From contig CALAMO010000037.1 in assembly GCA_937925855.1 (NCBI GenBank), positions 1 to 64,000 on the forward strand: a DNA stretch of 64,000 bases. Reading direction: 5' to 3'. Made by a program: the position numbers and the translations under genes. The notes under the pieces are model-generated. The model was not told the DNA's origin. It did not search any database and saw only the letters and a program-made list of their open reading frames with translations. This stretch comes from an uncultured Thiotrichaceae bacterium. Lineage in GTDB: Bacteria > Pseudomonadota > Gammaproteobacteria > Thiotrichales > Thiotrichaceae. Of the stretch, positions 1 through 64,000 are shown piece after piece (the first letter of the stretch is position 1; every line of letters starts with the position of its first letter).

Positions 1-103
1 GTCATGGTACCACCTGATCCCATCCCGAACTCAGCAGTGAAACGTGGCATCGCCGATGGTAGTGTGGGGTCTCCCCATGTGAGAGTAGGTCAATGCCAGA
101 CTC
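1..103 (+). rRNA. rrf: 5S ribosomal RNA, 3' part (5' end outside window)
   Basis: The sequence reads as a gammaproteobacterial 5S rRNA from about nucleotide 18 to its 3' end. The stretch CCGAACTCAG-AGTGAAAC, the block GCCGATGGTAGTGTGGGGTC and the 3' strand ATGCCAGACTC that closes helix I are all present. Only the first 17 or so bases lie beyond the window edge. It is the distal gene of an rRNA operon transcribed rightward and is followed directly by a strong terminator. Confidence 0.95.
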
Positions 104-111
104 TCAAACAG

Positions 112-158
112 AAAGCCCGTTATCGAAATCCAATGTGATTACGATAGCGGGCTTTTTT
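112..158 (+). terminator. Intrinsic terminator of the rRNA operon
   Basis: AAGCCCGTTATCG pairs with CGATAGCGGGCTT (13 bp with one G-T wobble) around a 16-nt loop and runs into a tract of seven Ts. It sits 9 bases after the 5S rRNA end, so it ends the rRNA operon. It also lies just past the end of the convergent LysR gene. Confidence 0.93.
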
Positions 159-189
159 TATGGCTGGGCGTAAGTGATTTGGCGCTAAG

Positions 190-1086
190 CTAAGCGTGTT
201 GTAACCACTCCTGGGCATGCTCTGTAATAGCCTTAATGGCCGGGTGAGTAATCTTGCGTTCCACCGAAATGGCAAAATACTGCCCAGTTAACTCCGGTGC
301 GTGTCCAATAATTTCCATGCTGCCTTCTGTTTTCAGTATATGTTCTAGCGCACTTGGAAAAGCCAAAATCCCTGCTCCCGCAAAGCTAAAGGCTTTCATT
401 AGCGCGCTATCATCAAACTCTCCCACAATCATCGGATGTACCGCATTTTGGTGAAACCACTGCATCAGGTTGCTCCGCAGGTGCGCGCCCTCACTTGGAA
501 TCAACATGGGTGCACCATCAAGGCACTGGGGGAAATCACCGTGTAGCGTGGCCTTTAGTTCCGGCGTACCGTAAAAGCACAACGTGCTTGAACCCAACTT
601 ATGATCGAAGCCTTTAATATTAATGTTAGGCGGAATAGGGACATCGGCAATCACTAACTCCATGCGATGCAGTGCTAGCTCACCTAATAGATCGTCCAAC
701 TGACCCTCAGTGCAAACGATGCGCATCTGTTCATTCATCTGCATAGCGGGTTCCAACAAACGATAAGCGATAGATTTGGGAACTAGATCAGAAACACCGA
801 CTCGAAATAACTGTGCACGACCTGCTGGATAGTGCTGTAAGCGCTCTTCTAGCTCAGATCCCAGTTGGAAGATCTTAGCGGCATAATCAACTGCCAATTG
901 TCCAGCTTCAGTGAGTTCGATAATGCGGCCATTACGTTGGAAGAGCTTGATACCCAAACTTTCTTCCAGCGTGCTGATTTGGCCGCTAATAGTTTGTGGT
1001 GTGACGTGCAGGCGCTCACTGGCCCTGGCAATGCCTCCAGCATTAGCCACTTCGCGTACATAGTAGAGATGTTTAAAGTTAAGCAT
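190..1086 (-). CDS. LysR-family transcriptional regulator, NhaR-like
   Basis: A 298-residue LysR-type regulator. The N-terminal winged helix (about residues 1-60) has MLNFKHLYYVREVANAGG and VTPQTISGQISTLEESLG, the form typical of the NhaR branch, where TPQT-I-GQI is characteristic. Residues 90-290 form the periplasmic-binding-like effector domain. NhaR activates the Na+/H+ antiporter gene nhaA in E. coli; no antiporter lies here, so the target is unknown. It is divergent from the Rrf2 gene and the two share a 114-bp intergenic region containing a dyad. Family is clear; the NhaR assignment comes from resemblance only. Confidence 0.85.
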   Translation of the reverse strand: MLNFKHLYYVREVANAGGIARASERLHVTPQTISGQISTLEESLGIKLFQRNGRIIELTEAGQLAVDYAAKIFQLGSELEERLQHYPAGRAQLFRVGVSDLVPKSIAYRLLEPAMQMNEQMRIVCTEGQLDDLLGELALHRMELVIADVPIPPNINIKGFDHKLGSSTLCFYGTPELKATLHGDFPQCLDGAPMLIPSEGAHLRSNLMQWFHQNAVHPMIVGEFDDSALMKAFSFAGAGILAFPSALEHILKTEGSMEIIGHAPELTGQYFAISVERKITHPAIKAITEHAQEWLQHA

Positions 1087-1147
1087 AATTGTCAGAAAAA
1101 ACCGATGATTAATTATATTTAATTCGAATTTACTTTATGTTCGCTAG

Positions 1148-1173
1148 TTTGTAAAGTATACCTATACTACAAA
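1148..1173. promoter_or_regulatory. Dyad operator candidate between divergent LysR and Rrf2 genes
   Basis: The element has a perfect AGTATA-CC-TATACT core flanked by TTTG and CAAA on the two outer edges. It lies 28 bp before the Rrf2 start and 62 bp before the LysR start. Either regulator, or both, could bind it. Autoregulation by the Rrf2 protein is the simpler reading because the element sits nearer its start. Confidence 0.5.
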
Positions 1174-1200
1174 TTAATCGTTTCAGGAGTTTAAACAGCG

Positions 1201-1695
1201 ATGAAATTAACAACACAAAGTCAGCGGGCCATTATGGCAATGATGGCATTGGCATTACATTCAGGTCGTAAGGTATTACGCCTGAGTACACTTGCCGGGG
1301 AACAGGGCATATCACTCTCTTACATGGAGCAGCTGTTTTATCATCTGCGCCATGCTGAGCTGGTAGAAGGTATTCGAGGGCCGGGCGGTGGTTATCGCTT
1401 AGGCAGACCTGCAAGCCATATCTCGATTGCTGAGATCGTTGAAGCGATTGAATCAGCGCACGATGATGAGGTAGAAGAGGACAAAATTAATCAACATCCT
1501 GAGATTGATAAGATGTTGAGTGTGCTGGATCAGCAGGTCTACAGTTTTCTCGACGGTATTTCGTTGGAAAGCTTGGTTGGTAAGCACAAAAAGCCGGAAA
1601 TTAAGTTCCGGCCCGGTAATACGGCCCGGATTATTGCCCGCATGTTTCCGGCACGGGGCAGTAATGGCGGTGGGGTGTTACCACAGCCCGCTTAA
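1201..1695 (+). CDS. Rrf2-family transcriptional regulator lacking cysteines
   Basis: A 164-residue Rrf2 winged-helix protein, similar in length and layout to IscR. The DNA-binding part shows MKLTTQSQRAIMAMM, SLSYMEQLFYHLRHAELV and the wing RGPGGGYRLGR. IscR, NsrR and RirA bind an Fe-S cluster through three cysteines near residues 90-105; this protein has no cysteine anywhere, so it cannot hold such a cluster in the usual way. The corresponding region is acidic (DDEVEEDK). Its signal is therefore unknown. It starts with ATG after an AGGAG site and is followed by two tandem hairpins. It is not next to isc or suf genes. Confidence 0.85.
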   Translation: MKLTTQSQRAIMAMMALALHSGRKVLRLSTLAGEQGISLSYMEQLFYHLRHAELVEGIRGPGGGYRLGRPASHISIAEIVEAIESAHDDEVEEDKINQHPEIDKMLSVLDQQVYSFLDGISLESLVGKHKKPEIKFRPGNTARIIARMFPARGSNGGGVLPQPA

Positions 1696-1731
1696 CCAAT
1701 AATTATTACTCTTATTATAAAACGTTGGCCC

Positions 1732-1796
1732 AACTGCCATTTCCTCCTACGGGCAGTTTTCATAAGCAGGGTGTTGCGACCCTGCTTTATTCTTTG
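1732..1796 (+). terminator. Tandem hairpins, terminator of the Rrf2 gene
   Basis: The first hairpin is AACTGCC/GGCAGTT followed by TTCAT. The second is AAGCAGGGT/ACCCTGCTT (9 bp, 6-nt loop) followed by a short T-rich run, TATTCTTT. They lie between the Rrf2 stop and the next rightward gene. Confidence 0.7.
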
Positions 1797-1909
1797 CTAC
1801 TCCTTATTCGCTCTTCCGCGCTAATCTTACCGAACTTCATTGCCCTGTTATCTGGATGCCGTTACGATGGCATACCTATATTTCTAGGCATTAAGGTACG
1901 CTGAGACCA

Positions 1910-2692
1910 ATGAATACGCTGGTATTTGACATTGAAACCATCCCAGATGTAGCGGGTGGCCGCAAAATTTATGACCTGCCGGACGACCTGGACGATGATG
2001 GCGTGGCGAAAGCGATGTTTCATTTGCGTTACCAGAAAGCGGGTACCGAATTTCTCCCTCACCATCTGCACCGGGTGGCCGCGATTTCGGTGACGTTTCG
2101 GGGCCGTGGTGATGATTTTAAGGTATGGTCGTTGGGTGATGAAGACGCGGATGAGGCGGAGTTAATCCAGCGCTTTTTTGACGGTGTGGATCGTTATACG
2201 CCGACGCTGGTGTCATGGAACGGCGGTGGTTTTGACTTGCCGGTGCTGCATTACCGTGCGATGCAGCACAAAATCGCTGCGCCGCGTTATTGGGATCAGG
2301 GCGGTGACGATAGCAGCTTCAAATGGAATAACTACATTAGCCGCTACCACAGCCGCCATACTGACGTGATGGATTTACTGGCGATGTATACCGGACGTGC
2401 TAACGCGCCGCTGGATGAGCTGGCGACTTTATATGGCTTCCCCGGCAAGATGGGGATGAGTGGTGCGAAGGTCTGGGACGCTTATCAGGCCGGTGAACTG
2501 CTGGAAATCCGTAATTATTGTGAGACCGATGTGCTGAATACCTGGCTGGTTTACCTGCGCTTTCAACTGATGCGGGGCGAGGTTGACTGGGCGCGCTATG
2601 AGCGTGAGTGTGGCATCGTGCGTAAGGTGTTACAGGATTCCGGGCAGGAACATCTGGTTGCGTTTGAAGCAGCCTGGGAGCAGGGTGCATGA
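1910..2692 (+). CDS. Predicted 3'-5' exonuclease related to the PolB exonuclease domain
   Basis: A 260-residue stand-alone DEDD-type 3'-5' exonuclease of the COG3298 group. Exo I is VFDIETIP (Asp7, Glu9), Exo II is the SWNGGGFDLPVL block near residue 105, and Exo III is YCETDVLNTW near residue 205. These match the proofreading domain of family B DNA polymerases, without a polymerase. The substrate in cells is not known. Its stop overlaps the rlmD start by 4 bases (ATGA), so the two are translationally coupled, and it heads the exonuclease-rlmD-MOSC-ligA run. Confidence 0.88.
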   Translation: MNTLVFDIETIPDVAGGRKIYDLPDDLDDDGVAKAMFHLRYQKAGTEFLPHHLHRVAAISVTFRGRGDDFKVWSLGDEDADEAELIQRFFDGVDRYTPTLVSWNGGGFDLPVLHYRAMQHKIAAPRYWDQGGDDSSFKWNNYISRYHSRHTDVMDLLAMYTGRANAPLDELATLYGFPGKMGMSGAKVWDAYQAGELLEIRNYCETDVLNTWLVYLRFQLMRGEVDWARYERECGIVRKVLQDSGQEHLVAFEAAWEQGA

Positions 2693-4029
2693 GCCGCGCT
2701 TTTAGTAAAGCACGTAAACTACCGCCCGCCGAAGCCGTGATTGAGTCGATGACGCTGGAAGGTAAGGGTGTTGCCCATGTTGAGGGCAAAACAGTGTTTG
2801 TTGACGGCGCGATTCCGGGCGAAAAAGTCATTTTTACCTACACACAGCGCAAGTCGAAATACGATGAAGGCCGGGTGTCTGAGGTATTAGCAGCGTCGGC
2901 AGAGCGGGTCGAAGCGAAGTGTCCGCATTACGGTGTGTGTGGCGGCTGTAGCTGGCAGCATATCGAACCCGCCGCACAGATTCGCTATAAGCAACAGGCA
3001 ATGCTGGATAATTTACAGCGCGTAGGGAAAGTGGAACCTGAAACGGTGTTTGCGCCATTAACGGCTGATACATGGTCATACCGGCGTAAAGCCCGGCTGG
3101 GCGTGCGTTATGTGCGCAAGAAGGAAAAAACGCTGGTTGGGTTTCGTGAGAAAGACGGGCGTTTTTTGGCGGATATGCAGCGCTGTGAAATTCTGCATCC
3201 CAGCGTGGGCGAACGTCTTACGGATTTGCAGGATTTAATCACGGGCCTTGCTGCAAGAGATCGTATTCCACAGATTGAAGTGGCGGTGGGCGATAATGCC
3301 ACGGCGCTGATTTTTCGTCATATGGATGTGCTGAGTGTTGAAGATGAGGCAGCCATTCGTGCATTTGGCGAGCAGCACGATTTCCAAATCTACCTGCAGC
3401 CTAAGGGGCCGGGCACCGTACATTGCATTTGGCCACAGAGCGACGTACCGCCACTCTATTACGAGCATCCTCAGTTTAATACCCGCGTAGCATTTGGCCC
3501 GCAGGATTTCTTCCAGGTCAATCAGCCGCTGAATCAACTCATGGTCGCACGTGCGGTAGAACTACTGGCGCTGAATGCTGAAGATAAAGTGCTGGATTTA
3601 TTTTGTGGACTGGGAAATTTTACCCTTCCAATCGCAAGACAGGCGGCACAGGTGACCGGTGTGGAAGGTGATGCGGTAATGGTCAAACGTGCGCGCCAGA
3701 CCGCGTTGGCCAACGTGGTGGAGAATACGGATTATTATGCCTGTGATTTGATGGGTGAGATGAAAGGTGAGCCTTGGTTGAAGCAGTCGTTTGATAAAGT
3801 ACTGCTTGATCCGCCGCGTGCCGGTGCGAAGGAAGTGATTGAGCATTTCGGCAAGCTGGGTGCGCAGCGTATTGTGTATGTGTCCTGTCATCCGGGGACG
3901 CTGGCGCGTGATGCCGGGGAGTTGGTGCATACGCATGGGTATCGGCTGGTGGGGGCCGGGGTGATGGATATGTTTCCGCATACCGCGCATGTGGAGTCGA
4001 TTGCGGTGTTTGAGAAGTCACAAAAGTAA
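2689..4029 (+). CDS. rlmD: 23S rRNA (uracil-1939-C5)-methyltransferase RlmD
   Basis: A 446-residue RNA m5U methyltransferase that uses S-adenosylmethionine. An N-terminal TRAM domain (about 8-66) precedes the iron-sulfur ligands in CPHYGVCGGCSW plus the Cys of DMQRCEIL, the RlmD-type 4Fe-4S pattern. The Rossmann methyltransferase part has DLFCGLGNFTLP, the motif DPPRAGAKE, and SCHPGTLARD carrying the catalytic cysteine near residue 400. Length agrees with E. coli RlmD (433). The Fe-S cysteines favour RlmD over TrmA and over RlmC by its full length. It is coupled to the exonuclease upstream. Confidence 0.95.
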   Translation: MSRAFSKARKLPPAEAVIESMTLEGKGVAHVEGKTVFVDGAIPGEKVIFTYTQRKSKYDEGRVSEVLAASAERVEAKCPHYGVCGGCSWQHIEPAAQIRYKQQAMLDNLQRVGKVEPETVFAPLTADTWSYRRKARLGVRYVRKKEKTLVGFREKDGRFLADMQRCEILHPSVGERLTDLQDLITGLAARDRIPQIEVAVGDNATALIFRHMDVLSVEDEAAIRAFGEQHDFQIYLQPKGPGTVHCIWPQSDVPPLYYEHPQFNTRVAFGPQDFFQVNQPLNQLMVARAVELLALNAEDKVLDLFCGLGNFTLPIARQAAQVTGVEGDAVMVKRARQTALANVVENTDYYACDLMGEMKGEPWLKQSFDKVLLDPPRAGAKEVIEHFGKLGAQRIVYVSCHPGTLARDAGELVHTHGYRLVGAGVMDMFPHTAHVESIAVFEKSQK

Positions 4030-4040
4030 TGAGGTGAGCA

Positions 4041-4829
4041 ATGATCAAAGTTAGCCAACTCTGGAGCTATCCGCTCAAATCCGGCAAAGGCCTGTCATTA
4101 CAGCAAACTGGCTTCGACGCCGAAGGCATGCTAAACGACCGCCGTGTGTTAGCCGTTGATGAAAAAGGCCTGTTTCTCACTGCCCGTCGTTACCCACAGC
4201 TCCTACAGTTAGCCTGTGTGCCGGAAGATGATGGCTGGTTGCTGAGCCACCCCGAAGGCGGAGATTGTGTGGTTAATGCCAGCGACACCACCTTATCCGG
4301 GCGCGTGTGGAAAGATGATATTCAGGCACTGGATGGCGGTGATGCAGCGGCGAACTGGCTCAGTGGCGTACTTAATGTTAAGGCGCGTGTGGCCTTATGG
4401 CAAACTGCCGCACGCCGTTCCGGTAAGTACAACCTGGAAACCAGCTTTGCAGATGCTGCACCGCTATTGGTGGCCAGTGAAGCTAGCATTGAGAAAGCCT
4501 GTGAGCTGGGTGGTGTGAATCCTGATGTGCGGCGTTTCCGGCCTAATATTGTGTTGAGCGGGGTGGAGGCATTTGCTGAGGATGACTGGCGTGGCGTTAA
4601 AATCAATGGCGTGGAATTTGAATTTCTGGATGCCTGTTCGCGCTGTATCCTCACTACACGCGACCCGGATACGGGTGAGGCAAACCCGGATAAACAGCCA
4701 ATGATGGCTTTGCGGCAACACCATGCACGAGCAGACGGCGAACCGTTATTGGGCATGAATGCGGCGTTGCGTTCTGCGCCGGAGGCAGCGCTCATTTCGG
4801 TGGGTGATGAAGTAGAGTTAGTGCCATAA
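4041..4829 (+). CDS. MOSC domain protein, YcbX-like, without ferredoxin domain
   Basis: A 262-residue protein made of the MOSC N-terminal beta-barrel (opening SQLWSYPLKSGKG) and a MOSC domain with DACSRCILTTRDPDTGE near residues 195-210. The first Cys of that motif matches the proposed molybdenum-cofactor ligand. The family includes E. coli YcbX and mammalian mARC, which reduce N-hydroxylated compounds. E. coli YcbX is longer (369) because it carries a C-terminal 2Fe-2S domain; here the protein stops after MOSC, so a separate electron donor would be needed. It lies 11 bp after rlmD and 38 bp before ligA. Confidence 0.85.
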   Translation: MIKVSQLWSYPLKSGKGLSLQQTGFDAEGMLNDRRVLAVDEKGLFLTARRYPQLLQLACVPEDDGWLLSHPEGGDCVVNASDTTLSGRVWKDDIQALDGGDAAANWLSGVLNVKARVALWQTAARRSGKYNLETSFADAAPLLVASEASIEKACELGGVNPDVRRFRPNIVLSGVEAFAEDDWRGVKINGVEFEFLDACSRCILTTRDPDTGEANPDKQPMMALRQHHARADGEPLLGMNAALRSAPEAALISVGDEVELVP

Positions 4830-4837
4830 ATGACTAA

Positions 4838-6874
<2,037 letters not shown>

Positions 6875-6964
6875 CGCGACTTCTGATAATTTTGTGCCTG
6901 GGGTTTGTGTTTAGCCGTGAGAGGACAAAGCGGGTGCTTTGATTTCTCCATCTACCGCTAACAG

Positions 6965-6979
6965 TATACAATATGTATA
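6965..6979. promoter_or_regulatory. Inverted repeat upstream of the GntR gene
   Basis: TATACA-ATA-TGTATA is an inverted repeat with 6-bp arms, 65 bp before the GntR start. Its TGTATA half-site is of the kind seen in operators of FCD-type GntR regulators. Autoregulation is the natural inference. Confidence 0.45.
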
Positions 6980-7044
6980 TACATCCCTGGTGGGCATGAC
7001 AAACGATTGTAGTCTGCGACTTCAACAATATAACATAGCGGTTA

Positions 7045-7707
7045 ATGAAAAAAGACGAGTTGTATAACGACCTGAAACGTCAGATTCTCACGTTAGAGCT
7101 GGAACCCGGTTCCAGTCTGGATGAGACGAAGCTAAGCGAAGTGTATCAGCTATCGCGCACCCCGCTGCGCGATATATTCCGGCGGCTGGCCGGGGAAGGG
7201 TATCTGGACATCGTGAATAACCGGGGTGCGTCGGTGTCGTCGATGAACCATAAGACCCTGCGGAATTTCTTTTTGACTGCGCCGATGTTATACGCTGCGA
7301 TTGGGCGGTTGGCGGCGGAAAATGCTACGGCGCAGCAAATTAAACAAATGCGCCGGGCGCAGGATGGATTTCGCGCCGCCTCAGACCGGCATGATGCCGG
7401 GGGCATGATTTACTGGAATGATTGTTTTCATGCGCTCATGGGAGAGATGGCGGATAACCCCTACTTACAACCCAGCTATGCGCGCTTACTGATTGATCAT
7501 GCGCGGATTAGCCAGACCTTTTACGGTACGCGCATGCAGAACTCCGACGCGATTATGGCGGAGGCGAGCGAGCACCATGAAGGTATGATCGCCTGTATTG
7601 AGCGGCGCGATGCGGCAGGAATGGTCGAACTGATTAAGCAGCACTGGGCCTTGTCACACCGGCACATGGAAAGGTTTGTGCGGCCTGACCCACTGCCGAT
7701 TGAATGA
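7045..7707 (+). CDS. GntR-family regulator with FCD effector domain
   Basis: A 220-residue regulator. The winged helix (about residues 1-70) has EPGSSLDETKLSEVYQLSRT, PLRDIFRRLAGEGYL and NNRGASVSS, which define the FadR-type GntR family. Residues 80-210 form an all-helical FCD domain, where conserved His side chains (FHALMGEMADNPYL) usually hold a metal that contacts a small carboxylate. It converges with the first 2OG oxygenase gene. Given that the adjoining island encodes small-molecule oxygenases, it probably controls them, but the effector is unknown. Confidence 0.85.
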   Translation: MKKDELYNDLKRQILTLELEPGSSLDETKLSEVYQLSRTPLRDIFRRLAGEGYLDIVNNRGASVSSMNHKTLRNFFLTAPMLYAAIGRLAAENATAQQIKQMRRAQDGFRAASDRHDAGGMIYWNDCFHALMGEMADNPYLQPSYARLLIDHARISQTFYGTRMQNSDAIMAEASEHHEGMIACIERRDAAGMVELIKQHWALSHRHMERFVRPDPLPIE

Positions 7708-7770
7708 TTATTTGCGTGTGCATTGGGTTTGAATGAGGTTTGAGTTGAGTTTGAATTAGGTTTTGCCCGC

Positions 7771-8787
7771 TTATTCGCCCTGTACCACGCCCTGACTTTC
7801 CGCATAGGAAATCGGTGGGTACTTCGCCGGATTATCCGGCCTGCAGCAACTCGGAATACAGTGCATAGTGTAGTGTGAATTAGCGTTCAGGAAGAATGGA
7901 ATCGAGAAGCGCGAGGTATCGCCGGTATTGTTATTAGCGAAATGCTTGGTGCTGAGGAAGCGGTCATTCGTCCACTGGCGCAGCAATTCCCCCGCATTCA
8001 CCACAAAAGCGTTTTCCAGTAGCGGGGCCTCTATCCAGCGCTGGCGGCGTTCACTAAAAATCGTCAGGCCGGGTTTGTCCTGCGCCAGAATTGTACAAAA
8101 TGAGGTGTCCACGTGCGGCGCAATACCGTACTCATCTGCCGGGCGTTCTGCCTGTGCCAATGGCGGATAATGCGTCATGCGCAGGCGATAGAGCGGGGCC
8201 TGAAAGGCCTCATCAAAGAAATCAGCGGGCATTTCCAGCGCGGTCGCAAAGATGGGCATCATGCGCTTACCCAATGCCTCCAGTTTATTGGCGTAGCCTT
8301 CAATTTCCTGACGGAAACCGGGTAGGGCGGCCTCATCTGGCCATTGGTTGTCGTCGAAGCCTAGTTCATGATCGCATTTCATAATAAAAGCTTCATTAAG
8401 ATTGCCTTTATCGCGTGCGGGCAGCTTGCGGTTGTTCACCGGTAGATAACCCATACCACCCACCGGCCAGTCCGGTCGATCCATTAGAATACTGCGTTTG
8501 ACGTCCAGCGGCAGCGCGTGGAAGCGGCGCACCATGACGAAGGTGTGTGTCATCTGTTCGGCTGGAATTTGGTGGCCGATGATAGAGAAGAAACCAACCT
8601 CCTCACAGGCAGTGCGAAGCTGGTTAGCGAGTGATTGGAGCGCCGTCGCGTCGCCGGTGCTGAAGTAGTCGGCGAGATTGAGTACTGGGATGTCGCCTTC
8701 TTCAGCTGGCACAGAGGTTGAGGTGTCCCAGCTGGCCGATTCCTGTCGAAGTTGTTGTTCTTTCTGATGTGGGTCGAATGTGCTCAT
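7771..8787 (-). CDS. 2-oxoglutarate/Fe(II) oxygenase, isopenicillin N synthase-like (copy 1)
   Basis: A 338-residue non-haem iron oxygenase. The N-terminal DIOX_N part (residues 33-150) starts with DIPVLNLADYF. The catalytic jelly roll carries the 2-His-1-carboxylate triad His225, Asp227 (HVDTSF) and His282 (STKHF), with Arg293-x-Ser295 (SRFSIPFF) for the 2-oxoglutarate carboxylate. The substrate cannot be read from sequence; the family includes oxidases of amino acids, purines and plant hormones. A second, divergent copy lies 460 bp upstream with sulfatase debris between them, so the two were probably parts of one catabolic cluster. Confidence 0.85.
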   Translation of the reverse strand: MSTFDPHQKEQQLRQESASWDTSTSVPAEEGDIPVLNLADYFSTGDATALQSLANQLRTACEEVGFFSIIGHQIPAEQMTHTFVMVRRFHALPLDVKRSILMDRPDWPVGGMGYLPVNNRKLPARDKGNLNEAFIMKCDHELGFDDNQWPDEAALPGFRQEIEGYANKLEALGKRMMPIFATALEMPADFFDEAFQAPLYRLRMTHYPPLAQAERPADEYGIAPHVDTSFCTILAQDKPGLTIFSERRQRWIEAPLLENAFVVNAGELLRQWTNDRFLSTKHFANNNTGDTSRFSIPFFLNANSHYTMHCIPSCCRPDNPAKYPPISYAESQGVVQGE

Positions 8788-8814
8788 GAGTTTTTGTGGG
8801 TTGTTGTTTATAAA

Positions 8815-9230
8815 TGTTGTAACGGCGGCATATTATCAAACGGCCACTCATTATAACTGCCTTCCCACCGATACCAAATCACGTCCTCATCACGTTGCAT
8901 AGCATATGAATGCCGAATGGCGCGGTGAGTCACCTCCTCGTCAAAATCAATTTGCCTGCTGCGCTCACATACGCCAGAGATCAAGCACCGAACGCGGGTC
9001 GTTAGTATCGCGCTCCCCCTCATCCCCCCAGTTTGGTACCCCGCTAAAATCCGTTGGATATAGGTCGGGGGTGAGGTGCTGTTCAAAGCCGTGATGCTGA
9101 TCTGGGCCAATGAAGTGCATCTTACCGGACAGTGAGGTTTGGGCGCTGCCGCCGGGGCGTATTGAAGTGCTGCAATTCCCGCTGGCGGAAAAGGATAAGA
9201 GGCAAGCGGGCATTGCTCTGCTGCTTATTG
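8815..9230 (-). pseudogene. Choline-sulfatase-like gene remnant (frameshifted, truncated)
   Basis: Two overlapping reverse frames each hold part of a choline-sulfatase-type protein. One frame (about 8990-9160) reads TSLSGKMHFIGPDQHHGFEQ and continues LTPDLYPTDF, which matches the region after the catalytic loop of BetC. The other (about 8880-9000) reads SGVCERSRQIDFDEEVTHRA, the next conserved block of the same family. They follow in the right order but in different frames, and the N-terminal formylglycine motif and C-terminal half are missing. I judge it a decayed betC-type gene from remembered family motifs; an alignment is needed to set its limits. Confidence 0.65.
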
Positions 9231-9253
9231 AGTTCCCGTTCCTTATTAGCGCC

Positions 9254-10276
9254 TCAGCTTTCTATCAAATCCGCCAGTTCGACATTTTTATAAAACGCAG
9301 CGCGCACTTTAGGATGAGAACGCATCCTGATTTTCAGTGTATTCGCACCAAAAGTAGCAATCACTGGGTCACCTGGATCGGTATTTTGCCCGCCGGGCGC
9401 TTCGGCGGCTAAGGCTGCTGGTAATTCAATGGGTTCAAACCGCGTCTCAAGCCGGGGGTTGAGAAAATAGGCGATGGAAATACGCTCTTGTCCGGCGGGT
9501 GGGGTGACGACCTGATGTTTGGTGGCGCGTAAATAGCCGCTGGTGGCGGACTGCATCATTTCACCTAGGTTGACCACGTAAGCACCGGGCATGGGCGTCA
9601 CATCAATCAGCTTACCGTCACTCATCACCTGTAGGCCCGGCACCGCATCCTGTAGGATAAAGGTCAACAGGCCAGAGTCGTGGTGTAAGCCTAGTGCCTG
9701 TTTTGTCTCCTCATGCGCAGGCTGTGCCGGATAACGACTGATCTTCACTTTAGCATAATTGTCCGGCTGAATGCGTGTATCAAAATGGTGGGGGTTTTGC
9801 CCCAGCCCTTGCGCCAGCGCCCGCATCAATGCCATACCTACCGGCTGCATGTGGGCCATCCAGTCATTAATGATGTCCGCCATCTGTGGCAGGCTGGCAG
9901 GCCACTGGTTGGGGCCGCGTAAACGTAGCCAGGGTGGATCTTCAGGCTGAAGTGTCGGCGCCGGCTCTTCTGGCCCGATATCAATCTGCTCACGCCAGTC
10001 AGTGCGGCCATTAGTGATTTCGTTTTCCAACATGGTGTAACCACGGAAATGTGGGGATTTTTCGATAGCCAGCTTTTGACGTTCTGCCAGCGGCAGATTA
10101 AAAAATTGTTTGGCTATATCGAGTGCGCCCTTATTTTTGCTGTCTGTGACACCGTGCCCGATTAGGTAAAAGAAACCGGGGCCGTGGCAGGTATCCCTCA
10201 GTTTTTTTACAAACTCTTGGCCTGCTGTACTATTTGGGGCGGTGAGGTAGGTTGAAATATCGAGAACAGGCAGCAT
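9254..10276 (-). CDS. 2-oxoglutarate/Fe(II) oxygenase, isopenicillin N synthase-like (copy 2)
   Basis: A 340-residue oxygenase of the same superfamily as copy 1 but clearly different in sequence. From the chosen start MLPVLDISTY the iron ligands are His198 and Asp200 (GLHHDSG) and His254 (ATKHQ), with Arg265-x-Ser267 (ERISIAYFLN) for 2-oxoglutarate. An ATG 69 bp further upstream is in frame but falls inside the palindrome at 10341-10366, while the chosen ATG has GGAGA 12 bases ahead; the shorter form is preferred. It begins with DIOX_N and ends with IESx-type tail. Substrate unknown. Confidence 0.85.
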   Translation of the reverse strand: MLPVLDISTYLTAPNSTAGQEFVKKLRDTCHGPGFFYLIGHGVTDSKNKGALDIAKQFFNLPLAERQKLAIEKSPHFRGYTMLENEITNGRTDWREQIDIGPEEPAPTLQPEDPPWLRLRGPNQWPASLPQMADIINDWMAHMQPVGMALMRALAQGLGQNPHHFDTRIQPDNYAKVKISRYPAQPAHEETKQALGLHHDSGLLTFILQDAVPGLQVMSDGKLIDVTPMPGAYVVNLGEMMQSATSGYLRATKHQVVTPPAGQERISIAYFLNPRLETRFEPIELPAALAAEAPGGQNTDPGDPVIATFGANTLKIRMRSHPKVRAAFYKNVELADLIES

Positions 10277-10340
10277 CAAATGAAGGTCTCCATAATTAGA
10301 CATGCAAAAACATAGGCATATTAAACTTATGGGATTTTGC

Positions 10341-10366
10341 CACATTTATATAGGTATATAAATGTG
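10341..10366. promoter_or_regulatory. Perfect palindrome upstream of oxygenase copy 2
   Basis: CACATTTATATA-GG-TATATAAATGTG has two perfect 12-bp arms and a 2-base centre. It lies 65 bp before the preferred oxygenase start, a good position for a repressor or activator site. The GntR regulator at 7045-7707 is the nearest candidate to bind it. No T-tract follows, so it is not a terminator. Confidence 0.6.
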
Positions 10367-10647
10367 CCTTTGGATTTTACCCCCTTAAATTTCAAAAACA
10401 GTGGTGTCAATAAAAACATCAACAGGTCGCTATATGACACTACGCTGAACCTACAAGTGATCTTAAATTTCGCATGTGTACGTACGCTGCCTGCTAATGC
10501 TTTGCAGAATATGTTGGCGTTAACTTTGTATGGTAGTGGTGGTTTCTAACCGCGCTCCCACCCTGTTAAGAATAGGGAGAGCGTCGCTTTGATTTCTTTC
10601 ACTAACAGGTGAAGTAACATTTCAGCAAAATAAAAGATAATCAGTTT

Positions 10648-10912
10648 ATGAGCAGCAATGACCTCATTTCACTCTGGGATAAGTCAGCGGCGGAAGTGGT
10701 TGTTTCAGCGCCATTGGCTGGTGATAGGGAAACGGATGTCGCCATTGTCGGTGGTGGCTTTACCGGTTTATCTACTGTCTTACGCAAAGACAGTGGTGAA
10801 ACCTGCACACGCAGTGCCCCCTAATACGTTCTGCCGGCCCTTTAATCGGTAGCACGAATTGTGGCTATGCAAGGTATTCAGTCTGGCTGGTTGTACTGCA
10901 AGCTAACGTGAC
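10648..10912 (+). pseudogene. N-terminal remnant of an FAD-dependent oxidoreductase gene (DadA/GlyOx type)
   Basis: From ATG 10648 the frame reads SLWDKSAAEVVVSAPLAGD then TDVAIVGGGFTGLST, the pre-sequence and GxGxxG dinucleotide-binding motif of DAO-family oxidoreductases. It departs from the family right after LST and stops at 10822-10824. The same frame resumes with AMQGIQSGWLYCK and stops again near 10912, perhaps a fragment of an internal segment. The remaining roughly 350 residues are absent. This is the stump of a lost gene in the decaying island. Confidence 0.65.
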
Positions 10913-11032
10913 GCAGTGTTAGTTATGGGCAGGGAAAAGAAAATCTGCCCGCTGCTCGCTTGGACTGCGATGCAGCGGTACAGACAATGGGTGTGGGTGT
11001 TATTTGGGAGTATACTGCTGTTGTGTGCGGAT

Positions 11033-11980
11033 TTAATCGTCAACAGAATAAAAGATCCGGCTGCCTTCAGCATCGTAGACTGAAATGCTGTATATGCTTT
11101 CCCTAGTCGTAGGGTTGACATTGCCCGTATTTACTTTTTCTACAGTAACCGAATTGTTGCTTTTGAGTTCAACCTCGTAGGCGCCATTTTTAAAATCCTC
11201 GATTGTGAGCAACTCTGCCTTCCCATGTTCTCCGTCATAAATAGTGCCGCTCATCATATATGAAGATTCCACCTCATCTATCGTACTCATCAGGTCGACA
11301 AGGTGCTGATAGCTTAAATTATTATAAGTTACTGAGGCATGCAATTTAGAGCGTTTAGTGGTAACCGTAATCATTCTATTTGCCACTAAAGCACTTTCCC
11401 TAATCTGACCGGTCAATGTGGTTCTGACGCCTGCCCTATCTGTTCTGATAAGCGCATGAAATGCGGTTGTCTGGTCTACTGGTTCGTCCAAGTCAAAATT
11501 GTATTGTCTGATAGTGACTACTGATCGACCATTATAAATGGCTTCATCACCCTCTAGACCGTCGCAGGCATTGAATTGTAATGTCACGGTGCCAGTCCTG
11601 GTCGTATCATCGACTTCACCGGTCGATTGAAAAGAACCTCCCTTGGGGCAATTTTGTGTGAGGTTTACCGTTCTATTGGCAATGTTTTTTCTCAAAGCCA
11701 TGCGGGTCAATGTCGTTAATAAAGTTTGCTGGCCCTGGGCTGATTGGGTCGCTGGCTGTGGGTTTCTAAGCGCCGGGCTGTCTTCTAATTCAGCATATGT
11801 TTCTATTAGCTCAACAAAATTGCCGGCATTGCTGGCGTTAATAGTGGCCAACGTCCTATTCCCTGTATAACTGGTATCTGCATTGTCTGAAATTGTATTA
11901 CTACCCCCGCTGCCACCCCCACCACAGGCGGTTAGTACAAGGGCAATAGCTGAAAAAAATAAGATTTGATTTTTTCTCAT
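11033..11980 (-). CDS. Hypothetical lipoprotein
   Basis: A 315-residue protein with a lipoprotein signal (basic start MRKNQ, hydrophobic stretch, lipobox LTAC with Cys19) followed by a glycine/serine linker GGGGSGGSN. The mature part looks like beta-rich, polar secreted sequence with one pair of cysteines near residues 116 and 138, which could form a disulfide. No family was recognised. It stands alone: no gene lies within 650 bp upstream and only gene debris follows. Anchoring in the outer membrane is likely because no Asp follows the lipid cysteine. Confidence 0.75.
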   Translation of the reverse strand: MRKNQILFFSAIALVLTACGGGGSGGSNTISDNADTSYTGNRTLATINASNAGNFVELIETYAELEDSPALRNPQPATQSAQGQQTLLTTLTRMALRKNIANRTVNLTQNCPKGGSFQSTGEVDDTTRTGTVTLQFNACDGLEGDEAIYNGRSVVTIRQYNFDLDEPVDQTTAFHALIRTDRAGVRTTLTGQIRESALVANRMITVTTKRSKLHASVTYNNLSYQHLVDLMSTIDEVESSYMMSGTIYDGEHGKAELLTIEDFKNGAYEVELKSNNSVTVEKVNTGNVNPTTRESIYSISVYDAEGSRIFYSVDD

Positions 11981-12650
11981 AGTTGAAATCCTGACTGTTA
12001 TTGATGATAAAAATAAGCGACAGCTTTAAGGAAACTACTTTGGATACTATACCTGAATAAGTTATTAATATAAGTTGAGTTTTAGTATTAAAACTGACCA
12101 GAAAAACTGTAATGACCTGTTCTCTGCTTGATAGTGCCCCATGCCACTCCCAATTTCCACACCGTTTATAAGGCCCAACCTGCCGCCAATCAGTTATGCT
12201 CAGTAGGCGATATTGTGCAACAATCAGTCCGCTTCTGGTTTTGTTGTCAGCGCCTTATATGTCGGGGTAACTTCGCTCATGCAAGGACTCGTGTCCGATT
12301 GACAACGGAACCTACAGTAGAAGCCTGAAAATGCAGACTCGCGAACCGGTGTTCATCCATCCCCAGCGCTTGGCGCGGCACGGCAACCCGAATGTGCTAA
12401 CACGCACTACCGAACCCCACGGCTGTCGCAGGGGCCAGCGGCCCGCAGCACGCTCATTCGGGTAGCGAAGTTTACGGGGACATTGTTTGCGGTGCAGGCG
12501 TTTGTGCCGCCGGTGTTGTCCACAAAATGAGCGGATACCATTGTGTTTGAACCAGATTCTGGCACATTAGGCGCTCAATGCTGCGCGCCGCTCCGTGGCT
12601 CCGCAGGCCGGTATTCAATTGTTAAACGTGATGGAGCGTAAGCTTTAGCC
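11981..12650. other. Non-coding stretch with inverted repeats
   Basis: About 670 bases without a convincing gene. A short reading frame at 12128-12328 (+) has no recognisable product. Two hairpin-forming elements stand out: ACCCGAATG (12386-12394) with CATTCGGGT (12455-12463), enclosing GCTG/CAGC and GGGCC/GGCCC; and the CTGCG...CGCAG fold ending in CAATTGTTAAAC around 12572-12637. The promoter of the DUF2256 gene must lie at the right end. Confidence 0.5.
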
Positions 12651-12800
12651 ATGGCACACAAAAAAACCCATCTGCCACAAAAGATTTGTGCCCAGTGCAA
12701 ACGCCCTTTTTCTTGGCGTAAGAAATGGCAAAATTGCTGGGATGAGGTACGTTACTGTTCCGAACGCTGTCGGCGTCAGCGTCAGCTAAACGCAGACTAG
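12651..12800 (+). CDS. DUF2256 small zinc-ribbon-like protein
   Basis: A 49-residue protein starting [10 protein letters not shown]. It shows the DUF2256 pattern: [19 protein letters not shown] followed by [12 protein letters not shown], with Cys pairs CxxC and CxxxC that suggest a metal-binding knuckle. Function is unknown. Genes of this family are commonly found beside FeS-type photolyase/cryptochrome genes, and here it lies 109 bp upstream of one in the same direction, which supports the call. A GGAG-like site (GATGGAGCG) lies upstream. Confidence 0.85.
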
Positions 12801-12909
12801 CATACTGATTAGTGCATTATTACTGTCTGGGCAGGGTGCGCTTAAGGGCGCGCGCCGCCATTTCACAGCAGACCCTAGTCGCTATCCCTAGCCCTTGGAG
12901 CCCCCTGTT

Positions 12910-14433
12910 ATGCGCAGACTTTGTTTGATTCTCGGTGATCAGCTGAATCGTGATTCAACCCTGTTCAACGAGTTTGATCCACAGCAGGATCAGCTTTGGA
13001 TGGCGGAGGTGCAGGCAGAATCACAGCATGTCTGGTCACATAAACAGCGTATCGCAGTATTTTTAGCGGCCATGCGTCATTTTGCCGCCGCTCTGCGGGC
13101 TGAAGCACTGCCGTTGGACTACTTAGTGTTAGGTGAGCATCACTTCGCCTCATTGTCGGCAGCACTGGCGGCGACGCTAGAGCAGTCACAGCCGGAGGAA
13201 GTCTGGCTGGTACGTCCCGGTGATTATCGCGTGCTGGGCGAAATCGTGCAGGTCTGTCGCGAACAGGATATACCCCTGCGCCAGCTGACGGATAAGCACT
13301 TCCTGTCCACGCCGGGGGAATTTAAAACCTGGGTGGGTGCGAAACAGCCGCGCATGGAATTTTGGTATCGGGTGTTGCGCAAGCGCTATGCCATTTTAAT
13401 GGCAGGCGATAAGCCCGTCGGCGGTAAGTGGAATTATGATCATGATAATCGGGGCACCTTTGGTAAAGCCGGGCCGGAAAACCTGCCGCCGCCGACATTA
13501 TTCGCCGCTGATGAAGTCACGCAGACGGTGCTCCAAACCGTGCAGCAGCATTTCCCAGACCATCCTGGTGAGTTGGAGCGCTTGCACTGGCCGGTGACCC
13601 CGGGCCAGGCACAGCAGGTGTTAGCCCGTTTCTTTGAACAGGTGCTGCCGCACTTCGGCCAATACCAGGATGCGATGTGGACGGGGCAACCGTTTTTGTA
13701 TCATGCGCTGATTGCGAGCGCGCTTAATTTAAAGCTGCTCGACCCATTAACGGTGATTCAGCAGGCGGAGCAGCATTATCATACTGGGGCCGCACCGCTG
13801 GCGGCGGTGGAGGGTTTTATCCGCCAAATTTTGGGCTGGCGTGAATACGTGCGCGGTTTGTACTGGTTGCATATGCCAGACTGGTATGGCATGAATGCCT
13901 TGGCGGCGGAGCGTGATTTGCCGGACTTTTACTGGACGGGTGACACCGAGATGAACTGCCTGCGCGAGAGTATCGGGCAGACCCTGCGCTATGGCTATGC
14001 GCATCATATCCAGCGCCTGATGGTGACCGGTTTGTTTGCTCAGTTATACGGCGTACAGCCCCAGCAGGTGCATGCCTGGTATCTGGCGGTCTATGTGGAC
14101 GCGGTGGAGTGGGTGGAGCTGCCGAATACGTTGGGTATGAGTCAGTATGCAGACGGTGGCATTATGGCGTCGAAGCCTTATATTGCCAGCGGAAATTATA
14201 TCAATAAGATGAGCAACTATTGCAGGCACTGTCGCTTTAAACCGGCGCAGGCCGTGGGCGCTGAGGCTTGTCCGTTTACGACGCTGTTTTGGGACTTTTT
14301 GGCGCGGCACGAAGCGCGCTTTGCCGGGCATCCGCGCATGGGGTTTATGCTGAAAAATTTACAGCGTAAGTCAGCGGAGGAGCGCGCCGCGATACAGGAA
14401 CAGGCGGTTCAGTTTTATGCGCGCAGCTGCTAA
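12910..14433 (+). CDS. Cryptochrome/deoxyribodipyrimidine photolyase-related protein, FeS-BCP (PhrB) type
   Basis: A 507-residue flavoprotein of the iron-sulfur bacterial cryptochrome/photolyase group, whose studied members (Agrobacterium PhrB) repair (6-4) photoproducts using light. It opens with RRLCLILGDQLN and has the C-terminal FAD fold plus four cysteines for a 4Fe-4S cluster: one in EMNCLRESI, two in YCRHCRF and one in EACPFTT. The helical region has GWREYVRGLYW. ATG 12910 is preferred over an upstream TTG because GGAG lies 9 bases ahead. Preceded by DUF2256 and followed at 26 bp by a LigC-like gene. Confidence 0.93.
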   Translation: MRRLCLILGDQLNRDSTLFNEFDPQQDQLWMAEVQAESQHVWSHKQRIAVFLAAMRHFAAALRAEALPLDYLVLGEHHFASLSAALAATLEQSQPEEVWLVRPGDYRVLGEIVQVCREQDIPLRQLTDKHFLSTPGEFKTWVGAKQPRMEFWYRVLRKRYAILMAGDKPVGGKWNYDHDNRGTFGKAGPENLPPPTLFAADEVTQTVLQTVQQHFPDHPGELERLHWPVTPGQAQQVLARFFEQVLPHFGQYQDAMWTGQPFLYHALIASALNLKLLDPLTVIQQAEQHYHTGAAPLAAVEGFIRQILGWREYVRGLYWLHMPDWYGMNALAAERDLPDFYWTGDTEMNCLRESIGQTLRYGYAHHIQRLMVTGLFAQLYGVQPQQVHAWYLAVYVDAVEWVELPNTLGMSQYADGGIMASKPYIASGNYINKMSNYCRHCRFKPAQAVGAEACPFTTLFWDFLARHEARFAGHPRMGFMLKNLQRKSAEERAAIQEQAVQFYARSC

Positions 14434-14459
14434 AGTCTAGTGTTTTTAAAGGAGCGACA

Positions 14460-15401
14460 ATGAAAATCTGTCTGGTGGGTGAGGGCGCGTTTGGTCATAA
14501 GCACCTGGATGCGCTACAAAATATTGCGGGGGTAGAGGTGGCGAGTATCGCCGGTGGGGATGCGGCGGCGACTCAAGCCACCGCCGAGCAGTATCGCATT
14601 CCACACTGGACGCTGAGTTTGGACGAAGCGCTGGCACAGCCCGGTATCGATGCGGCCATTATTGCCTCGCCCACCCCGCTGCATGCCACCCAAGCGCAGC
14701 AGGTAATGCGCGCCGGTAAACATGTGTTAGTGGAAATTCCGATTGCAGACAGCCTGGCGGATGCGGAGGCGCTGTGTCGCACTCAGGAAGCTACCGGTGT
14801 GATTGCCATGGCTGGGCATGTGCGCCGTTTTAATCCTAGTCACCAGTATATCAAGCAGAAAATTCAGGCCGGTGAGCTGAAAATCCAGCAGATGGATGCG
14901 AAGACTTATTTCTTCCGGCGCAAGAACCTGAATGCCCTCGGCCAACCGCGCAGCTGGACCGATCATTTGCTTTGGCACCACGCGGCACATACCGTGGACT
15001 TATTTATGTACCAAACCGGTGAAAACATTACGCACATTCAGGCGCTACAAGGGCCGCTGCATCCCGAGTTGGGTATTGCGATGGACATGAATATCGGCCT
15101 GAAAACGGAATCCGGCCAGCTTTGTACGCTGTCACTGTCATTTAATAACGATGGCCCGCTCGGCAGTTTCTTTCGCTATATTTGCGACAATGGGACTTAT
15201 ATTGCGCGCTACGATGATTTGGTCGATGGCCGTGAAAATGCGATTGATGTGAGCCAGGTCGATGTGTCGCTGAATGGCATTGAGCTGGAGGATCGTGAGT
15301 TTGTGGCGGCGATCCGGGCGGGTCGCGAGCCGAATTCCAGCGTGCATCAGGTGTTGCCCTGTATGCGGGTATTAGATCAGCTGGAGCAGGCGCTGGCCTG
15401 A
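14460..15401 (+). CDS. Gfo/Idh/MocA oxidoreductase, LigC-like (4-carboxy-2-hydroxymuconate-6-semialdehyde dehydrogenase)
   Basis: A 313-residue NAD(P)-dependent dehydrogenase. The Rossmann part begins MKICLVGEGAFGHKHLDAL. The usual EKP motif of the superfamily is EIP here (VLVEIPIADS), and the blocks TYFFRRKNLNALG, SWTDHLLWHHAAHTVDLF and SLSFNNDGPLGSFFRYIC closely resemble LigC/PmdC of the protocatechuate 4,5-cleavage route as I remember them. LigC oxidises the ring-cleavage product of protocatechuate. None of the other pathway genes (ligAB, ligI, ligJ, ligK) is in the window, so the role in this organism is inferred. It follows the photolyase by 26 bp after AGGAG. Confidence 0.7.
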   Translation: MKICLVGEGAFGHKHLDALQNIAGVEVASIAGGDAAATQATAEQYRIPHWTLSLDEALAQPGIDAAIIASPTPLHATQAQQVMRAGKHVLVEIPIADSLADAEALCRTQEATGVIAMAGHVRRFNPSHQYIKQKIQAGELKIQQMDAKTYFFRRKNLNALGQPRSWTDHLLWHHAAHTVDLFMYQTGENITHIQALQGPLHPELGIAMDMNIGLKTESGQLCTLSLSFNNDGPLGSFFRYICDNGTYIARYDDLVDGRENAIDVSQVDVSLNGIELEDREFVAAIRAGREPNSSVHQVLPCMRVLDQLEQALA

Positions 15402-15505
15402 GTAGCGGCAGGCAGCCTACACAAAGATTGCAGCGCTCTGTTTTAAGGGCGAAGTCGATGGCGTTAAATAGATGGAGCTGAATAAACGATGGAGCTAAAT
15501 ATATT

Positions 15506-16384
15506 ATGAGTATCACTTTACTCGACGGTGGCATGGGCCAGGAATTGGTGCTGCGTTCTGGTGATCAACCGACCGGCTTATGGGCGACCCAGATCCTGTT
15601 AGAGAAGCCGGAGCTGGTGCGCGGCGTGCACGATGATTATTTCGCGGCGGGGGCGCAGATTGCCACGACCAATACCTATGCGATTTTGCGTGACCGCTTG
15701 GCACGCCACGGTATTGAAGACCAGTTTGCTGCGCTGCATCAAGCGGCCTGCAAAATTGCCTGTGCCGCGCGCGATGCGTATGGTTCAGGTCAGGTCGCAG
15801 GTTCGCTGGGGCCATGTGGCTGGTCGTATCGCCCGGATATGGCACCGCCTGCTGATGAAGCGGCAGCCATCTATGCGGAGATCGCTGCGCTGCATGCGCC
15901 ATATGTTGACCTGTTTATCTGTGAAACTATGGCCTCAGTCGATCAGGCCCGAGGTGCGGTGCTGGGTGCACAAACAACGGGTAAGCCGGTGTGGTTGGCG
16001 ATTTCTGTGCAGGATGACGACGGCACCAAGCTGCGTTCTGGCGAGGCGGTTACTGATATTTTACCGCTGGTGCAGACGCTTAAACCAGCGGCGCTCCTGC
16101 TGAATTGCTCGATCCCAGAGGCCTTGAGTCAGGCACTGCCGCTGCTGGTTGGACACGGTATCCCGGTCGGGGGGTATGCTAATGGATTTACCAAAATCGT
16201 GAGCGAGTTTACCCACCCCAATGCAACGGTGGCGGCGCTGGAGAAACGCACGGATCTAGATCCGGCGGCCTATGCCGATTTCGCCGATAGTTGGGTCGCA
16301 CAGGGCGCCAGCATTATTGGCGGTTGCTGTGAGGTTGGCCCAGCGCATATTGCTGAACTGGCGCGGCGTTTACAGGGCGTTTGA
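15506..16384 (+). CDS. Homocysteine S-methyltransferase family protein (MmuM-like)
   Basis: A 292-residue TIM-barrel methyltransferase. It starts LLDGGMGQELVLR and carries the zinc cysteines in LLNCSIPEAL and in GGCCEVGPAHI, the conserved NC and GGCC sites of the family. Members transfer a methyl group from S-methylmethionine or S-adenosylmethionine to homocysteine to give methionine. No S-methylmethionine permease (mmuP) is adjacent. It is the last of four rightward genes, 104 bp after the LigC-like gene. Confidence 0.88.
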   Translation: MSITLLDGGMGQELVLRSGDQPTGLWATQILLEKPELVRGVHDDYFAAGAQIATTNTYAILRDRLARHGIEDQFAALHQAACKIACAARDAYGSGQVAGSLGPCGWSYRPDMAPPADEAAAIYAEIAALHAPYVDLFICETMASVDQARGAVLGAQTTGKPVWLAISVQDDDGTKLRSGEAVTDILPLVQTLKPAALLLNCSIPEALSQALPLLVGHGIPVGGYANGFTKIVSEFTHPNATVAALEKRTDLDPAAYADFADSWVAQGASIIGGCCEVGPAHIAELARRLQGV

Positions 16385-16441
16385 TTATCAGGTAGCTTAG
16401 GTTACGGGCGGCCTGTCGGACAACGCGGCAGGTCGCCGCTG

Positions 16442-16687
16442 CTAGATCCCAATCGCATCATCGCGGCGCTGCTCAAGCTGCGCCAATACGGCCAGTTTTT
16501 CCGTGCGATCCATAATCATCCAGTCTCTGATCTCATCCAGACTTCGAAAGCAGCCTTCACAATAGGTGGAGGCATCATCCATCATACAGATACTGAGGCA
16601 GGGCGAAGGTACCGTGCTGTCCGGTACCTTGCGCTTGTTGTCTCTGCGCCGTCGCTGGCGCGCCGCTTGCTCGGGATTGGCTGACAT
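16442..16687 (-). CDS. DUF1289 domain protein
   Basis: An 81-residue basic protein with the DUF1289 core: PSPCLSICMMDD, YCEGCFRSLDEI and DRTEKLAVLAQLEQR. The four cysteines suggest a metal-binding fold, and the Arg-rich N-terminus (ARQRRRRDNKRK) a nucleic-acid contact, but the function is unknown. It follows the repeat protein gene by 9 bp on the same strand, so the two are likely co-transcribed. Confidence 0.88.
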   Translation of the reverse strand: MSANPEQAARQRRRRDNKRKVPDSTVPSPCLSICMMDDASTYCEGCFRSLDEIRDWMIMDRTEKLAVLAQLEQRRDDAIGI

Positions 16688-16696
16688 GGTACCTGC

Positions 16697-17236
16697 TTAT
16701 TTTTGCTTGTGGTCGTCGATTTTGGCGTCGACATTTTGCTTCATGTCTTCCGCCTTATCCTTTAGGCCATCCGCTATGCCTTCGGCCTTATTCTTCAGGC
16801 CGTCTGCCATGTCTTCGGCCTTATCCTTCAGATCATCGGCCATGTCTTCGGCTTTATCCTTCAGGTCATCCGCCATGTCCTCGGCCTTATCCTTCAGATC
16901 ATCCGCTTTGTCTTTCAGCTCTTCTGCAATGCCACCGGCTTTTTCTTTGAGTTCCTGTGCGGTTTCGACGGCCTCTTCTTTGAAGTCACCCAGATTCTCA
17001 CTGGCGCGTTGCATCAGGTCATCGCTGGCAGATACGGTTTCAGCTGGGGTGGCGGTACTTCGGCCTAAAAAATTATACACCGGGCAAAAACTAATGACGC
17101 CGGTAGCCAGTAAACCGATGCCTAGCAGAGTGAGCAGGACGCTGTCGGTAAAAAGTAGCGCGATTAATAGCAGCACAATACCGGCAGTGATGCGTATATT
17201 CTTGTCGGTGCGGCCTACGTTGCGTGCGAAATCCAT
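16697..17236 (-). CDS. DUF2892 membrane protein with tandem 11-residue amphipathic repeats
   Basis: A 179-residue protein. Residues 1-60 match the DUF2892 (YgaP-type) module: MDFARNVGRTDKNIRI, then two hydrophobic stretches (ITAGIVLLLIALLF and VLLTLLGIGLLATGV) and FCPVYNFLG. Residues 85-178 are a charged helical tail of repeats like KDKAEDMADDL, with an 11-residue period reminiscent of LEA or apolipoprotein helices. The tail probably lies on the membrane surface or forms a coiled coil. Role unknown; a stress or envelope role is a guess. Promoter region faces the end of the glutamate dehydrogenase gene. Confidence 0.82.
   Translation of the reverse strand: MDFARNVGRTDKNIRITAGIVLLLIALLFTDSVLLTLLGIGLLATGVISFCPVYNFLGRSTATPAETVSASDDLMQRASENLGDFKEEAVETAQELKEKAGGIAEELKDKADDLKDKAEDMADDLKDKAEDMADDLKDKAEDMADGLKNKAEGIADGLKDKAEDMKQNVDAKIDDHKQK
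16742..16906 (-). repeat. Five tandem 33-bp units encoding 11-residue repeats
   Basis: Five adjacent 33-bp units start at 16742, 16775, 16808, 16841 and 16874. Units three to five differ from each other at only a few positions; units one and two have diverged more. On the coding strand they give helical units of the type DDLKDKAEDMA. The strong similarity of the central units suggests recent unit duplication. Confidence 0.9.
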
Positions 17237-17364
17237 GGCAGTCTCCTCTAGGGTTGGGGGTTATCAACGACTTAATATGGACTATAGCTTAACAAGTTCT
17301 TAGGAGGAGCGGTATGAAACAGCAGATAAAACTAAGGTTAAATCTGCTGTAAATTTAAACGCGA

Positions 17365-20349
17365 TCAATGCACGATACGCTTTAATTGTGCATTGATTAA
17401 ATCTTGATACAGACTGTCATCATCACTTGTATACACCATGGTTGATGCCAGCTTACTCGCTAGGATTGCGTATTTGACTTTCGCAGGTAGCCGGTCAATT
17501 CTGCTGTGGAGTTCTGGTTTATTCTGAATCATGGCGGGCATATGAGCACGGAGTGCGGCCTGATGATCTGGCAATGAACAGCGCTCAGGGTTTGCTTGGA
17601 AGAACTCAAACATACGCGCATAATGCTGATTGATTTCCTGGCTAATCTGCACAGAAAGCTCAGTGTAGGTGACGGCGCCGTCCAGCGCCTTGTATCTGTG
17701 CATGATCGCCTTGGCTTCCTGTTCTGCCATGTGATTAAGGATGTCCATCACATCTGCAACATAGGCTTCTTTACAGGCCAGAAACTCCGCATCGCTAAAC
17801 ATAAGATTAGCGATAATTTCATAGGATGAAGAAATAACGCCGCACTTATTGGCCGAGGCATCGCGCATGATGACAACACCGTGCTGTTGCAATGTGGCCC
17901 GCGCATCAGGCGTAATGAATGAATTGGCCCCTTCAATAATCACCGCTGAGGAGGGCTTACCGTCACTTTTTAAAAAGTGTTGCACATTGCTCTGGTCAAT
18001 TGTTTCAGGGCGACCGCCTGCTGGAATGAAAAGATCGGCCTCGACAGTAAACGCTAAGCTATTAAAGCGTTTGTAGAATACATCGGTAGAGATCCATTCT
18101 TCGACCAGACCGCTTTGTTGCATGCTGAGCATTCTATACAGTACGCTCATGCCTTCTTTGCGGGTTTGCTGGCGGTAAATCAGATAGCCACCGACATGCA
18201 GGCGCTCGGTATCGAAGTCCTCCAAATCAGCGGATAGAATAATTTTTTTCATGGCGGCTTTATCTAAGCCTTCGGGGTCAAACAAAGCCCCCGTGCCATC
18301 AATAATCAGTTTGATTTGTACTTTGGGGCAGCGCTCATACAACAGGCGCATCGCATTACCTGCAACATCACCATTAGGGCCACCGGTAAATTTTACGCTG
18401 AAAGCATCGCTATGCATATCAATGCCGATTGCTTGCATAGTCACTTCAGCAAAGCGGACGACGCCAAATGATGTCACGCCATAGTCTTTATGGTTGATGC
18501 CGACTTCCTTACTCGACATAACACCGGAGCCGAGAACATAGCCTCTTGCCGCCGCAATGCCAGCGATTTCCTCAATCATCACATTGTGCATATTTTCATC
18601 AGGCCCAAGCTCAATTGGCTCATCTTGCCGGTAGTAGTCGATAACCCGCGGGTCTTTGGCCACGCCATTTTCAGTGATGAATAAATCAAGGAAGGCATGA
18701 ATAAAGCCATGTTGCAGTTTGTAGAGGTATTGCTGGCGCTGTCCGGCAGTTGAGCGCGAATCGATGTTCAAGATAGCAACCATCTTGGAACCGCCTTCAT
18801 AAATATCCTTGTTCTTAAGATGCTGGGTGTGTGCCAACACATAATTTTCTTTAAAAATAGTGCTGGCACTGGTGGTATAGTCATCCCGGCTCTGGGTGAT
18901 GAGTGTCCGCCAGCCACCACGGGCGATGTCTGAAAACCCTATGTGGTAGCCTGAGCCACGGCGGCCCGAAAAGTAGGTGATACGAAAGGGGCGATCAGTG
19001 GGTAAGTCGGCAATAAAATGCGCATCCAGCGTTTCCAAATACTTCGGGTCTAAGCGAAACGCCAGCGCATGCTTTTCAGCAATAAAGAAATTGGTCTTCA
19101 GGCAAAAGCGAATAAACGCAACGGCACAGCTGAAGATTACCCGGCGGAAACTATCCAGCGCGCGGCGACCGGAATTAAACGACTCAACAACGCTTAAGGT
19201 GTGCTCTAGTTCTTGTTCGTATTCAGTGCCCCGGTTATCTGAATCCACTTCAGGATCAAAACGGAGATAGAAAAGTTTTAATAATTGGGTATAAATTTCT
19301 GGGTTGTGATGAAAAGCCGTAATGATACTTTCAAGGTCATAAGTGTCTGGGTCACTATGCGCCAAATTGGTGTGGCAGAAACCAATAAAAGCATTGATCA
19401 GTGTGGCATTGCTGCCCGTGACCATACCCGTTTCAACAAGCTGGCTATAGCTCGATGAACCGGTCGACAGGATTTGTGTATTGTACAATTCCCGTTTTAA
19501 TACAGCATACAAGGGGCTCTCGATACTGAAGGGCTTTCCATCTCTTGGTGCCACGTAAAAAGTAGATAAAAAACAGGGTGATAAACCTGTATTAAGCGTT
19601 AAAGCATAGGAACGCTTTACTCCAATCCCTAAGCGTTGAAACACTTCGAGCAACTGCGCCAGAAACCCGGCATGTGGAGGAGTGGTGACGCCAAATGAAA
19701 TGCGGTATTCAGCATACTCAGTTGCCTCATGGCGCAGCGAGATACCGCCATTGCTTTCTGTTTCATCGAGCAAATGGAGCAATCTGACGATGCGCGGAGT
19801 GTGTGAGACGCGAACGTAGTTGTCATTACTCCGCCATAACGTTTCAAGCAGGCCGGGCACCTTTGTAAGATCAAACTGTGGATCAAAAGTTTGCATGCCA
19901 GTGATAACTTTTTGGCTCAAGGCACTGGGAATTTCAGCCGTAGCGGCAGGCGCAGGGGTTCCATCAACGCTTAGATTGAAATCACAACGCATGACTTCCA
20001 GGCTTTTGTTGCTTTGCGGTAAGGACGTAAATGAGGTGGTCACTTCAAGGTAGGAAATATTTCGCAGCGGGAGCTTGTTTAAGGTTTTATATTTCGAACC
20101 TTTGGCATCAATTTGGGCCAACATCAGGCGCTCTTTACGATCCACCAGCGTAATGCGCTCGGAGGCTTCAATATTATGTAAGTTAAGTGCAAGTAAAGAC
20201 AGGGCGGCCGTTTCATCCTGGTTTAGCTGCAAAAAATAAGGACTCATCTCGGTTTGCAACCACTGTATATTCGCCGCTAGCTGGTTGTGCGATTCACTTG
20301 CTGCTGCAAACAGCTGCTGGGTAATCTGATCAGCGTTACTTGGTGCCAT
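17365..20349 (-). CDS. NAD-specific glutamate dehydrogenase, large (about 110 kDa) type
   Basis: A 994-residue NAD-glutamate dehydrogenase, converting glutamate to 2-oxoglutarate and ammonia for catabolism. It is longer than the hexameric 450-residue enzymes and shorter than the 180-kDa type (about 1600). The N-terminal 450 residues are a regulatory region. The catalytic part has FSDIARGGWRTL, FKENYVLAHTQHLKNKDIYE and GGSKMVAI; the NAD domain has TGGPNGDVAGNAM, and EGANSFITPDARATL with NKCGVISSSYEI close the active site. It is monocistronic and divergent from the Nudix gene. Confidence 0.92.
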   Translation of the reverse strand: MAPSNADQITQQLFAAASESHNQLAANIQWLQTEMSPYFLQLNQDETAALSLLALNLHNIEASERITLVDRKERLMLAQIDAKGSKYKTLNKLPLRNISYLEVTTSFTSLPQSNKSLEVMRCDFNLSVDGTPAPAATAEIPSALSQKVITGMQTFDPQFDLTKVPGLLETLWRSNDNYVRVSHTPRIVRLLHLLDETESNGGISLRHEATEYAEYRISFGVTTPPHAGFLAQLLEVFQRLGIGVKRSYALTLNTGLSPCFLSTFYVAPRDGKPFSIESPLYAVLKRELYNTQILSTGSSSYSQLVETGMVTGSNATLINAFIGFCHTNLAHSDPDTYDLESIITAFHHNPEIYTQLLKLFYLRFDPEVDSDNRGTEYEQELEHTLSVVESFNSGRRALDSFRRVIFSCAVAFIRFCLKTNFFIAEKHALAFRLDPKYLETLDAHFIADLPTDRPFRITYFSGRRGSGYHIGFSDIARGGWRTLITQSRDDYTTSASTIFKENYVLAHTQHLKNKDIYEGGSKMVAILNIDSRSTAGQRQQYLYKLQHGFIHAFLDLFITENGVAKDPRVIDYYRQDEPIELGPDENMHNVMIEEIAGIAAARGYVLGSGVMSSKEVGINHKDYGVTSFGVVRFAEVTMQAIGIDMHSDAFSVKFTGGPNGDVAGNAMRLLYERCPKVQIKLIIDGTGALFDPEGLDKAAMKKIILSADLEDFDTERLHVGGYLIYRQQTRKEGMSVLYRMLSMQQSGLVEEWISTDVFYKRFNSLAFTVEADLFIPAGGRPETIDQSNVQHFLKSDGKPSSAVIIEGANSFITPDARATLQQHGVVIMRDASANKCGVISSSYEIIANLMFSDAEFLACKEAYVADVMDILNHMAEQEAKAIMHRYKALDGAVTYTELSVQISQEINQHYARMFEFFQANPERCSLPDHQAALRAHMPAMIQNKPELHSRIDRLPAKVKYAILASKLASTMVYTSDDDSLYQDLINAQLKRIVH

Positions 20350-20651
20350 TCTGTTGCTTCCTCTTACGATTTGTCTTGCTGCTGGATCGGGCAGGGCCAG
20401 AGAAAAAGCGGTTCCACAGCTGCGCTTATTCGTGTCATTAAATCGCTGCGGTTACGCCATCCTCTGGGTTTGATCAACCTTTATACACAAGACAGTTTAA
20501 TTGATATTTTTTACAATAAGTTATAGCCAGTTTGATGCGAGGCTAGGGCCAGTCATGTTACTGATTCTACAAAATGCACCTTGCTAGACTCATAAGCTGT
20601 CTCATTTCGCGCTATACTTTATGACCTCAATACTTCCCGTGTTTAATCATA
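20350..20651. other. Intergenic region between divergent gdh and Nudix genes
   Basis: About 300 bases holding the promoters of both neighbours. A TATACT -10-like element lies about 40 bp before the Nudix start. No RNA gene, repeat or longer reading frame with support was seen. Confidence 0.5.
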
Positions 20652-21095
20652 ATGAGTAAAAAAATAATGATGCAGACCGCAGTACAAACCACCCGTATTG
20701 CCGCTTATGGCATTATAAAGCAGGACGATAAAATTTTATTGTGCCGCCTGTCAGAGCGCGTGCCGCACAGTGAGGGCAAGTGGACGCTGCCGGGTGGCGG
20801 CATTGAATTTGGCGAATCACCGGAGCAGGCTGTAGTGCGGGAAGTGCGGGAAGAAACGGGCTTAAGGGCAACGCCGCTTGAAGTGGCCGGTATCGACTCT
20901 TTGGTTGTGCCGGATGAAACAGGTGGGCAGCGCCACGGCATTCGCATTATCTATTATGCGCGCCATGAGCCGGGTGAGTTGGTGTTTGAACAGGGCGGTT
21001 CAACCGATTGCTGCCGTTGGTTTAGCCAGCAGGAAACGCTTAGTTTGCCGATTGTGGCGCTGACTAAGGTAGGGCTTGAGCTGGCCTGGCGTTGA
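20652..21095 (+). CDS. Nudix hydrolase
   Basis: A 147-residue Nudix protein with the full box: GGGIEFGESPEQAVVREVRE then ETGL, that is GX5EX7REVXEEXGX with intact Glu metal ligands. Such enzymes cleave nucleoside diphosphate-X compounds. The N-terminal segment AAYGIIKQDDKILLCRLSER and the tail resemble general housecleaning members, and the substrate cannot be named. It starts at ATG 20652; in-frame ATGs at codons 6 and 7 are alternatives. The next gene follows after 95 bp. Confidence 0.88.
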   Translation: MSKKIMMQTAVQTTRIAAYGIIKQDDKILLCRLSERVPHSEGKWTLPGGGIEFGESPEQAVVREVREETGLRATPLEVAGIDSLVVPDETGGQRHGIRIIYYARHEPGELVFEQGGSTDCCRWFSQQETLSLPIVALTKVGLELAWR

Positions 21096-21190
21096 GTTAG
21101 GATAAATTTTTTGCAGGCCTATTAACAGACGCGCCAAGCCTCTTATCTTTCAGGTAGAATCTTTTAATTTGTGTGACGGTGAATAACAGA

Positions 21191-22249
21191 ATGTTAACTG
21201 ATGACAGCATTGAGCGGCTGAACAGCCTGGATGATCAGGCCCTGATGCAACTTGACTGGAAAAATCTGACCTGCCTCAACGGGCGTTTATTAGAGCTGCA
21301 TGCTGAGGGTCGCTTGGGTAATGCAACGCTGGCTAAGCTGCCGCGCAAGCCTATTTTATGCATCGACCAGATTGAGCGCATTGATGATGCGGTGATTGAA
21401 GCCTCATTTACCTTTCCAGCTAATCCAGCGGATTGGCCGTATGCTGCGGATGAAGCGCTGGAAATGCTGTTTCAGGATCAGTTGGATCAGCTGGTCGGTT
21501 TTTGGGGCGCACGCAAGGCTGAGGGCATTGGGCGCGCTTTGTCGTCCGGCGTATGTCAGCTGGAGCGCTCGCTGGATTATAGCGCGGGTAAAACCCTGTA
21601 TTATCGGCTGGAAAAAAAGAAATGGGTCACTAATAAAACTACCGGTACCGGGACGGCGATTTTTGATGCGCGGATTTTGGATCAGGATGGTCAGCTTATG
21701 CTGGAAACGAAAAAAGTCATCGTGGGGATTTTACTGCCCGCTGAAGTCGATGCCTTACGCGATAAATACGGTGGGCGTCACGGTGTGGCCGCACCGTCCA
21801 CTTTGGAAAGCGGGCTGCGTATCCCTATTTACGACAGCGGTACACAGCAGCTGAGCGCAGCAGCGGGTACGGGTATCAGCACGGTTAACACAACGCAGGT
21901 GATCACCCCCGACTTATGGCCGCTGCGCTATCACTTTAAGGCCGACCCGGTGGTGCCGGGGAACTTTGGTACCCACGGCATGATCGCCCTGCTGAAAGCG
22001 GTGGCGCGGACGCATTTTGGACTGCTCGATCCGGTGTTTAAGGTGATGAGTGCAAAAAAATTCTCCGGCATGATTTTTGAAGATCCAAAGCGGATCCAGT
22101 TTGAGCTGATTGATATTGAGCAGAACGAGGCTGGTGCAGTGGTAGCCAAACAGGCCAACCTCTACCTGGAGCATAGCGACGGCCGCCGGATGATTGACAC
22201 CCCGATCTATACTATGAAGCATTTGACGGTGGCCGAGCGGACAGCTTAA
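21191..22249 (+). CDS. Double-hotdog FabA-like 3-hydroxyacyl dehydratase
   Basis: A 352-residue protein made of two hotdog domains. The first (about 50-180) has KPILCIDQIERID and EMLFQDQLDQLVGFWG followed by GIGRAL, as in FabA, with Asp in the place of the catalytic acid but no catalytic His. The second (about 235-350) has YHFKADPVVPGNFGTHGM, with the catalytic His248 but no matching acid. One active site composed from both halves, as in the paired dehydratase domains of polyunsaturated fatty acid synthases, is likely. ATG 21191 is preferred to an upstream GTG 21173. No ketosynthase or ACP gene is adjacent, so the lipid substrate is unknown. Confidence 0.75.
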   Translation: MLTDDSIERLNSLDDQALMQLDWKNLTCLNGRLLELHAEGRLGNATLAKLPRKPILCIDQIERIDDAVIEASFTFPANPADWPYAADEALEMLFQDQLDQLVGFWGARKAEGIGRALSSGVCQLERSLDYSAGKTLYYRLEKKKWVTNKTTGTGTAIFDARILDQDGQLMLETKKVIVGILLPAEVDALRDKYGGRHGVAAPSTLESGLRIPIYDSGTQQLSAAAGTGISTVNTTQVITPDLWPLRYHFKADPVVPGNFGTHGMIALLKAVARTHFGLLDPVFKVMSAKKFSGMIFEDPKRIQFELIDIEQNEAGAVVAKQANLYLEHSDGRRMIDTPIYTMKHLTVAERTA

Positions 22250-22345
22250 AACGCGCGTGCAGTGCCCACATCCTCAATAAGGCACCGGGCCAAATAAGCC
22301 TGTGGTTCGACTCGGCACGCTGCGGGTTAGCGAGTATTGAGTAGT

Positions 22346-22804
22346 ATGATGAAGATTATTATTGATGATTTACGCGGGCCAGAAATTAAAGCGCTATTAG
22401 CGGAGCATTTGGATGATATGTCCGCACAATCGCCGCCAGAAAGTACACATGCCTTAGACTTGGCCGGTTTGCGTGCCCCGGAGGTGACTTTCTGGACGCT
22501 GTGGCAGGATGATAAGCTGGCGGGCTGTGGAGCTTTAAAAGCACTGAGTGCGCAGCATGCTGAGATTAAATCCATGCGCACGGCCCAGCCTTTTCTACGC
22601 CAGGGAGTGGCGCGCCAGCTGTTACAGCACATACTGGCCGTTGCGGCTGAACGCGGCTATCAGCGTTTGAGCCTGGAGACCGGCTCAATGCGTGGTTTTC
22701 GTCCGGCGCGCGCCCTGTATGCCGCCTTTGGTTTTGAGGAGTGTGCACCATTTGCGGATTATGTGCTCGATCCGAACAGCGTGTTTATGACGCGGTGCTT
22801 ATGA
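22346..22804 (+). CDS. GNAT-family N-acetyltransferase
   Basis: A 152-residue acetyltransferase of the PhnO/YsnE-like group. The acetyl-CoA loop appears as PFLRQGVARQLLQHI near residue 85, preceded by the beta-4 strand AEIKSMRTA and followed by LETGSMRGFRPARALYAAFG. The acceptor is unknown. An upstream TTG at 22337 is in frame; ATG 22346 is chosen as the normal start. Preceded by a hairpin-poor 87-bp gap after the double-hotdog gene, same strand. Confidence 0.85.
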   Translation: MMKIIIDDLRGPEIKALLAEHLDDMSAQSPPESTHALDLAGLRAPEVTFWTLWQDDKLAGCGALKALSAQHAEIKSMRTAQPFLRQGVARQLLQHILAVAAERGYQRLSLETGSMRGFRPARALYAAFGFEECAPFADYVLDPNSVFMTRCL

Positions 22805-22967
22805 TGATGAGTAAGGCTTTATCAGGACGGCGAGACGCCAAACGATGGCATGGGCTTACTCCTTAGCCTGTTTGGTTGGGCTTAGGTCGTACGCCCAGCC
22901 ACTCGGCTAGCGGCCTGGACAGCTAACCCTGATCTTAACGCTACGAGTTGTGTGAAGGACAACGGTT

Positions 22968-23840
22968 GTGAACAAGAGAATGAATTGGAAGAATCTGTTG
23001 GCTGTCCTGGTGCTGGCGCTCGCAGCAGTGCTGCCCCTATACGCAGCGGCAGCGCTGCCTCAGCCGGATACACCAATATTACGTCTGGCAACAACGACCA
23101 GCACAGATAACTCTGGCCTGCTGAAGGTCATCCTGCCCGTGTTTGAAGCGGCGACTGGTTATCGGGTGCATGTGATTGCGGTTGGCACCGGGAAAGCGCT
23201 GAAAATGGGCGAGTCCGGTGATGTTGATGTGATTCTGGTGCATGCCCGCAGCGCAGAAGAGGCGTTTGTGGCTGCTGGGCATGGCCCTGAACGTCACGCG
23301 GTGATGTATAACGATTTTATTTTAGTTGGCCCAGAAGACGATCCCGCAGGGATTCGTGGCATGGCAGATACCGAGCTGGCCCTGAAAAAAATTGCGCAGG
23401 CGCAGGCTGTTTTTGTCTCGCGTGGCGATGATTCCGGCACCCACAAAAAAGAGCGACAGCTGTGGGCCAGCGCAGCAATTCAGCCGGAGGGTAGCTGGTA
23501 CCGCGAAGTCGGGCAGGGCATGGGTAAGGCCCTCCAGATTGCCGGTCAGCTCGATGCCTACACGATGACGGACCGGGGGACTTGGCTGGCGTATCGAGAT
23601 AAGTCGCGCCTGCAAGTGGTGCTGGAAGGCGATCCACCGCTGTTTAATCCGTATGGCATTATTGCGGTGAGCGCTACCAAGTACCCGGATGTTAATCGCC
23701 AGGGCGCGCAGACGCTAATCGACTGGCTGACCTCAGCACAGGGGCAGCAGCTGATTGGTGATTTTAAAATTAGCGGGCAGCAGCTATTCGTACCCAATGC
23801 AAATGCTGAGGCACCTGCAAAAACTGCCGCTGCCCAGTAG
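22968..23840 (+). CDS. Tungstate/anion ABC transporter substrate-binding protein, TupA-like
   Basis: A 290-residue exported solute-binding protein. A signal peptide covers about residues 1-27 (NLLAVLVLALAAVLPLYAAA). The mature part has LATTTSTDNSGLL, VIAVGTGKALKMGESGDVDV, MYNDFILVGP, FVSRGDDSGTHKKE and YTMTDRGTWLAY, the hallmarks of TupA-type tungstate binders. Start is GTG 22968 with AAGGA upstream. Permease (tupB) and ATPase (tupC) genes are not adjacent, so it must work with components encoded elsewhere or serve a different role. Confidence 0.88.
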   Translation: MNKRMNWKNLLAVLVLALAAVLPLYAAAALPQPDTPILRLATTTSTDNSGLLKVILPVFEAATGYRVHVIAVGTGKALKMGESGDVDVILVHARSAEEAFVAAGHGPERHAVMYNDFILVGPEDDPAGIRGMADTELALKKIAQAQAVFVSRGDDSGTHKKERQLWASAAIQPEGSWYREVGQGMGKALQIAGQLDAYTMTDRGTWLAYRDKSRLQVVLEGDPPLFNPYGIIAVSATKYPDVNRQGAQTLIDWLTSAQGQQLIGDFKISGQQLFVPNANAEAPAKTAAAQ

Positions 23841-23945
23841 GGCCTGCAAAAACCGTTGTGTTACGGTAGAATCGCCCACTCTTAATTATATGGTCTGCGC
23901 CCGGCTTGTGCAGATCGCTCCGAACAGACAACGACAGGAATCCTC

Positions 23946-25055
23946 ATGAGCAGTTACAAGATTGCCATTCTCGCCGGTGACGGTATTGGCCCGGAAATTA
24001 CCGCTGAAGCGATTAAAATTCTCAAGCTGGTGGAGGCACGGAACGACGTGCAGTTTGAACTGATGCCCGCACCGTTTGGGGCGTCGGCTTATTTTGAGCA
24101 CGGCCATCCTTACCCCGATGCGTCGAAGGCAATTTGTGATGCAGCCGATGCGATTCTGAAAGGTCCCATTGGCCTCAGTCATGAGGCGTCAAAAGGTATT
24201 CCGGTGGATTTACAGCCAGAACGCGGTGCCTTATTGCCGATGCGGCGGCGCTATAACACCTATGCCAATATCCGGCCGGTGTCACTGCCGAAAGGGCTGG
24301 CGCATTTCTCACCGCTCAAGCCCGAAATTATTGGTGAGGGCATCGATATTATTATGGTGCGTGAGCTGGTGGGCGGGCTGTATTTCGGGGCGAAGGAGAT
24401 GGGCGTGAATGACGCTGGTCTGCGCTATGTGAATGAGTCGTTGGAATACGACGAAAATCAGATTCGCCAAATTCTGCATGAGGCGTTTAAGCTGGCGGAT
24501 CGGCGCGCTAAGCGCCTGCATAATATCCATAAAAGCAACGTACTGAAATCCAGCGTGCTGTGGAACGAAATCGTGGATGAGGTCGCGCCCGAATACCCTG
24601 AGGTTGAAGTCATTCATATGCTGGTGGATGCGGCGGCGACACACCTGTGCCTCAATCCCGGCCAGTTTGATGTCATGGTGATGGAGAATATGTTTGGCGA
24701 TATTCTGAGTGACCAGGGCGGCGGTATTCTGGGTTCACTCGGCCTGATGCCTTCAGCCTGCTTGGGGCCGGACAAAGCGTATTACGAACCCTCGCACGGT
24801 TCGGCACCGGATATTGCAGGCAAAAACATCGCGAATCCCTATTCGATGATTGGGTCGGTGGCGATGATGCTGGAATACAGCTTTGGGATGTATGCTGAAG
24901 CGCGCAATATTTGGGAGGCGATGCAGGGTGTGTTTAATGAGGGTTATTCGACCGCTGATTTGTCCAAGCCGGGTGCCGGGGTAAAGATGATTGATACCGT
25001 GGCGTTCGGGGATCGGGTGGTCGAGAAGCTTAGTGCAATGCCGAGAGTGGCATAG
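23946..25055 (+). CDS. 3-isopropylmalate dehydrogenase family protein (LeuB-type)
   Basis: A 369-residue beta-decarboxylating dehydrogenase. It starts KIAILAGDGIGPEITAEAIK, has RPVSLPKGLAHFSPL, ELVGGLYFGAKE (Tyr-containing active-site loop), HKSNVLKSSVLW with the catalytic Lys, MVMENMFGDILSD for the metal Asp pair, and EPSHGSAPDIAGKNIANP for NAD. The family oxidises 3-isopropylmalate, tartrate, isocitrate or homoisocitrate. The layout fits LeuB, but leuA, leuC and leuD are not adjacent and the sequence departs from canonical LeuB around residues 95-110, so leucine biosynthesis is not assured. Confidence 0.8.
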   Translation: MSSYKIAILAGDGIGPEITAEAIKILKLVEARNDVQFELMPAPFGASAYFEHGHPYPDASKAICDAADAILKGPIGLSHEASKGIPVDLQPERGALLPMRRRYNTYANIRPVSLPKGLAHFSPLKPEIIGEGIDIIMVRELVGGLYFGAKEMGVNDAGLRYVNESLEYDENQIRQILHEAFKLADRRAKRLHNIHKSNVLKSSVLWNEIVDEVAPEYPEVEVIHMLVDAAATHLCLNPGQFDVMVMENMFGDILSDQGGGILGSLGLMPSACLGPDKAYYEPSHGSAPDIAGKNIANPYSMIGSVAMMLEYSFGMYAEARNIWEAMQGVFNEGYSTADLSKPGAGVKMIDTVAFGDRVVEKLSAMPRVA

Positions 25056-25097
25056 TGCACGTTGCTATACACCGCGAGCCTTGAGTCTTTATCCCGC

Positions 25098-25138
25098 AAG
25101 GCAGGCGCAGGCGATTCGGTATGCATGTAGCCTGCCTT
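25098..25138. terminator. Hairpin between convergent leuB-like and psuG genes
   Basis: AAGGCAGGC (25098-25106) pairs perfectly with GCCTGCCTT (25130-25138) around a 23-nt loop; TTTGGTTTT follows on the + strand. It sits between two convergent genes and could end transcription from the left. Confidence 0.55.
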
Positions 25139-25158
25139 AGCTTTGGTTTTCGCCCGCG

Positions 25159-26079
25159 CTAGTGGGCGAGTGCCACCGCAATGTCTGCCGCGACTCGCGC
25201 ATTATTCAGCACCAACTGAATATTAGTCGCCAGCGAATCGCCGCCGGTAATCTCTGCTACCCGCTTCAGCAAAAACGGCGTTGATTCCTTACCGCCAATA
25301 CCCTGTGCGTCCAGCTCTGCCAGTGCCTGTGTAATCGCAGCGTCAATGACTGTGTTCGGCATGGCGTATTGCTCCGGCACGGGGTTGCCAATGATGACAC
25401 CGCCGTTGAGCGCTAAATCCCACTTGGTTTTTAAGAGAGCGGCGATGTCTGCCGCAGAGTCCAGCTGATAGTCCACCTGATAGCCGCTGTCGCGCACATA
25501 AAACGCGGGTAGGGCCGCACACTGGTAGCCGACCACCGGTACGCCGTGCGTTTCCAGGTATTCCCGCGTCAGGCCAATATCTAGAATCGACTTTGCGCCA
25601 GCGCAGACGACGGCGACATTAGTATGCGCCAATTCTTGTAAATCCGCTGACACGTCAAAGCTGGTGGCGGCACCGCGATGCACACCGCCCAGCCCGCCGG
25701 TGGCAAAGAGGCTGATACCGGCCTGCGCGGCGAGAATCATGGTGGCGGCGACGGTGGTAGCACCGAGCTGTCCGCTATTGAGCACAAACGGAATATCACG
25801 CCGACTGCATTTAATCACGGCGTGCCCAGCCTGCCCCAAGCGCTCAATCTCAGCTGCGTTTAAGCCAATCTTCAGTTTGCCGTCCATAATTGCCATGGTC
25901 GCGGGCACTGCGCCGCGCGCTGTAACGGCTTGCTCAACCTGTAATGCGGTTTCCACATTCTGTGGATAGGGCATGCCGTGCGAGATAATGGTCGATTCCA
26001 GCGCAACGACGGCCTGCTGTTGGGCTAAGGCAGCGGCGACGGCGGGTTGAATATCGAGGTAAGGTGCGCTGTTACTCAT
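25159..26079 (-). CDS. psuG: Pseudouridine-5'-phosphate glycosidase PsuG
   Basis: A 306-residue enzyme that splits pseudouridine 5'-phosphate into uracil and ribose 5-phosphate. Family blocks are visible: VALESTIISHGMPYPQN, GKLKIGLN, KCSRRDIPFVL, ATTVAATMILAAQAGISLFATG, GGVHRGAATSFDVSADL, and NGGVIIGNPVPEQYA. Its start overlaps the psuK stop by 4 bp, so the two are coupled, with kinase acting before glycosidase. It is the last gene of a seven-gene leftward set. Confidence 0.95.
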   Translation of the reverse strand: MSNSAPYLDIQPAVAAALAQQQAVVALESTIISHGMPYPQNVETALQVEQAVTARGAVPATMAIMDGKLKIGLNAAEIERLGQAGHAVIKCSRRDIPFVLNSGQLGATTVAATMILAAQAGISLFATGGLGGVHRGAATSFDVSADLQELAHTNVAVVCAGAKSILDIGLTREYLETHGVPVVGYQCAALPAFYVRDSGYQVDYQLDSAADIAALLKTKWDLALNGGVIIGNPVPEQYAMPNTVIDAAITQALAELDAQGIGGKESTPFLLKRVAEITGGDSLATNIQLVLNNARVAADIAVALAH

Positions 26080-27083
26080 GTCGGATTCGCCAGTGTTTGC
26101 AGTAAGGGAGTATTTGTTTGTTCGCAGGTGGCGGTCAGTGCCGCTGCGGCCATGGCGAGTTTACCGCTGCTGTGCCAGTCCATGCCACGATTATTTGCAT
26201 GGATTAGGGCAGCGCTGGCTGCATCTCCACAGCCCGTGACGTTCTTGATGTGGGTCGCGTGTGCGGGTAGCCAAACAGCGTTTGCTGCGCCGTCTTTGTT
26301 CTGCTCATGCGTGTCGCCCTGGGTGCTGAGGTAAGCGCCCTGTTCGCCCAGCGTGATCATGAGGTTGCTGATGCCGCGCTGGTGCAACCGTGTCGCCAGG
26401 GCGGGGGCCTCGTGGACGTGATGTTGGCCTGGTCTGCCTGCGGTCGTATCCGTTTTATAATCTGGCTGCGCTGGATTATTCATTTCATGGGCGGTTTGCT
26501 GGGCCAGCACAGCCGCCTCCTGTAAATTCGGGGTCATGCCGCTGATTTGCTGGAGATGGGGCAACAGTTTTTGGGCTTTAACCACGGACACGGGGTCAAC
26601 CCAAATCGGCTTGCCTGCGGCCTGCGCAAATAAAAACGCCAGTGCGGCAGTGCTTAAGTTCGCATCTAAAACCCAACAGGCCGCCTGCTGCAATACCGGG
26701 AGGCGTTGCTGTAATACCGCTGGCGTTAAGCGCTCAATAATCGCCATGTCGTTAAGCGCGTTGCTTAATTCACCGTGCTGATCGTGTAGGGACAGATAGG
26801 TGGAGGTGCGCTGTCCGGCGGCAATCAAACAGTGCGTCATACCAATACCCAGTGCGCTGCCTTGCGTGATCAGCTGCTGCCCCCAGAGGTCATCGCCTAA
26901 GGGGGCGATCAGCTCACAGCGGCTGCCAAGATGAGCCAGATTTTCTGCGATATTACGTGCGACCCCGCCGGGCGATAGTGTGACCTTGCCGGGGTTGGAA
27001 TCCGCATCCACGGTGCGCGCGGTGGCAATGCCGGTTAAATCCATATTGGCCCCGCCGATAACGGCGATGAAGTCATCCGCCAC
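26076..27083 (-). CDS. psuK: Pseudouridine kinase PsuK (PfkB family)
   Basis: A 335-residue PfkB/ribokinase-type sugar kinase. It starts FIAVIGGANMDLTGIA, has the PfkB signature 1 region LSPGGVARNIAENLAHLG and signature 2 with the catalytic Asp in VTGCGDAASAALIH. Overlap with psuG supports pseudouridine as substrate. A stretch near residues 205-230 (PAQPDYKTDTTAGRPGQHH) looks like an insertion in a surface loop. It begins 5 bp after the stop of the phosphotransferase gene, which ties it to the acyl-CoA operon upstream. Confidence 0.92.
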   Translation of the reverse strand: MADDFIAVIGGANMDLTGIATARTVDADSNPGKVTLSPGGVARNIAENLAHLGSRCELIAPLGDDLWGQQLITQGSALGIGMTHCLIAAGQRTSTYLSLHDQHGELSNALNDMAIIERLTPAVLQQRLPVLQQAACWVLDANLSTAALAFLFAQAAGKPIWVDPVSVVKAQKLLPHLQQISGMTPNLQEAAVLAQQTAHEMNNPAQPDYKTDTTAGRPGQHHVHEAPALATRLHQRGISNLMITLGEQGAYLSTQGDTHEQNKDGAANAVWLPAHATHIKNVTGCGDAASAALIHANNRGMDWHSSGKLAMAAAALTATCEQTNTPLLQTLANPT

Positions 27084-27088
27084 GCGCT

Positions 27089-28123
27089 TCAGGCTCCGTC
27101 TGTAATAATGCGCAGCGCCATCTGTGCCAGCGGCTCAACGTACTTCGCCATCTTAGCGGCCTGCGGGTTGGAGGCGTTGCCCTGTGCGGCGCGCTGCGCC
27201 ACGCCTTGAGCAATCGCCGCGAGGCGGAAAAAGCTGAACGCCAGATAAAATTCCCAGTGTGTGATGGCGGCCAGCCCCATGCGCTGGCAGTAGGCCTTGA
27301 TATAAGCCTGTTCGGTTGGAATACCTAGGTTGGCGCGCGCAATCCCCTGTAAGCCATCCAGCGTCCCCAAGCCCTGTGGCATGCGTAGGTGCATGCACTG
27401 ATAGGCCAGGTCGGCAAACGGGTGGCCGAGGGTGGATAACTCCCAGTCCAGCACGGCGCGAACAGTCGGCTGCTCGGGGTGAAAGATGAGATTATCCAGC
27501 CGGAAGTCGCCGTGTACCAAAGCGACGCGGCCATCATCGGCGGGCATGTGCTCGCCCAGCCACATAATCAGCTGCGCCATGCAGGGGTTGGGCGTGGTGC
27601 CGCCGCTGGTATATTGGCTTGACCAGCGGGCGTACTGGCGCTCGAAATAATTGCCGGGCCGACCGTAATCACTCAGACCCACGGCGACGAGATCGACGCT
27701 GTGAATCGCGGCCAGCGTTTGATTCATGCTGTCATACAGTGCGCTGCGGTGGGCATTGTCGCTAATGGCGGGTAAGGCCGGATTCCAGTGCACCGGGCCA
27801 GCACAATACTCCATCAGATAAAATAGGGAGCCAAGTACGGCGCGGTCTGTGCACAGGTGATAAACCTGCGCCACCGGGACGGCGCTGGTTTGCAGCGCGG
27901 CGAGCACGCGGTATTCGCGGTCTACGGCATGCGCGGATTTTAGCAGTTCGCCCGGCGGCTGGCGGCGCAGGACATAAGCGCCGGAGGGTGTGGTGATTTT
28001 GAACGTGGGGTTGGACTGGCCGCCCGTGAATTTTTGGGCGCTGATGGGGCCTTGGAAACCGCTGACATGGGTTTCCAGATAAGGCGTGAGCGCGGCGGTA
28101 TCCAGCGTGTCTATGGCTGACAT
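27089..28123 (-). CDS. Phosphotransferase family protein (ACAD10/LvaA-like kinase)
   Basis: A 344-residue protein with the aminoglycoside-phosphotransferase fold. It has FTGGQSNPTFKI at the nucleotide loop, YVLRRQPPGELLKSAHAVDRE, the catalytic LVHGDFRLDNLIFH and the metal site VLDWELSTLGHPFADLAY. The HAVDRE and PPG forms are those of the ACAD10/11 kinase domain and of LvaA, which phosphorylate the 4-hydroxyl of 4-hydroxyacyl-CoA. It abuts the acyl-CoA dehydrogenase gene with no spacing, which matches the ACAD partner of that route. Confidence 0.88.
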   Translation of the reverse strand: MSAIDTLDTAALTPYLETHVSGFQGPISAQKFTGGQSNPTFKITTPSGAYVLRRQPPGELLKSAHAVDREYRVLAALQTSAVPVAQVYHLCTDRAVLGSLFYLMEYCAGPVHWNPALPAISDNAHRSALYDSMNQTLAAIHSVDLVAVGLSDYGRPGNYFERQYARWSSQYTSGGTTPNPCMAQLIMWLGEHMPADDGRVALVHGDFRLDNLIFHPEQPTVRAVLDWELSTLGHPFADLAYQCMHLRMPQGLGTLDGLQGIARANLGIPTEQAYIKAYCQRMGLAAITHWEFYLAFSFFRLAAIAQGVAQRAAQGNASNPQAAKMAKYVEPLAQMALRIITDGA

Positions 28124-29341
28124 TTATGCATACCGTCCCGCCAGATTCCGCCCGAGCTGCATCATGTGCACCGCATCTGGGCCATCGGCAAAGCGTAGTG
28201 CTCGCTGCCAGGCGAACATTGATGCGAGGAAGGTATCCTGACTCAGCCCGACGGCGCCGTGTAGCTGTATGGCCCGATCTAGCACGTCTAGGGCCATATT
28301 CGGCGCGACAATCTTGATCATCGCAATCAGCTCTTTGGCGTGCTTATTACCCGCGACATCCATCCGCTGGGCCGCCATGAGCGTGAGCAGTCGGGCCTGT
28401 TCGATTTCACAGGCGGATTTAGCGATGTCCTCGCGCACGGACTGCTGCTTAATCAGCGGGCGTCCGAAGGCCGTACGCTGATTGGCTCGCTGGCACATCA
28501 TTTCCAGCGCGCGCTGGGCGGCACCGACTGAGCGCATGCAGTGGTGGATACGACCGGGGCCAAGCCGCCCCTGGGCGATTTCAAAACCGCGACCTTCTCC
28601 CAAGATCATATGTTCCAGCGGTACACGCACATTCTCAAACACAATTTCAGCGTGGCCTTCCGGCGCATCGTCAAAGCCTAATACCTGCATCGGGCGAATA
28701 ACGCGCACCCCCGGCGTGTTCATGGGCACTAGAATCATTGATTGCTGTTGGTAGCGGTTGCTGTGATCGGGGTCGGTCTTACCCATCACAATGAGGATTT
28801 CACACTGCTGACGACAGGCACCGCTGATATAAAATTTGTGGCCGTTGATGACATAATCATCGGCATCACGCTCAATGCGGGTGGCGATATTCGTCGCATC
28901 ACTGGAGGCGACATCAGGCTCCGTCATCGCAAACGCCGACCGTATTTTCCCGGCTAGCAGCGGCTCTAGCCACTGCGTGCGCTGCCAGTCAGAGCCATAT
29001 TTCGCCAGCACTTCCATATTACCCGTGTCGGGCGCGTTACAGTTAAACACCTCCGGTGCCCAGGTGACGCGCCCCATGACTTCAGCCAGCGGCGCGTATT
29101 CCAGATTCGTCAGGCCTGGCGAATAAGCGCCATAAACCGGCGGCAGGAATAAATTCCACAGGCCCTCTGCTTGGGCCTTGGCCTGTAAGTCCTGGAGCCA
29201 TTCTGGCGTTGACCAGCGCTGAGGATTGTCGTGGCGGTGATGCGCTTGCATGCGCTGCTCATTGGGATAGACATGCGTATCCATGAAGGCGTTGAGCTGG
29301 GTTAATAAGGCTTTAACCTGAGCGCTGTATTCAAAATCCAT
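28124..29341 (-). CDS. Acyl-CoA dehydrogenase, ACAD10/11 (LvaC)-like
   Basis: A 405-residue flavoprotein. It has the acyl-CoA dehydrogenase signatures [16 protein letters not shown] and the C-terminal helical block with [16 protein letters not shown] and [17 protein letters not shown]. The N-terminus [12 protein letters not shown] and the text [14 protein letters not shown] place it in the ACAD10/11 branch. In that branch the enzyme removes phosphate from 4-phosphoacyl-CoA and rehydrates, yielding 3-hydroxyacyl-CoA for beta-oxidation. The adjacent kinase gene supports this, though plain dehydrogenation of a CoA ester is possible. Confidence 0.9.
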
Positions 29342-29352
29342 GCGTGTTCTCC

Positions 29353-30120
29353 CTAGGCGACCAGATAGCCGCCATCCACATTGATGCAGGTTCCGGTGGT
29401 ATACGTCGCAGCATCACTCACCAGATACAGCACCGTGCCTGCCATTTCATCGGGTTCGGCCACTCGGTTCATCGGTACATGCTGCAACACTTTCGTGCGA
29501 ATCGCCTCATTCTGTACCAGCGCGGAGGCAAAGCGGGTATCGGTGAAGCCGGGCAGTATGGCATTCACCCGGATATTCAGCTCGGCACATTCGCGGGCGA
29601 AGGCTTTCGTCATGGAAATGACCCCGGCCTTGGTGATGGAGTAGACGCCCTGCTGATCGCCGGGAACTACGCCGTTGATAGAGGCGACGTTCACTATCGC
29701 GCCGCCGCCGTTTGCTTTCATCAGCTGACCGGCGGCGACTGACATATAGAAATAGCCCCGCAGATTCACATCGACGGTTTTTTCGTAGGCGCTGAGTGGG
29801 GTATCGAGAATATGGCCGAAGTAGGGGTTGGCGGCGGCGTTATTGATGAGTATATCTAGCCTGCCGTGTTCAGCGCTTAGGGTGCTGAATGTGGCGTTGA
29901 TTTGAGCGATGTTGCCGACGTGACAGGCTATGGCCTGCGCGCTGCCGCCTGCGGTGTTAATCTGGTCGACGATGGCCTGACAGCCATCAATTTTACGGCT
30001 GGAGACGATGACGTGCGCGCCGTGTTGCGCCAGCAGTTTGGCGATTGCTGCGCCGATGCCACGACTGGCTCCGGTGACCAAGGCGATTTTGCCGCTGAGG
30101 TCGAATAGTGTTGTCGTCAT
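29353..30120 (-). CDS. Short-chain dehydrogenase/reductase (SDR), first of two in the operon
   Basis: A 255-residue classical SDR. Cofactor motif [19 protein letters not shown], catalytic Ser in NVASINGV and the YSITKAGV Tyr-x-x-x-Lys pair are all present, ending with the common [11 protein letters not shown]. Arg after the TGAS motif and the basic SSRKIDG loop leave the NAD/NADP choice open. It lies 11 bp before the ACAD gene. It could oxidise the 3-hydroxyacyl-CoA made by the ACAD pair or interconvert the 4-oxo and 4-hydroxy acids. Confidence 0.88.
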
Positions 30121-30129
30121 TGTGACTCC

Positions 30130-30798
30130 TTAACGATAAGTTACCCACTCAGCCCCGGCCTGTTCCAGGTGACTAAAATTATTCAGGTAATCCACGCTTA
30201 GCCGTGCGCCGCTAAACAGGAGGCTGGTCACGCTGGCATTACGGATCTGCTGATTCAAGCGCAGGGTATGCTGATCGGATAAAGCCAGTATATATTGCAG
30301 GATAACTGAAATCGTACCGCCGGAAGTGAAAACTAACAGGGTTTTTGCCCCGTCGGCCTGTGCCATGAGATGGGTGAAGGCTGTGATGCAGCGCTGTTTA
30401 AACTGCGGCCAGCTTTCGGCATAGTCTGCATCATGCGTCCCGGACTGCCAGCGCTGAAAGGCAGTGACAAAGGCCTGTTCAAACTCAGCGAGCGTGCCGA
30501 GCTTAGACCAGTCCTTAATATGCCCTTTAAGCACGCCGACGTGGTCAAATTCGTTAAAACCGGGTTCGATGATGGGGGTGACGGCGTTTGTGGGTTCGTA
30601 GGCCGTGAGAAAGCTATCCATGGTCTGTTGATGGCGTAGCAGCGCACCGCGATAGATTTTATCCGGGTTGGGATGCGGCAGGGTGCGCCAGTAGTTGCCC
30701 AGTATCTCAGCCTGCTTGAAACCGACTGCGGACAGGTGATCGTAGTCGTCCTGGTCAAACGAGGCTTGGCCGTGGCGGATTAGGTAGACGGCGGCCAC
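30130..30798 (-). CDS. Histidine phosphatase family protein
   Basis: A 222-residue phosphoglycerate-mutase-fold phosphatase. It starts VYLIRHGQASFDQDDYDHLS with the catalytic RHG, and has GALLRHQQTMDSF with the second Arg-His pair, FNEFDHVGV and LLVFTSGGTISVI, where TSGG replaces the more common SHG. Members act on small phosphate esters. Its place between two SDR genes in a cluster that forms phosphorylated hydroxyacyl-CoA makes phospho-acid hydrolysis a possible job. It overlaps the upstream SDR stop by one base. Confidence 0.88.
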   Translation of the reverse strand: MAAVYLIRHGQASFDQDDYDHLSAVGFKQAEILGNYWRTLPHPNPDKIYRGALLRHQQTMDSFLTAYEPTNAVTPIIEPGFNEFDHVGVLKGHIKDWSKLGTLAEFEQAFVTAFQRWQSGTHDADYAESWPQFKQRCITAFTHLMAQADGAKTLLVFTSGGTISVILQYILALSDQHTLRLNQQIRNASVTSLLFSGARLSVDYLNNFSHLEQAGAEWVTYR

Positions 30799-31637
30799 TA
30801 ATTTTTTCTGCTCTGCCGTGTCAGCTGTAAACCTTTAGCCTGCATCATTTGGGTGAACTCCTGTGGTTTAACACGTTTATACTGCCATTGCTCCTGCACC
30901 ATTTTATGCGGTAACACCATGAATTGCTCGTTAAGAACAGCGTTAAAGATAGTGTGAGCAATGTCTGCTGCGCTGAGGTCGGAGCGCTGCATCAGGCGCG
31001 TGACGTTGGCATGTACGCCAGCAACGGTGGATTTCATGTTTTCCAGCAGGTTGGTGGTAAAAAACGTGGGGCAAACGACGGTGGTGCCAATATTATGGGG
31101 TGTGAGTTCATGCAGCATGCTTTCTGAGAGTGAGATCACGCCTGCTTTAGCGGCGTTGTAGCTGCTCATGTGGGCAGGATTGAACAGTCCCGCGGCGGAA
31201 GCGATATTGATGAAGTGGCCGGATTTTTGCTGTTTGAACAGCGGAACAAAGGCTTTGATGCCGCGCACCACGCCTTTGAGGTTTACATTTAGCACCCAGT
31301 CCCAGTCGGCTAGTGTCACCGCCTCCACTGGCCCAGCGGTGCCGCCCACGCCCGCGTTATTGACGACGATGTCAACGCCGCCCCAGCGTTTAGTTAAGGT
31401 GGCTTTTATTCGTTCGAGGTCGGCGCTGTGGGCGACATCACAGGGTAGGTAACAGGCGTCGTTGCCGTGGGTTTTGAGTTCGGCGAGGGTTTGTTGGCCG
31501 CGCGAGTGGTTAATGTCGCCGATGCAGACCTTATAGCCGTTTTGGGCGTATTGATGGGCGAGTGCTTTTCCTAGGCCGCTAGCGCCGCCGGTGATGAAAA
31601 TACGGTGGGTCGTGGTTCTGCGTATTGGGTCAGGCAT
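30798..31637 (-). CDS. Short-chain dehydrogenase/reductase (SDR), first gene of the operon
   Basis: A 279-residue SDR. Motifs: ITGGASGLGKALA, GDINHSRG (Asp suggests NAD), NNAGVGG, NIASAAGL and YNAAKAGVISLSE with the catalytic Tyr-x-x-x-Lys. The C-terminal extension TRQSRKN is short. It begins the seven-gene leftward set that continues through histidine phosphatase, SDR, ACAD, phosphotransferase, psuK and psuG. A promoter must lie in the 150 bp between this gene and yicC. Confidence 0.87.
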   Translation of the reverse strand: MPDPIRRTTTHRIFITGGASGLGKALAHQYAQNGYKVCIGDINHSRGQQTLAELKTHGNDACYLPCDVAHSADLERIKATLTKRWGGVDIVVNNAGVGGTAGPVEAVTLADWDWVLNVNLKGVVRGIKAFVPLFKQQKSGHFINIASAAGLFNPAHMSSYNAAKAGVISLSESMLHELTPHNIGTTVVCPTFFTTNLLENMKSTVAGVHANVTRLMQRSDLSAADIAHTIFNAVLNEQFMVLPHKMVQEQWQYKRVKPQEFTQMMQAKGLQLTRQSRKN

Positions 31638-31685
31638 AAGAAAACTATAGCATTATTTGGGGCTTATAACGTTTTTCTGTGCTTT

Positions 31686-31709
31686 GGCAGGGGGTGGGGA
31701 GCCCCTGCC
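31686..31709. terminator. GC-rich hairpin between yicC and the SDR operon
   Basis: GGCAGGGG pairs with CCCCTGCC around an 8-nt loop. It lies downstream of yicC and upstream of the leftward operon. There is no clear T-tract on the leftward strand, so termination is possible but not secure. Confidence 0.4.
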
Positions 31710-31788
31710 TGTGTTGTTTGTATTGTTTATTCAGTAAATTCGATGCGGAGTTTTTTACCGACTGTATGAGTAGCGCGCGCCAATATAA

Positions 31789-32655
31789 TTATTCAATATT
31801 CTGAATCTGCTCACGCATCTGCTCAATCAAGACCTTTAAATCAACCGCCGCCTGTGTCGTTTCTGCATCATTGGATTTGGACGCCAGCGTATTAGCTTCT
31901 CGATTCAGCTCCTGCATAAGGAAGTCGAGGCGGCGGCCAATGGGTTCATTCCGTTCCAAGACATTAGTAATTTCATCCAGGTGGGCCATGAGTCGATCCA
32001 GCTCTTCATCGACATCCAGTCGCTGTGCCAACATGACCAGTTCTTGTTCCAGCCGATTATTATCGGGGGTGATGTCGAGGTCTTCGATCCGTTGGTTGAT
32101 TTTATCGCGGATGCCTCGGATGATTTCTGGGCGGCGTTTACGGATGCGCACGGTGATTTCAGCAATTTGGTCGCAGCGTTGGTCAATGAACTCTGCGAGG
32201 CGTTTACCTTCTCGCTCGCGGGTGGCAATGAGGTCGTTCAGCGTCAGGTTTAATAATTCCAGGGCCTGCGTCGCCAGTGAATCAAGGTCGGGTGGGGTGT
32301 CTTGGGTGACACCGGGCCAGCGCAAAATATCGACCGCTTTCAAGGGATCTGGTGAATCTGTGATGGTTTCAATTTGGCGGCAGGCGATAATTAGCGCACG
32401 GGCCAGTGGCTCATTGATAACGATAGCAGTTGCTTCCCCGCTGCCAGCCGTATAACGCAGCGATGCTTCTAACTTACCGCGCTGGAGCCTGCTTTGAATT
32501 AACTGGCGGTAGGTGTTTTCCTGGGCGCGAAATTCTTCTGGTAGGCGAATACTCACGTCGAGATAACGATGGTTGACGGTGCGTATTTCCCAGTTGAGTT
32601 TACCGTTCTCGGTAACGGACTCCTGATGGGAGAAAGCGGTCATGCTACGGATCAT
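31789..32655 (-). CDS. YicC family protein (endoribonuclease YicC-like)
   Basis: A 288-residue YicC-family protein. It starts MIRSMTAFSHQE and has NHRYLDVSIRLPEEFR, the RGKLEASLRY block, a long helical middle and the highly conserved end GRRLDFLMQELNREANTL, SNDAETTQAAVDLK and EQMREQIQNIE. E. coli YicC has been linked to RNase activity and RyhB turnover. The gene commonly lies near gmk and rph, which are not in this window. Encoded leftward, downstream of comF. Confidence 0.93.
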   Translation of the reverse strand: MIRSMTAFSHQESVTENGKLNWEIRTVNHRYLDVSIRLPEEFRAQENTYRQLIQSRLQRGKLEASLRYTAGSGEATAIVINEPLARALIIACRQIETITDSPDPLKAVDILRWPGVTQDTPPDLDSLATQALELLNLTLNDLIATREREGKRLAEFIDQRCDQIAEITVRIRKRRPEIIRGIRDKINQRIEDLDITPDNNRLEQELVMLAQRLDVDEELDRLMAHLDEITNVLERNEPIGRRLDFLMQELNREANTLASKSNDAETTQAAVDLKVLIEQMREQIQNIE

Positions 32656-32697
32656 GTGATGTCCCTATTTGATATTTTACTGAAGATTTTAGGGGAA

Positions 32698-33357
32698 TTA
32701 CGTGCTGAGGTCATTGTTTGTTGTTGCACAGCACCAGATTTCAACGGTTTTAATGCCGTTTTGTAATAACAGGGCCTGTAATGCCTGACAGGTTGCACCG
32801 GTCGTGATCACATCGTCGAAGATCGCAATATGTTGATAGCGCAGTGGCTGACGCATGGAAAATGCCTCTGCTATATTAGTCTTGCGGCGGCTGGCGCTGA
32901 GTCCTTTTTGTTGGGGGGTATGGCGGTTGCGGTACACCGCATGCCGGAGTATGGGGATGTTATGTTGGCGTGCAAATGGACGGATCAATTCAATCGATTG
33001 GTTAAAGCCGCGCTGGCGCAGGCGGTGCTTATGCAGCGGTACCGGAATAATCGCATCGGGCATCGTTTGTTTCGCCGCTGCGATTTGCTGGCTGAAGCGC
33101 AGCGCCATGAGGCTCCCGAGTAGCTGTAGCTTGTCCATTTGCCCGCCGCTTTTTCCGGCCAGAATGTATTCACGGACGGGCGCGGCATAATAGAACGCGC
33201 TGCTGACATTAGTGGGACTGCTTGAGTTGCACCAAGGCAGTGCCGTGAAGCACTGCACACAGACCGGTAATTCGGCCTCAGTCAGTATAACATCACACAG
33301 CGAACAATGGCTGGGTAAGCGCCATGTGCTCATGGACTGGAATAGGGCGGCTGCCAT
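32698..33357 (-). CDS. ComF family protein
   Basis: A 219-residue ComF/GntX-type protein. The N-terminal zinc-ribbon-like segment has CSLCDVIL and CVQC, and the C-terminal phosphoribosyltransferase-like domain has IPVPLHKHRLRQRGFNQS and IAIFDDVITTGATCQAL with the PRPP loop. ComF is needed for DNA uptake in naturally transformable bacteria. The preferred ATG overlaps the rhombosortase stop (TGATG), giving translational coupling; a longer frame opens 57 bp upstream inside that gene. Confidence 0.9.
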   Translation of the reverse strand: MAAALFQSMSTWRLPSHCSLCDVILTEAELPVCVQCFTALPWCNSSSPTNVSSAFYYAAPVREYILAGKSGGQMDKLQLLGSLMALRFSQQIAAAKQTMPDAIIPVPLHKHRLRQRGFNQSIELIRPFARQHNIPILRHAVYRNRHTPQQKGLSASRRKTNIAEAFSMRQPLRYQHIAIFDDVITTGATCQALQALLLQNGIKTVEIWCCATTNNDLST

Positions 33358-33965
33358 CAGACTTGGGCGCTGTTGCGCTGTTTTTGCCGGTGCCATAGGG
33401 TGTAAGGCAGCCAAAAGGCCACGATGAGCACACCGGCAAGCACGCCATAAAGATGAGCCTCCTCTATAATTCTGGCGGCAATCATCTGTTGTGTCATGGC
33501 ATCAGCATCACCCAGCCAGCTGGAACCCAGCTTCAGAATAATCAAAGTCAAAAATGCGCAAAAAATAAGCATTTCTCCTGCCATCGCCAAACAGGCTGCG
33601 CCCACTACAAACAAAGCGTAGAGCACGCCAGATAAGCCGGCATACCATTCAATCTCAGGGTGCAGGATTAACAGCGCGCAGCCGATCAACGTGGCGGCAA
33701 AAAAAATGGAGGAAATGAGAAGTTTTAACGGCAACACTGCGCCACACAGCAGCAGAAAAATCCAGAATCCCGCCAGGTTGAGCAGCATATGATACAGATT
33801 GGTGTGGATCAGATTGCCCGACCACAAACGCCACGCTTCCCCCGCCAGTATTGCCTCGCGTTGATAGAGTAGGCTGGGTTGCAGCGCTTGTAGGCCGATA
33901 ATCAACAGGCTAAAAGCCAGGGCAAACAGCAGGACGGGGCGAGTGATGAGTATGGGTTTGTTCAT
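33357..33965 (-). CDS. rrtA: Rhombosortase (rhomboid-family intramembrane protease)
   Basis: A 202-residue, six-helix rhomboid protease of the rhombosortase type. The catalytic Ser112 lies in GLSGVLYALFV and His171 in EEAHLYGVLAG; His54 and Asn63 (HTNLYHMLLN) form the usual oxyanion side. Rhombosortases process proteins with a C-terminal GlyGly-CTERM tag that have been exported by type II secretion. Its divergent partner 82 bp away is gspG, which fits that link. No protein with a clear GlyGly-CTERM tail was found in the window, so substrates lie elsewhere. Confidence 0.85.
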   Translation of the reverse strand: MNKPILITRPVLLFALAFSLLIIGLQALQPSLLYQREAILAGEAWRLWSGNLIHTNLYHMLLNLAGFWIFLLLCGAVLPLKLLISSIFFAATLIGCALLILHPEIEWYAGLSGVLYALFVVGAACLAMAGEMLIFCAFLTLIILKLGSSWLGDADAMTQQMIAARIIEEAHLYGVLAGVLIVAFWLPYTLWHRQKQRNSAQV

Positions 33966-34047
33966 TATGGGTAGGTTTGCAAGTTTAGGTCATTATGCCA
34001 TGATATAAATCCAGTTTTATGTCTGAGAGACCGGACGGTAATTTTTT

Positions 34048-34614
34048 ATGAAATTATACAGTAACAAACACAGAAAAAATGCTTCTGCAAGTATAGAAGT
34101 CTGCGACTTCTACAGTAACAAACACAGAAAAAATGCTTCTGCAAGCAGGCAGCTTAGTAATGGCTGGCAACGGATAAACAGTGGGGTTATCCGCCATGGC
34201 CAGATAAACCGTGTACAGGGTTTTAGCCTGATGGAGCTGCTGATTGTCATTGTGATTATCGGTGTTCTGATGGGCGTGGCGGTTGTCAATCTACAGGATA
34301 CGCCCAATCAGGCACGTATTTCAGCGGCACAGCAGGAAATTCGTACGATCAGTACCGCGCTGGACATGTATTCCATGCATAACGCGCGTTACCCCAGCAG
34401 TGATTCTGGCCTGAAAGCACTGGTTGAGAAGCCTGCGGAGGCAAAACGCTGGCCCAAAGGTGGTTACCTCAAGAGTAAAAAACCACCGCTTGATCCCTGG
34501 GATAATCCGTATCGGTATCTGTATCCCGGTAACAACGGTGAGTTCGATGTGTATAGTCTGGGGCCAGATGGCCGCGAAAGCGACGACGATATTGGTAACT
34601 GGATGCTTGAATAA
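34048..34614 (+). CDS. gspG: Type II secretion major pseudopilin GspG with unusual long leader
   Basis: A 188-residue prepseudopilin. The prepilin peptidase site is G58-F59 with Glu at +5 (VQGFSLMELLIVIVIIGVLM), followed by the major-pseudopilin body with YPSSDSGLKALVEKP, PPLDPWDNPYRYLYPG, and the calcium-binding end GPDGRESDDDIGNW. Normal GspG leaders have 6-15 residues; here the only in-frame ATG gives 58, including two copies of YSNKHRKNASAS. Real translation may start at a non-standard codon nearer the site. It heads gspG-gspH-gspI. The rest of the gsp genes are not here. Confidence 0.9.
   Translation: MKLYSNKHRKNASASIEVCDFYSNKHRKNASASRQLSNGWQRINSGVIRHGQINRVQGFSLMELLIVIVIIGVLMGVAVVNLQDTPNQARISAAQQEIRTISTALDMYSMHNARYPSSDSGLKALVEKPAEAKRWPKGGYLKSKKPPLDPWDNPYRYLYPGNNGEFDVYSLGPDGRESDDDIGNWMLE
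34057..34145 (+). repeat. 35-bp direct repeat with 54-bp period in the gspG leader
   Basis: The 35-bp block beginning TACAGTAACAAACACAG and ending CTTCTGCAAG occurs at 34057-34091 and 34111-34145, identical in both copies and separated by 19 bp. The 54-bp period is 18 codons, so the duplication is in frame with gspG. Confidence 0.95.
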
Positions 34615-34616
34615 AC

Positions 34617-35216
34617 GTGTCGCGCGCGCAGTTACCATCATCGTGTCAGCGCGGGCGGCAAGCCGGTTACTCACTGCTTGAGCTGATGATTGTTATGGTT
34701 GTCATTGGGGTGGTGACTTCCATCGCGGCGCTGTCGTTTGGCAATCTCGGGGCTGGGGTTGGGGAAAAGGCGCTGGAGCGCTTGCGCCTGGATGTGCAGC
34801 TGTTGAGTAATGAAGCCATCATACGTTCTGATGTGCTGGCACTGGCGTTTCACCGTGAGGGTTATGCCTTCCTACGGTTGGATGCAGACACCGAACGCTG
34901 GCAGCTAATCAAAAAAGATACTTTCCTTAAACCGCGTAAATTTATTGAGCCTATGACTGTCAACCTATCAGTGGGTGGGTCAGCCGTGGCTTTAGGCGCT
35001 GCCTTCGTGGACGATGATGCGGGTGAGGGTGTGGACGACACACTGCTGCTTGAACCACAGGTTATTTCACTGCCGACGGGCGAGGTGACGCCGTTCACTT
35101 ATCAGTTGGAAAATGTGCGGGAAGGATATCGGGATGAGCTGAAGTTTGATGTGCTCGGGCGCGTGATAAAGGAAACAGCAAACGACGCGATAGCACAGGA
35201 AGCTAACCCAGTATGA
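34617..35216 (+). CDS. gspH: Type II secretion minor pseudopilin GspH
   Basis: A 199-residue prepseudopilin that starts at GTG 34617, two bases after the gspG stop. The cleavage site is G17-Y18 with Glu at +5 (AGYSLLELMIVMVVIGVV). The GspH body follows (AALSFGNLGAG, LSNEAIIRSDVLALAFH, EGYAFLRLD). GspH is a minor pseudopilin placed near the tip of the type II pseudopilus. The order G-H-I matches standard gsp operons. Confidence 0.88.
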   Translation: MSRAQLPSSCQRGRQAGYSLLELMIVMVVIGVVTSIAALSFGNLGAGVGEKALERLRLDVQLLSNEAIIRSDVLALAFHREGYAFLRLDADTERWQLIKKDTFLKPRKFIEPMTVNLSVGGSAVALGAAFVDDDAGEGVDDTLLLEPQVISLPTGEVTPFTYQLENVREGYRDELKFDVLGRVIKETANDAIAQEANPV

Positions 35217-35226
35217 GTAAGCAGCG

Positions 35227-35673
35227 ATGACAAGACCGCTATGGGCGTGTGGAAATAACAGCGCGGGTTGGCGTTGCGGACGAGTACCCACGCGGCGTCA
35301 GCGTGCCGGTTTTAGCCTAGTTGAAGTCTTACTGGCGCTTTTTCTGGTGGCCATGGTGATTGGTATCGCCAGCGAAGTCACCGGCAATTCAGTGCGTAAT
35401 ATGAGGAGCTTAAAGGAATCGACCTTTGCACGTTGGGTGGCACTGAACCAGATTGAACGCTATAAGATGGATATTGCACAAGGTGCGATTGCATCCCCCG
35501 GTGCGGATAGCGGTGAAGCAGCGATGGGGAAGGTGAAGTGGCGCTGGCTGCGTGAGGTGTCAAATTCGTCCTCTGATACGCTGTTTGAGGTCAGGGTAAC
35601 CGTCTTTCGGGCGGATGACAGCAGTGAAGATGATCCCGTTATTATGCTCAAAGGCTATGTCCCGGCCTCTTAA
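35227..35673 (+). CDS. gspI: Type II secretion minor pseudopilin GspI
   Basis: A 148-residue prepseudopilin with cleavage at G28-F29 (AGFSLVEVLLALFLVAMVIG; Glu at +5). The signature RWVALNQIERYKMDI corresponds to the GspI block ALNxxE. GspI forms the tip complex with GspJ and GspK. Those two genes do not follow; after a 294-bp gap come unrelated low-complexity genes, so J and K must be encoded elsewhere if the system works. The 28-residue leader with Trp and Cys is also longer than usual. Confidence 0.87.
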   Translation: MTRPLWACGNNSAGWRCGRVPTRRQRAGFSLVEVLLALFLVAMVIGIASEVTGNSVRNMRSLKESTFARWVALNQIERYKMDIAQGAIASPGADSGEAAMGKVKWRWLREVSNSSSDTLFEVRVTVFRADDSSEDDPVIMLKGYVPAS

Positions 35674-35967
35674 CTGCGCCTTGTGCTCGCGCTGAAAAAA
35701 ATAATGGGGTAGCTAAAGCCCCCCCGAATGCTGTAACTTATACTGCGTACACTGCCTAAAACTTTTGCTGCGCCACTTAGGTGTGGCAGATTCATTCTAT
35801 GCTCGCTAAAATGACTTAAAAATCTACGCATAAGGGTTGTTTGGCGTACAAGTGAATCGAACGCAATAGCCGGAAAGATCGACCAAGCGCTCATCAGCCT
35901 GGATCAGATCTATGCACAGCCGGGGTAATTAAAGCAAGGACATTGAGAATAGCTAAGGAGTCCATGA
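35674..35967. other. Intergenic region without an assigned gene
   Basis: About 290 bases after gspI. A reverse frame at 35670-35894 has no recognisable family. A + strand stretch near 35875-35928 reads GKIDQALISLDQIYAQPG then stop, which might be the tail of a lost gene. AAGGAG before 35968 belongs to the next gene. Confidence 0.35.
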
Positions 35968-36435
35968 ATGATGATTTTTAAACAACACCTGTTAGCCCTG
36001 ACGGTTGCTGCGGCGGCCCTGTCGGCAGCGGCGGCTTTGCAGGCAGATGATTTACCACCGCCACCACCCGGCCCTTATATTGTCGGGGGTGCGGCTGAAA
36101 TGCCTGCTGTTGCAGCCGCTGAATCTGTGCCACCTGCGGCAGCGTCTGCGTCCGCGCCTAAATCTGTGCCCATGATGTATGCTCATCCGCAGTACTATCG
36201 TCCACAGGTCCAATATATTTACGTCGTGCCGATGATGATGCCGAAGATGTCGCCGGAACAGAAAGCGCAGTTCCAGCTGCAAATGCAGCAACAGATGATG
36301 ATGCAGCAGGGTGGCTACATGATGCCACAGATGCCAATGGCGCCGTCTGCGCCACCGTCTGATGACGCGGCAGAAGCCACCGCAGGCGATGAGCCTGCTG
36401 AACAGGAAGCACAGAAAACAGACAGCGACTCCTGA
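35968..36435 (+). CDS. Secreted Met/Gln/Pro-rich hypothetical protein
   Basis: A 155-residue exported protein. A signal peptide covers about residues 1-26, with AALQA before mature DDLPPPPPGP. The middle is Tyr/Met-rich (YAHPQYYRPQVQYIYVVPMM), then MQQQMMMQQGGYMMPQMP, and the end is acidic and Ala-rich. The methionine clusters could bind copper or silver ions, as in some periplasmic metal carriers, but there is no direct evidence. No family recognised. An AAGGAG site lies 7 bases before the chosen ATG. The next gene is co-directional and also low-complexity. Confidence 0.7.
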   Translation: MMIFKQHLLALTVAAAALSAAAALQADDLPPPPPGPYIVGGAAEMPAVAAAESVPPAAASASAPKSVPMMYAHPQYYRPQVQYIYVVPMMMPKMSPEQKAQFQLQMQQQMMMQQGGYMMPQMPMAPSAPPSDDAAEATAGDEPAEQEAQKTDSDS

Positions 36436-36559
36436 GAACCGCAGCGGGTGCGGCGTTTTACTGACGCAATGAAGCGCGCATGCCGTTGCCCTACGCTGTT
36501 GCCACACACTGAGTTTCAATAATTTAGATACCTCCGGGGTTGGAAAGGATTAAGAGATT

Positions 36560-37663
36560 ATGCATATTGTACGTTGGTTATTTACTCACCCTATTATTTT
36601 TGCCTGGGTCTTGGCGATACTGGCGATTTTACTGAATTACCGTTTTGCGGGTGATCACGGCGCGGAGCAGCAAGTTGAGAGCGCAGCCGCAGTGACTGAG
36701 TCCGTGGCGCAGGTTGAAGAGGCTGCGGACTCAACAGTCGCGGCTGCGGCTGAAAAGGTTGAAGAAACGGCGCAGGCCGTGACGGATGCGGGCGCTACGG
36801 CGGTACAAAAGCTGGTGGATACCGGCAGTGCCGTAGCCGAAGGCGTGCAGGAAACGGCGAGTGCGGCAGCAGACGGTGCAACTGATACTGCGGCTAAAGT
36901 GGTGGCGGCAGCGGGTGCCGTTACGGCTAGCGTCGCGGGCGCTGTTGCTGCTAACGATACTGATGCTGAGACAACGCAGGCTGTCGCAGAAACAGCTGAT
37001 AAAGCAGCCGCTACGGATGCCGATGCCGAGACAACTGAAACAGCAGCAGCTGAAGGCGCAACGCAAGACAATGCTTCTGAAGCAGCCGACGCTGATTCTA
37101 CCGAGGCAACCACAGCCGAAAGTGCAGCGCAGGACAGCGCAGCGAGTGACGCTGAGGCGGAGTCTACTTCAGCTGAGACTGACGCCGCGCCGACTGAAAC
37201 AGCGGCAGCGACCGATGCGGATGCAGAGTCCACCGCTACAGCGACCAGCAGTGCTGATGGTGATGCTCAGCAGGTGGCAGCGGACTCGGCGGCGCCTGAG
37301 ACGGACGCGGCTGCTGAAGAGACGACTACTCAAGCGGCAGACGCTGACGCAGCGGATGAGGCGGAAAGTAGTGATGAGGAATTGCTGCGGGCGGCGCGTG
37401 AAGCGTTCTGGAGTGATGATTTCGTCCGTGCTGAAGCGTTCTATCAGGACTTATTAGCGCGTGATAGTAGCCCGGCATACAAAGGCGAACTGGCCAACGT
37501 TTTCTGGAAACAGGGTAAAAGCGTAGAAGCCATTAATTTATACGCTGAAATTGCACCTTGGCTGCGTGAACAGAATAGAATGGTCGAACTGCGCAATATG
37601 AAGGCTTATGCTGATATTGTTGATCCCTCTCTGGGTGAGGCGTTGGCCCCCTGGCTGGAATAA
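36560..37663 (+). CDS. Membrane-anchored Ala/Glu/Thr-rich protein with C-terminal TPR-like helices
   Basis: A 367-residue protein. Residues 1-31 are one membrane helix (FTHPIIFAWVLAILAILL). Residues 35-270 are an acidic low-complexity region rich in Ala, Glu, Thr, Asp and Ser with repeats such as ATDADAETT and AESAAQDS. Residues 275-367 form a helical end with SDDFVRAEAFYQDLLARD and FWKQGKSVEAINLYAEIAP, resembling a pair of tetratricopeptide helices. A spacer in the cell envelope holding a protein-contact module is a reasonable guess. No family recognised. A strong terminator follows. Confidence 0.75.
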   Translation: MHIVRWLFTHPIIFAWVLAILAILLNYRFAGDHGAEQQVESAAAVTESVAQVEEAADSTVAAAAEKVEETAQAVTDAGATAVQKLVDTGSAVAEGVQETASAAADGATDTAAKVVAAAGAVTASVAGAVAANDTDAETTQAVAETADKAAATDADAETTETAAAEGATQDNASEAADADSTEATTAESAAQDSAASDAEAESTSAETDAAPTETAAATDADAESTATATSSADGDAQQVAADSAAPETDAAAEETTTQAADADAADEAESSDEELLRAAREAFWSDDFVRAEAFYQDLLARDSSPAYKGELANVFWKQGKSVEAINLYAEIAPWLREQNRMVELRNMKAYADIVDPSLGEALAPWLE

Positions 37664-37714
37664 GCAACACTATTCACGCGCTAAGGCGCTTATAAGGCAT
37701 GCAACATCCTAATG

Positions 37715-37743
37715 AAACGGGCAGGTACTTTACCTGCCCGTTT
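37715..37743 (+). terminator. Strong intrinsic hairpin after the Ala-rich protein gene
   Basis: AAACGGGCAGGTA pairs perfectly with TACCTGCCCGTTT around a CTT loop (13-bp stem). It falls between 37663 and the dynamin-like gene at 37771. Confidence 0.8.
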
Positions 37744-37770
37744 GCATTTAGGGTATGAAAGGATCTAAAG

Positions 37771-39237
37771 ATGACACCCGCAAAAAGGATAGAGCAGCGG
37801 CTCAAGCGATTACAGGCCCACCTAAAACAGGAAAACCCTGTGCTGGTGGAGGTGGTGGCGCGTTACCGTGACTTGGATAAGGTAGCGCAGAAAATGGGCT
37901 TAATGCAGGCTGGTGAATCCTATGCTACCCAAATCTCCTGGTGGCCGATGATCTCGGTATTGGGGACGTTTTCAGCAGGTAAATCCAGTTTTATCAATAC
38001 CTTCCTCGATCTGGAGTTACAGCACACCGGCAATCAGGCCGTCGATGATAAATTCACGGTGCTTACCTTTAGCCCAGATGGCACTGCGCATACGCTGCCG
38101 GGATTGGCGCTAGACGGCGACCCGCGCTTTCCGTTTTACCAGATCAGTGAAGAAATCGAGCGGGTTAGTGCGGGTGAAGGCGCGAAAATTGACAGCTATC
38201 TCCAGATGAAAGTCGCGCCGAGCGAAAAGCTGCGCGGTCGGATTTTGATTGATTCGCCCGGTTTTGATGCGGATGAGCAGCGTAAATCCACGCTTAAGAT
38301 CACCGATCACATTATTGAACTGTCTGACTTGGTGCTGGTGTTTTTCGATGCGCGTCATCCAGAGCCGGGCGCGATGCAGGATACGCTGGAGCATCTGGTG
38401 CGGGGTGCGCAGCGGCGCAATGACAGCAGCAAATTTCTGTTTATCCTTAATCAGATCGATAGTTCGGCGCGGGAAGATAATCTAGAAGATATTGTGGCTT
38501 CGTGGCAGAAAGCACTGGTGCAGAGCGGTATGACTACTGGCAGCTGCTATAACCTGTTTAACGCTAAGCTGGCGGTCCCGGTCGAGAATGAAGCGGTGTG
38601 GGCGCGCTATGTGGCGAAGTGTACGGCGGACTATCAGGCCCTCACTGCGCGTATGGCGGGGGTGAATACGGAGCGCGCTTACCGGGTGATTGGCGCGCTG
38701 GAAGCGCTGACAAATGAGATTGAGCAGCAGGCTGTGCCTGCTTTGCAGGCCGCACTGCGGCGCTGGCGGCGGGATGTGCTGATTTGGGATGGCATCCTGT
38801 TGAGCGCGCTGGTTGTGGCGGCGGGTGTGCTCAGCGTGTCACTCGGCTGGTGGGCGGGTTTGAGCTTTAATCCGCCGTGGTCAGGGTTAATCGCTGCTGA
38901 GGCAATGCCGACCTTCTTGGCGTCTGGGCTGGCATTGCTGCCGGGTTTATTGTGCCTGCTGGTGTTCCTGGTGCTGCATTATTGGGTGCGGGGATGGGTG
39001 CGCCGCTATGTGGCGAGTAGCCTGAGTGCAATTGAAACAAGCGGTAATATCCGGGCTGCCTTTTACCGTAGCACGGGTTTGCTGCGCAGTATTTTTCAGC
39101 GCGCGCCCAAAGGCTGGGGGCGCACGGCGCGTAAGCGGCTGGCGGTATTGCGCGATGCGACCGATAAATTTGTGCAGCAGCTGAATGATCGCTTTACAAA
39201 CCCATCTGGGAGGGATAAAACTTCTGCATCGGACTAA
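37771..39237 (+). CDS. Dynamin-family GTPase with two membrane helices
   Basis: A 488-residue GTPase of the dynamin superfamily. G1 is GTFSAGKSSFIN (residues 65-76), the switch-I Thr is in DDKFTVLTF, G3 is DSPGF (161-165) and G4 is NQID (227-230). After a helical stretch come two membrane helices (about 338-365 and 378-405), then a basic cytoplasmic tail. Bacterial relatives remodel or protect membranes. It stands upstream of apbE by 20 bp with AAAGGA before its start, so co-transcription is likely. The narrower role is unknown; dynamin pairs are common in bacteria but only one is seen here. Confidence 0.85.
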   Translation: MTPAKRIEQRLKRLQAHLKQENPVLVEVVARYRDLDKVAQKMGLMQAGESYATQISWWPMISVLGTFSAGKSSFINTFLDLELQHTGNQAVDDKFTVLTFSPDGTAHTLPGLALDGDPRFPFYQISEEIERVSAGEGAKIDSYLQMKVAPSEKLRGRILIDSPGFDADEQRKSTLKITDHIIELSDLVLVFFDARHPEPGAMQDTLEHLVRGAQRRNDSSKFLFILNQIDSSAREDNLEDIVASWQKALVQSGMTTGSCYNLFNAKLAVPVENEAVWARYVAKCTADYQALTARMAGVNTERAYRVIGALEALTNEIEQQAVPALQAALRRWRRDVLIWDGILLSALVVAAGVLSVSLGWWAGLSFNPPWSGLIAAEAMPTFLASGLALLPGLLCLLVFLVLHYWVRGWVRRYVASSLSAIETSGNIRAAFYRSTGLLRSIFQRAPKGWGRTARKRLAVLRDATDKFVQQLNDRFTNPSGRDKTSASD

Positions 39238-39257
39238 ACGAGTGGAACGGTAGATTT

Positions 39258-40319
39258 ATGCGTATTTCATTGCCTTTTTCAATGCCAGCCCTTGTGCTGG
39301 CATTTTTCTTAGCGCTGTTGCTGACGCTGAGTGCGTGCCGCCAGCAGACGGTTGAACCCTTAAGGTTCAGCGGCAAAACAATGGGTACGACATGGAGTGC
39401 GATTGTTGTGGCTGAGGGAGAAGTTGCTGCCACGCTCAAAGCGCTACCGGTGCAAGCTGATTTTGAACGCATCCTCAGTCGTGTCAATGACCAGATGTCG
39501 ACCTGGCAGTCTGATTCAGAGTTATCGAACTTTAATCGCCAGCAAAGTGAGGATTGGTTTGCGGTCTCTCCTGCGCTGGCTGAAGTAGTGGCGGCGGCCC
39601 AGGCTGTCAGCGCGTTGAGCGCTGGCGTGTATGATACGACGGTGGGGCCGCTGGTGAATTTATGGGGCTTTGGGGCGCAGTCCGATGCGCAAAAGGTGCC
39701 CGTAGCGGCTGATATTGCGGCTGCGCTCGCTACGGTTGGCTATCAGAAGTTAGCGGTGCGCGCGGAACCCCCTGCGTTGCGCAAGCGGGTCGTCGGTTTG
39801 TCCGTGGATTTGTCTTCGATTGCCAAGGGCTACGGGGTTGATCAGCTGGCTGCATATTTGGATGAGGCCGGTGTGGCTCATTATATGGTGGAGATTGGTG
39901 GCGAAATTCATAGCAAAGGCCAAAGCCCCCGCGGTGATGACTGGCGTATTGCGGTAGAGAAGCCGGTAGCGCTGGATCGGATGGTGCAGCAGGGTTTGTT
40001 GTTGAAAGGCGGCGGGTTGGCAACCTCCGGCGATTATCGGAATTATTTCACCACCAACGGGCGGCGTTATTCCCATACCTTTGATCCGCGCAGCGGTGCG
40101 CCAGTGCGGCATAGTCTCGCATCGGTATCAGTGCTGGCGGCGAATACCATGCTGGCGGATGCATATGCGACGATGCTGATGGCGATGGGCGAAATTAAAG
40201 GGCGGGCGTTTGCGCTTGAGCAGGGGATTGAGGCCTATTTTATCTGGCGTACGGATGAGGGTTTTGACACCTTTGCGACTGAGGGCTTTAAGGCGGTCTT
40301 GATTAGTGCGGATGAGTGA
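39258..40319 (+). CDS. apbE: FAD:protein FMN transferase ApbE
   Basis: A 353-residue lipoprotein. Lipobox LSAC gives Cys27 as the lipid site. ApbE motifs include FSGKTMGTTWSAIV, the VSALSAGVYDTTVGPLVNLWGFG block, VDLSSIAKGYGVDQLA, VEIGGEIHSKG and YSHTFDPRSGAPV with metal ligands. The enzyme attaches FMN to Thr residues of partner proteins such as RnfG, NqrB/C. No such target gene is in the window. It follows the dynamin-like gene closely. Confidence 0.93.
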   Translation: MRISLPFSMPALVLAFFLALLLTLSACRQQTVEPLRFSGKTMGTTWSAIVVAEGEVAATLKALPVQADFERILSRVNDQMSTWQSDSELSNFNRQQSEDWFAVSPALAEVVAAAQAVSALSAGVYDTTVGPLVNLWGFGAQSDAQKVPVAADIAAALATVGYQKLAVRAEPPALRKRVVGLSVDLSSIAKGYGVDQLAAYLDEAGVAHYMVEIGGEIHSKGQSPRGDDWRIAVEKPVALDRMVQQGLLLKGGGLATSGDYRNYFTTNGRRYSHTFDPRSGAPVRHSLASVSVLAANTMLADAYATMLMAMGEIKGRAFALEQGIEAYFIWRTDEGFDTFATEGFKAVLISADE

Positions 40320-40353
40320 GGTCGTGTGATTATGTTAACTGCGCTGGAGTCGG

Positions 40354-40929
40354 GTGTTATTGCGGGGTGTACTCAAGCCAAGGGGGCTGCGTTTGGCGAA
40401 GATCATTCTGCTGAATAAGCCCTTTAATGTGCTGTGCCAGTTTACGGACGGCGCGGGGCGACAGACGCTGGCGGATTATGTGCCTGTGCCTGATGTATAT
40501 GCGGCGGGGCGCTTGGATCGGGACAGCGAGGGGCTGTTGGTGCTCACCGATGATGGCAGGCTACAGCATAAAATTACCAACCCCCGACATAAGATGAGCA
40601 AAACGTATTGGGTGCAGGTCGAGGGCGTGCCCACGGCGGCGGATATCCAGCGGCTCTGCACAGGGCTTGAGTTGAAAGACGGGATGACCTTACCCGCCAA
40701 AGCGCGCTTGATCGCCGAACCAGCAGGGCTGTGGCTGCGTGAGCCGCCGATTCGGGTGCGGCAGACGATTCCCGATAGTTGGCTTGAGCTGACGCTGACT
40801 GAAGGGCGCAATCGGCAGGTCAGGCGGATGACGGCGGCGCTGGGCTATCCGACCCTGCGCCTGATTCGGTATCGCGTTGGGAGCTGGACGTTGGATGGCT
40901 TGGCGAGTGGGGAATGGCGGGAAGCGTAG
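40354..40929 (+). CDS. rluE: 23S rRNA pseudouridine synthase RluE-like
   Basis: A 191-residue RsuA-family pseudouridine synthase without an S4 domain, as in RluE/RluF-type short members. The catalytic Asp lies in [19 protein letters not shown], and [31 protein letters not shown] and [19 protein letters not shown] match RluE, which modifies U2457 in E. coli 23S rRNA. Start is taken as GTG 40354 with GGAG upstream; TTG codons slightly further in are possible. Confidence 0.88.
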
Positions 40930-41226
40930 CCTTATAATGAGCGGGAAGCAGATCATTTTCGGCGCACACAAGCATTGGGCCTGCCACTTCAACAATGATC
41001 GGACTTCCGTAATGCTGAGTAACAAACAACACGATCCAACAGTAGGAAGCTTATTTTAGCCACGATAATCGCACTATTGTAAGGTTTGAAGTTGAGGCGG
41101 GCTGACATCGCTTTATCGGAGAATTGGCCAGTGAAATGATAGTAATTTTAGCGCATGCTGGAGTGGAAAAATCTGCTATCTTATCTGAATGGCTCACTGG
41201 TTAACGGTGTTGGACGGAGGCAGATC

Positions 41227-42057
41227 ATGACGACTATCAGTAAAACCTACGCCCGCGACGGTTTTGTTTTCCCATTGGATGTGTTGAGTACGACGTCAGC
41301 ACAGGCGATTCGTGCTGATCTGGAAGCGGCAGAGGCTGAACTGGCGGATGATCCGGTTCGCTTGGCACTACTGCATAGCTATACTGATCGCTTATTGCCC
41401 TGTTGCGATGCGCTGATTCATCATGAAAAACTGCTGGCTGCGGCCTCTGAGGTGCTTGGCCCAGATTTAATGGTCTGGAATGCGATGCTGTTTGTTAAAG
41501 AAGCGCATTCGCCCAAAATCGTGTCCTGGCATCAGGATTTAACGTACTGGGGCTTGGACAACGCCGATCAGACGACCTGTTGGGTCGCACTGTCGCCTGC
41601 GACGCGGGCTAGCGGCTGTATGAAATTTGTGGCGGGCAGTCACCGGCAGTCCATTGTGCCGCATCGTGATACTTTTGCTGATAATAATCTGCTGACTCGT
41701 GGGCAGGAGGTCGAAGTGGTGGTGGCGGAGGAAGACGCTACTTATGTCAGCCTAAACACTGGGCAGGCGTCCATGCATCACGGCCATTTAATTCACGGTT
41801 CTGATCCCAATACTACCGCAGACCGGCGCATTGGACTGGCTATTCGCTATATTCGACCATCGATGCAGCAGCGCGCTGGTGAGAAGCCCATGGTAAGGCT
41901 GGTGCAGGGTGAGGATAACTATAAGCATTTTGCTCCAGTGGCTGCGCCAAAAGGCCGCTTGCATGCGGCGGAGTTTGCGCGCTGTCAGCGTGATGCGGCG
42001 CTGCGACGACAGATCGTCTATGCAGGTGCTGATGCGGCGCGGGGTAAGCGCTTTTAA
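41227..42057 (+). CDS. Phytanoyl-CoA dioxygenase (PhyH) family protein
   Basis: A 276-residue Fe(II)/2-oxoglutarate dioxygenase. Iron ligands are in SWHQDLTYWG (His-x-Asp) and the distal His in HGHLIHGSDPN, with Arg in RRIGLAIRYIRP for 2-oxoglutarate. It opens YARDGFVFPLDVL, typical of the family. ATG 41227 with GGAGG 9 bases upstream is better than the in-frame ATG at 41155. Substrate unknown. It is the third 2OG oxygenase of the window, not related to the other two. It is isolated between rluE and a membrane protein. Confidence 0.9.
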   Translation: MTTISKTYARDGFVFPLDVLSTTSAQAIRADLEAAEAELADDPVRLALLHSYTDRLLPCCDALIHHEKLLAAASEVLGPDLMVWNAMLFVKEAHSPKIVSWHQDLTYWGLDNADQTTCWVALSPATRASGCMKFVAGSHRQSIVPHRDTFADNNLLTRGQEVEVVVAEEDATYVSLNTGQASMHHGHLIHGSDPNTTADRRIGLAIRYIRPSMQQRAGEKPMVRLVQGEDNYKHFAPVAAPKGRLHAAEFARCQRDAALRRQIVYAGADAARGKRF

Positions 42058-42233
42058 CAGGCCCTAGTACGCTATCTGGGGCAGTCCCGCGCGCATGGTG
42101 GCAGTAGGCTTTGTTTTATGGCGGGCGCTGCCATTTGGCGCTGCCATTTACTGTGTGGCACTATTTTTTATAGCGCATCGCTGGTTAGCCCTGTATTCTG
42201 CCCGCAGTTTAGTTTTGCAATTTGAGGCACGCT

Positions 42234-42944
42234 GTGAGTGATAATAACGACAACCCGCTAATTAACCGCAAAGAAAATCCCTTATTGAGTCTGGCGGTCA
42301 ATATTCTGATTCCGGCCTTCATCCTGTTTTACCTGTCGAATGACGAATACCTCGGGTCTAAGCTGGGCTTCGTTGTCGCTTTGGCGTTTCCGTTTCTTTA
42401 TGGGCTGTATGACTTTATCCAGCGGCGTAAGGTGAACTTTATTGCGGCGCTCGGGCTGGTGAATGTCTTGTTGACTGGCGGCATTGGCCTGCTTGAAATT
42501 GACAATCATTGGTTGGCAGTTAAAGAAGCGACTATCCCGGCACTGATTGGTTTGGCGGTGCTAGCTTCAGTTAAAACCAAATACCCTCTGATAAAAACGT
42601 TGTTTTATAACGATCTGATTGTAGATACAGCCAAAGTCGATCAGGCGCTGGCAGCGCGTTCCCAGCAACCGGCGTTTAATGAGCTGATTGTGCGTTCGAC
42701 GATTATTTTATCCTCTTCATTTTTAGTGTCTTCGGTGCTTAATTATATTTTAGCCAAGCTGATTGTGGTCAGTGATCCGGGTACCGCGGCGTATAACCAG
42801 GAACTAGGCAAGCTGACGCTGATGAGCTATCCGGTGATAGTGATCCCATCTATGATCGTGATGGGGTTTGCGTTCTGGTACCTATACCGCGGTATTAAAC
42901 GCTTGACTGGGTTGGGTGCAGAATCTATTTTTAAAACGGGATAG
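42234..42944 (+). CDS. VC0807-like integral membrane protein
   Basis: A 236-residue protein with six probable membrane segments. It starts at GTG 42234 (GAGG upstream) and reads NPLLSLAVNILIPAFILFYL, LGFVVALAFPFLYGLYDFIQ, RKVNFIAALGLVNVLLTGGI, then KEATIPALIGLAVLAS and two C-terminal helices. The pattern agrees with the family named after Vibrio VC0807, whose role is not established. A candidate small RNA with its own promoter begins 106 bases after the stop. Confidence 0.7.
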   Translation: MSDNNDNPLINRKENPLLSLAVNILIPAFILFYLSNDEYLGSKLGFVVALAFPFLYGLYDFIQRRKVNFIAALGLVNVLLTGGIGLLEIDNHWLAVKEATIPALIGLAVLASVKTKYPLIKTLFYNDLIVDTAKVDQALAARSQQPAFNELIVRSTIILSSSFLVSSVLNYILAKLIVVSDPGTAAYNQELGKLTLMSYPVIVIPSMIVMGFAFWYLYRGIKRLTGLGAESIFKTG

Positions 42945-43049
42945 CCTGCAGTGCTGGCTGCCAATTGGGTCAGTGGTTGGAAAAAGCTTGAGCTAAACAT
43001 TTGTGACAAAATATTAAGGCTGTTTGTGCTTTCTTTGTCCTGGAAATAG

Positions 43050-43077
43050 TTACAACGTTTTTGTTTTGTATTAATAT
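43050..43077 (+). promoter_or_regulatory. Sigma-70-type promoter candidate of the small RNA
   Basis: TTACAA (43050-43055) and TAATAT (43072-43077) are spaced by 16 bases in an AT-rich stretch, predicting a start near 43084 where the folded RNA begins. The elements match four or more positions of the -35 and -10 consensus. Confidence 0.55.
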
Positions 43078-43083
43078 ACAACA

Positions 43084-43183
43084 ACTCGCGAGGGAAACCA
43101 GTCATCTTAACTGAGGAAGATGATGCGCGAGTATTTGAATCTCCCGGAGAATATCTAGCCCATTCTTTCTCCGGGAGCTTTTT
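43084..43183 (+). ncRNA. Candidate small RNA with own promoter and terminator
   Basis: About 100 nt in a 393-bp gap with no reading frame. The outer stem is ACTCGCG (43084-43090) with CGCGAGT (43126-43132). It encloses TCATCTT/AAGATGA (43102-43108 and 43117-43123) with an 8-nt loop AACTGAGG. A linker leads to a perfect 10-bp terminator stem CTCCCGGAGA/TCTCCGGGAG (43141-43150 and 43168-43177) followed by CTTTTT. A promoter lies directly upstream. Exposed GGA triplets (AGGGAAA, GAGGAA) could suit CsrA/RsmA, but no known family was recognised. Alternatives are the terminator of the upstream membrane-protein gene or a leader of the glycoside hydrolase gene. Confidence 0.5.
43141..43183 (+). terminator. 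Intrinsic terminator at the small RNA 3' end
   Basis: The 10-bp stem CTCCCGGAGA/TCTCCGGGAG has a 17-nt loop and is followed by five Ts. It ends the candidate small RNA and any read-through from the upstream membrane-protein gene. Confidence 0.85.
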
Positions 43184-43337
43184 CCCCCTTTATCCTGCCT
43201 GAACGCTTTTTATGCCGCGTTAACCAAAACCCCCGTAAAAATCCTACAGTCTTTGCTGAGCCTACCTGACAAAATAACGGCTAGCCGCTACACTCGGCTG
43301 CAGACGCCTAATGAGACTTAAATAACGGGGTTGACAG

Positions 43338-45773
43338 ATGAAAAGCTTCAAACAATGGATGTTCGGTGGCGTGCTATTGGTGCTGCTTGGCTTGGCAATA
43401 GCCCTGTTTATTGATAAGCAGTACCCAGCGCTGTGGCGTACGGACGCCGTCGAGCAGGGAGATTCTACGTTAGCACAGTCTGGCGCGGAGCCGTTGACTG
43501 GTGAGGCCTCGTGGGTGTTGAGCGCAGAGATTCCCTCCCATCGTCCCGGTAAACGGCCACCTGTTGGGATTAATGTGAATGAGTTGCATCATGAGGATGC
43601 CAGTTTTCCCTTCGTTGATTTATTTCGTCAGGCCGACCCGTTTAAAAACAATGTGCTTGAACTGGAGAATACCGATCAGGTCATCTATGACAAGCAGGGC
43701 TGGCCTATCCGTCTAAATGGCGGCGAGGCGGGTACCAAGTTTATCGGTAAAATGCCCGCAGCAGCCCTGCCAGCAGGCGAGTATATTGTGCGTTATACCG
43801 GCAAAGGTAGCCTGCGATATGGGCATGATGTTGAACGTGTCGCTAGCCGTCCAGGGCGGGAATTAATCCGCTTTAATCCGGCAAAGGCAGATCACCCAAC
43901 GGAAATTGAGGCTAGCTTGGTCATCAGCAGTAGCGATGTCGATGATCCGCTGCGAGACATTCGTATCTTGCCGCCCGGAGGCATTTGCCAGGATGATCCG
44001 CAGCAGCGCGTGCAGGCTGCCAGTGACTGCGGTGCAGAAACGCGCTATCTCGCCTTTGAAAATTACTACCCCAGCATTGTATTCACCCCGGAGTATCTGG
44101 ATTTTTTAAAAGACTTCAGCGTGATTCGTTTTATGGCAATGTCGGGAATTACCCGCAACCCAGAGCGCTATTGGCATCAGCGCCCAAACCTACAGGAAGC
44201 GACCTGGGGCGGCGGCTATGGCGAGCGTGGTGCACCGCTAGAAATTCAGGTTGAACTCGCCAATCGAATGCAGGCCGATGCTTGGTTTAACCTGCCGCAT
44301 GCCGCGGACGATGATTACGTCGAGCGCTTCGCCAGTTACGTGCAGACGCATCTCGACCCAGGTCTAACGGTCTATGTGGAATACACCAATGAGGTGTGGA
44401 ATACCTCGTTCCCACACAGTGAGTACACCCAAAAACAAGGTATCGCAGCAGGTTATAGCGTGAATGCGGTGGAGGCGGGCTTTCAATATTATATTCAGCG
44501 CGCGGCTGAAATATTCGATATATGGGAGACGGTCTTTGGCGGGCGCGAACGGCTGGTGCGGATTATTGGCGGCTGGGATACACGACCCGATATTTCCAAA
44601 AAGCTGCTGGGCACATACGAAGGCTATAAATATGCGGACGCGCTGGCGATTGCGCCTTACTTTGGCGGCAATACCAAAGGTTACCGTGAGTCGGCAACGG
44701 TGGACGAAATTTTTAAGCTAACGGAAGAAGCGGGCTCGTTTCGCTCCTTGCACGAAGTGCTGGAACATATTCATACCCAGGCCGAGATCGCAAAGGCGTT
44801 TGGGGTGAAGCTGATTGCGTATGAAGGCGGGCAGGGCTTGGTCGATTGGGCAACCCGCGAGCCAGATCAACACCCGAACCCCTTATTTTTTGCAGCGAAC
44901 CGCGATGCACGTATGGGCCCGCTGTATACCCAGCTACTCTCGGGTTGGCGTCAAACCGGTGGGGATTTGTTTGTGCTGTTCTCTTCGCCACGCACCTGCC
45001 AGTGGTTTGGCTGTTGGGGCTTAAAAGAGCATATCCGCCAGCCGCGCGCAGAGGCGCCGAAGTATAATGCCGCGCTGGATTTCATTGCGGCGAATCGCGA
45101 CTGGGCATTCAGCTCGGCCAGCGGTGAAGTGGATGCTGCTGCGCTGCAACAGGCGCAGGCACCGGAACAGGCGCGTGATCCCGCAAAGCCTATTATCGTT
45201 TTCCGCCCGGCGCGCGACCCGGAACGTTATTTTTTCCTGGAGAATCCGCGCACGCTGGACACCTTAATCGCGGGCAAACGCTGGGTGAAGCGGGATTTGT
45301 TTGGCAAATGGCAGGGTAAGTGGGATAAGGATTTTCTCTACCTCAGCGTCCAGGTCTACGACGAGCAAATCATCAGCGATTCGGTAAACCCGGAAGACGA
45401 TGACTCGATTGAGTTTTATATCGATGCGGATAATAGCCGTAACAGCCGCTATGATGGCATTAATGATTTTCGCCTGATCTTTGCGCGCGGGCGAGACGAA
45501 GTGGTAGTGGGGGCGGACTCACCGCAGACGGTGCATGCAGACCTGTGGTTTGAGTTTATTGATACGGCGGATGGCTACAAGCTACATGCTAAAATTCCGT
45601 GGCAAATGCTGGGCATACCGATTGATGTGAAAAGCCGTATCGGGATCGAGGTGCAAGTCAATGATGATGACGATGGTGGCGCGCGTGAACAAAAAATTTC
45701 CTGGCTGGCTCAGCGGGATGAGGCGATGCATGACCCCCGGCTCTTTGGGGTGGTGTTAATTAGCGGGCGCTAG
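43338..45773 (+). CDS. Probable exported glycoside hydrolase with C-terminal CBM9-like domain
   Basis: An 811-residue protein with a signal anchor (residues 6-24, MFGGVLLVLLGLAIALF). The middle part looks like a clan GH-A barrel: DFSVIRFMAMSG, then the acid/base motif EYTNEVWNTSF (Asn-Glu) and a later IAYEGGQGLVDW with a candidate nucleophile Glu. Residues about 640-811 form a CBM9/DOMON-type beta sandwich (FLYLSVQVYDEQI, DDSIEFYIDAD, KIPWQMLGI). The substrate is unknown and no GH family could be assigned. It converges on the PLP decarboxylase gene, sharing overlapping TAG stops. Confidence 0.7.
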   Translation: MKSFKQWMFGGVLLVLLGLAIALFIDKQYPALWRTDAVEQGDSTLAQSGAEPLTGEASWVLSAEIPSHRPGKRPPVGINVNELHHEDASFPFVDLFRQADPFKNNVLELENTDQVIYDKQGWPIRLNGGEAGTKFIGKMPAAALPAGEYIVRYTGKGSLRYGHDVERVASRPGRELIRFNPAKADHPTEIEASLVISSSDVDDPLRDIRILPPGGICQDDPQQRVQAASDCGAETRYLAFENYYPSIVFTPEYLDFLKDFSVIRFMAMSGITRNPERYWHQRPNLQEATWGGGYGERGAPLEIQVELANRMQADAWFNLPHAADDDYVERFASYVQTHLDPGLTVYVEYTNEVWNTSFPHSEYTQKQGIAAGYSVNAVEAGFQYYIQRAAEIFDIWETVFGGRERLVRIIGGWDTRPDISKKLLGTYEGYKYADALAIAPYFGGNTKGYRESATVDEIFKLTEEAGSFRSLHEVLEHIHTQAEIAKAFGVKLIAYEGGQGLVDWATREPDQHPNPLFFAANRDARMGPLYTQLLSGWRQTGGDLFVLFSSPRTCQWFGCWGLKEHIRQPRAEAPKYNAALDFIAANRDWAFSSASGEVDAAALQQAQAPEQARDPAKPIIVFRPARDPERYFFLENPRTLDTLIAGKRWVKRDLFGKWQGKWDKDFLYLSVQVYDEQIISDSVNPEDDDSIEFYIDADNSRNSRYDGINDFRLIFARGRDEVVVGADSPQTVHADLWFEFIDTADGYKLHAKIPWQMLGIPIDVKSRIGIEVQVNDDDDGGAREQKISWLAQRDEAMHDPRLFGVVLISGR

Positions 45774-46990
45774 CGCCTGTTATCCACTGCGACGCTGAGT
45801 GTGGCAATAATACCCGCGATATCGGCGACTGGATTCGCAGCGACTGAACGTAGCCAGGGCTGCTCATCCAACATGCACAGTGAAAACATACCCTCCGGCA
45901 GGCGCTGCTGCAAAGCCTGTGCCGCCATGTGTAGGGGGCGAAAAACCACAACGCCACTTTGCGGCTGGCCCCACAGCTGTAAAGCAGGATGAGCATCTAC
46001 CGCCTCTGCTAGGCGCTCGGCCATCGCCATACAGCGCGCGATGCGCTGGGCAAAACCGTCCTGCCCCCAAGCTAGTAGCGTCGCTAATAAGCTCACCGCC
46101 GCTGCGCCGCGTGAACCTTGTAGTCCAATATTGGGTGTCGCCAGATAGCCACCGCCAAAGCTCAATGCGGTATTAGCCCTAGCCGTATCCCGAAACAGAA
46201 TTAGCGCGGATTCCTTCGGTTGAAACAGCCATTTATGCGCTGATACTGCGATTGAATCGGCCTGTTCAATCCCGTCGAGGCGCGGTGCATGACTTGGACT
46301 CAGGCGCAGTGGCCCGGCCCAGGCCGCATCAACATGAGTCCATGCGGCTCGGCCAGCAAGCCGCAGTGGGTCAATAACCCCGGTCGCCGTGCTGCCCGCT
46401 GTCAACACCAGACAGGCATTGGCAGGCAGCCGATCAGGGCTTAGGTGGCTGTCATCGATTTGTCCATTCCGTTGCGTGGGAATTGAGACATAGTTGAGGC
46501 CGAGTATGTGAGCCGCTTTGGCGACGCTGAGATGTGCGGCCTGTGAGGCCAGCACGACCTTAACGCCCGCGACCTCGCGCGCCGCCCACAAGGCGGTGAG
46601 GTTAGCCAGGGTTGATCCGGCGCACAGATGGCCGCCATCCATACCAAAGTAGGGTATTAGCCAGTCGATCACGGTCGCTTCCGCCGTGCGTGCAAACGGT
46701 GCGGTCGCGGGGTGTAACAGATTTTGATTCAGGCGCGCATTCCAGAGTGCACTCGCCCAAGTGATCCACGGAGTGGGTGGATCCATATGAGCCAGCGTAT
46801 CTGGGCGGTCGAGGCGTGCGGCCTGACCTAAGACGTGCGGTGCCAGGAGATCCAGCGTGGCACGCTCACCATAACCCGTTGTGGGTAGTTGGGCCGGAAT
46901 GTCTTGTGCTGTGGGGGACTGTTGGTGTAATAACGCAAGCGCGTGTGCCAAGTCCTGTCCGGCAGTGAAGCTGTGATCTTTATCGGTCAT
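45770..46990 (-). CDS. PLP-dependent group II amino acid decarboxylase family protein
   Basis: A 406-residue fold-type I PLP enzyme of the DOPA/glutamate decarboxylase family. The active-site Lys lies in SAHKWLFQPKESAL, the pyridine-N Asp in WTHVDAAWAGPLRL, and HLCAGSTLANLTALWAARE holds the phosphate. It is shorter than the usual 470-500 residues, mainly at the N- and C-terminal ends. Substrate cannot be assigned. Its stop overlaps that of the convergent glycoside hydrolase gene. Confidence 0.85.
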   Translation of the reverse strand: MTDKDHSFTAGQDLAHALALLHQQSPTAQDIPAQLPTTGYGERATLDLLAPHVLGQAARLDRPDTLAHMDPPTPWITWASALWNARLNQNLLHPATAPFARTAEATVIDWLIPYFGMDGGHLCAGSTLANLTALWAAREVAGVKVVLASQAAHLSVAKAAHILGLNYVSIPTQRNGQIDDSHLSPDRLPANACLVLTAGSTATGVIDPLRLAGRAAWTHVDAAWAGPLRLSPSHAPRLDGIEQADSIAVSAHKWLFQPKESALILFRDTARANTALSFGGGYLATPNIGLQGSRGAAAVSLLATLLAWGQDGFAQRIARCMAMAERLAEAVDAHPALQLWGQPQSGVVVFRPLHMAAQALQQRLPEGMFSLCMLDEQPWLRSVAANPVADIAGIIATLSVAVDNRR

Positions 46991-47128
46991 GGGCTATGAT
47001 CATAACGCATACCACAGCGGGGATGGCCGTTTATATCAACCATTAAAAAATAGGCCGCGTCTTTTAACTAACCGCTGCTGCTGAGGAAAGCACCCCACTT
47101 TATTTCAGCGGCTGAATCAGGAGTGATA

Positions 47129-48586
47129 ATGAGTGCTAATAACAGCGACAGCTACTTAAACAGTTATATGGACAGCCAGGCGCTGGCCGAAGAAATGATC
47201 CCAGCGGTGGGTAATCTGTATCGTGAGCGAAATGTCATTGTGACGGTGTTTGGGCGTAAGCTGATGAACAGTACCACCATTGAGATTATCAAGGCGCATC
47301 GTTTGGGCCGTCATATGGTGGGACGTGAATTGTCGGTACAGGAAAGTTCGGCCATATTGAAGGCGATGCAAAACATGGATCTTGGGGGTGCGCGCATCGA
47401 TATTGGTAAACTGGCTTGCCAATATGCTGCGCGGCAAGAGCGTGGCGACGCACCGGCGCTGGAGGATTTTTTATTACAGGCATTAGCCAGCGTTAATCAG
47501 GGTAAAACCAGCCTAGTGGATAAGCCACAGGATGTGGTGTTGTATGGCTTTGGACGGATTGGCCGGATTCTGGCGCGGATGCTGATAGAGCGTACCACCA
47601 CTAAAAATAAGCTGCGCCTGCGCGCGATTGTGGTGCGTGGTGGCCGTGAGGGTGATCTGGCGAAGCGTGCCAGTTTACTGCGGCGCGATTCGGTGCATGG
47701 CCCGTTTAACGGCTCGATTACCGTGGATGAGGACAATAATGCACTGCTGGCGAACGGTACCTTTATTAAAGTGATTTACGCCAATAAGCCGGAGGAGATT
47801 GATTACCGGGAGTACGGCATTAGCGATGCGCTGATTGTGGACAATACCGGCATGTTTAAGGATCGTGCGGGCTTATCACGCCATCTGGTGCCGCCGGGGG
47901 CAAAAAAGGTCTTGCTGACCGCTCCGGCGAAAGGCGATGTGAAAAATATTGTGTACGGTGTGAATGAGGATATGATTGATGCGGAGGACAACGTGGTGTG
48001 CGCGGCGTCCTGTACGACGAATGCCATTACGCCGATCTTACAGGTGATGAATGACGAATACGGCATCGTAAACGGCCATGTGGAAACGGTGCATTCTTAT
48101 ACCAACGATCAAAACCTGATTGACAACTACCATTCTGCGCCGCGCCGAGGCCGCAGTGCGCCCTTGAATATGGTACTGACTTCGACCGGTGCGGCTCAGG
48201 CGGTGTCTAAGGCCTTGCCGGAATTGGCGGGTAAACTCACCGGTAATGCGATTCGAGTGCCGACGCCCAATGTGTCGATGGCGGTGATTAATCTAAACCT
48301 GAAGCGAGCGACTTCGCGCGTGGCATTAAATGAACATGTGCGTAAGATCGCTCTAAATTCTAAGCTGAGCGATCAGATTAACTACTCAACCTCGACTGAG
48401 GCCGTGTCCACCGATATGGTCGGCGTGCCAGAGCCGGGTGTGTTCGACTCGCAGGCCACGATTGTGCAGGATCATTCCTGCGTACTGTATGTCTGGTATG
48501 ACAATGAGTATGGCTATTCCAGCCAGGTGATGAAGGTGATGCGCCATATGACCGGCCTGAATATGCCGGTGTTGCCTGTGGTCTGA
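47129..48586 (+). CDS. gap: Glyceraldehyde-3-phosphate dehydrogenase, long form with N-terminal extension
   Basis: A 485-residue phosphorylating GAPDH. Residues 1-125 are a helical extension (NSYMDSQALAEEMIPAVGNL) absent from the 330-residue enzymes. The NAD domain begins VVLYGFGRIGRILARML, the catalytic Cys is in AASCTTNAITP and the catalytic His in VETVHSYTNDQN. Long forms of this kind occur in gammaproteobacteria such as pseudomonads, often for gluconeogenesis. ATG 47129 has CAGGAG 5-6 bases upstream and is preferred over GTG 47123. Confidence 0.92.
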   Translation: MSANNSDSYLNSYMDSQALAEEMIPAVGNLYRERNVIVTVFGRKLMNSTTIEIIKAHRLGRHMVGRELSVQESSAILKAMQNMDLGGARIDIGKLACQYAARQERGDAPALEDFLLQALASVNQGKTSLVDKPQDVVLYGFGRIGRILARMLIERTTTKNKLRLRAIVVRGGREGDLAKRASLLRRDSVHGPFNGSITVDEDNNALLANGTFIKVIYANKPEEIDYREYGISDALIVDNTGMFKDRAGLSRHLVPPGAKKVLLTAPAKGDVKNIVYGVNEDMIDAEDNVVCAASCTTNAITPILQVMNDEYGIVNGHVETVHSYTNDQNLIDNYHSAPRRGRSAPLNMVLTSTGAAQAVSKALPELAGKLTGNAIRVPTPNVSMAVINLNLKRATSRVALNEHVRKIALNSKLSDQINYSTSTEAVSTDMVGVPEPGVFDSQATIVQDHSCVLYVWYDNEYGYSSQVMKVMRHMTGLNMPVLPVV

Positions 48587-48593
48587 TTGTGTG

Positions 48594-49601
48594 ATGCGAA
48601 CGCGCGTAGTCAACCGCTTATGGTCATTCGGCGGCGTACTGGCAGCATTGCTGCTGGTACTCTGGTTTGGGGTGACACAGCCGGTGTGGACGGCTAATCA
48701 TAAGCATTCTGCTCTGCCTGCGGTTGAGCCGGCTGCGCTGCGGGCGCATGTGGACATGTTGAGCGTGCACTTGCCGGGCCGCCGGGGCACTGAGCGTGAT
48801 TTAGCGCCGACGGTGCAGTGGCTAGAGTCGACGCTGAGCCAATACGGCATGCCGCAGCGCGAAAGTTATCTGTCTGCGGGACAGCAGTTTCATAACCTGC
48901 TGATGAAATTTGGCCCGGACACTGATAAGCGTGCACTGCTGGTGATCGGCGCGCACTATGATACAGCCGATGGCTTGCCCGGTGCGGATGATAATGCCAG
49001 TGGCGTGGCCGGGCTGATAGAGCTGGCACGTCTGCTGGCGCAGGCGGAGCGTCAGGGCCTGCTAAAACGCCGGATAGAACTGGTCTTTTACACGCTGGAA
49101 GAATCGCGGGTGCAGGCGCAGCATGAAATGGGCAGCTATATTCACGCGGACGGTCTGCGTAAAGCGGGCGAAGCGGTTGCACTGATGCTGTCGCTGGAGA
49201 TGATTGGCTATTTTAGTGACGCCGCCGGTTCGCAGCGTTTTCCGCTGCCGGGCATGGCGTCGCTGTATACCGATCGCGGTAACTTTATTGCGGTGATTAG
49301 CAATCTCAATAATATGCCTGCGGTACGCGCGGTGAAGCGTAGCCTAAAACGCAGCATTGGGGCCGAGCTGCCAGTGTATTCACTCAATGGGCCGGAGCGG
49401 CTGATTCCAGGAATTGGGGCTTCAGACCATCGCAGCTACTGGGCGCTCGGCTATCCGGCGGTGATGCTGACGGATACGGCCTATATGCGTAATCTGGCTT
49501 ATCATACCGCGCTGGACACGGCAGAACGGCTGGATTATGCGCGCATGGCGCTGGTGGTGCAGGGCGTTTATCAGTGGGTGTTGGATAGCGCTGCGGACTG
49601 A
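48594..49601 (+). CDS. M28-family zinc aminopeptidase
   Basis: A 335-residue exported peptidase with an N-terminal membrane anchor (LWSFGGVLAALLLVLWFGV). Zinc ligands and base: GAHYDTADGLPGADDNASG with His and the bridging Asp, then TLEESRV for the catalytic Glu, and SDHRSYW for the last His. This fits M28 enzymes with one short chain. The family removes N-terminal residues from peptides. Start is ATG 48594, 8 bases after the GAPDH stop, so these two genes may be co-transcribed. Confidence 0.88.
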   Translation: MRTRVVNRLWSFGGVLAALLLVLWFGVTQPVWTANHKHSALPAVEPAALRAHVDMLSVHLPGRRGTERDLAPTVQWLESTLSQYGMPQRESYLSAGQQFHNLLMKFGPDTDKRALLVIGAHYDTADGLPGADDNASGVAGLIELARLLAQAERQGLLKRRIELVFYTLEESRVQAQHEMGSYIHADGLRKAGEAVALMLSLEMIGYFSDAAGSQRFPLPGMASLYTDRGNFIAVISNLNNMPAVRAVKRSLKRSIGAELPVYSLNGPERLIPGIGASDHRSYWALGYPAVMLTDTAYMRNLAYHTALDTAERLDYARMALVVQGVYQWVLDSAAD

Positions 49602-49892
49602 AGCGCAGAGCATGCAGTCTGATGGCGTTACCTTCCTCTATTAGGTTGAAGCGGACCCGTATAATATCAGGATCTTGCTTAGATATAGGATACAGTCCTT
49701 TTCATCATTCTTCCTCTCGATTTAGTTTTAATACATAACGCTGCGTTTAGCCGCAATATACGCCCAGCATGGCCTGTTAGCGGCAATGCCGAAAATCACA
49801 ATTAGCATTCTATAGGTTTAAAGCAAGTCCATAATCTATTGGGACTGGACAGCCAGCGCCGCCCCGATCATCGAGGCAGCGCAGGCGTATTG
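49602..49892. other. Intergenic region without a recognised feature
   Basis: About 290 bases between convergent genes (M28 peptidase and the transglutaminase-like gene). AGTCC...GGACT is the only small inverted repeat seen, near 49827-49847, too weak to call a terminator with confidence. Confidence 0.4.
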
Positions 49893-51785
49893 TTAGCCAA
49901 ACCAGCGCCGGAGCATAGCACGCAGCCATTCCAGTAGATTGCGGCGTGTTGGTTGCGGTGCGGGTGGTGTTGGCGGCGGAGGTGGTGGTGTTGATTCACC
50001 GCCACTGCTGCCGCTGCTTATGTTTTCACCGCTGCCACCGCCTGTTGTGCCGCTATTGCTGCCACTGTTTGTACTGCTGCCAGCAGCACTGCCACCTGTT
50101 GGTGTGGCGCCTGCTTCACCACTGCCTGTGGTGGTGCCTGGACCGCTGGAACTGTCGCCACCGCTTGAGGTGGTCGTGCTAGCTGAGCCATTTGAACCGC
50201 TACTGCCGCCGTTGGTGGTGCCTGCTCCGCTGCCGTCATCGCCGTCGCTATTTTCGCCTGCCGGGCTGTCTGGATTTGAGTTTGCAGTGTTATTGGTATC
50301 ACCGCTTTCCCCACGATTATCCTCCGCATTAGCGAATGCAATCATTTGTTCTACGATTGCGGCTAATGGCGAACCCTGTTCGCGTGAAGCCTGTGCGGCG
50401 ATCGCGCGCCAGCTGCCGGGTACCGGACGCTGCGGGTCAGTCCAGCTGCCGCTAATGTTGCTGTCGCGGCGCGTCAGGGCTTTGGCCCCCGGTGGCGGTG
50501 TCCACAGGAAGTCGGGGTGCTTATTGCGGTACCATTCACCCCCGATAATATCGCCCTCGGCGTCGAGCTCAAGGTCATATTCATAGGTCACCGACTTGAC
50601 GCTGTCCATGTCGGGGCGGTCTTCCTCAAGCTGCCGGGGGAAGGTTTCTACAATGTATTTGACGTCCATTGAGACGCCGACCACGCGCGTGGTGCGGTTG
50701 CTGCGCCAGCGCTTGAATTTATCGTTGCTGTAGTCGCCAATAGCGATGGTAGCATCCGCTAGGTTATTACTGGCGCGGCGGGTCTGCGGATTGAAGTAGG
50801 TATAGCTGTAGGCATAAACCGGCTGATTCCAGACCTCATAGTCAAAGGTAACGTCCAGAATAAAGCTGCGTTTCGTCACGCCAATCTGATTGACCACGCA
50901 CAGGTGCCAAGTACCTGGATTAGTGTCAAAGCAGCGCTCAGAAATTACCCGTCCGGTTTCCTCATCCAGCGCAGGGTCTTTGTCATTACAGCGCCCGCCA
51001 ATAAACCGAGTGCGCGCCGAGGCATTGGCCCATAGCAGCGAGGCATAGGCTTTAATATCGGCGGGATAGAATTTAATCGGGATATTGTCCGGGGTATGCA
51101 GCGTAATTGGGCGGGTCGGACGATCCAGCATATAAGCGGCCGGTGCCCAGCCGTGGCAAATACCCATCCAGATTTCGACTTTACCGCTGGCATCATAATA
51201 ACGGCGGCCTTCTGACCACATGTGCTGGGTCATGCTGCCCGTATCATCGCCCACGAGCGCGTCGTATTTTTCGGCGGGTGACAGGCGGTTAATGCGGTAA
51301 GCGCTGCGGCTGTCTAAAATCGTCGTCGCCGGATTCGCGACAATATAATCCGCATTTTCCTTCCAGTCCTCTGATTCAGGGAAAGCGTCATCGGCATAAC
51401 GTGCGCCTAGAACACCTTTATAAATCGCCCAGTAGTCATCCGACCACGGTGTTTCTGCCAGCTGGGCGGCTTTAAGTCCGGCGCTATCCATGTCAGATAG
51501 GCGGGTATAGCGTAAATCGTCGACCAGATTGGCCGCATCGTCATTGCGCGCCGAGGCGGCCCGGGTGCTGACGCGCGGCGCATCGGCTAAGGCGACCTGA
51601 CGGACCGTATCCCGCGCTTCGATAAAATCGCCGCTGGCGATGTCATCGTCCGAAAACAGCGTTTGACTGATGGCCTGATGGCCCGCAACCGCTTGTTTAA
51701 CGGGCTGTTCATTCATAAAGTCTGGGGTGTTCTGTGCAAACGCCTCCAGCCGCTGGTTCAGCTGACTTTCCTGTTCGGTCGGCAT
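49893..51785 (-). CDS. Transglutaminase-elicitor-like protein (GP42/Pep-13 family homologue)
   Basis: A 630-residue protein. Residues about 115-435 match the oomycete transglutaminase elicitor family: WSDDYWAIYKGVLGARYAD, EIWMGICHGWAPAAYML with the catalytic-type Cys210, then TWHLCVVNQIG with His294, ILDVTFDYEVWNQPVY with Asp311, and GGEWYRNKHPDFLWTPPP. Those Cys, His and Asp are in the order expected for a transglutaminase triad. Residues about 485-600 are Ser/Gly/Thr low complexity, then PPPPPPTPPAP and an amphipathic basic tail LLEWLRAMLRRWFG. No signal peptide is visible at MPTEQESQLNQRL. It would cross-link glutamine to amines; protein targets are unknown. The family call is from motif recall and is not yet aligned. 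Confidence 0.75.
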   Translation of the reverse strand: MPTEQESQLNQRLEAFAQNTPDFMNEQPVKQAVAGHQAISQTLFSDDDIASGDFIEARDTVRQVALADAPRVSTRAASARNDDAANLVDDLRYTRLSDMDSAGLKAAQLAETPWSDDYWAIYKGVLGARYADDAFPESEDWKENADYIVANPATTILDSRSAYRINRLSPAEKYDALVGDDTGSMTQHMWSEGRRYYDASGKVEIWMGICHGWAPAAYMLDRPTRPITLHTPDNIPIKFYPADIKAYASLLWANASARTRFIGGRCNDKDPALDEETGRVISERCFDTNPGTWHLCVVNQIGVTKRSFILDVTFDYEVWNQPVYAYSYTYFNPQTRRASNNLADATIAIGDYSNDKFKRWRSNRTTRVVGVSMDVKYIVETFPRQLEEDRPDMDSVKSVTYEYDLELDAEGDIIGGEWYRNKHPDFLWTPPPGAKALTRRDSNISGSWTDPQRPVPGSWRAIAAQASREQGSPLAAIVEQMIAFANAEDNRGESGDTNNTANSNPDSPAGENSDGDDGSGAGTTNGGSSGSNGSASTTTSSGGDSSSGPGTTTGSGEAGATPTGGSAAGSSTNSGSNSGTTGGGSGENISSGSSGGESTPPPPPPTPPAPQPTRRNLLEWLRAMLRRWFG

Positions 51786-51904
51786 GCGAGACCTCCTTGT
51801 GGTGTTGTTTGGGGTAGGGTGATGTGTTTATTATAGGCGTTTGGTAAAAAAATTGTTGCAGCCCTTAATGTGGTTTATTTCCCATTTGTTTAAAAGATTA
51901 TCAG

Positions 51905-52411
51905 ATGCATGAGCAGCATGCGTTCTGGATGCGTCATGCCATGAACCTAGCGCAGCGGGCGCAGGCGCAGGGCGAGGTGCCGGTGGGTGCGGTTTTGGTG
52001 CGCGCTGAACAGATCCTGGGGCAGGGCTGGAACCGCTCTATCACAGAACACGACCCGAGCGCGCACGCTGAGATTATGGCGCTGCGCGCGGCGGGCAGGC
52101 AGGCCAATAATTACCGCTTACCGGGCAGCACACTTTATGTGACGCTGGAACCCTGCGTCATGTGTGCCGGGGCCATCTTGCATGCGCGCGTAGAGCATCT
52201 GGTGTTTGGTGCATTTGACCCTAAAACCGGGGCGGCGGGCAGCGTGTTTGAACTGGTGCAGGATACGCGCCATTATCACCGCTGCGAGGTGACTGGCGGC
52301 GTGCTCGCGCCGCAATGTGCTGAGCAGCTACAGGCTTTTTTTCGTGCGCGGCGGGCGTTGGCAAAACAGCACAAGCAATCTGCCGGGGCTAAAGCCGGGC
52401 CGGTAAAATAA
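51905..52411 (+). CDS. tadA: tRNA-specific adenosine deaminase TadA
   Basis: A 168-residue zinc deaminase. The HAE motif is SAHAEIMALRAAG (proton shuttle Glu) and zinc cysteines are in EPCVMCAGAILHARV. It converts adenosine 34 to inosine in tRNA-Arg(ACG), an essential step. N-terminal HEQHAFWMRHAMNLAQRA and the C-terminal helix FRARRALAKQ agree with TadA length and layout. It is divergent from the transglutaminase-like gene. Confidence 0.95.
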   Translation: MHEQHAFWMRHAMNLAQRAQAQGEVPVGAVLVRAEQILGQGWNRSITEHDPSAHAEIMALRAAGRQANNYRLPGSTLYVTLEPCVMCAGAILHARVEHLVFGAFDPKTGAAGSVFELVQDTRHYHRCEVTGGVLAPQCAEQLQAFFRARRALAKQHKQSAGAKAGPVK

Positions 52412-52413
52412 GT

Positions 52414-52428
52414 TGACCTTAAAGGTCA
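52414..52428. promoter_or_regulatory. TGACCTT-A-AAGGTCA palindrome between tadA and the transhydrogenase gene
   Basis: A perfect palindrome with 7-bp arms and a single central base, just after the tadA stop and 44 bp before the next gene's start. The arms are too close for a hairpin, so a protein-binding site is more likely. A related GGTCAA-C-TTGACC site lies at 55003-55015. Confidence 0.4.
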
Positions 52429-52471
52429 GCGCTTTACAATTTAAGCTTCTGTCACTACCCGGAAGACGCTT

Positions 52472-53776
52472 ATGGCCTGTCAACACGTCGAACCTATTGT
52501 GGATGGGGCTGATACCTTTACCGTTGCCATGCCGAAATATACCTTTGGGCGCGGCTGTTTAAGAGAAGCCGGGGAGCGCGCTCAGGGGCTGGGTATGAAA
52601 CAGGTGGCGCTGTTCACCGACCCGCACCTGGTCGAGGGCGAATACGTCGCTAAGGTGTTTGAGTCGCTGCGGGCGCAAGGGTTGAGTGTCACTATCTTTA
52701 GTGATATTCGCATTGAGCCGGACGATGATTCGGTTCAACGGGCGGCGCAGTTTCTGCGGGCCGGGCGCTTTGATGGCGTGGTGTCGGTTGGCGGTGGTTC
52801 GGTGATTGATACCGCGAAGGCGGGGATGGTCTGTGCGCTGTATTCGGGGCCATTGGCGGACTACTTTGGCCCACCGCTGGGCCAGGCCAAGCCCGTGCCC
52901 GGCCCGCTGTTGCCGCACCTGGCTTGCCCGACCACATCGGGCACCGGTTCGGAATGCACCTCTATCTCAGTGATTCGCTTTAATGAACTCAATACTAAAT
53001 TCGTCGTCGGCAGTCCGCATATGCTGCCTAATGAGGCGCTGGTCGATCCGGCGGTGTGCGATACGCTGTCGGCGATGGCGGTGGCCTCCACCGGTTTTGA
53101 TCTGCTGTGCCATGCGCTGGAATGCTATACCGCTAAGGCATATACCCGCTGGCAGAAGGTGGCAGATCCGCAGGCGCGCACCTTAATGCAGGGCGCTAAT
53201 CCGTGGAGTGACCTAGGGGCACGGCGCGCGCTGGAAATTGCCGGTGAATACCTGGAGCGCGGCGTGGCTTCTGCCGCCGATCATGAGGCGCGTGACCAGC
53301 TCATGTTTGGTGCGTCGCTGGCGGGGATGGCATTTGGTAACTCGGGCACGCATCTGGCGCACGCCATGTCCTATGGGATTACGCATCTGATGCACGATGT
53401 CGACACGGCCGGTTATGCCGTCGCGCCGCCGTTTATTCCGCACGGTATTAGTGTGGTGGTGAACGCGCCGCCCATTTTTCAGTATCTAGCGGAAGCTGCA
53501 CCGCAGCGCCATCTGGCGGCGGCACAGTTTCTGGGGGCAGATACGCAGGGCGCGACCCCAGACGATGCGGGCGAAGTGCTGAGCCAGCATCTGATTAAGC
53601 TGATGCGCGCGACGCAAATGCCAAACGGTATTAGCGCGCTGGGTTTTAAGGCCGATGAGATTAAAGCGCTGGCGGCCTCATCGCTGCGCCAGCAGCGGGC
53701 AATCAATAACGCACCCAAAGTGGCCGATCAGGCCGACATGGAAAGTATCTATCAGGCCGCATGGCAGTACTGGTAG
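52472..53776 (+). CDS. Hydroxyacid-oxoacid transhydrogenase (iron-containing alcohol dehydrogenase family)
   Basis: A 434-residue type III (iron) dehydrogenase. It has the NAD/substrate block SVGGGSVIDTAKAG, PTTSGTGSECTSISVI, VDPAVCDTLSAMAVASTG, and metal-binding HLAHAMSYGITHL and DTAGYAVAPPFIPHG. The mid-region RTLMQGANPWSDLGARRALE matches the hydroxyacid-oxoacid transhydrogenase (ADHFE1) group, which couples 4-hydroxybutyrate oxidation to reduction of 2-oxoglutarate. No D-2-hydroxyglutarate dehydrogenase gene is beside it. Starts at ATG 52472 after GGAAG. Confidence 0.85.
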   Translation: MACQHVEPIVDGADTFTVAMPKYTFGRGCLREAGERAQGLGMKQVALFTDPHLVEGEYVAKVFESLRAQGLSVTIFSDIRIEPDDDSVQRAAQFLRAGRFDGVVSVGGGSVIDTAKAGMVCALYSGPLADYFGPPLGQAKPVPGPLLPHLACPTTSGTGSECTSISVIRFNELNTKFVVGSPHMLPNEALVDPAVCDTLSAMAVASTGFDLLCHALECYTAKAYTRWQKVADPQARTLMQGANPWSDLGARRALEIAGEYLERGVASAADHEARDQLMFGASLAGMAFGNSGTHLAHAMSYGITHLMHDVDTAGYAVAPPFIPHGISVVVNAPPIFQYLAEAAPQRHLAAAQFLGADTQGATPDDAGEVLSQHLIKLMRATQMPNGISALGFKADEIKALAASSLRQQRAINNAPKVADQADMESIYQAAWQYW

Positions 53777-53888
53777 ACCTAGACAGCAGGTTTGTGTCGC
53801 CGGCAGTATTTCTAAAACGTGTATCAACGACGTGTTGCAACTGTGGCCGTACAGCACTCCAGTGCGTAGGCCACTTTGGTCGCGTAGT

Positions 53889-54461
53889 CTAGGACGCTCG
53901 GCGAGGCTCCTGCACAATGTTCTGCCGCTCAATCTGCGGGATGACGACCGCCGCTGCTGCCGCACCCTCGACCGGGATATAACGCGGATACTGCGGTGCG
54001 CTGCGGTCATCTAAGACATCAGTCCAGTGCCGCGTGCTCGCCATAAACGCCGCAACGCCGCTGCTGCCGAAGACGCGGTAGTAGCCATAGAGCACGGTTT
54101 CCAGGTATGACCATAAGATCGGCTTGTCAGGCTGGGCGAAACCACCACTGGCGTGTTTATACATTTGAACATCGCTCTCGTTTAAGTGCGCGGTGTCCGC
54201 CTGCCAGTCTTGGCCTGAGAGCGGCTGGCGCTGATAGCCGTTTTCACGTTGATCCAGTTCGGCCCAGTCCGCGCCGGGCACTCGCGCCATTAGACCATCG
54301 ATATGGGTGCCAGGTTCGGGCAGCACGCTTAACAGCGAGTGGCTATATAACTCATGATGAATCCAGGTGCGCGCCCAACCGTTGACCCGTGCCGGGGCGA
54401 GCATCTCATAGCGATGGGTGGCGGTGTTGACCAGTGAGCCGAAACCAAAAAAACAGGCCAT
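53889..54461 (-). CDS. Gamma-glutamylcyclotransferase-like protein
   Basis: A 190-residue protein with the cyclotransferase fold. The substrate loop is FFGFGSLVN at the start (residues 4-12) and the catalytic-type Glu lies in ELDQRENGYQR. Such enzymes release 5-oxoproline from gamma-glutamyl peptides, though many members have other targets. ATG 54461 is preferred: it lies one base after the stop of the DUF4864 gene. An in-frame ATG 42 bp upstream falls inside that gene. Confidence 0.82.
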   Translation of the reverse strand: MACFFGFGSLVNTATHRYEMLAPARVNGWARTWIHHELYSHSLLSVLPEPGTHIDGLMARVPGADWAELDQRENGYQRQPLSGQDWQADTAHLNESDVQMYKHASGGFAQPDKPILWSYLETVLYGYYRVFGSSGVAAFMASTRHWTDVLDDRSAPQYPRYIPVEGAAAAAVVIPQIERQNIVQEPRRAS

Positions 54462-54462
54462 A

Positions 54463-54924
54463 TTACACCGCCAGTCCTTTGGGTCGCAGTACCTGTACGC
54501 CATTAATTTTCCAGCTCATGTCTGTCTGCTGTTGCATTTTATACAGTACTTTATAAAGCTGGCCCTGCTGATCGGTAAACAGCACGGGTTGGTACAAGAC
54601 ACCGCTAGCTTCACGCACTTTTTCAAGCGTAAAGGATTTAGGGCGATAGACCATGCTGTAGCCGGTTTTAACCATGCGCATAAAGGTCTCTGGCGTTTTG
54701 AAATGCGCTTTAATGGTGGGCGAGGCGTGCGAGAAGGCCCGTTCACCATCATCTTTGCTGAAGGCATCTAGCTGGTCGTTGACGACATCAGCAATCAGCT
54801 GGTCGCGGGTTTCTAGGTTAGTGTCTGTGGTCTCTTTGTTGGCGGTGCCTGCGACAGCGCTGAGCGTGGCGAGCAGGCCGAGGCAAAGGAGGCTATAGAT
54901 GAAGCGCCTGATAGATGTGTGCAT
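54463..54924 (-). CDS. DUF4864 domain secreted protein
   Basis: A 153-residue exported protein with a signal peptide of about 25 residues (FIYSLLCLGLLATLSAVAG). The mature part has VNDQLDAFSKDDGERAFSHA, KTPETFMRMVKTGYSMVYRP and MSWKINGVQVLRPKGLAV, matching DUF4864, a small alpha/beta fold related to the NTF2-like group. Function unknown. It is coupled to the cyclotransferase-like gene downstream. Confidence 0.85.
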   Translation of the reverse strand: MHTSIRRFIYSLLCLGLLATLSAVAGTANKETTDTNLETRDQLIADVVNDQLDAFSKDDGERAFSHASPTIKAHFKTPETFMRMVKTGYSMVYRPKSFTLEKVREASGVLYQPVLFTDQQGQLYKVLYKMQQQTDMSWKINGVQVLRPKGLAV

Positions 54925-55225
54925 GGTGAGGACTCCGAATAAATAGGGACTAGTCGTCGCGTTGCTGCGTGCTACAAGCGGCCGCTACGGCCTGGTTAGG
55001 GCGGTCAACTTGACCACCTATGCACTGATACAACGCTAATATAAACAGCATGATATAAACAGATTGTACGTGGGAGGTATATTCTTGCCACCACGGGTTG
55101 GGTTTTTAACAGTGTGTCTTGCGGGGGCTACTGATTTTTAGTGCAAAGCTGAACCTAGCCTAAATGGTAGGCTTTTTTTGGTCTACACTTCGACTACTAT
55201 GGGTATAAAGTATGCAGGGATTGCG
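54925..55225. other. Divergent intergenic region with palindrome and orphan hairpin
   Basis: About 300 bases. GGTCAA-C-TTGACC (55003-55015) is a perfect palindrome. AGCCTA/TAGGCT (55157-55162 and 55168-55173) followed by seven Ts looks like a terminator pointing rightward, although no rightward gene precedes it. Confidence 0.5.
55157..55179 (+). terminator. Orphan rightward intrinsic terminator candidate
   Basis: A 6-bp stem AGCCTA/TAGGCT, 5-nt loop and seven Ts. It ends within a gap and 47 bp before the DsrE-like gene. It may end a short RNA, or attenuate the downstream gene. Confidence 0.5.
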
Positions 55226-55594
55226 ATGGCCAATAAGTTAATCTTCATTTTACACCACGCCTATTGTAAGCAGGCCGAAGAGTTAAGGCCGATCTTTCTC
55301 CAGGCCACGGTGGCGGCGGCGATGCAGTATGAAACCGAGATTATTTTATCTGGGACTAACACTGAATTAGCCCGGCCCGGCGTGGCGGCGAAGATGGCGC
55401 TGCCAGGAGAAGACGGTAAAACAATTCATGATTATATGCAGGATGTGGTCGAGGCCGGAGCCAGCATCAAAGTGTGTTCAGCGCCGGCTGATATGCCGCC
55501 GGATAGCATGATTCCACAAATTCAGGAGCGCGTGGGTTCGACTTATTTGATTAGTGAACTGATGGATCAGGATACCGTTACGCTGACTTATTGA
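55226..55594 (+). CDS. DsrE/DsrF-like family protein
   Basis: A 122-residue small protein starting MANKLIFILHHAYCKQAEEL. The fold order (parallel strands with helices), the blocks AAAMQYETEIILSGT, GKTIHDYMQDVVEAGASIKV and the CSA segment with Cys fit the DsrE/F family, whose studied members carry sulfur on a cysteine. Cys in AYCKQ and VCSAP are candidate carriers. Earlier in-frame ATGs at 55178-55199 are less well placed than ATG 55226 with AGGGA upstream. Role not known. Confidence 0.72.
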   Translation: MANKLIFILHHAYCKQAEELRPIFLQATVAAAMQYETEIILSGTNTELARPGVAAKMALPGEDGKTIHDYMQDVVEAGASIKVCSAPADMPPDSMIPQIQERVGSTYLISELMDQDTVTLTY

Positions 55595-55647
55595 GTCGGG
55601 TGCACTACTGGGGCTAAAATCACCTTTCAAGCACTAAAAGGATAACA

Positions 55648-56394
55648 ATGATGGACACTATTGAGTTTGCGGTGATCGGCGGTACGGGGCTAACGGAGAT
55701 TGCCGGGTTGGAGATTATTCACCGCGAAGTGGTGCACACGCCTTATGGCGAGCCTTCCGGCCAGTTTACCCACGGTCAGCTTGGCGCGAAGCGGATTCTT
55801 TTTCTCGCCCGCCATGGCTATGCGCACTCTATTCCACCGCACAAAGTCAACTATCGCGCGAATATTTGGGCGTTGCGCAGTTTGGGGGTGAAGAAAATTG
55901 TTGCGGTGGCGGCCGTCGGGGGCATTAGCGCCGCGATGGCACCGCGTCGAATTATTGTACCGGATCAGATCATCGATTATACCTCGGCGCGGGCACATAC
56001 CTTTTTTGAGGAAGGCTTGACCTCAGTGACGCATATCGACTTCTCGCAGCCTTACACGGAGTCACTGCGCCAAGCGCTATTAGCCGCCGGTCAGTCTGCC
56101 GGTGTGCCGTTGATTGCGGGCGGTGTTTATGGTGCTACCCAGGGGCCGAGGTTAGAAACAGCGGCTGAAATCAGCCGCCTGGAACGCGACGGCTGTGATT
56201 TGGTTGGGATGACGGCGATGCCGGAAGCCAGTTTGGCGCGTGAGGCCGGGATAGATTATGCCAGTTATAATGTGGTGGCGAACTGGGCAGCGGGTAAGCA
56301 GGGCGCTGAGGTGATTTCACTGGATGATATTTATGAGAATTTATCGGCCAGCATGTCACAGGTGCGTTCACTGCTCACCGCGCTGGTGTGTTAA
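55648..56394 (+). CDS. S-methyl-5'-thioinosine phosphorylase (MTAP/PNP family)
   Basis: A 248-residue nucleoside phosphorylase. It has AVIGGTGLTEIAG (phosphate loop), ARHGYAHSIPPHKVNYRANI, AVAAVGGIS, GVYGATQGPRLETAAEI, and VGMTAMPEASLAREAGI for the purine pocket. The length and Gln-Gly form agree with the methylthioinosine phosphorylase known from Pseudomonas (PA3004 type), which salvages S-methylthioinosine after deamination of methylthioadenosine. AAAGGA precedes the start. ygfX overlaps its stop. Confidence 0.88.
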   Translation: MMDTIEFAVIGGTGLTEIAGLEIIHREVVHTPYGEPSGQFTHGQLGAKRILFLARHGYAHSIPPHKVNYRANIWALRSLGVKKIVAVAAVGGISAAMAPRRIIVPDQIIDYTSARAHTFFEEGLTSVTHIDFSQPYTESLRQALLAAGQSAGVPLIAGGVYGATQGPRLETAAEISRLERDGCDLVGMTAMPEASLAREAGIDYASYNVVANWAAGKQGAEVISLDDIYENLSASMSQVRSLLTALVC

Positions 56395-56855
56395 GCCAAG
56401 AGGCCAACCCTTTTAGCGCAGAGCTGTGTCTGCGGCCCAAGCCATCGCGCCTGCTGCTGATTTTTATTGGGTGCAGCCATGCCTGTGCCATCGGGGTATT
56501 ATCAGCCGTTCCAGCGCTGGGCGGGTATGCACGGCTGCTGTTATTCGTAGGGGTGTTGTTATCAGCCGGTTATTTTTTGCTGTTACACAGTCATTTGCTT
56601 CCCGCAAAGGCCGTAAAGACTCTGTATTGGCGTGAATTTGGCGGCTGGGAGCTGGTGAACGGTCAGGGACAGCAGCTGCCGGTTATTTTAGCAGATAGCA
56701 GCTTTAGCTCATTAGCGTTAACTGTGCTAAATTTTAAAACCCGCCCTGCATTAGGGGGGCAACGCTATACGGTCATTCTGCTGTGGGATAATTGTTCCTT
56801 AGCATTACGGCGTCATTTGCGCATGCGCATGAAGCTTTATCTGGCGAACCGGTAG
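56388..56855 (+). CDS. ygfX: YgfX-like membrane protein
   Basis: A 155-residue protein with two membrane helices (LLLIFIGCSHACAIGVL and LLLFVGVLLSAGYFLLLH) and a soluble beta-rich end (VKTLYWREFGGWELVNGQG, RYTVILLWDNC). The pattern is YgfX/CptA. In E. coli it works next to SdhE and was proposed as a toxin acting on FtsZ/MreB. No sdhE is adjacent here. It starts at GTG 56388, overlapping the phosphorylase stop by 7 bases, and lies 72 bp before recB. Confidence 0.78.
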   Translation: MLSQEANPFSAELCLRPKPSRLLLIFIGCSHACAIGVLSAVPALGGYARLLLFVGVLLSAGYFLLLHSHLLPAKAVKTLYWREFGGWELVNGQGQQLPVILADSSFSSLALTVLNFKTRPALGGQRYTVILLWDNCSLALRRHLRMRMKLYLANR

Positions 56856-56927
56856 CGCCAGCCGCAGCTGTGGCTATCTGCGCACAGGCTTATTTTTTCA
56901 CTGCTCCCTGGTTTTGATCTGAATTTA

Positions 56928-59900
56928 ATGCAGCAACTTGAACCCCTAGACATTCCGCTGAGCGGTAAAAATCTGATTCAGGCCAGTGCCGGTACTGGTA
57001 AAACCTGGACAATCTCGCTGTTATACCTTCGACTGATCATTGAGCAGCAGCTAACGGTGGATCAATTATTAGTTGTCACCTATACCCGTGCCGCGACGGA
57101 AGAATTACGTGATCGGATTCGCAGCCGCTTGAAAACCGCGCTGGCGGCGTATGAAAAACCGCAGACAGCCAGGGCTGAGTACCAGCAGCTGCTTGACCGC
57201 TATCCACCAACGGCTGAGCGGCTGTGGTGTCTGCGGCGGGCGCTGCTGAGTTTCGATGAAGCGACAGTATTCACTATCCACGGTTTCTGCCAGCGGGCGC
57301 TCCAGGAAAATGCCTTTGAGGTCGGCTTGCCGTTTGATAGCGACTTGATGCAGGACGAGCACGAGCTACAGCTCAATCTCAGCGACCAATTTTGGCAGCA
57401 GCGCTTAATGCAGCCGAGTGCCATAGATCGCCAGCTGCTGGCCGCTGGTACACTGACACCGGATCGTTTATTAGCGGATGTGCGCGCTTTTATTGGCAGA
57501 CCCTATCTGGTGCCGCTGGGGATAACGGCAGTTAGCGACGCTGAGTATACGCACCAACAGCAGCTTTATCGCGCGCTGCGCACCGACGTTGAGCAGCTGT
57601 GGCATCAGCAGCAGGCAGAAATTCTGGCCTTATTATCACCGCAGGTGCTGAGCCAGCAGGCGTACAAGCCGGCGCAGCTCCAGGCGATGAGTGCGGCCCT
57701 AGCGCGCGTGCTGGTCTGCCCTGTTGCTGAGGTGGCGGGTGATTTGCTGAAGCTGCTGCTAAAGTTTACCCCGGCAGAACTGGCGGCGAAAACTAAAAAA
57801 GGCATGACGCCGCCTAGCCACGCCTTGTTTGTTGCAGTGGAGGATTTACTCGCGGCAGCGGCGGCAGTGCAAGCGCTACAGGAGCACGCGCTGGAACAGC
57901 TGCGCTATGACCTGCTGTGCTGGCTGCGGGCGCAATTGCCGCTGCGTAAGCGCCAGTCCGGCCTGTTGGCGTTTGATGATTTACTGCTGAACGTGCAGCA
58001 GGCGCTGCTGGCTCGGCCTGCGCTGGCCAGCGCGCTGGCGCAGCAGTACCCGGTGGCGCTGATTGATGAGTTTCAGGACACCGATCCGGTACAGTTTGCT
58101 GTTTTCCAGCGCATCTATCAGGATAACCCCGGTGCCTTGTTCTATGTGGGCGATCCGAAGCAGGCAATTTACAGCTTTCGCGGCGCTGATATTCATACCT
58201 ATCTGTTGGCTGCTGCCTCGGTGGATGCGACCCAGCGCTATACGCTAGATAAAAATTTCCGCTCCTGTCCTGAACTGATTGCGGCTTTTAATCATTTGTT
58301 TGCGGTGGCTCCCGACCCCTTTGCAAATCAGCAGCGTATTGCCTACGAGGCGGTGCGCGCCGGTGGGGTGGTGCATGAACGCCTGACCGTAACGGCCGGA
58401 CAGTCAGCTTCAAGTCCTGGCGCTGAGAGTGCGCCGCTTGCCGTCGCACCGCTACGCCTGTGGGATTGGGATGGTATTGACCCTATCGACAATAAGTTAC
58501 AGCTGCATAGCCATATCGCACAGGCCGTCGCGAATGACATTGCCAACTTGCTCCAGCAGGGGCAGCGTGGTGAAGCGCTGATTGGTACGCAGCCGGTACG
58601 CAGCGGTGATTTTGCCGTCTTGGTGCGCAGCCACCGTCAGGGGCGTCTGATTAAGCAGGCGCTACAGCGCTGTGGTATCGCCAGCGTCCAGAAATCGCCG
58701 CTGGGGATTTTTGAAACGCATGAGGCGGCTGAACTACGCCTACTGCTGCGCGCGATTGCCGAGCCGGGTAACGTGCTGAAAGTGCGGCGGGCGCTAGTGA
58801 CTGAATTAATGGGCGGCGATGCCCGTAGCCTGCTGGCGCTGGATGAAGACAGCGGGCTGTTTGAGGCCGCGCTGGAAGATTTTTACCGCTGGAATCAGCT
58901 GTGGGCGCGTAAGGGATTCATGCCCATGCTGCGTGACTGGCTGATGTCCTGCGGTATTTATCAGCGTTTACTGGCTTATATTGATGGTGAACGGCGCATG
59001 ACCAATCTGCTGCACCTCGCCGAGCTGATACATGCGCAAACCCGTGAACGCCAGAGTGGCATGCACGCGCTGCTTCGCTGGCTTCAGCAGCAGGCCGAAC
59101 AGTCGAGCACGCAGGATGAGCACCAGCTGCGCTTAGAAAGTGATGAAAACCTAGTGCAGATTGTGACCATTCACAAGAGTAAGGGCCTACAGTACCCGCT
59201 GGTTTACTGCCCATTTCTGTGGGATGAGCCAGAAATGCGCGCGGGGGGACAGTGGTTTGCCTGGTACGATGAAACGGACGCAACCAACTACCTACAGGCT
59301 GGAGGCGAGCGCCTAGACGAGGCGATGCAGCGGCGTAAAGCCGATGAAATGGGCGAGAATTTGCGCCTGCTGTATGTGGCGCTGACGCGGGCGCAGTATC
59401 AGTGCACCGTGGTGTTAGCGACCGGTGAAGTGCCACGGTTTAACTACCGTTCGTCACTGGCGTGGTTGCTGTTTGGACATTTGCCAGCGGCGGATAATAT
59501 CCTGGCGGGGAAGGCGCAGCTTAAGCCTGCGGAGCGCCAGCAGCTCATGCACGCACAGCTAAGCGCGTTGACTACGCCAGACGGCAGGCGGGCGGCGGGT
59601 GAGGCGGTAGAGGGTGCGACAGGTATAGACGGTGCTAGCAACATCAGCTGGTCAGCGCTGCCAGCGGTGGATACGCTGAGCGCTTACCGGCCTATGCGTG
59701 CGCCCCAGGCATTGGTGGCGCGCGAGTTTAGGCACGCGGTACCGGCTGTGCAGCGCATCGGTAGTTTTAGCGGCCTGACTTCGGGCCAGCACAACGAACG
59801 GCCAGACCATGACGCGACGGCGCTTCAACTGACGTTGCCCCGGCGAGAACTGCGCGCGCAGGAAACCTTTCCTGGCGGGGCGCGTGCTGGGGTCTGCTTA

Positions 59901-60590
59901 CATAAAATGCTGGAACGGCTGGATTTTGTCCGACCCGTGCACGAACAGCGCGAGGATGTGGTGCTGCGGACGCTGGCGGAGCAGGGGTTTGAGGCGCATT
60001 GGGCAGCAGCTGCGGAGAAGTTACTAGCACAGACGGTGGCGACGCCGCTGCTGATGGACGACTCGCTTTGTTTGCATCATATCGAGCAGGCGCAGCGACT
60101 GGATGAGCTGGAGTTTTATTTTCCGGTGCATCATTTACGGGTCGAGCACTTAAAGACGATTCTGCTGGCTGGGCTTCCGGACGATCAACCCTGGATGCAG
60201 GCAGCGGTGCAGCGACTGGCCTTTGCGGATTTGCAGGGGTTTATGAAAGGCTTTATCGACCTGATTTTTCGGCATCAGGGGCACTATTATGTGGTGGACT
60301 ATAAGTCGAACTGGCTGGGTGATGCGCTAATTGACTATACGCCGCAGCGCCTGGAGCAGGCCATGGCGGATGCGCATTATTATGTGCAGTATTTGATTTA
60401 CTGTCTGGCGTTGCACCGCTATTTAGGTCAGCGTTTGGGCGCGGCGTATCATTGGGATACCCATGTTGGTGGCGCGCTGTATCTATTCTTGCGCGGGATG
60501 ACGCCGCAAGGTGATGCGGGTAACGGCGTGTTCTTTCATAAGCCTGCGTTTGAGCTGATTGATGCACTGGATCGTCTGATGCGTCTGTAG
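56928..60590 (+). CDS. recB: Exodeoxyribonuclease V beta subunit RecB
   Basis: A 1220-residue helicase-nuclease. Walker A is ASAGTGKTWT (19-28), motif II is LIDEFQDTDPVQF, motif III FYVGDPKQAIYSFRGAD, motif V IVTIHKSKGLQYPLV and motif VI RLLYVALTRA. The C-terminal nuclease has GFIDLIFR and YYVVDYKSNWLGD with the Asp and Lys catalytic residues. Length is close to E. coli RecB (1180). recC and recD, usually on either side, are missing: ygfX precedes and an arylamine N-acetyltransferase gene follows. Confidence 0.96.
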   Translation: MQQLEPLDIPLSGKNLIQASAGTGKTWTISLLYLRLIIEQQLTVDQLLVVTYTRAATEELRDRIRSRLKTALAAYEKPQTARAEYQQLLDRYPPTAERLWCLRRALLSFDEATVFTIHGFCQRALQENAFEVGLPFDSDLMQDEHELQLNLSDQFWQQRLMQPSAIDRQLLAAGTLTPDRLLADVRAFIGRPYLVPLGITAVSDAEYTHQQQLYRALRTDVEQLWHQQQAEILALLSPQVLSQQAYKPAQLQAMSAALARVLVCPVAEVAGDLLKLLLKFTPAELAAKTKKGMTPPSHALFVAVEDLLAAAAAVQALQEHALEQLRYDLLCWLRAQLPLRKRQSGLLAFDDLLLNVQQALLARPALASALAQQYPVALIDEFQDTDPVQFAVFQRIYQDNPGALFYVGDPKQAIYSFRGADIHTYLLAAASVDATQRYTLDKNFRSCPELIAAFNHLFAVAPDPFANQQRIAYEAVRAGGVVHERLTVTAGQSASSPGAESAPLAVAPLRLWDWDGIDPIDNKLQLHSHIAQAVANDIANLLQQGQRGEALIGTQPVRSGDFAVLVRSHRQGRLIKQALQRCGIASVQKSPLGIFETHEAAELRLLLRAIAEPGNVLKVRRALVTELMGGDARSLLALDEDSGLFEAALEDFYRWNQLWARKGFMPMLRDWLMSCGIYQRLLAYIDGERRMTNLLHLAELIHAQTRERQSGMHALLRWLQQQAEQSSTQDEHQLRLESDENLVQIVTIHKSKGLQYPLVYCPFLWDEPEMRAGGQWFAWYDETDATNYLQAGGERLDEAMQRRKADEMGENLRLLYVALTRAQYQCTVVLATGEVPRFNYRSSLAWLLFGHLPAADNILAGKAQLKPAERQQLMHAQLSALTTPDGRRAAGEAVEGATGIDGASNISWSALPAVDTLSAYRPMRAPQALVAREFRHAVPAVQRIGSFSGLTSGQHNERPDHDATALQLTLPRRELRAQETFPGGARAGVCLHKMLERLDFVRPVHEQREDVVLRTLAEQGFEAHWAAAAEKLLAQTVATPLLMDDSLCLHHIEQAQRLDELEFYFPVHHLRVEHLKTILLAGLPDDQPWMQAAVQRLAFADLQGFMKGFIDLIFRHQGHYYVVDYKSNWLGDALIDYTPQRLEQAMADAHYYVQYLIYCLALHRYLGQRLGAAYHWDTHVGGALYLFLRGMTPQGDAGNGVFFHKPAFELIDALDRLMRL

Positions 60591-60677
60591 TGGTGGTTTC
60601 TTTGCGGCATTAGGCGGTGCGCCTGCGTCTCGGGTTTGCGCTCATTCATGGGTTTTAATAAATAGGATTAACTAAGC

Positions 60678-61496
60678 ATGACGGCATTGAGCACGGAGAC
60701 GTTTAAGCTGGCGGATTATCTGCGGCGGATAGGCTATCAGGGCGAAGTGAAGCCTGATTTAAGTTGCCTTAAGGCCTTATTGCGCGCCCAGGGGCAAGCG
60801 ATTCCGTTTGAGAACTTGGATGTGATGGCCTATGGCACGATTAATCTGGAGCCTGCGCGATTGGTGCAAAAAATCGTGTACGGCGGGCGCGGTGGCTATT
60901 GCTATGAGGTGAATGCTATCGTGTATTTGGCGTTACAGGCTGTGGGCTTTAGCGTACAGCTGGTGGCCGCACGGCCGCGCATTTTTCCGGTGCTGCGCCC
61001 GCGTACGCATATGGCAGTTGTGGTGACCTTGGCGGGGCAGCAGTGGCTGTGTGATCCAGCATTTGGCGGGCAGATGCCCGCCGAGCCGATCTGCTTGCAA
61101 CGCTTGGATGAAGTCATTGTTCAAGGCAGCGATCAGTTCAAGCTAACGCTGGACGAGGCGGCTGGGGAGTATTACCTGCACGCCTTAACCGATGATGCGG
61201 GCACACAGCGCTGGCAAACACAGTATTCCTTTAGCCTCAGCCCGCAGGAATGGGTGGATTTTGCGCCTGGGAATTTTCTTAATTCGACCCACCCCGATTC
61301 GTTCTTCCGCCAGCAGCCCGCGCTGGTGATTTTCACCCCTGAGGGTCGCAATGTGTTATTCGGTAGGCGGCTCAAGGTGATGAAGCAGGGGGTGACCGCA
61401 ACCCGCAGGGTCACGGATGATGAGTTTGCCGAGGTGCTGCGGGATTACTTCAGGGTGACGGGCAGTTACTCATTTAAGGGTTTAGGACACCGCTAA
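60678..61496 (+). CDS. nat: Arylamine N-acetyltransferase
   Basis: A 272-residue NAT. The catalytic triad is Cys75 (GRGGYCYEVN), His111 (RTHMAVVV) and Asp126 (CDPAFGG). The N-terminal FENLDVMAYG block is also typical. NATs acetylate arylamines and hydrazines with acetyl-CoA; roles in bacteria vary and include lipid and aromatic metabolism. Length is standard. Followed by a hairpin that separates it from the convergent DUF1501 gene. Confidence 0.95.
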   Translation: MTALSTETFKLADYLRRIGYQGEVKPDLSCLKALLRAQGQAIPFENLDVMAYGTINLEPARLVQKIVYGGRGGYCYEVNAIVYLALQAVGFSVQLVAARPRIFPVLRPRTHMAVVVTLAGQQWLCDPAFGGQMPAEPICLQRLDEVIVQGSDQFKLTLDEAAGEYYLHALTDDAGTQRWQTQYSFSLSPQEWVDFAPGNFLNSTHPDSFFRQQPALVIFTPEGRNVLFGRRLKVMKQGVTATRRVTDDEFAEVLRDYFRVTGSYSFKGLGHR

Positions 61497-61530
61497 TAGA
61501 AGTGCCCTTTAGCCGACGTTCCGCCGGGCA

Positions 61531-61559
61531 GCCTTCCCCACGGTGTCAGTGGGGAAGGC
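61531..61559. terminator. Hairpin between convergent nat and DUF1501 genes
   Basis: GCCTTCCCCAC pairs perfectly with GTGGGGAAGGC (11 bp, 7-nt loop GGTGTCA). It has no T-tract on either side, so it may act as a bidirectional stop with help from Rho or as an mRNA 3' barrier. Confidence 0.55.
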
Positions 61560-61586
61560 GCCGGGGCGATATTAAACGGGACAAGA

Positions 61587-62723
61587 TTAACTGTGCACTA
61601 AATTGAAGGCGCCAAATTCACCCCACGGCGAAGGTCGCCGTAACCACTGTGTCGCAATCGAATGGTACAGTTTACGGAAGTCACTGGTATAACTGAGGTC
61701 GTTGGCTTTTTGGGCGGAGAGCGTTGGCGCACTGCCATAAATTCCGCCTTGCACGCGGCCACCCAGTAACAGATGTGCGGCTGCGGCGCCATGGTCGGTG
61801 CCACCGCTTTTATTTTCTGCCGCTCGCCGCCCGAACTCAGAGTAGGTCATAATCAGCGTATTTTGCCACTGCCCGCTTTGCTGCATCGCTTGGCTAAAGG
61901 CGGCAAGTCCAGTCGCCAGCTGGTTGAGCAGTGCATTTTGGCGTCTCAGCTGGTTCTTATGAGTATCAAAGCCGCTGAGTTCAATCTTATAGATACCTGC
62001 GCCTAAACCGTTGTTAATCAGGTGGGCAGCCTGCGCCAGTCGTTTGCCGAATTTATGCTGTGGGAACGGGGTATTCGTCGTGCGGGTTTTCTGGAGGGTG
62101 TCGATCACCTGCTGTGAGTTTTGGTGCACATTGTTTTGTACGTCTAAAAGGTGAGCCAGGGTAGGATTGGTGGTTTTGGCCCGCATTGCGCGCAGTTGTT
62201 GAGTCAGGCGAATAAAGTTCCGGGCGTCGTCCATGATAATGGTATCGAAGGCGCTTTCGCTGAGTGGGCCGTGATCGCTACCAATCACGAGACCGTTGAG
62301 CGTGCGAGCTGCTTCTGGGTAGAGCTTGGCAATCCAGCCCTGCGTGTCGTTTTGCGCGGCATCACTTCCAGACTCCCAGATCTCAATCGAGCGGAAATGC
62401 GAACGATTAGGGTTCGCATAGCCCAGCCCTTGAATCCAAGCCATGTCACCGCTGTCCCAATGCGGTTTTAGCGGCTGTAAGGCCGGGTGCATCGCCAAGC
62501 CATCCTTTAGCTTTAGGGCAGTGTTCGCAGGAAGAGCGAGTGTGGGGCGCAGCTGGTAATAGGCACGGTTTTCCACCGGGATCAGTGTGTTCAGGCCGTC
62601 GTTGCCGCCTTTCAATTCAATCATGATCAGTAACGGCGGCGTGCCCTGGCTAGCAAATAGGGAGGGTGCCAGGCCCAGCGTTGGCAGGAGTGTTGACAGC
62701 TGTAAAAAATCTCTGCGATTCAT
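61587..62723 (-). CDS. DUF1501 domain protein with Tat signal
   Basis: A 378-residue exported protein. The N-terminal MNRRDFLQLSTLLPTLGLAP has a twin-arginine motif and hydrophobic core, so export is probably through Tat. The body has LIMIELKGGNDGLNTLIPV, MHPALQPLKPHWDSGDMAWI, SHFRSIEIWE, LSGFDTHKNQ and YSEFGRRAAENKSGGTDHG, all of the DUF1501 family, which is related to alkaline-phosphatase/sulfatase folds. Function is unestablished. It is 13 bp downstream of the DUF1800 gene on the same strand, the usual pairing. Confidence 0.9.
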   Translation of the reverse strand: MNRRDFLQLSTLLPTLGLAPSLFASQGTPPLLIMIELKGGNDGLNTLIPVENRAYYQLRPTLALPANTALKLKDGLAMHPALQPLKPHWDSGDMAWIQGLGYANPNRSHFRSIEIWESGSDAAQNDTQGWIAKLYPEAARTLNGLVIGSDHGPLSESAFDTIIMDDARNFIRLTQQLRAMRAKTTNPTLAHLLDVQNNVHQNSQQVIDTLQKTRTTNTPFPQHKFGKRLAQAAHLINNGLGAGIYKIELSGFDTHKNQLRRQNALLNQLATGLAAFSQAMQQSGQWQNTLIMTYSEFGRRAAENKSGGTDHGAAAAHLLLGGRVQGGIYGSAPTLSAQKANDLSYTSDFRKLYHSIATQWLRRPSPWGEFGAFNLVHS

Positions 62724-62736
62724 GGTGATGGCTCCC

Positions 62737-64000
62737 TTATTTCAGTTGGTAAGTGGGGTCAAGCAAGAGTGCCTGTAAATAGAGGTGTGGGTCTTTGTTG
62801 GCCGTTTCGGTCGTTGCCCCCTGGGGTAACAACCATTGTTCCCAGTAGTTGCTGGCTAGCGTAGGCAGTTTATGAATACGCAGGTCATTTTGCATGCGCT
62901 TACTGGACATCATGCCCGCATCATCATGGTTTTTATCCATGCCACGGCTGATGTTTCTCAGAAATTGCTGGCGGAAAGGGAGGGTCGTGTCATTAATCCA
63001 GCTCCTACCGCCGGGCCAGCCCTTAACGTTAGGAGGCAGGTAAATATTTTGCCCCATCCGCCTGAGCTGGAGATTCAGCGCGCTAAGGGGTAGTTTATCT
63101 TTAGCCAGCCCCATGGCGCGCATTGAGCCTATCACCAGGTCGAGGGGCGATTTTACCAAGGTAGCCCGTGTCGCTGGATGCCAGAACACCTCGCTGGTAA
63201 GAATGGCCTGCAGCAGCGTTGAAATATCATAGCCTGAGGTGCGGAAAGCGTTGGCCCATTGTTGGATGACTGCTTTATCGGGTGGGGTGAGGCTGATAAA
63301 AACGGGCCACATCTTTTCCGCAATCCATTCGGCAGTTCGCGGGTGTTGCAGCAGTAGTTCAATAATATCATCACCGTTAAAATTACCGCTGCTGCCGAAG
63401 ACGGTTTTGGTACCGGTATCGTGGCTCTTTTTATGTAGGAAAACTTTGCCGGTTTTACCGTGGAGACGCCAGCCGGTGAAGGCACGCGCGATTTCCTTGA
63501 TGTCCTGTTCGCTGTAATGGCCTTCGCCTAGAGTAAATAATTCCAGCAGCTCACGCGCAAAGTTTTCGTTCGGTTTTTCGCGCACGTTTTTGATACCGTC
63601 CAGATAAACCAGCATCAGTGGGTCATAAGGAATAGCGCGCAGTAAATCAGCAAAATTACCCAAGGCGTGTTGTCGAATGAGCTGAGTCTGGCCCATCAGT
63701 AATTCTGCGCTGCGCATTGAGCTGCGCAGCGAACTGGTAAAGTGATTATGCCAGAACCAGGTCATTTTCTCTTGCAGGGCATTTGGGTTTTGCAGGGCCT
63801 GATCGATGGCCCATAGTTTGATTTGCTTTAGTTCTTTGCGGACCTGTTGCTTGGCCGCCATTTTGGCGTCTGCGCTGGTTTTACGCATGGCGCGCAGGGT
63901 TTGAAAGTCGTGCAATTTAGGCGTTGGTAGACGGAAGTTACGCGGTGCGGCTAACAGTTTCTTTATTGCCTGTTGGCGATCCTGTTGATTCAATTGTTGG
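62737..64000 (-). CDS. DUF1800 domain protein (N-terminus beyond window)
   Basis: At least 418 residues of a DUF1800 protein, open at the window edge; no start codon with support is visible, and only a TTG lies near the end, so the true start is outside. Family blocks include WFWHNHFTSSLRSS, LRAIPYDPLMLVYLDGIKNV, NENFARELLELFTLGEGHYS, DIKEIARAFTGWRL and GWPGGRSWIN. The partner DUF1501 follows 13 bp later. Such pairs occur in many bacteria with unknown role; one idea is a secreted lipoprotein or polysaccharide-related function. Confidence 0.9.
   Translation of the reverse strand, partial: QQLNQQDRQQAIKKLLAAPRNFRLPTPKLHDFQTLRAMRKTSADAKMAAKQQVRKELKQIKLWAIDQALQNPNALQEKMTWFWHNHFTSSLRSSMRSAELLMGQTQLIRQHALGNFADLLRAIPYDPLMLVYLDGIKNVREKPNENFARELLELFTLGEGHYSEQDIKEIARAFTGWRLHGKTGKVFLHKKSHDTGTKTVFGSSGNFNGDDIIELLLQHPRTAEWIAEKMWPVFISLTPPDKAVIQQWANAFRTSGYDISTLLQAILTSEVFWHPATRATLVKSPLDLVIGSMRAMGLAKDKLPLSALNLQLRRMGQNIYLPPNVKGWPGGRSWINDTTLPFRQQFLRNISRGMDKNHDDAGMMSSKRMQNDLRIHKLPTLASNYWEQWLLPQGATTETANKDPHLYLQALLLDPTYQLK

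Follow-up and report, generated by a model that had tools for sequence, protein, structure and literature searches.

A transglutaminase-elicitor family protein without a signal peptide in an uncultured Thiotrichaceae bacterium, and its candidate caspase-like protease partners

Introduction

In Phytophthora and in marine Vibrio, the transglutaminase-elicitor family (TGase_elicitor; PF16683) is reportedly represented by a secreted enzyme (Reiss, 2011). The member described here is encoded in the window, i.e. the whole stretch of 64,000 nucleotides that was analysed (positions 1 to 64,000 of contig CALAMO010000037.1, from an uncultured Thiotrichaceae bacterium). Its closest relative of solved structure is GP42 of Phytophthora sojae (3TW5), with which it shares the fold (by model), the position of the Cys, the equivalents of His294 and Asp311, and the VWNQPV motif. 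GP42, a 42-kDa protein, is described as secreted and cell-wall-associated (PMC9879208, in excerpt), whereas the window protein has no signal peptide and ends in a 123-residue linker and an amphipathic tip. The Vibrio owensii homologue (L061) is 42% identical to a 488-residue query from the window protein over 99% of its length, but has a signal-like start and a lectin-type annotation.

Two further systems are related by logic or layout. In bacterial gasdermin pairs the effector gene stands next to that of a caspase-like protease, and this protease activates the effector (PMC9612521, in excerpt). The Leucothrix-type loci described below likewise have an effector gene beside a caspase-like (CHAT) protease gene; they differ in that the putative effector is a transglutaminase and not a pore former, that the two genes are unlinked in the genome of the window, and that cleavage and a part in defence are, for these loci, predictions. 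FtsA ends in an amphipathic helix that a flexible linker joins to the rest of the protein (PMC3384640, in excerpt), and the tip of the FtsA from the same genome as the window is similar to that of the window protein. The two proteins are unrelated, however, and membrane binding by the window tip is a prediction.

The gene and its predicted fold

The gene and its parts are as follows.

49893..51785, minus strand: whole TGase_elicitor gene, 630 residues plus stop (ORF list and Pfam profile)
51792..51797, minus strand: Shine–Dalgarno sequence AGGAGG, 6 nt 5' of the ATG (read in the sequence)
51471..51785, minus strand: N-terminal region, residues 1–105, conserved in the subfamily, without a signal peptide, low confidence at 65–80 (alignment and model)
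50493..51470, minus strand: TGase_elicitor domain, residues 106–431 (PF16683; model versus 3tw5, Z = 25.5)
50316..50492, minus strand: C-terminal helical region, residues 432–490, its end portion kept in relatives (alignment and model)
49947..50315, minus strand: low-complexity linker, residues 491–613 (sequence; pLDDT < 50 at 494–616)
49896..49946, minus strand: amphipathic cationic tip, residues 614–630, candidate membrane-targeting helix (alignment; model helix 614–629, pLDDT of the block 47–59)

The reading frame, coordinates, strand and motifs given in an earlier note on this DNA were reproduced (VWNQP from residue 318 and GGEWYRN from residue 415), as were the Ser/Gly/Thr-rich stretch and the Pro run of the tail (residues 491–610). 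That note had assigned the protein to the TGase_elicitor family and proposed a Pfam search, in which a missing match would count against the assignment; the search gave a clear match over residues 106–431 (E = 3.7e-43; score 148.2 bits, Pfam cut-off 25 bits), so that this refutation did not occur. Using phmmer against solved structures (E up to 1), the single relative was GP42 (3tw5_A; E = 3.7e-29). An AlphaFold model of residues 1–488 has a mean pLDDT of 83.8 (26 sequences in the alignment) and matches 3tw5_A alone in Foldseek at E up to 0.001 (4.1e-15); VIA gave Z = 25.5 and an r.m.s.d. of 2.6 over 298 residues at 29% identity, with no other chain above Z = 2.7. That family and fold agree by chance is excluded. 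By family and predicted fold, the window gene thus appears to be an intact PF16683 transglutaminase, and this membership is not new.

NCBIfam gave only a 9.2-bit match (E = 0.86) across the low-complexity tail, and with no match in PADLOC at E = 0.01 a known defence family was rejected as the identity of the protein. The nearest relatives lie on Thiothrix and Leucothrix contigs. An origin from a phage or plasmid was likewise rejected: of the phage records searched none matched, and of the plasmid records one did, that of V. owensii.

Catalytic residues and the Pep-13 region

Conservation was counted over 87 sequences, including that of the window.

51156..51158, minus strand: codon of Cys210; the aligned residue in 3tw5 is a Ser (Cys in 87/87)
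50904..50906, minus strand: codon of His294 (His in 87/87)
50853..50855, minus strand: codon of Asp311 (Asp in 85/87, two Glu)
50817..50834, minus strand: VWNQPV, identical letters in 3tw5 (Trp319 and Asn320 in 87/87, Pro322 in 85/87)

We take the Ser of 3tw5 to be the C290S mutation of GP42. Asp287 and Asn289 are also invariant (87/87). In the model of residues 1–488 Cys210 begins a helix (210–219), and His294 lies inside a helix (290–303) both in this model and in the full-length one. The earlier proposal of Cys210, His294 and Asp311 in triad order was correct in its numbering, and the three positions are near-invariant, but a 2023 survey assigns another His: in its account, GP42 lacks the canonical His and uses the one directly after the Cys (PMC10318531). 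The residue in that position, His211, is replaced in four of the 87 sequences (His in 83) while His294 is constant, a family-wide pattern that favours His294, not His211, as the indispensable residue. Cys210-His294-Asp311 is accordingly an unproven candidate triad.

VWNQPV is presumably the start of Pep-13, and it is all that the window protein has in common with the Pep-13 region of GP42. The conservation of WNQP in this region marks it as a feature of the whole family, and as such it is no evidence for a plant-related function.

Distribution of the family

Of 369 genomes sampled from the class, three have PF16683, including that of the window and all in its family. Within that family it occurs in 36 of the 63 genomes. 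The phylum that holds the Bacteriovoracaceae record L016 was sampled with 191 genomes, of which 94 have a match (93 over the cut-off); 14 control genomes gave zero matches. The genome of the window holds a single match, while two Oligoflexia genomes hold 16 and 18, part of the 18 being pieces of one frame. Phytophthora and Vibrio, named earlier as sources of the family, do belong to its range, but by these counts the range is far wider, and the enzyme is common in two further bacterial groups.

Individual members stand out. An Oligoflexia frame of 1,201 residues (L041; G396:C42) reaches 345 bits against PF16683, a score that no other listed member comes near. The V. owensii protein (L061:5944-7779), on a plasmid and with a signal-like start, is annotated as a ricin-type lectin-domain protein, and a Thiothrix fructosivorans copy (L004) lies, by its record title, on plasmid pTfr446.

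Absence of an export signal

That the protein has no visible signal peptide, as was noted earlier, is true. It has no hydrophobic N-terminal stretch, and by this measure does not have a signal peptide like that of GP42; masking of a signal by a wrongly called start was rejected, because the ATG follows AGGAGG at a distance of 6 nt and has two in-frame stops 15–16 codons 5' of it.

A hydropathy test (mark at 1.8) was applied to 69 distinct sequences: 34 from the clade of the window (33 Thiotrichaceae and L010), two from Myxococcota and 33 others (Bdellovibrionota type and Vibrio). From the nearest ATG, the mark was reached by none of the 34, neither of the two and 16 of the 33. When any start was allowed, it was reached by one of the 34 (L010, from a distant TTG), again by neither Myxococcota sequence (L013 gave 1.57) and by 31 of the 33 others, the remaining two giving 1.30 and 1.34 (the count was 28 in one run that left three sequences unevaluated). 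Three clade members, L122, L128 and L129, stand outside this test, and in L128 translation from the first ATG would give a hydrophobic stretch. In the tree, the 37 sequences of the clade (support 0.985) are nested among sequences with signal-like starts, while the node joining the Myxococcota pair to them has a support of only 0.446. Most likely the signal was lost once or twice, the root being uncertain. A lineage of PF16683 transglutaminases apparently without a signal peptide is new to us.

Several observations count against a cytosolic location. The Leucothrix-type genome G423 (Thiotrichaceae) encodes, besides its first transglutaminase, a divergent one whose start is signal-like (L126:7839-9152) and which falls outside the clade in the tree (as L058). 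The Myxococcota pair has no signal peptide, yet its clostripains look exported by eye. Cys266 and Cys285, a possible disulfide, are complete in all 33 others of the 69-sequence alignment and are kept in Thiothrix, which would suit export, so that the Thiothrix form may still be an exported one. Cys285 is missing in L011, L012 and L014 and present in L078 of the same genus; the Myxococcota pair lacks both cysteines.

A variable linker and a conserved tip

The core ends near residue 490 and is followed by the 123-residue linker and a 17-residue tip, RRNLLEWLRAMLRRWFG (residues 614–630). The earlier note saw the Ser/Gly/Thr and Pro composition of the tail correctly, but left the tip, its most informative part, unmentioned. 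Tailed members extend 45–144 residues beyond the core, with linkers that differ between them (rich in S/G/N/T, or PT repeats). Among 23 tailed sequences, a related set in which three are nearly identical, 22 have a cationic tip at the terminus, containing two or more Trp/Phe and carrying a net charge of +1 to +3, for example SWLTRLLRRWFG and FMEWLRAMLRRWFG. The exception, L009 (Candidatus Thiothrix singaporensis; about 9300-9960), has a tipless end with a similar tip in another frame, which suggests a frameshift or an assembly error. The g7 (Leucothrix-type) members and some Thiothrix paralogues end directly after the core, and the clade members L008 and L069 have no tail, which counts against a tethering role for it.

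In the full-length model the pLDDT is below 50 at 494–616, and a helix spans 614–629 at a pLDDT of 47–59. The FtsA of the same genome ends in EGFWDRIRNWFNGNF; its hydrophobic moment is 0.63, and those of the 22 tips are 0.53–0.95. Against shuffles of the same residues, 11 of 23 tips fell below 0.05 and the window tip gave 0.12; the test is a modest one, on related sequences. The argument for the tip is instead that it is kept while the linker changes freely. We would regard it, with low confidence, as a candidate membrane-targeting helix of the FtsA kind, and such a tip pattern in PF16683 transglutaminases is new to us. A sorting tag common to many proteins was rejected for the exact LRRWFG-stop pattern, which occurs once in the genome.

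The tail had been read as more typical of surface or secreted proteins; it need not be, as a kept amphipathic cationic tip on a variable linker is also the arrangement of FtsA. Of the two options left by the earlier note, unusual export and a cytosolic role, the tail pattern favours the latter, because the linker varies while the tip is kept.

Caspase-like protease genes beside the relatives

Neighbours were compared in 26 loci (L002–L027) and the window, with L028 excluded. Directly downstream of the transglutaminase is a clostripain-cluster gene in 11 of the 13 loci from outside Thiotrichaceae (L013, L015–L026), the two without it being L020 and L021. Three of the 11 members, scanned with Pfam, are Peptidase_C11, and all 11 keep the WGHG and DACL motifs. 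The gaps between the two genes are -11 to +39 nt at nine loci, a count that excludes L013 (start over-called) and L015 (transglutaminase frame missed by the gene caller). Clostripains are counted among the caspase-like peptidases (PMC3482391, Zhang, 2012, in excerpt).

In the g7 genomes (Thiotrichaceae) with both genes, a CHAT giant of 2,003–2,117 residues is encoded directly upstream in four of four (L011, L012, L014 and L119), and the giants form one cluster; the one that was scanned (L012) has DUF7379, LCAT, CHAT and TPR-S domains. A divergent Thiothrix paralogue, L122, has a CHAT protein of 1,781 residues directly downstream; coordinates suggest the same transglutaminase-then-CHAT order in G436, G437 and G441, and do not in G429, G431, G433 and one further place in G441. 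CHAT has been termed caspase-like (PMC10907252, in excerpt). It thus appears that two different caspase-like protease families adjoin PF16683 in different lineages: relatives with a signal-like start pair with clostripain, and Thiotrichaceae members without a signal pair with CHAT.

The excerpts of PMC8195603 (Kaur, 2021), PMC3482391 and PMC10907252 describe other transglutaminase-like or CHAT conflict proteins, not named there as PF16683. We found no report of the pairing in the open-licence literature on transglutaminase elicitor, clostripain, CHAT, Bdellovibrio and Thiothrix, and the pairing of PF16683 with clostripain and CHAT proteases, as read from gene order, is new to us.

Two loci differ from these arrangements. 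At L010 (2853-7857), labelled Methylococcales and nesting among Thiothrix, the two genes directly upstream encode a subtilase and a metallo-beta-lactamase-like protein (20.6 against 27 bits in Pfam; LmuA-like in PADLOC), and the whole resembles a defence locus. At L117 (9363-11093) the gene of a tailed transglutaminase and that of a degenerate CHAT-like protein without the NCC motif converge; judged by eye, the CHAT-like protein has its own amphipathic helix and linker at the start.

The genome of the window

In the window the transglutaminase gene is flanked by tadA and an M28 peptidase gene, which counts against protease control. No gene for a caspase-like protease adjoins it, and a protease operon was rejected here, the genome having no Peptidase_C11 (found in two of the 63 family genomes). 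Another contig of the same genome, unlinked to the transglutaminase, encodes a giant of 2,072 residues (L160:7158-13376) that is 56% identical over its full length to those of L012 and L119. DUF7379, LCAT and CHAT score above the Pfam cut-offs and TPR-S below it (21.2 against 27.6 bits), and the protein carries AAHGE and NCCHL motifs, which we take to be the CHAT active site. By sequence it is an orthologue of the CHAT giant whose gene, in the Leucothrix-type genomes, immediately precedes that of the orthologous transglutaminase.

Across the 63 family genomes, 29 have both the transglutaminase and a CHAT match, seven have the transglutaminase alone, four have the CHAT match alone, and the remaining 23 lack both (Fisher 1.9e-7; 13, 7, 4 and 23 without genus g2, 6.4e-4); these statistics ignore phylogeny, the query was the degenerate CHAT-like protein of L117, and three of the 33 CHAT matches are in short frames (G007, 860; G428, 1,048; G430, 1,278 residues). 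Genomes with the transglutaminase and no CHAT match are G002, G003 (96% completeness), G427 and each of the four g8 genomes that have the transglutaminase.

Elsewhere in the window, 36560-39237 holds a protein with no Pfam match at E = 1e-4 beside a dynamin-like GTPase, and 61587-63993 a DUF1800 protein with a neighbouring 378-residue ORF.

Proposed mechanism and alternatives

Our preferred reading, to which we give a probability of roughly 0.38, places the transglutaminase in the cytosol, probably tethered to a membrane and perhaps under the control of a CHAT protease. The enzyme, belonging to a clade without a signal peptide, would stay in the cytosol, where the long disordered linker and the FtsA-like amphipathic helix would tether it to the inner face of the cytoplasmic membrane. 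Its partner would be the 2,072-residue hydrolase–CHAT–TPR giant, which may sense a trigger and cut the enzyme in its N-terminal region or linker, so activating or releasing it. The enzyme might then cross-link, aminate or deamidate proteins near the membrane, with arrest or death of the infected or damaged filament cell as the outcome. We infer the location, tethering, cleavage, substrates and physiological role; the analysis itself shows the family, the predicted fold, the conserved residues, the missing signal peptide, the kept tip on a variable linker, the protease neighbours of relatives and the orthologous giant. GP42 itself presumably undergoes precursor processing. The GP42 crystal is matched by the model from its residue 166 on, so that a removed N-terminal part is conceivable in GP42 too.

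It is also conceivable, if on the doubtful side, that the enzyme is a stand-alone cytosolic modifier under no protease control, which would aminate, deamidate or locally cross-link proteins close to the membrane, the protease neighbours of its relatives having other uses. The tailed members examined have no CHAT or clostripain neighbour other than the degenerate protein of L117, and the gene does occur in genomes without a CHAT match; against this, two caspase-like protease families adjoin the family and the genome of the window keeps the orthologous giant. Unlikely, in our view, is unconventional export without a Sec signal (through a C-terminal signal, vesicles or lysis) followed by cross-linking of sheath or holdfast proteins. 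Outside the clade signal-like starts prevail among the relatives, long low-complexity linkers of this kind are common in exported proteins, and the cysteine pair kept in Thiothrix points the same way. So do the cell-wall association and Ca2+-dependence of GP42, the latter counting against a cytosolic enzyme (PMC9879208, in excerpt). Export fits less well with the single LRRWFG-stop in the genome, which leaves no common sorting tag of that sequence, with the loss of Cys285 in three of four g7 members and of both cysteines in both Myxococcota, and with the pairing of the g7 members with a CHAT giant whose start, by eye, lacks a signal sequence; among the neighbours listed, few of them Pfam-scanned, no exporter was recognised.

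A further alternative is an effector that enters foreign cells, on contact or in predation, and whose C-terminal helix would act on the membrane of the target. It would recall the expansion of the family in genomes of the Bdellovibrionota type, one of which has as many as 18 matches, part of them fragments of a single gene. The members there carry signal-like starts, however, and the Pfam scan, which covered few neighbours, revealed no delivery gene; we consider this very improbable.

To extend the protease-switched reading to the family is more speculative, and we hold it to be rather doubtful. PF16683 proteins would be zymogen-like effectors of caspase-like proteases, paired with clostripain outside the cell (Bdellovibrionota type) and with CHAT hydrolase–protease sensors inside it (Thiotrichaceae, the lineage without a signal peptide), and the tethered form in filaments would be a cross-linker for death or immunity. 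If true, this would be an analogue of the logic of animal caspase and transglutaminase and of thrombin and factor XIII. The spread of the family, the lineage without an export signal, the candidate tether and the recurrent pairing with two kinds of caspase-like protease make it testable whether bacteria deploy transglutaminases as protease-activated effectors, and they give GP42 a wider bacterial setting.
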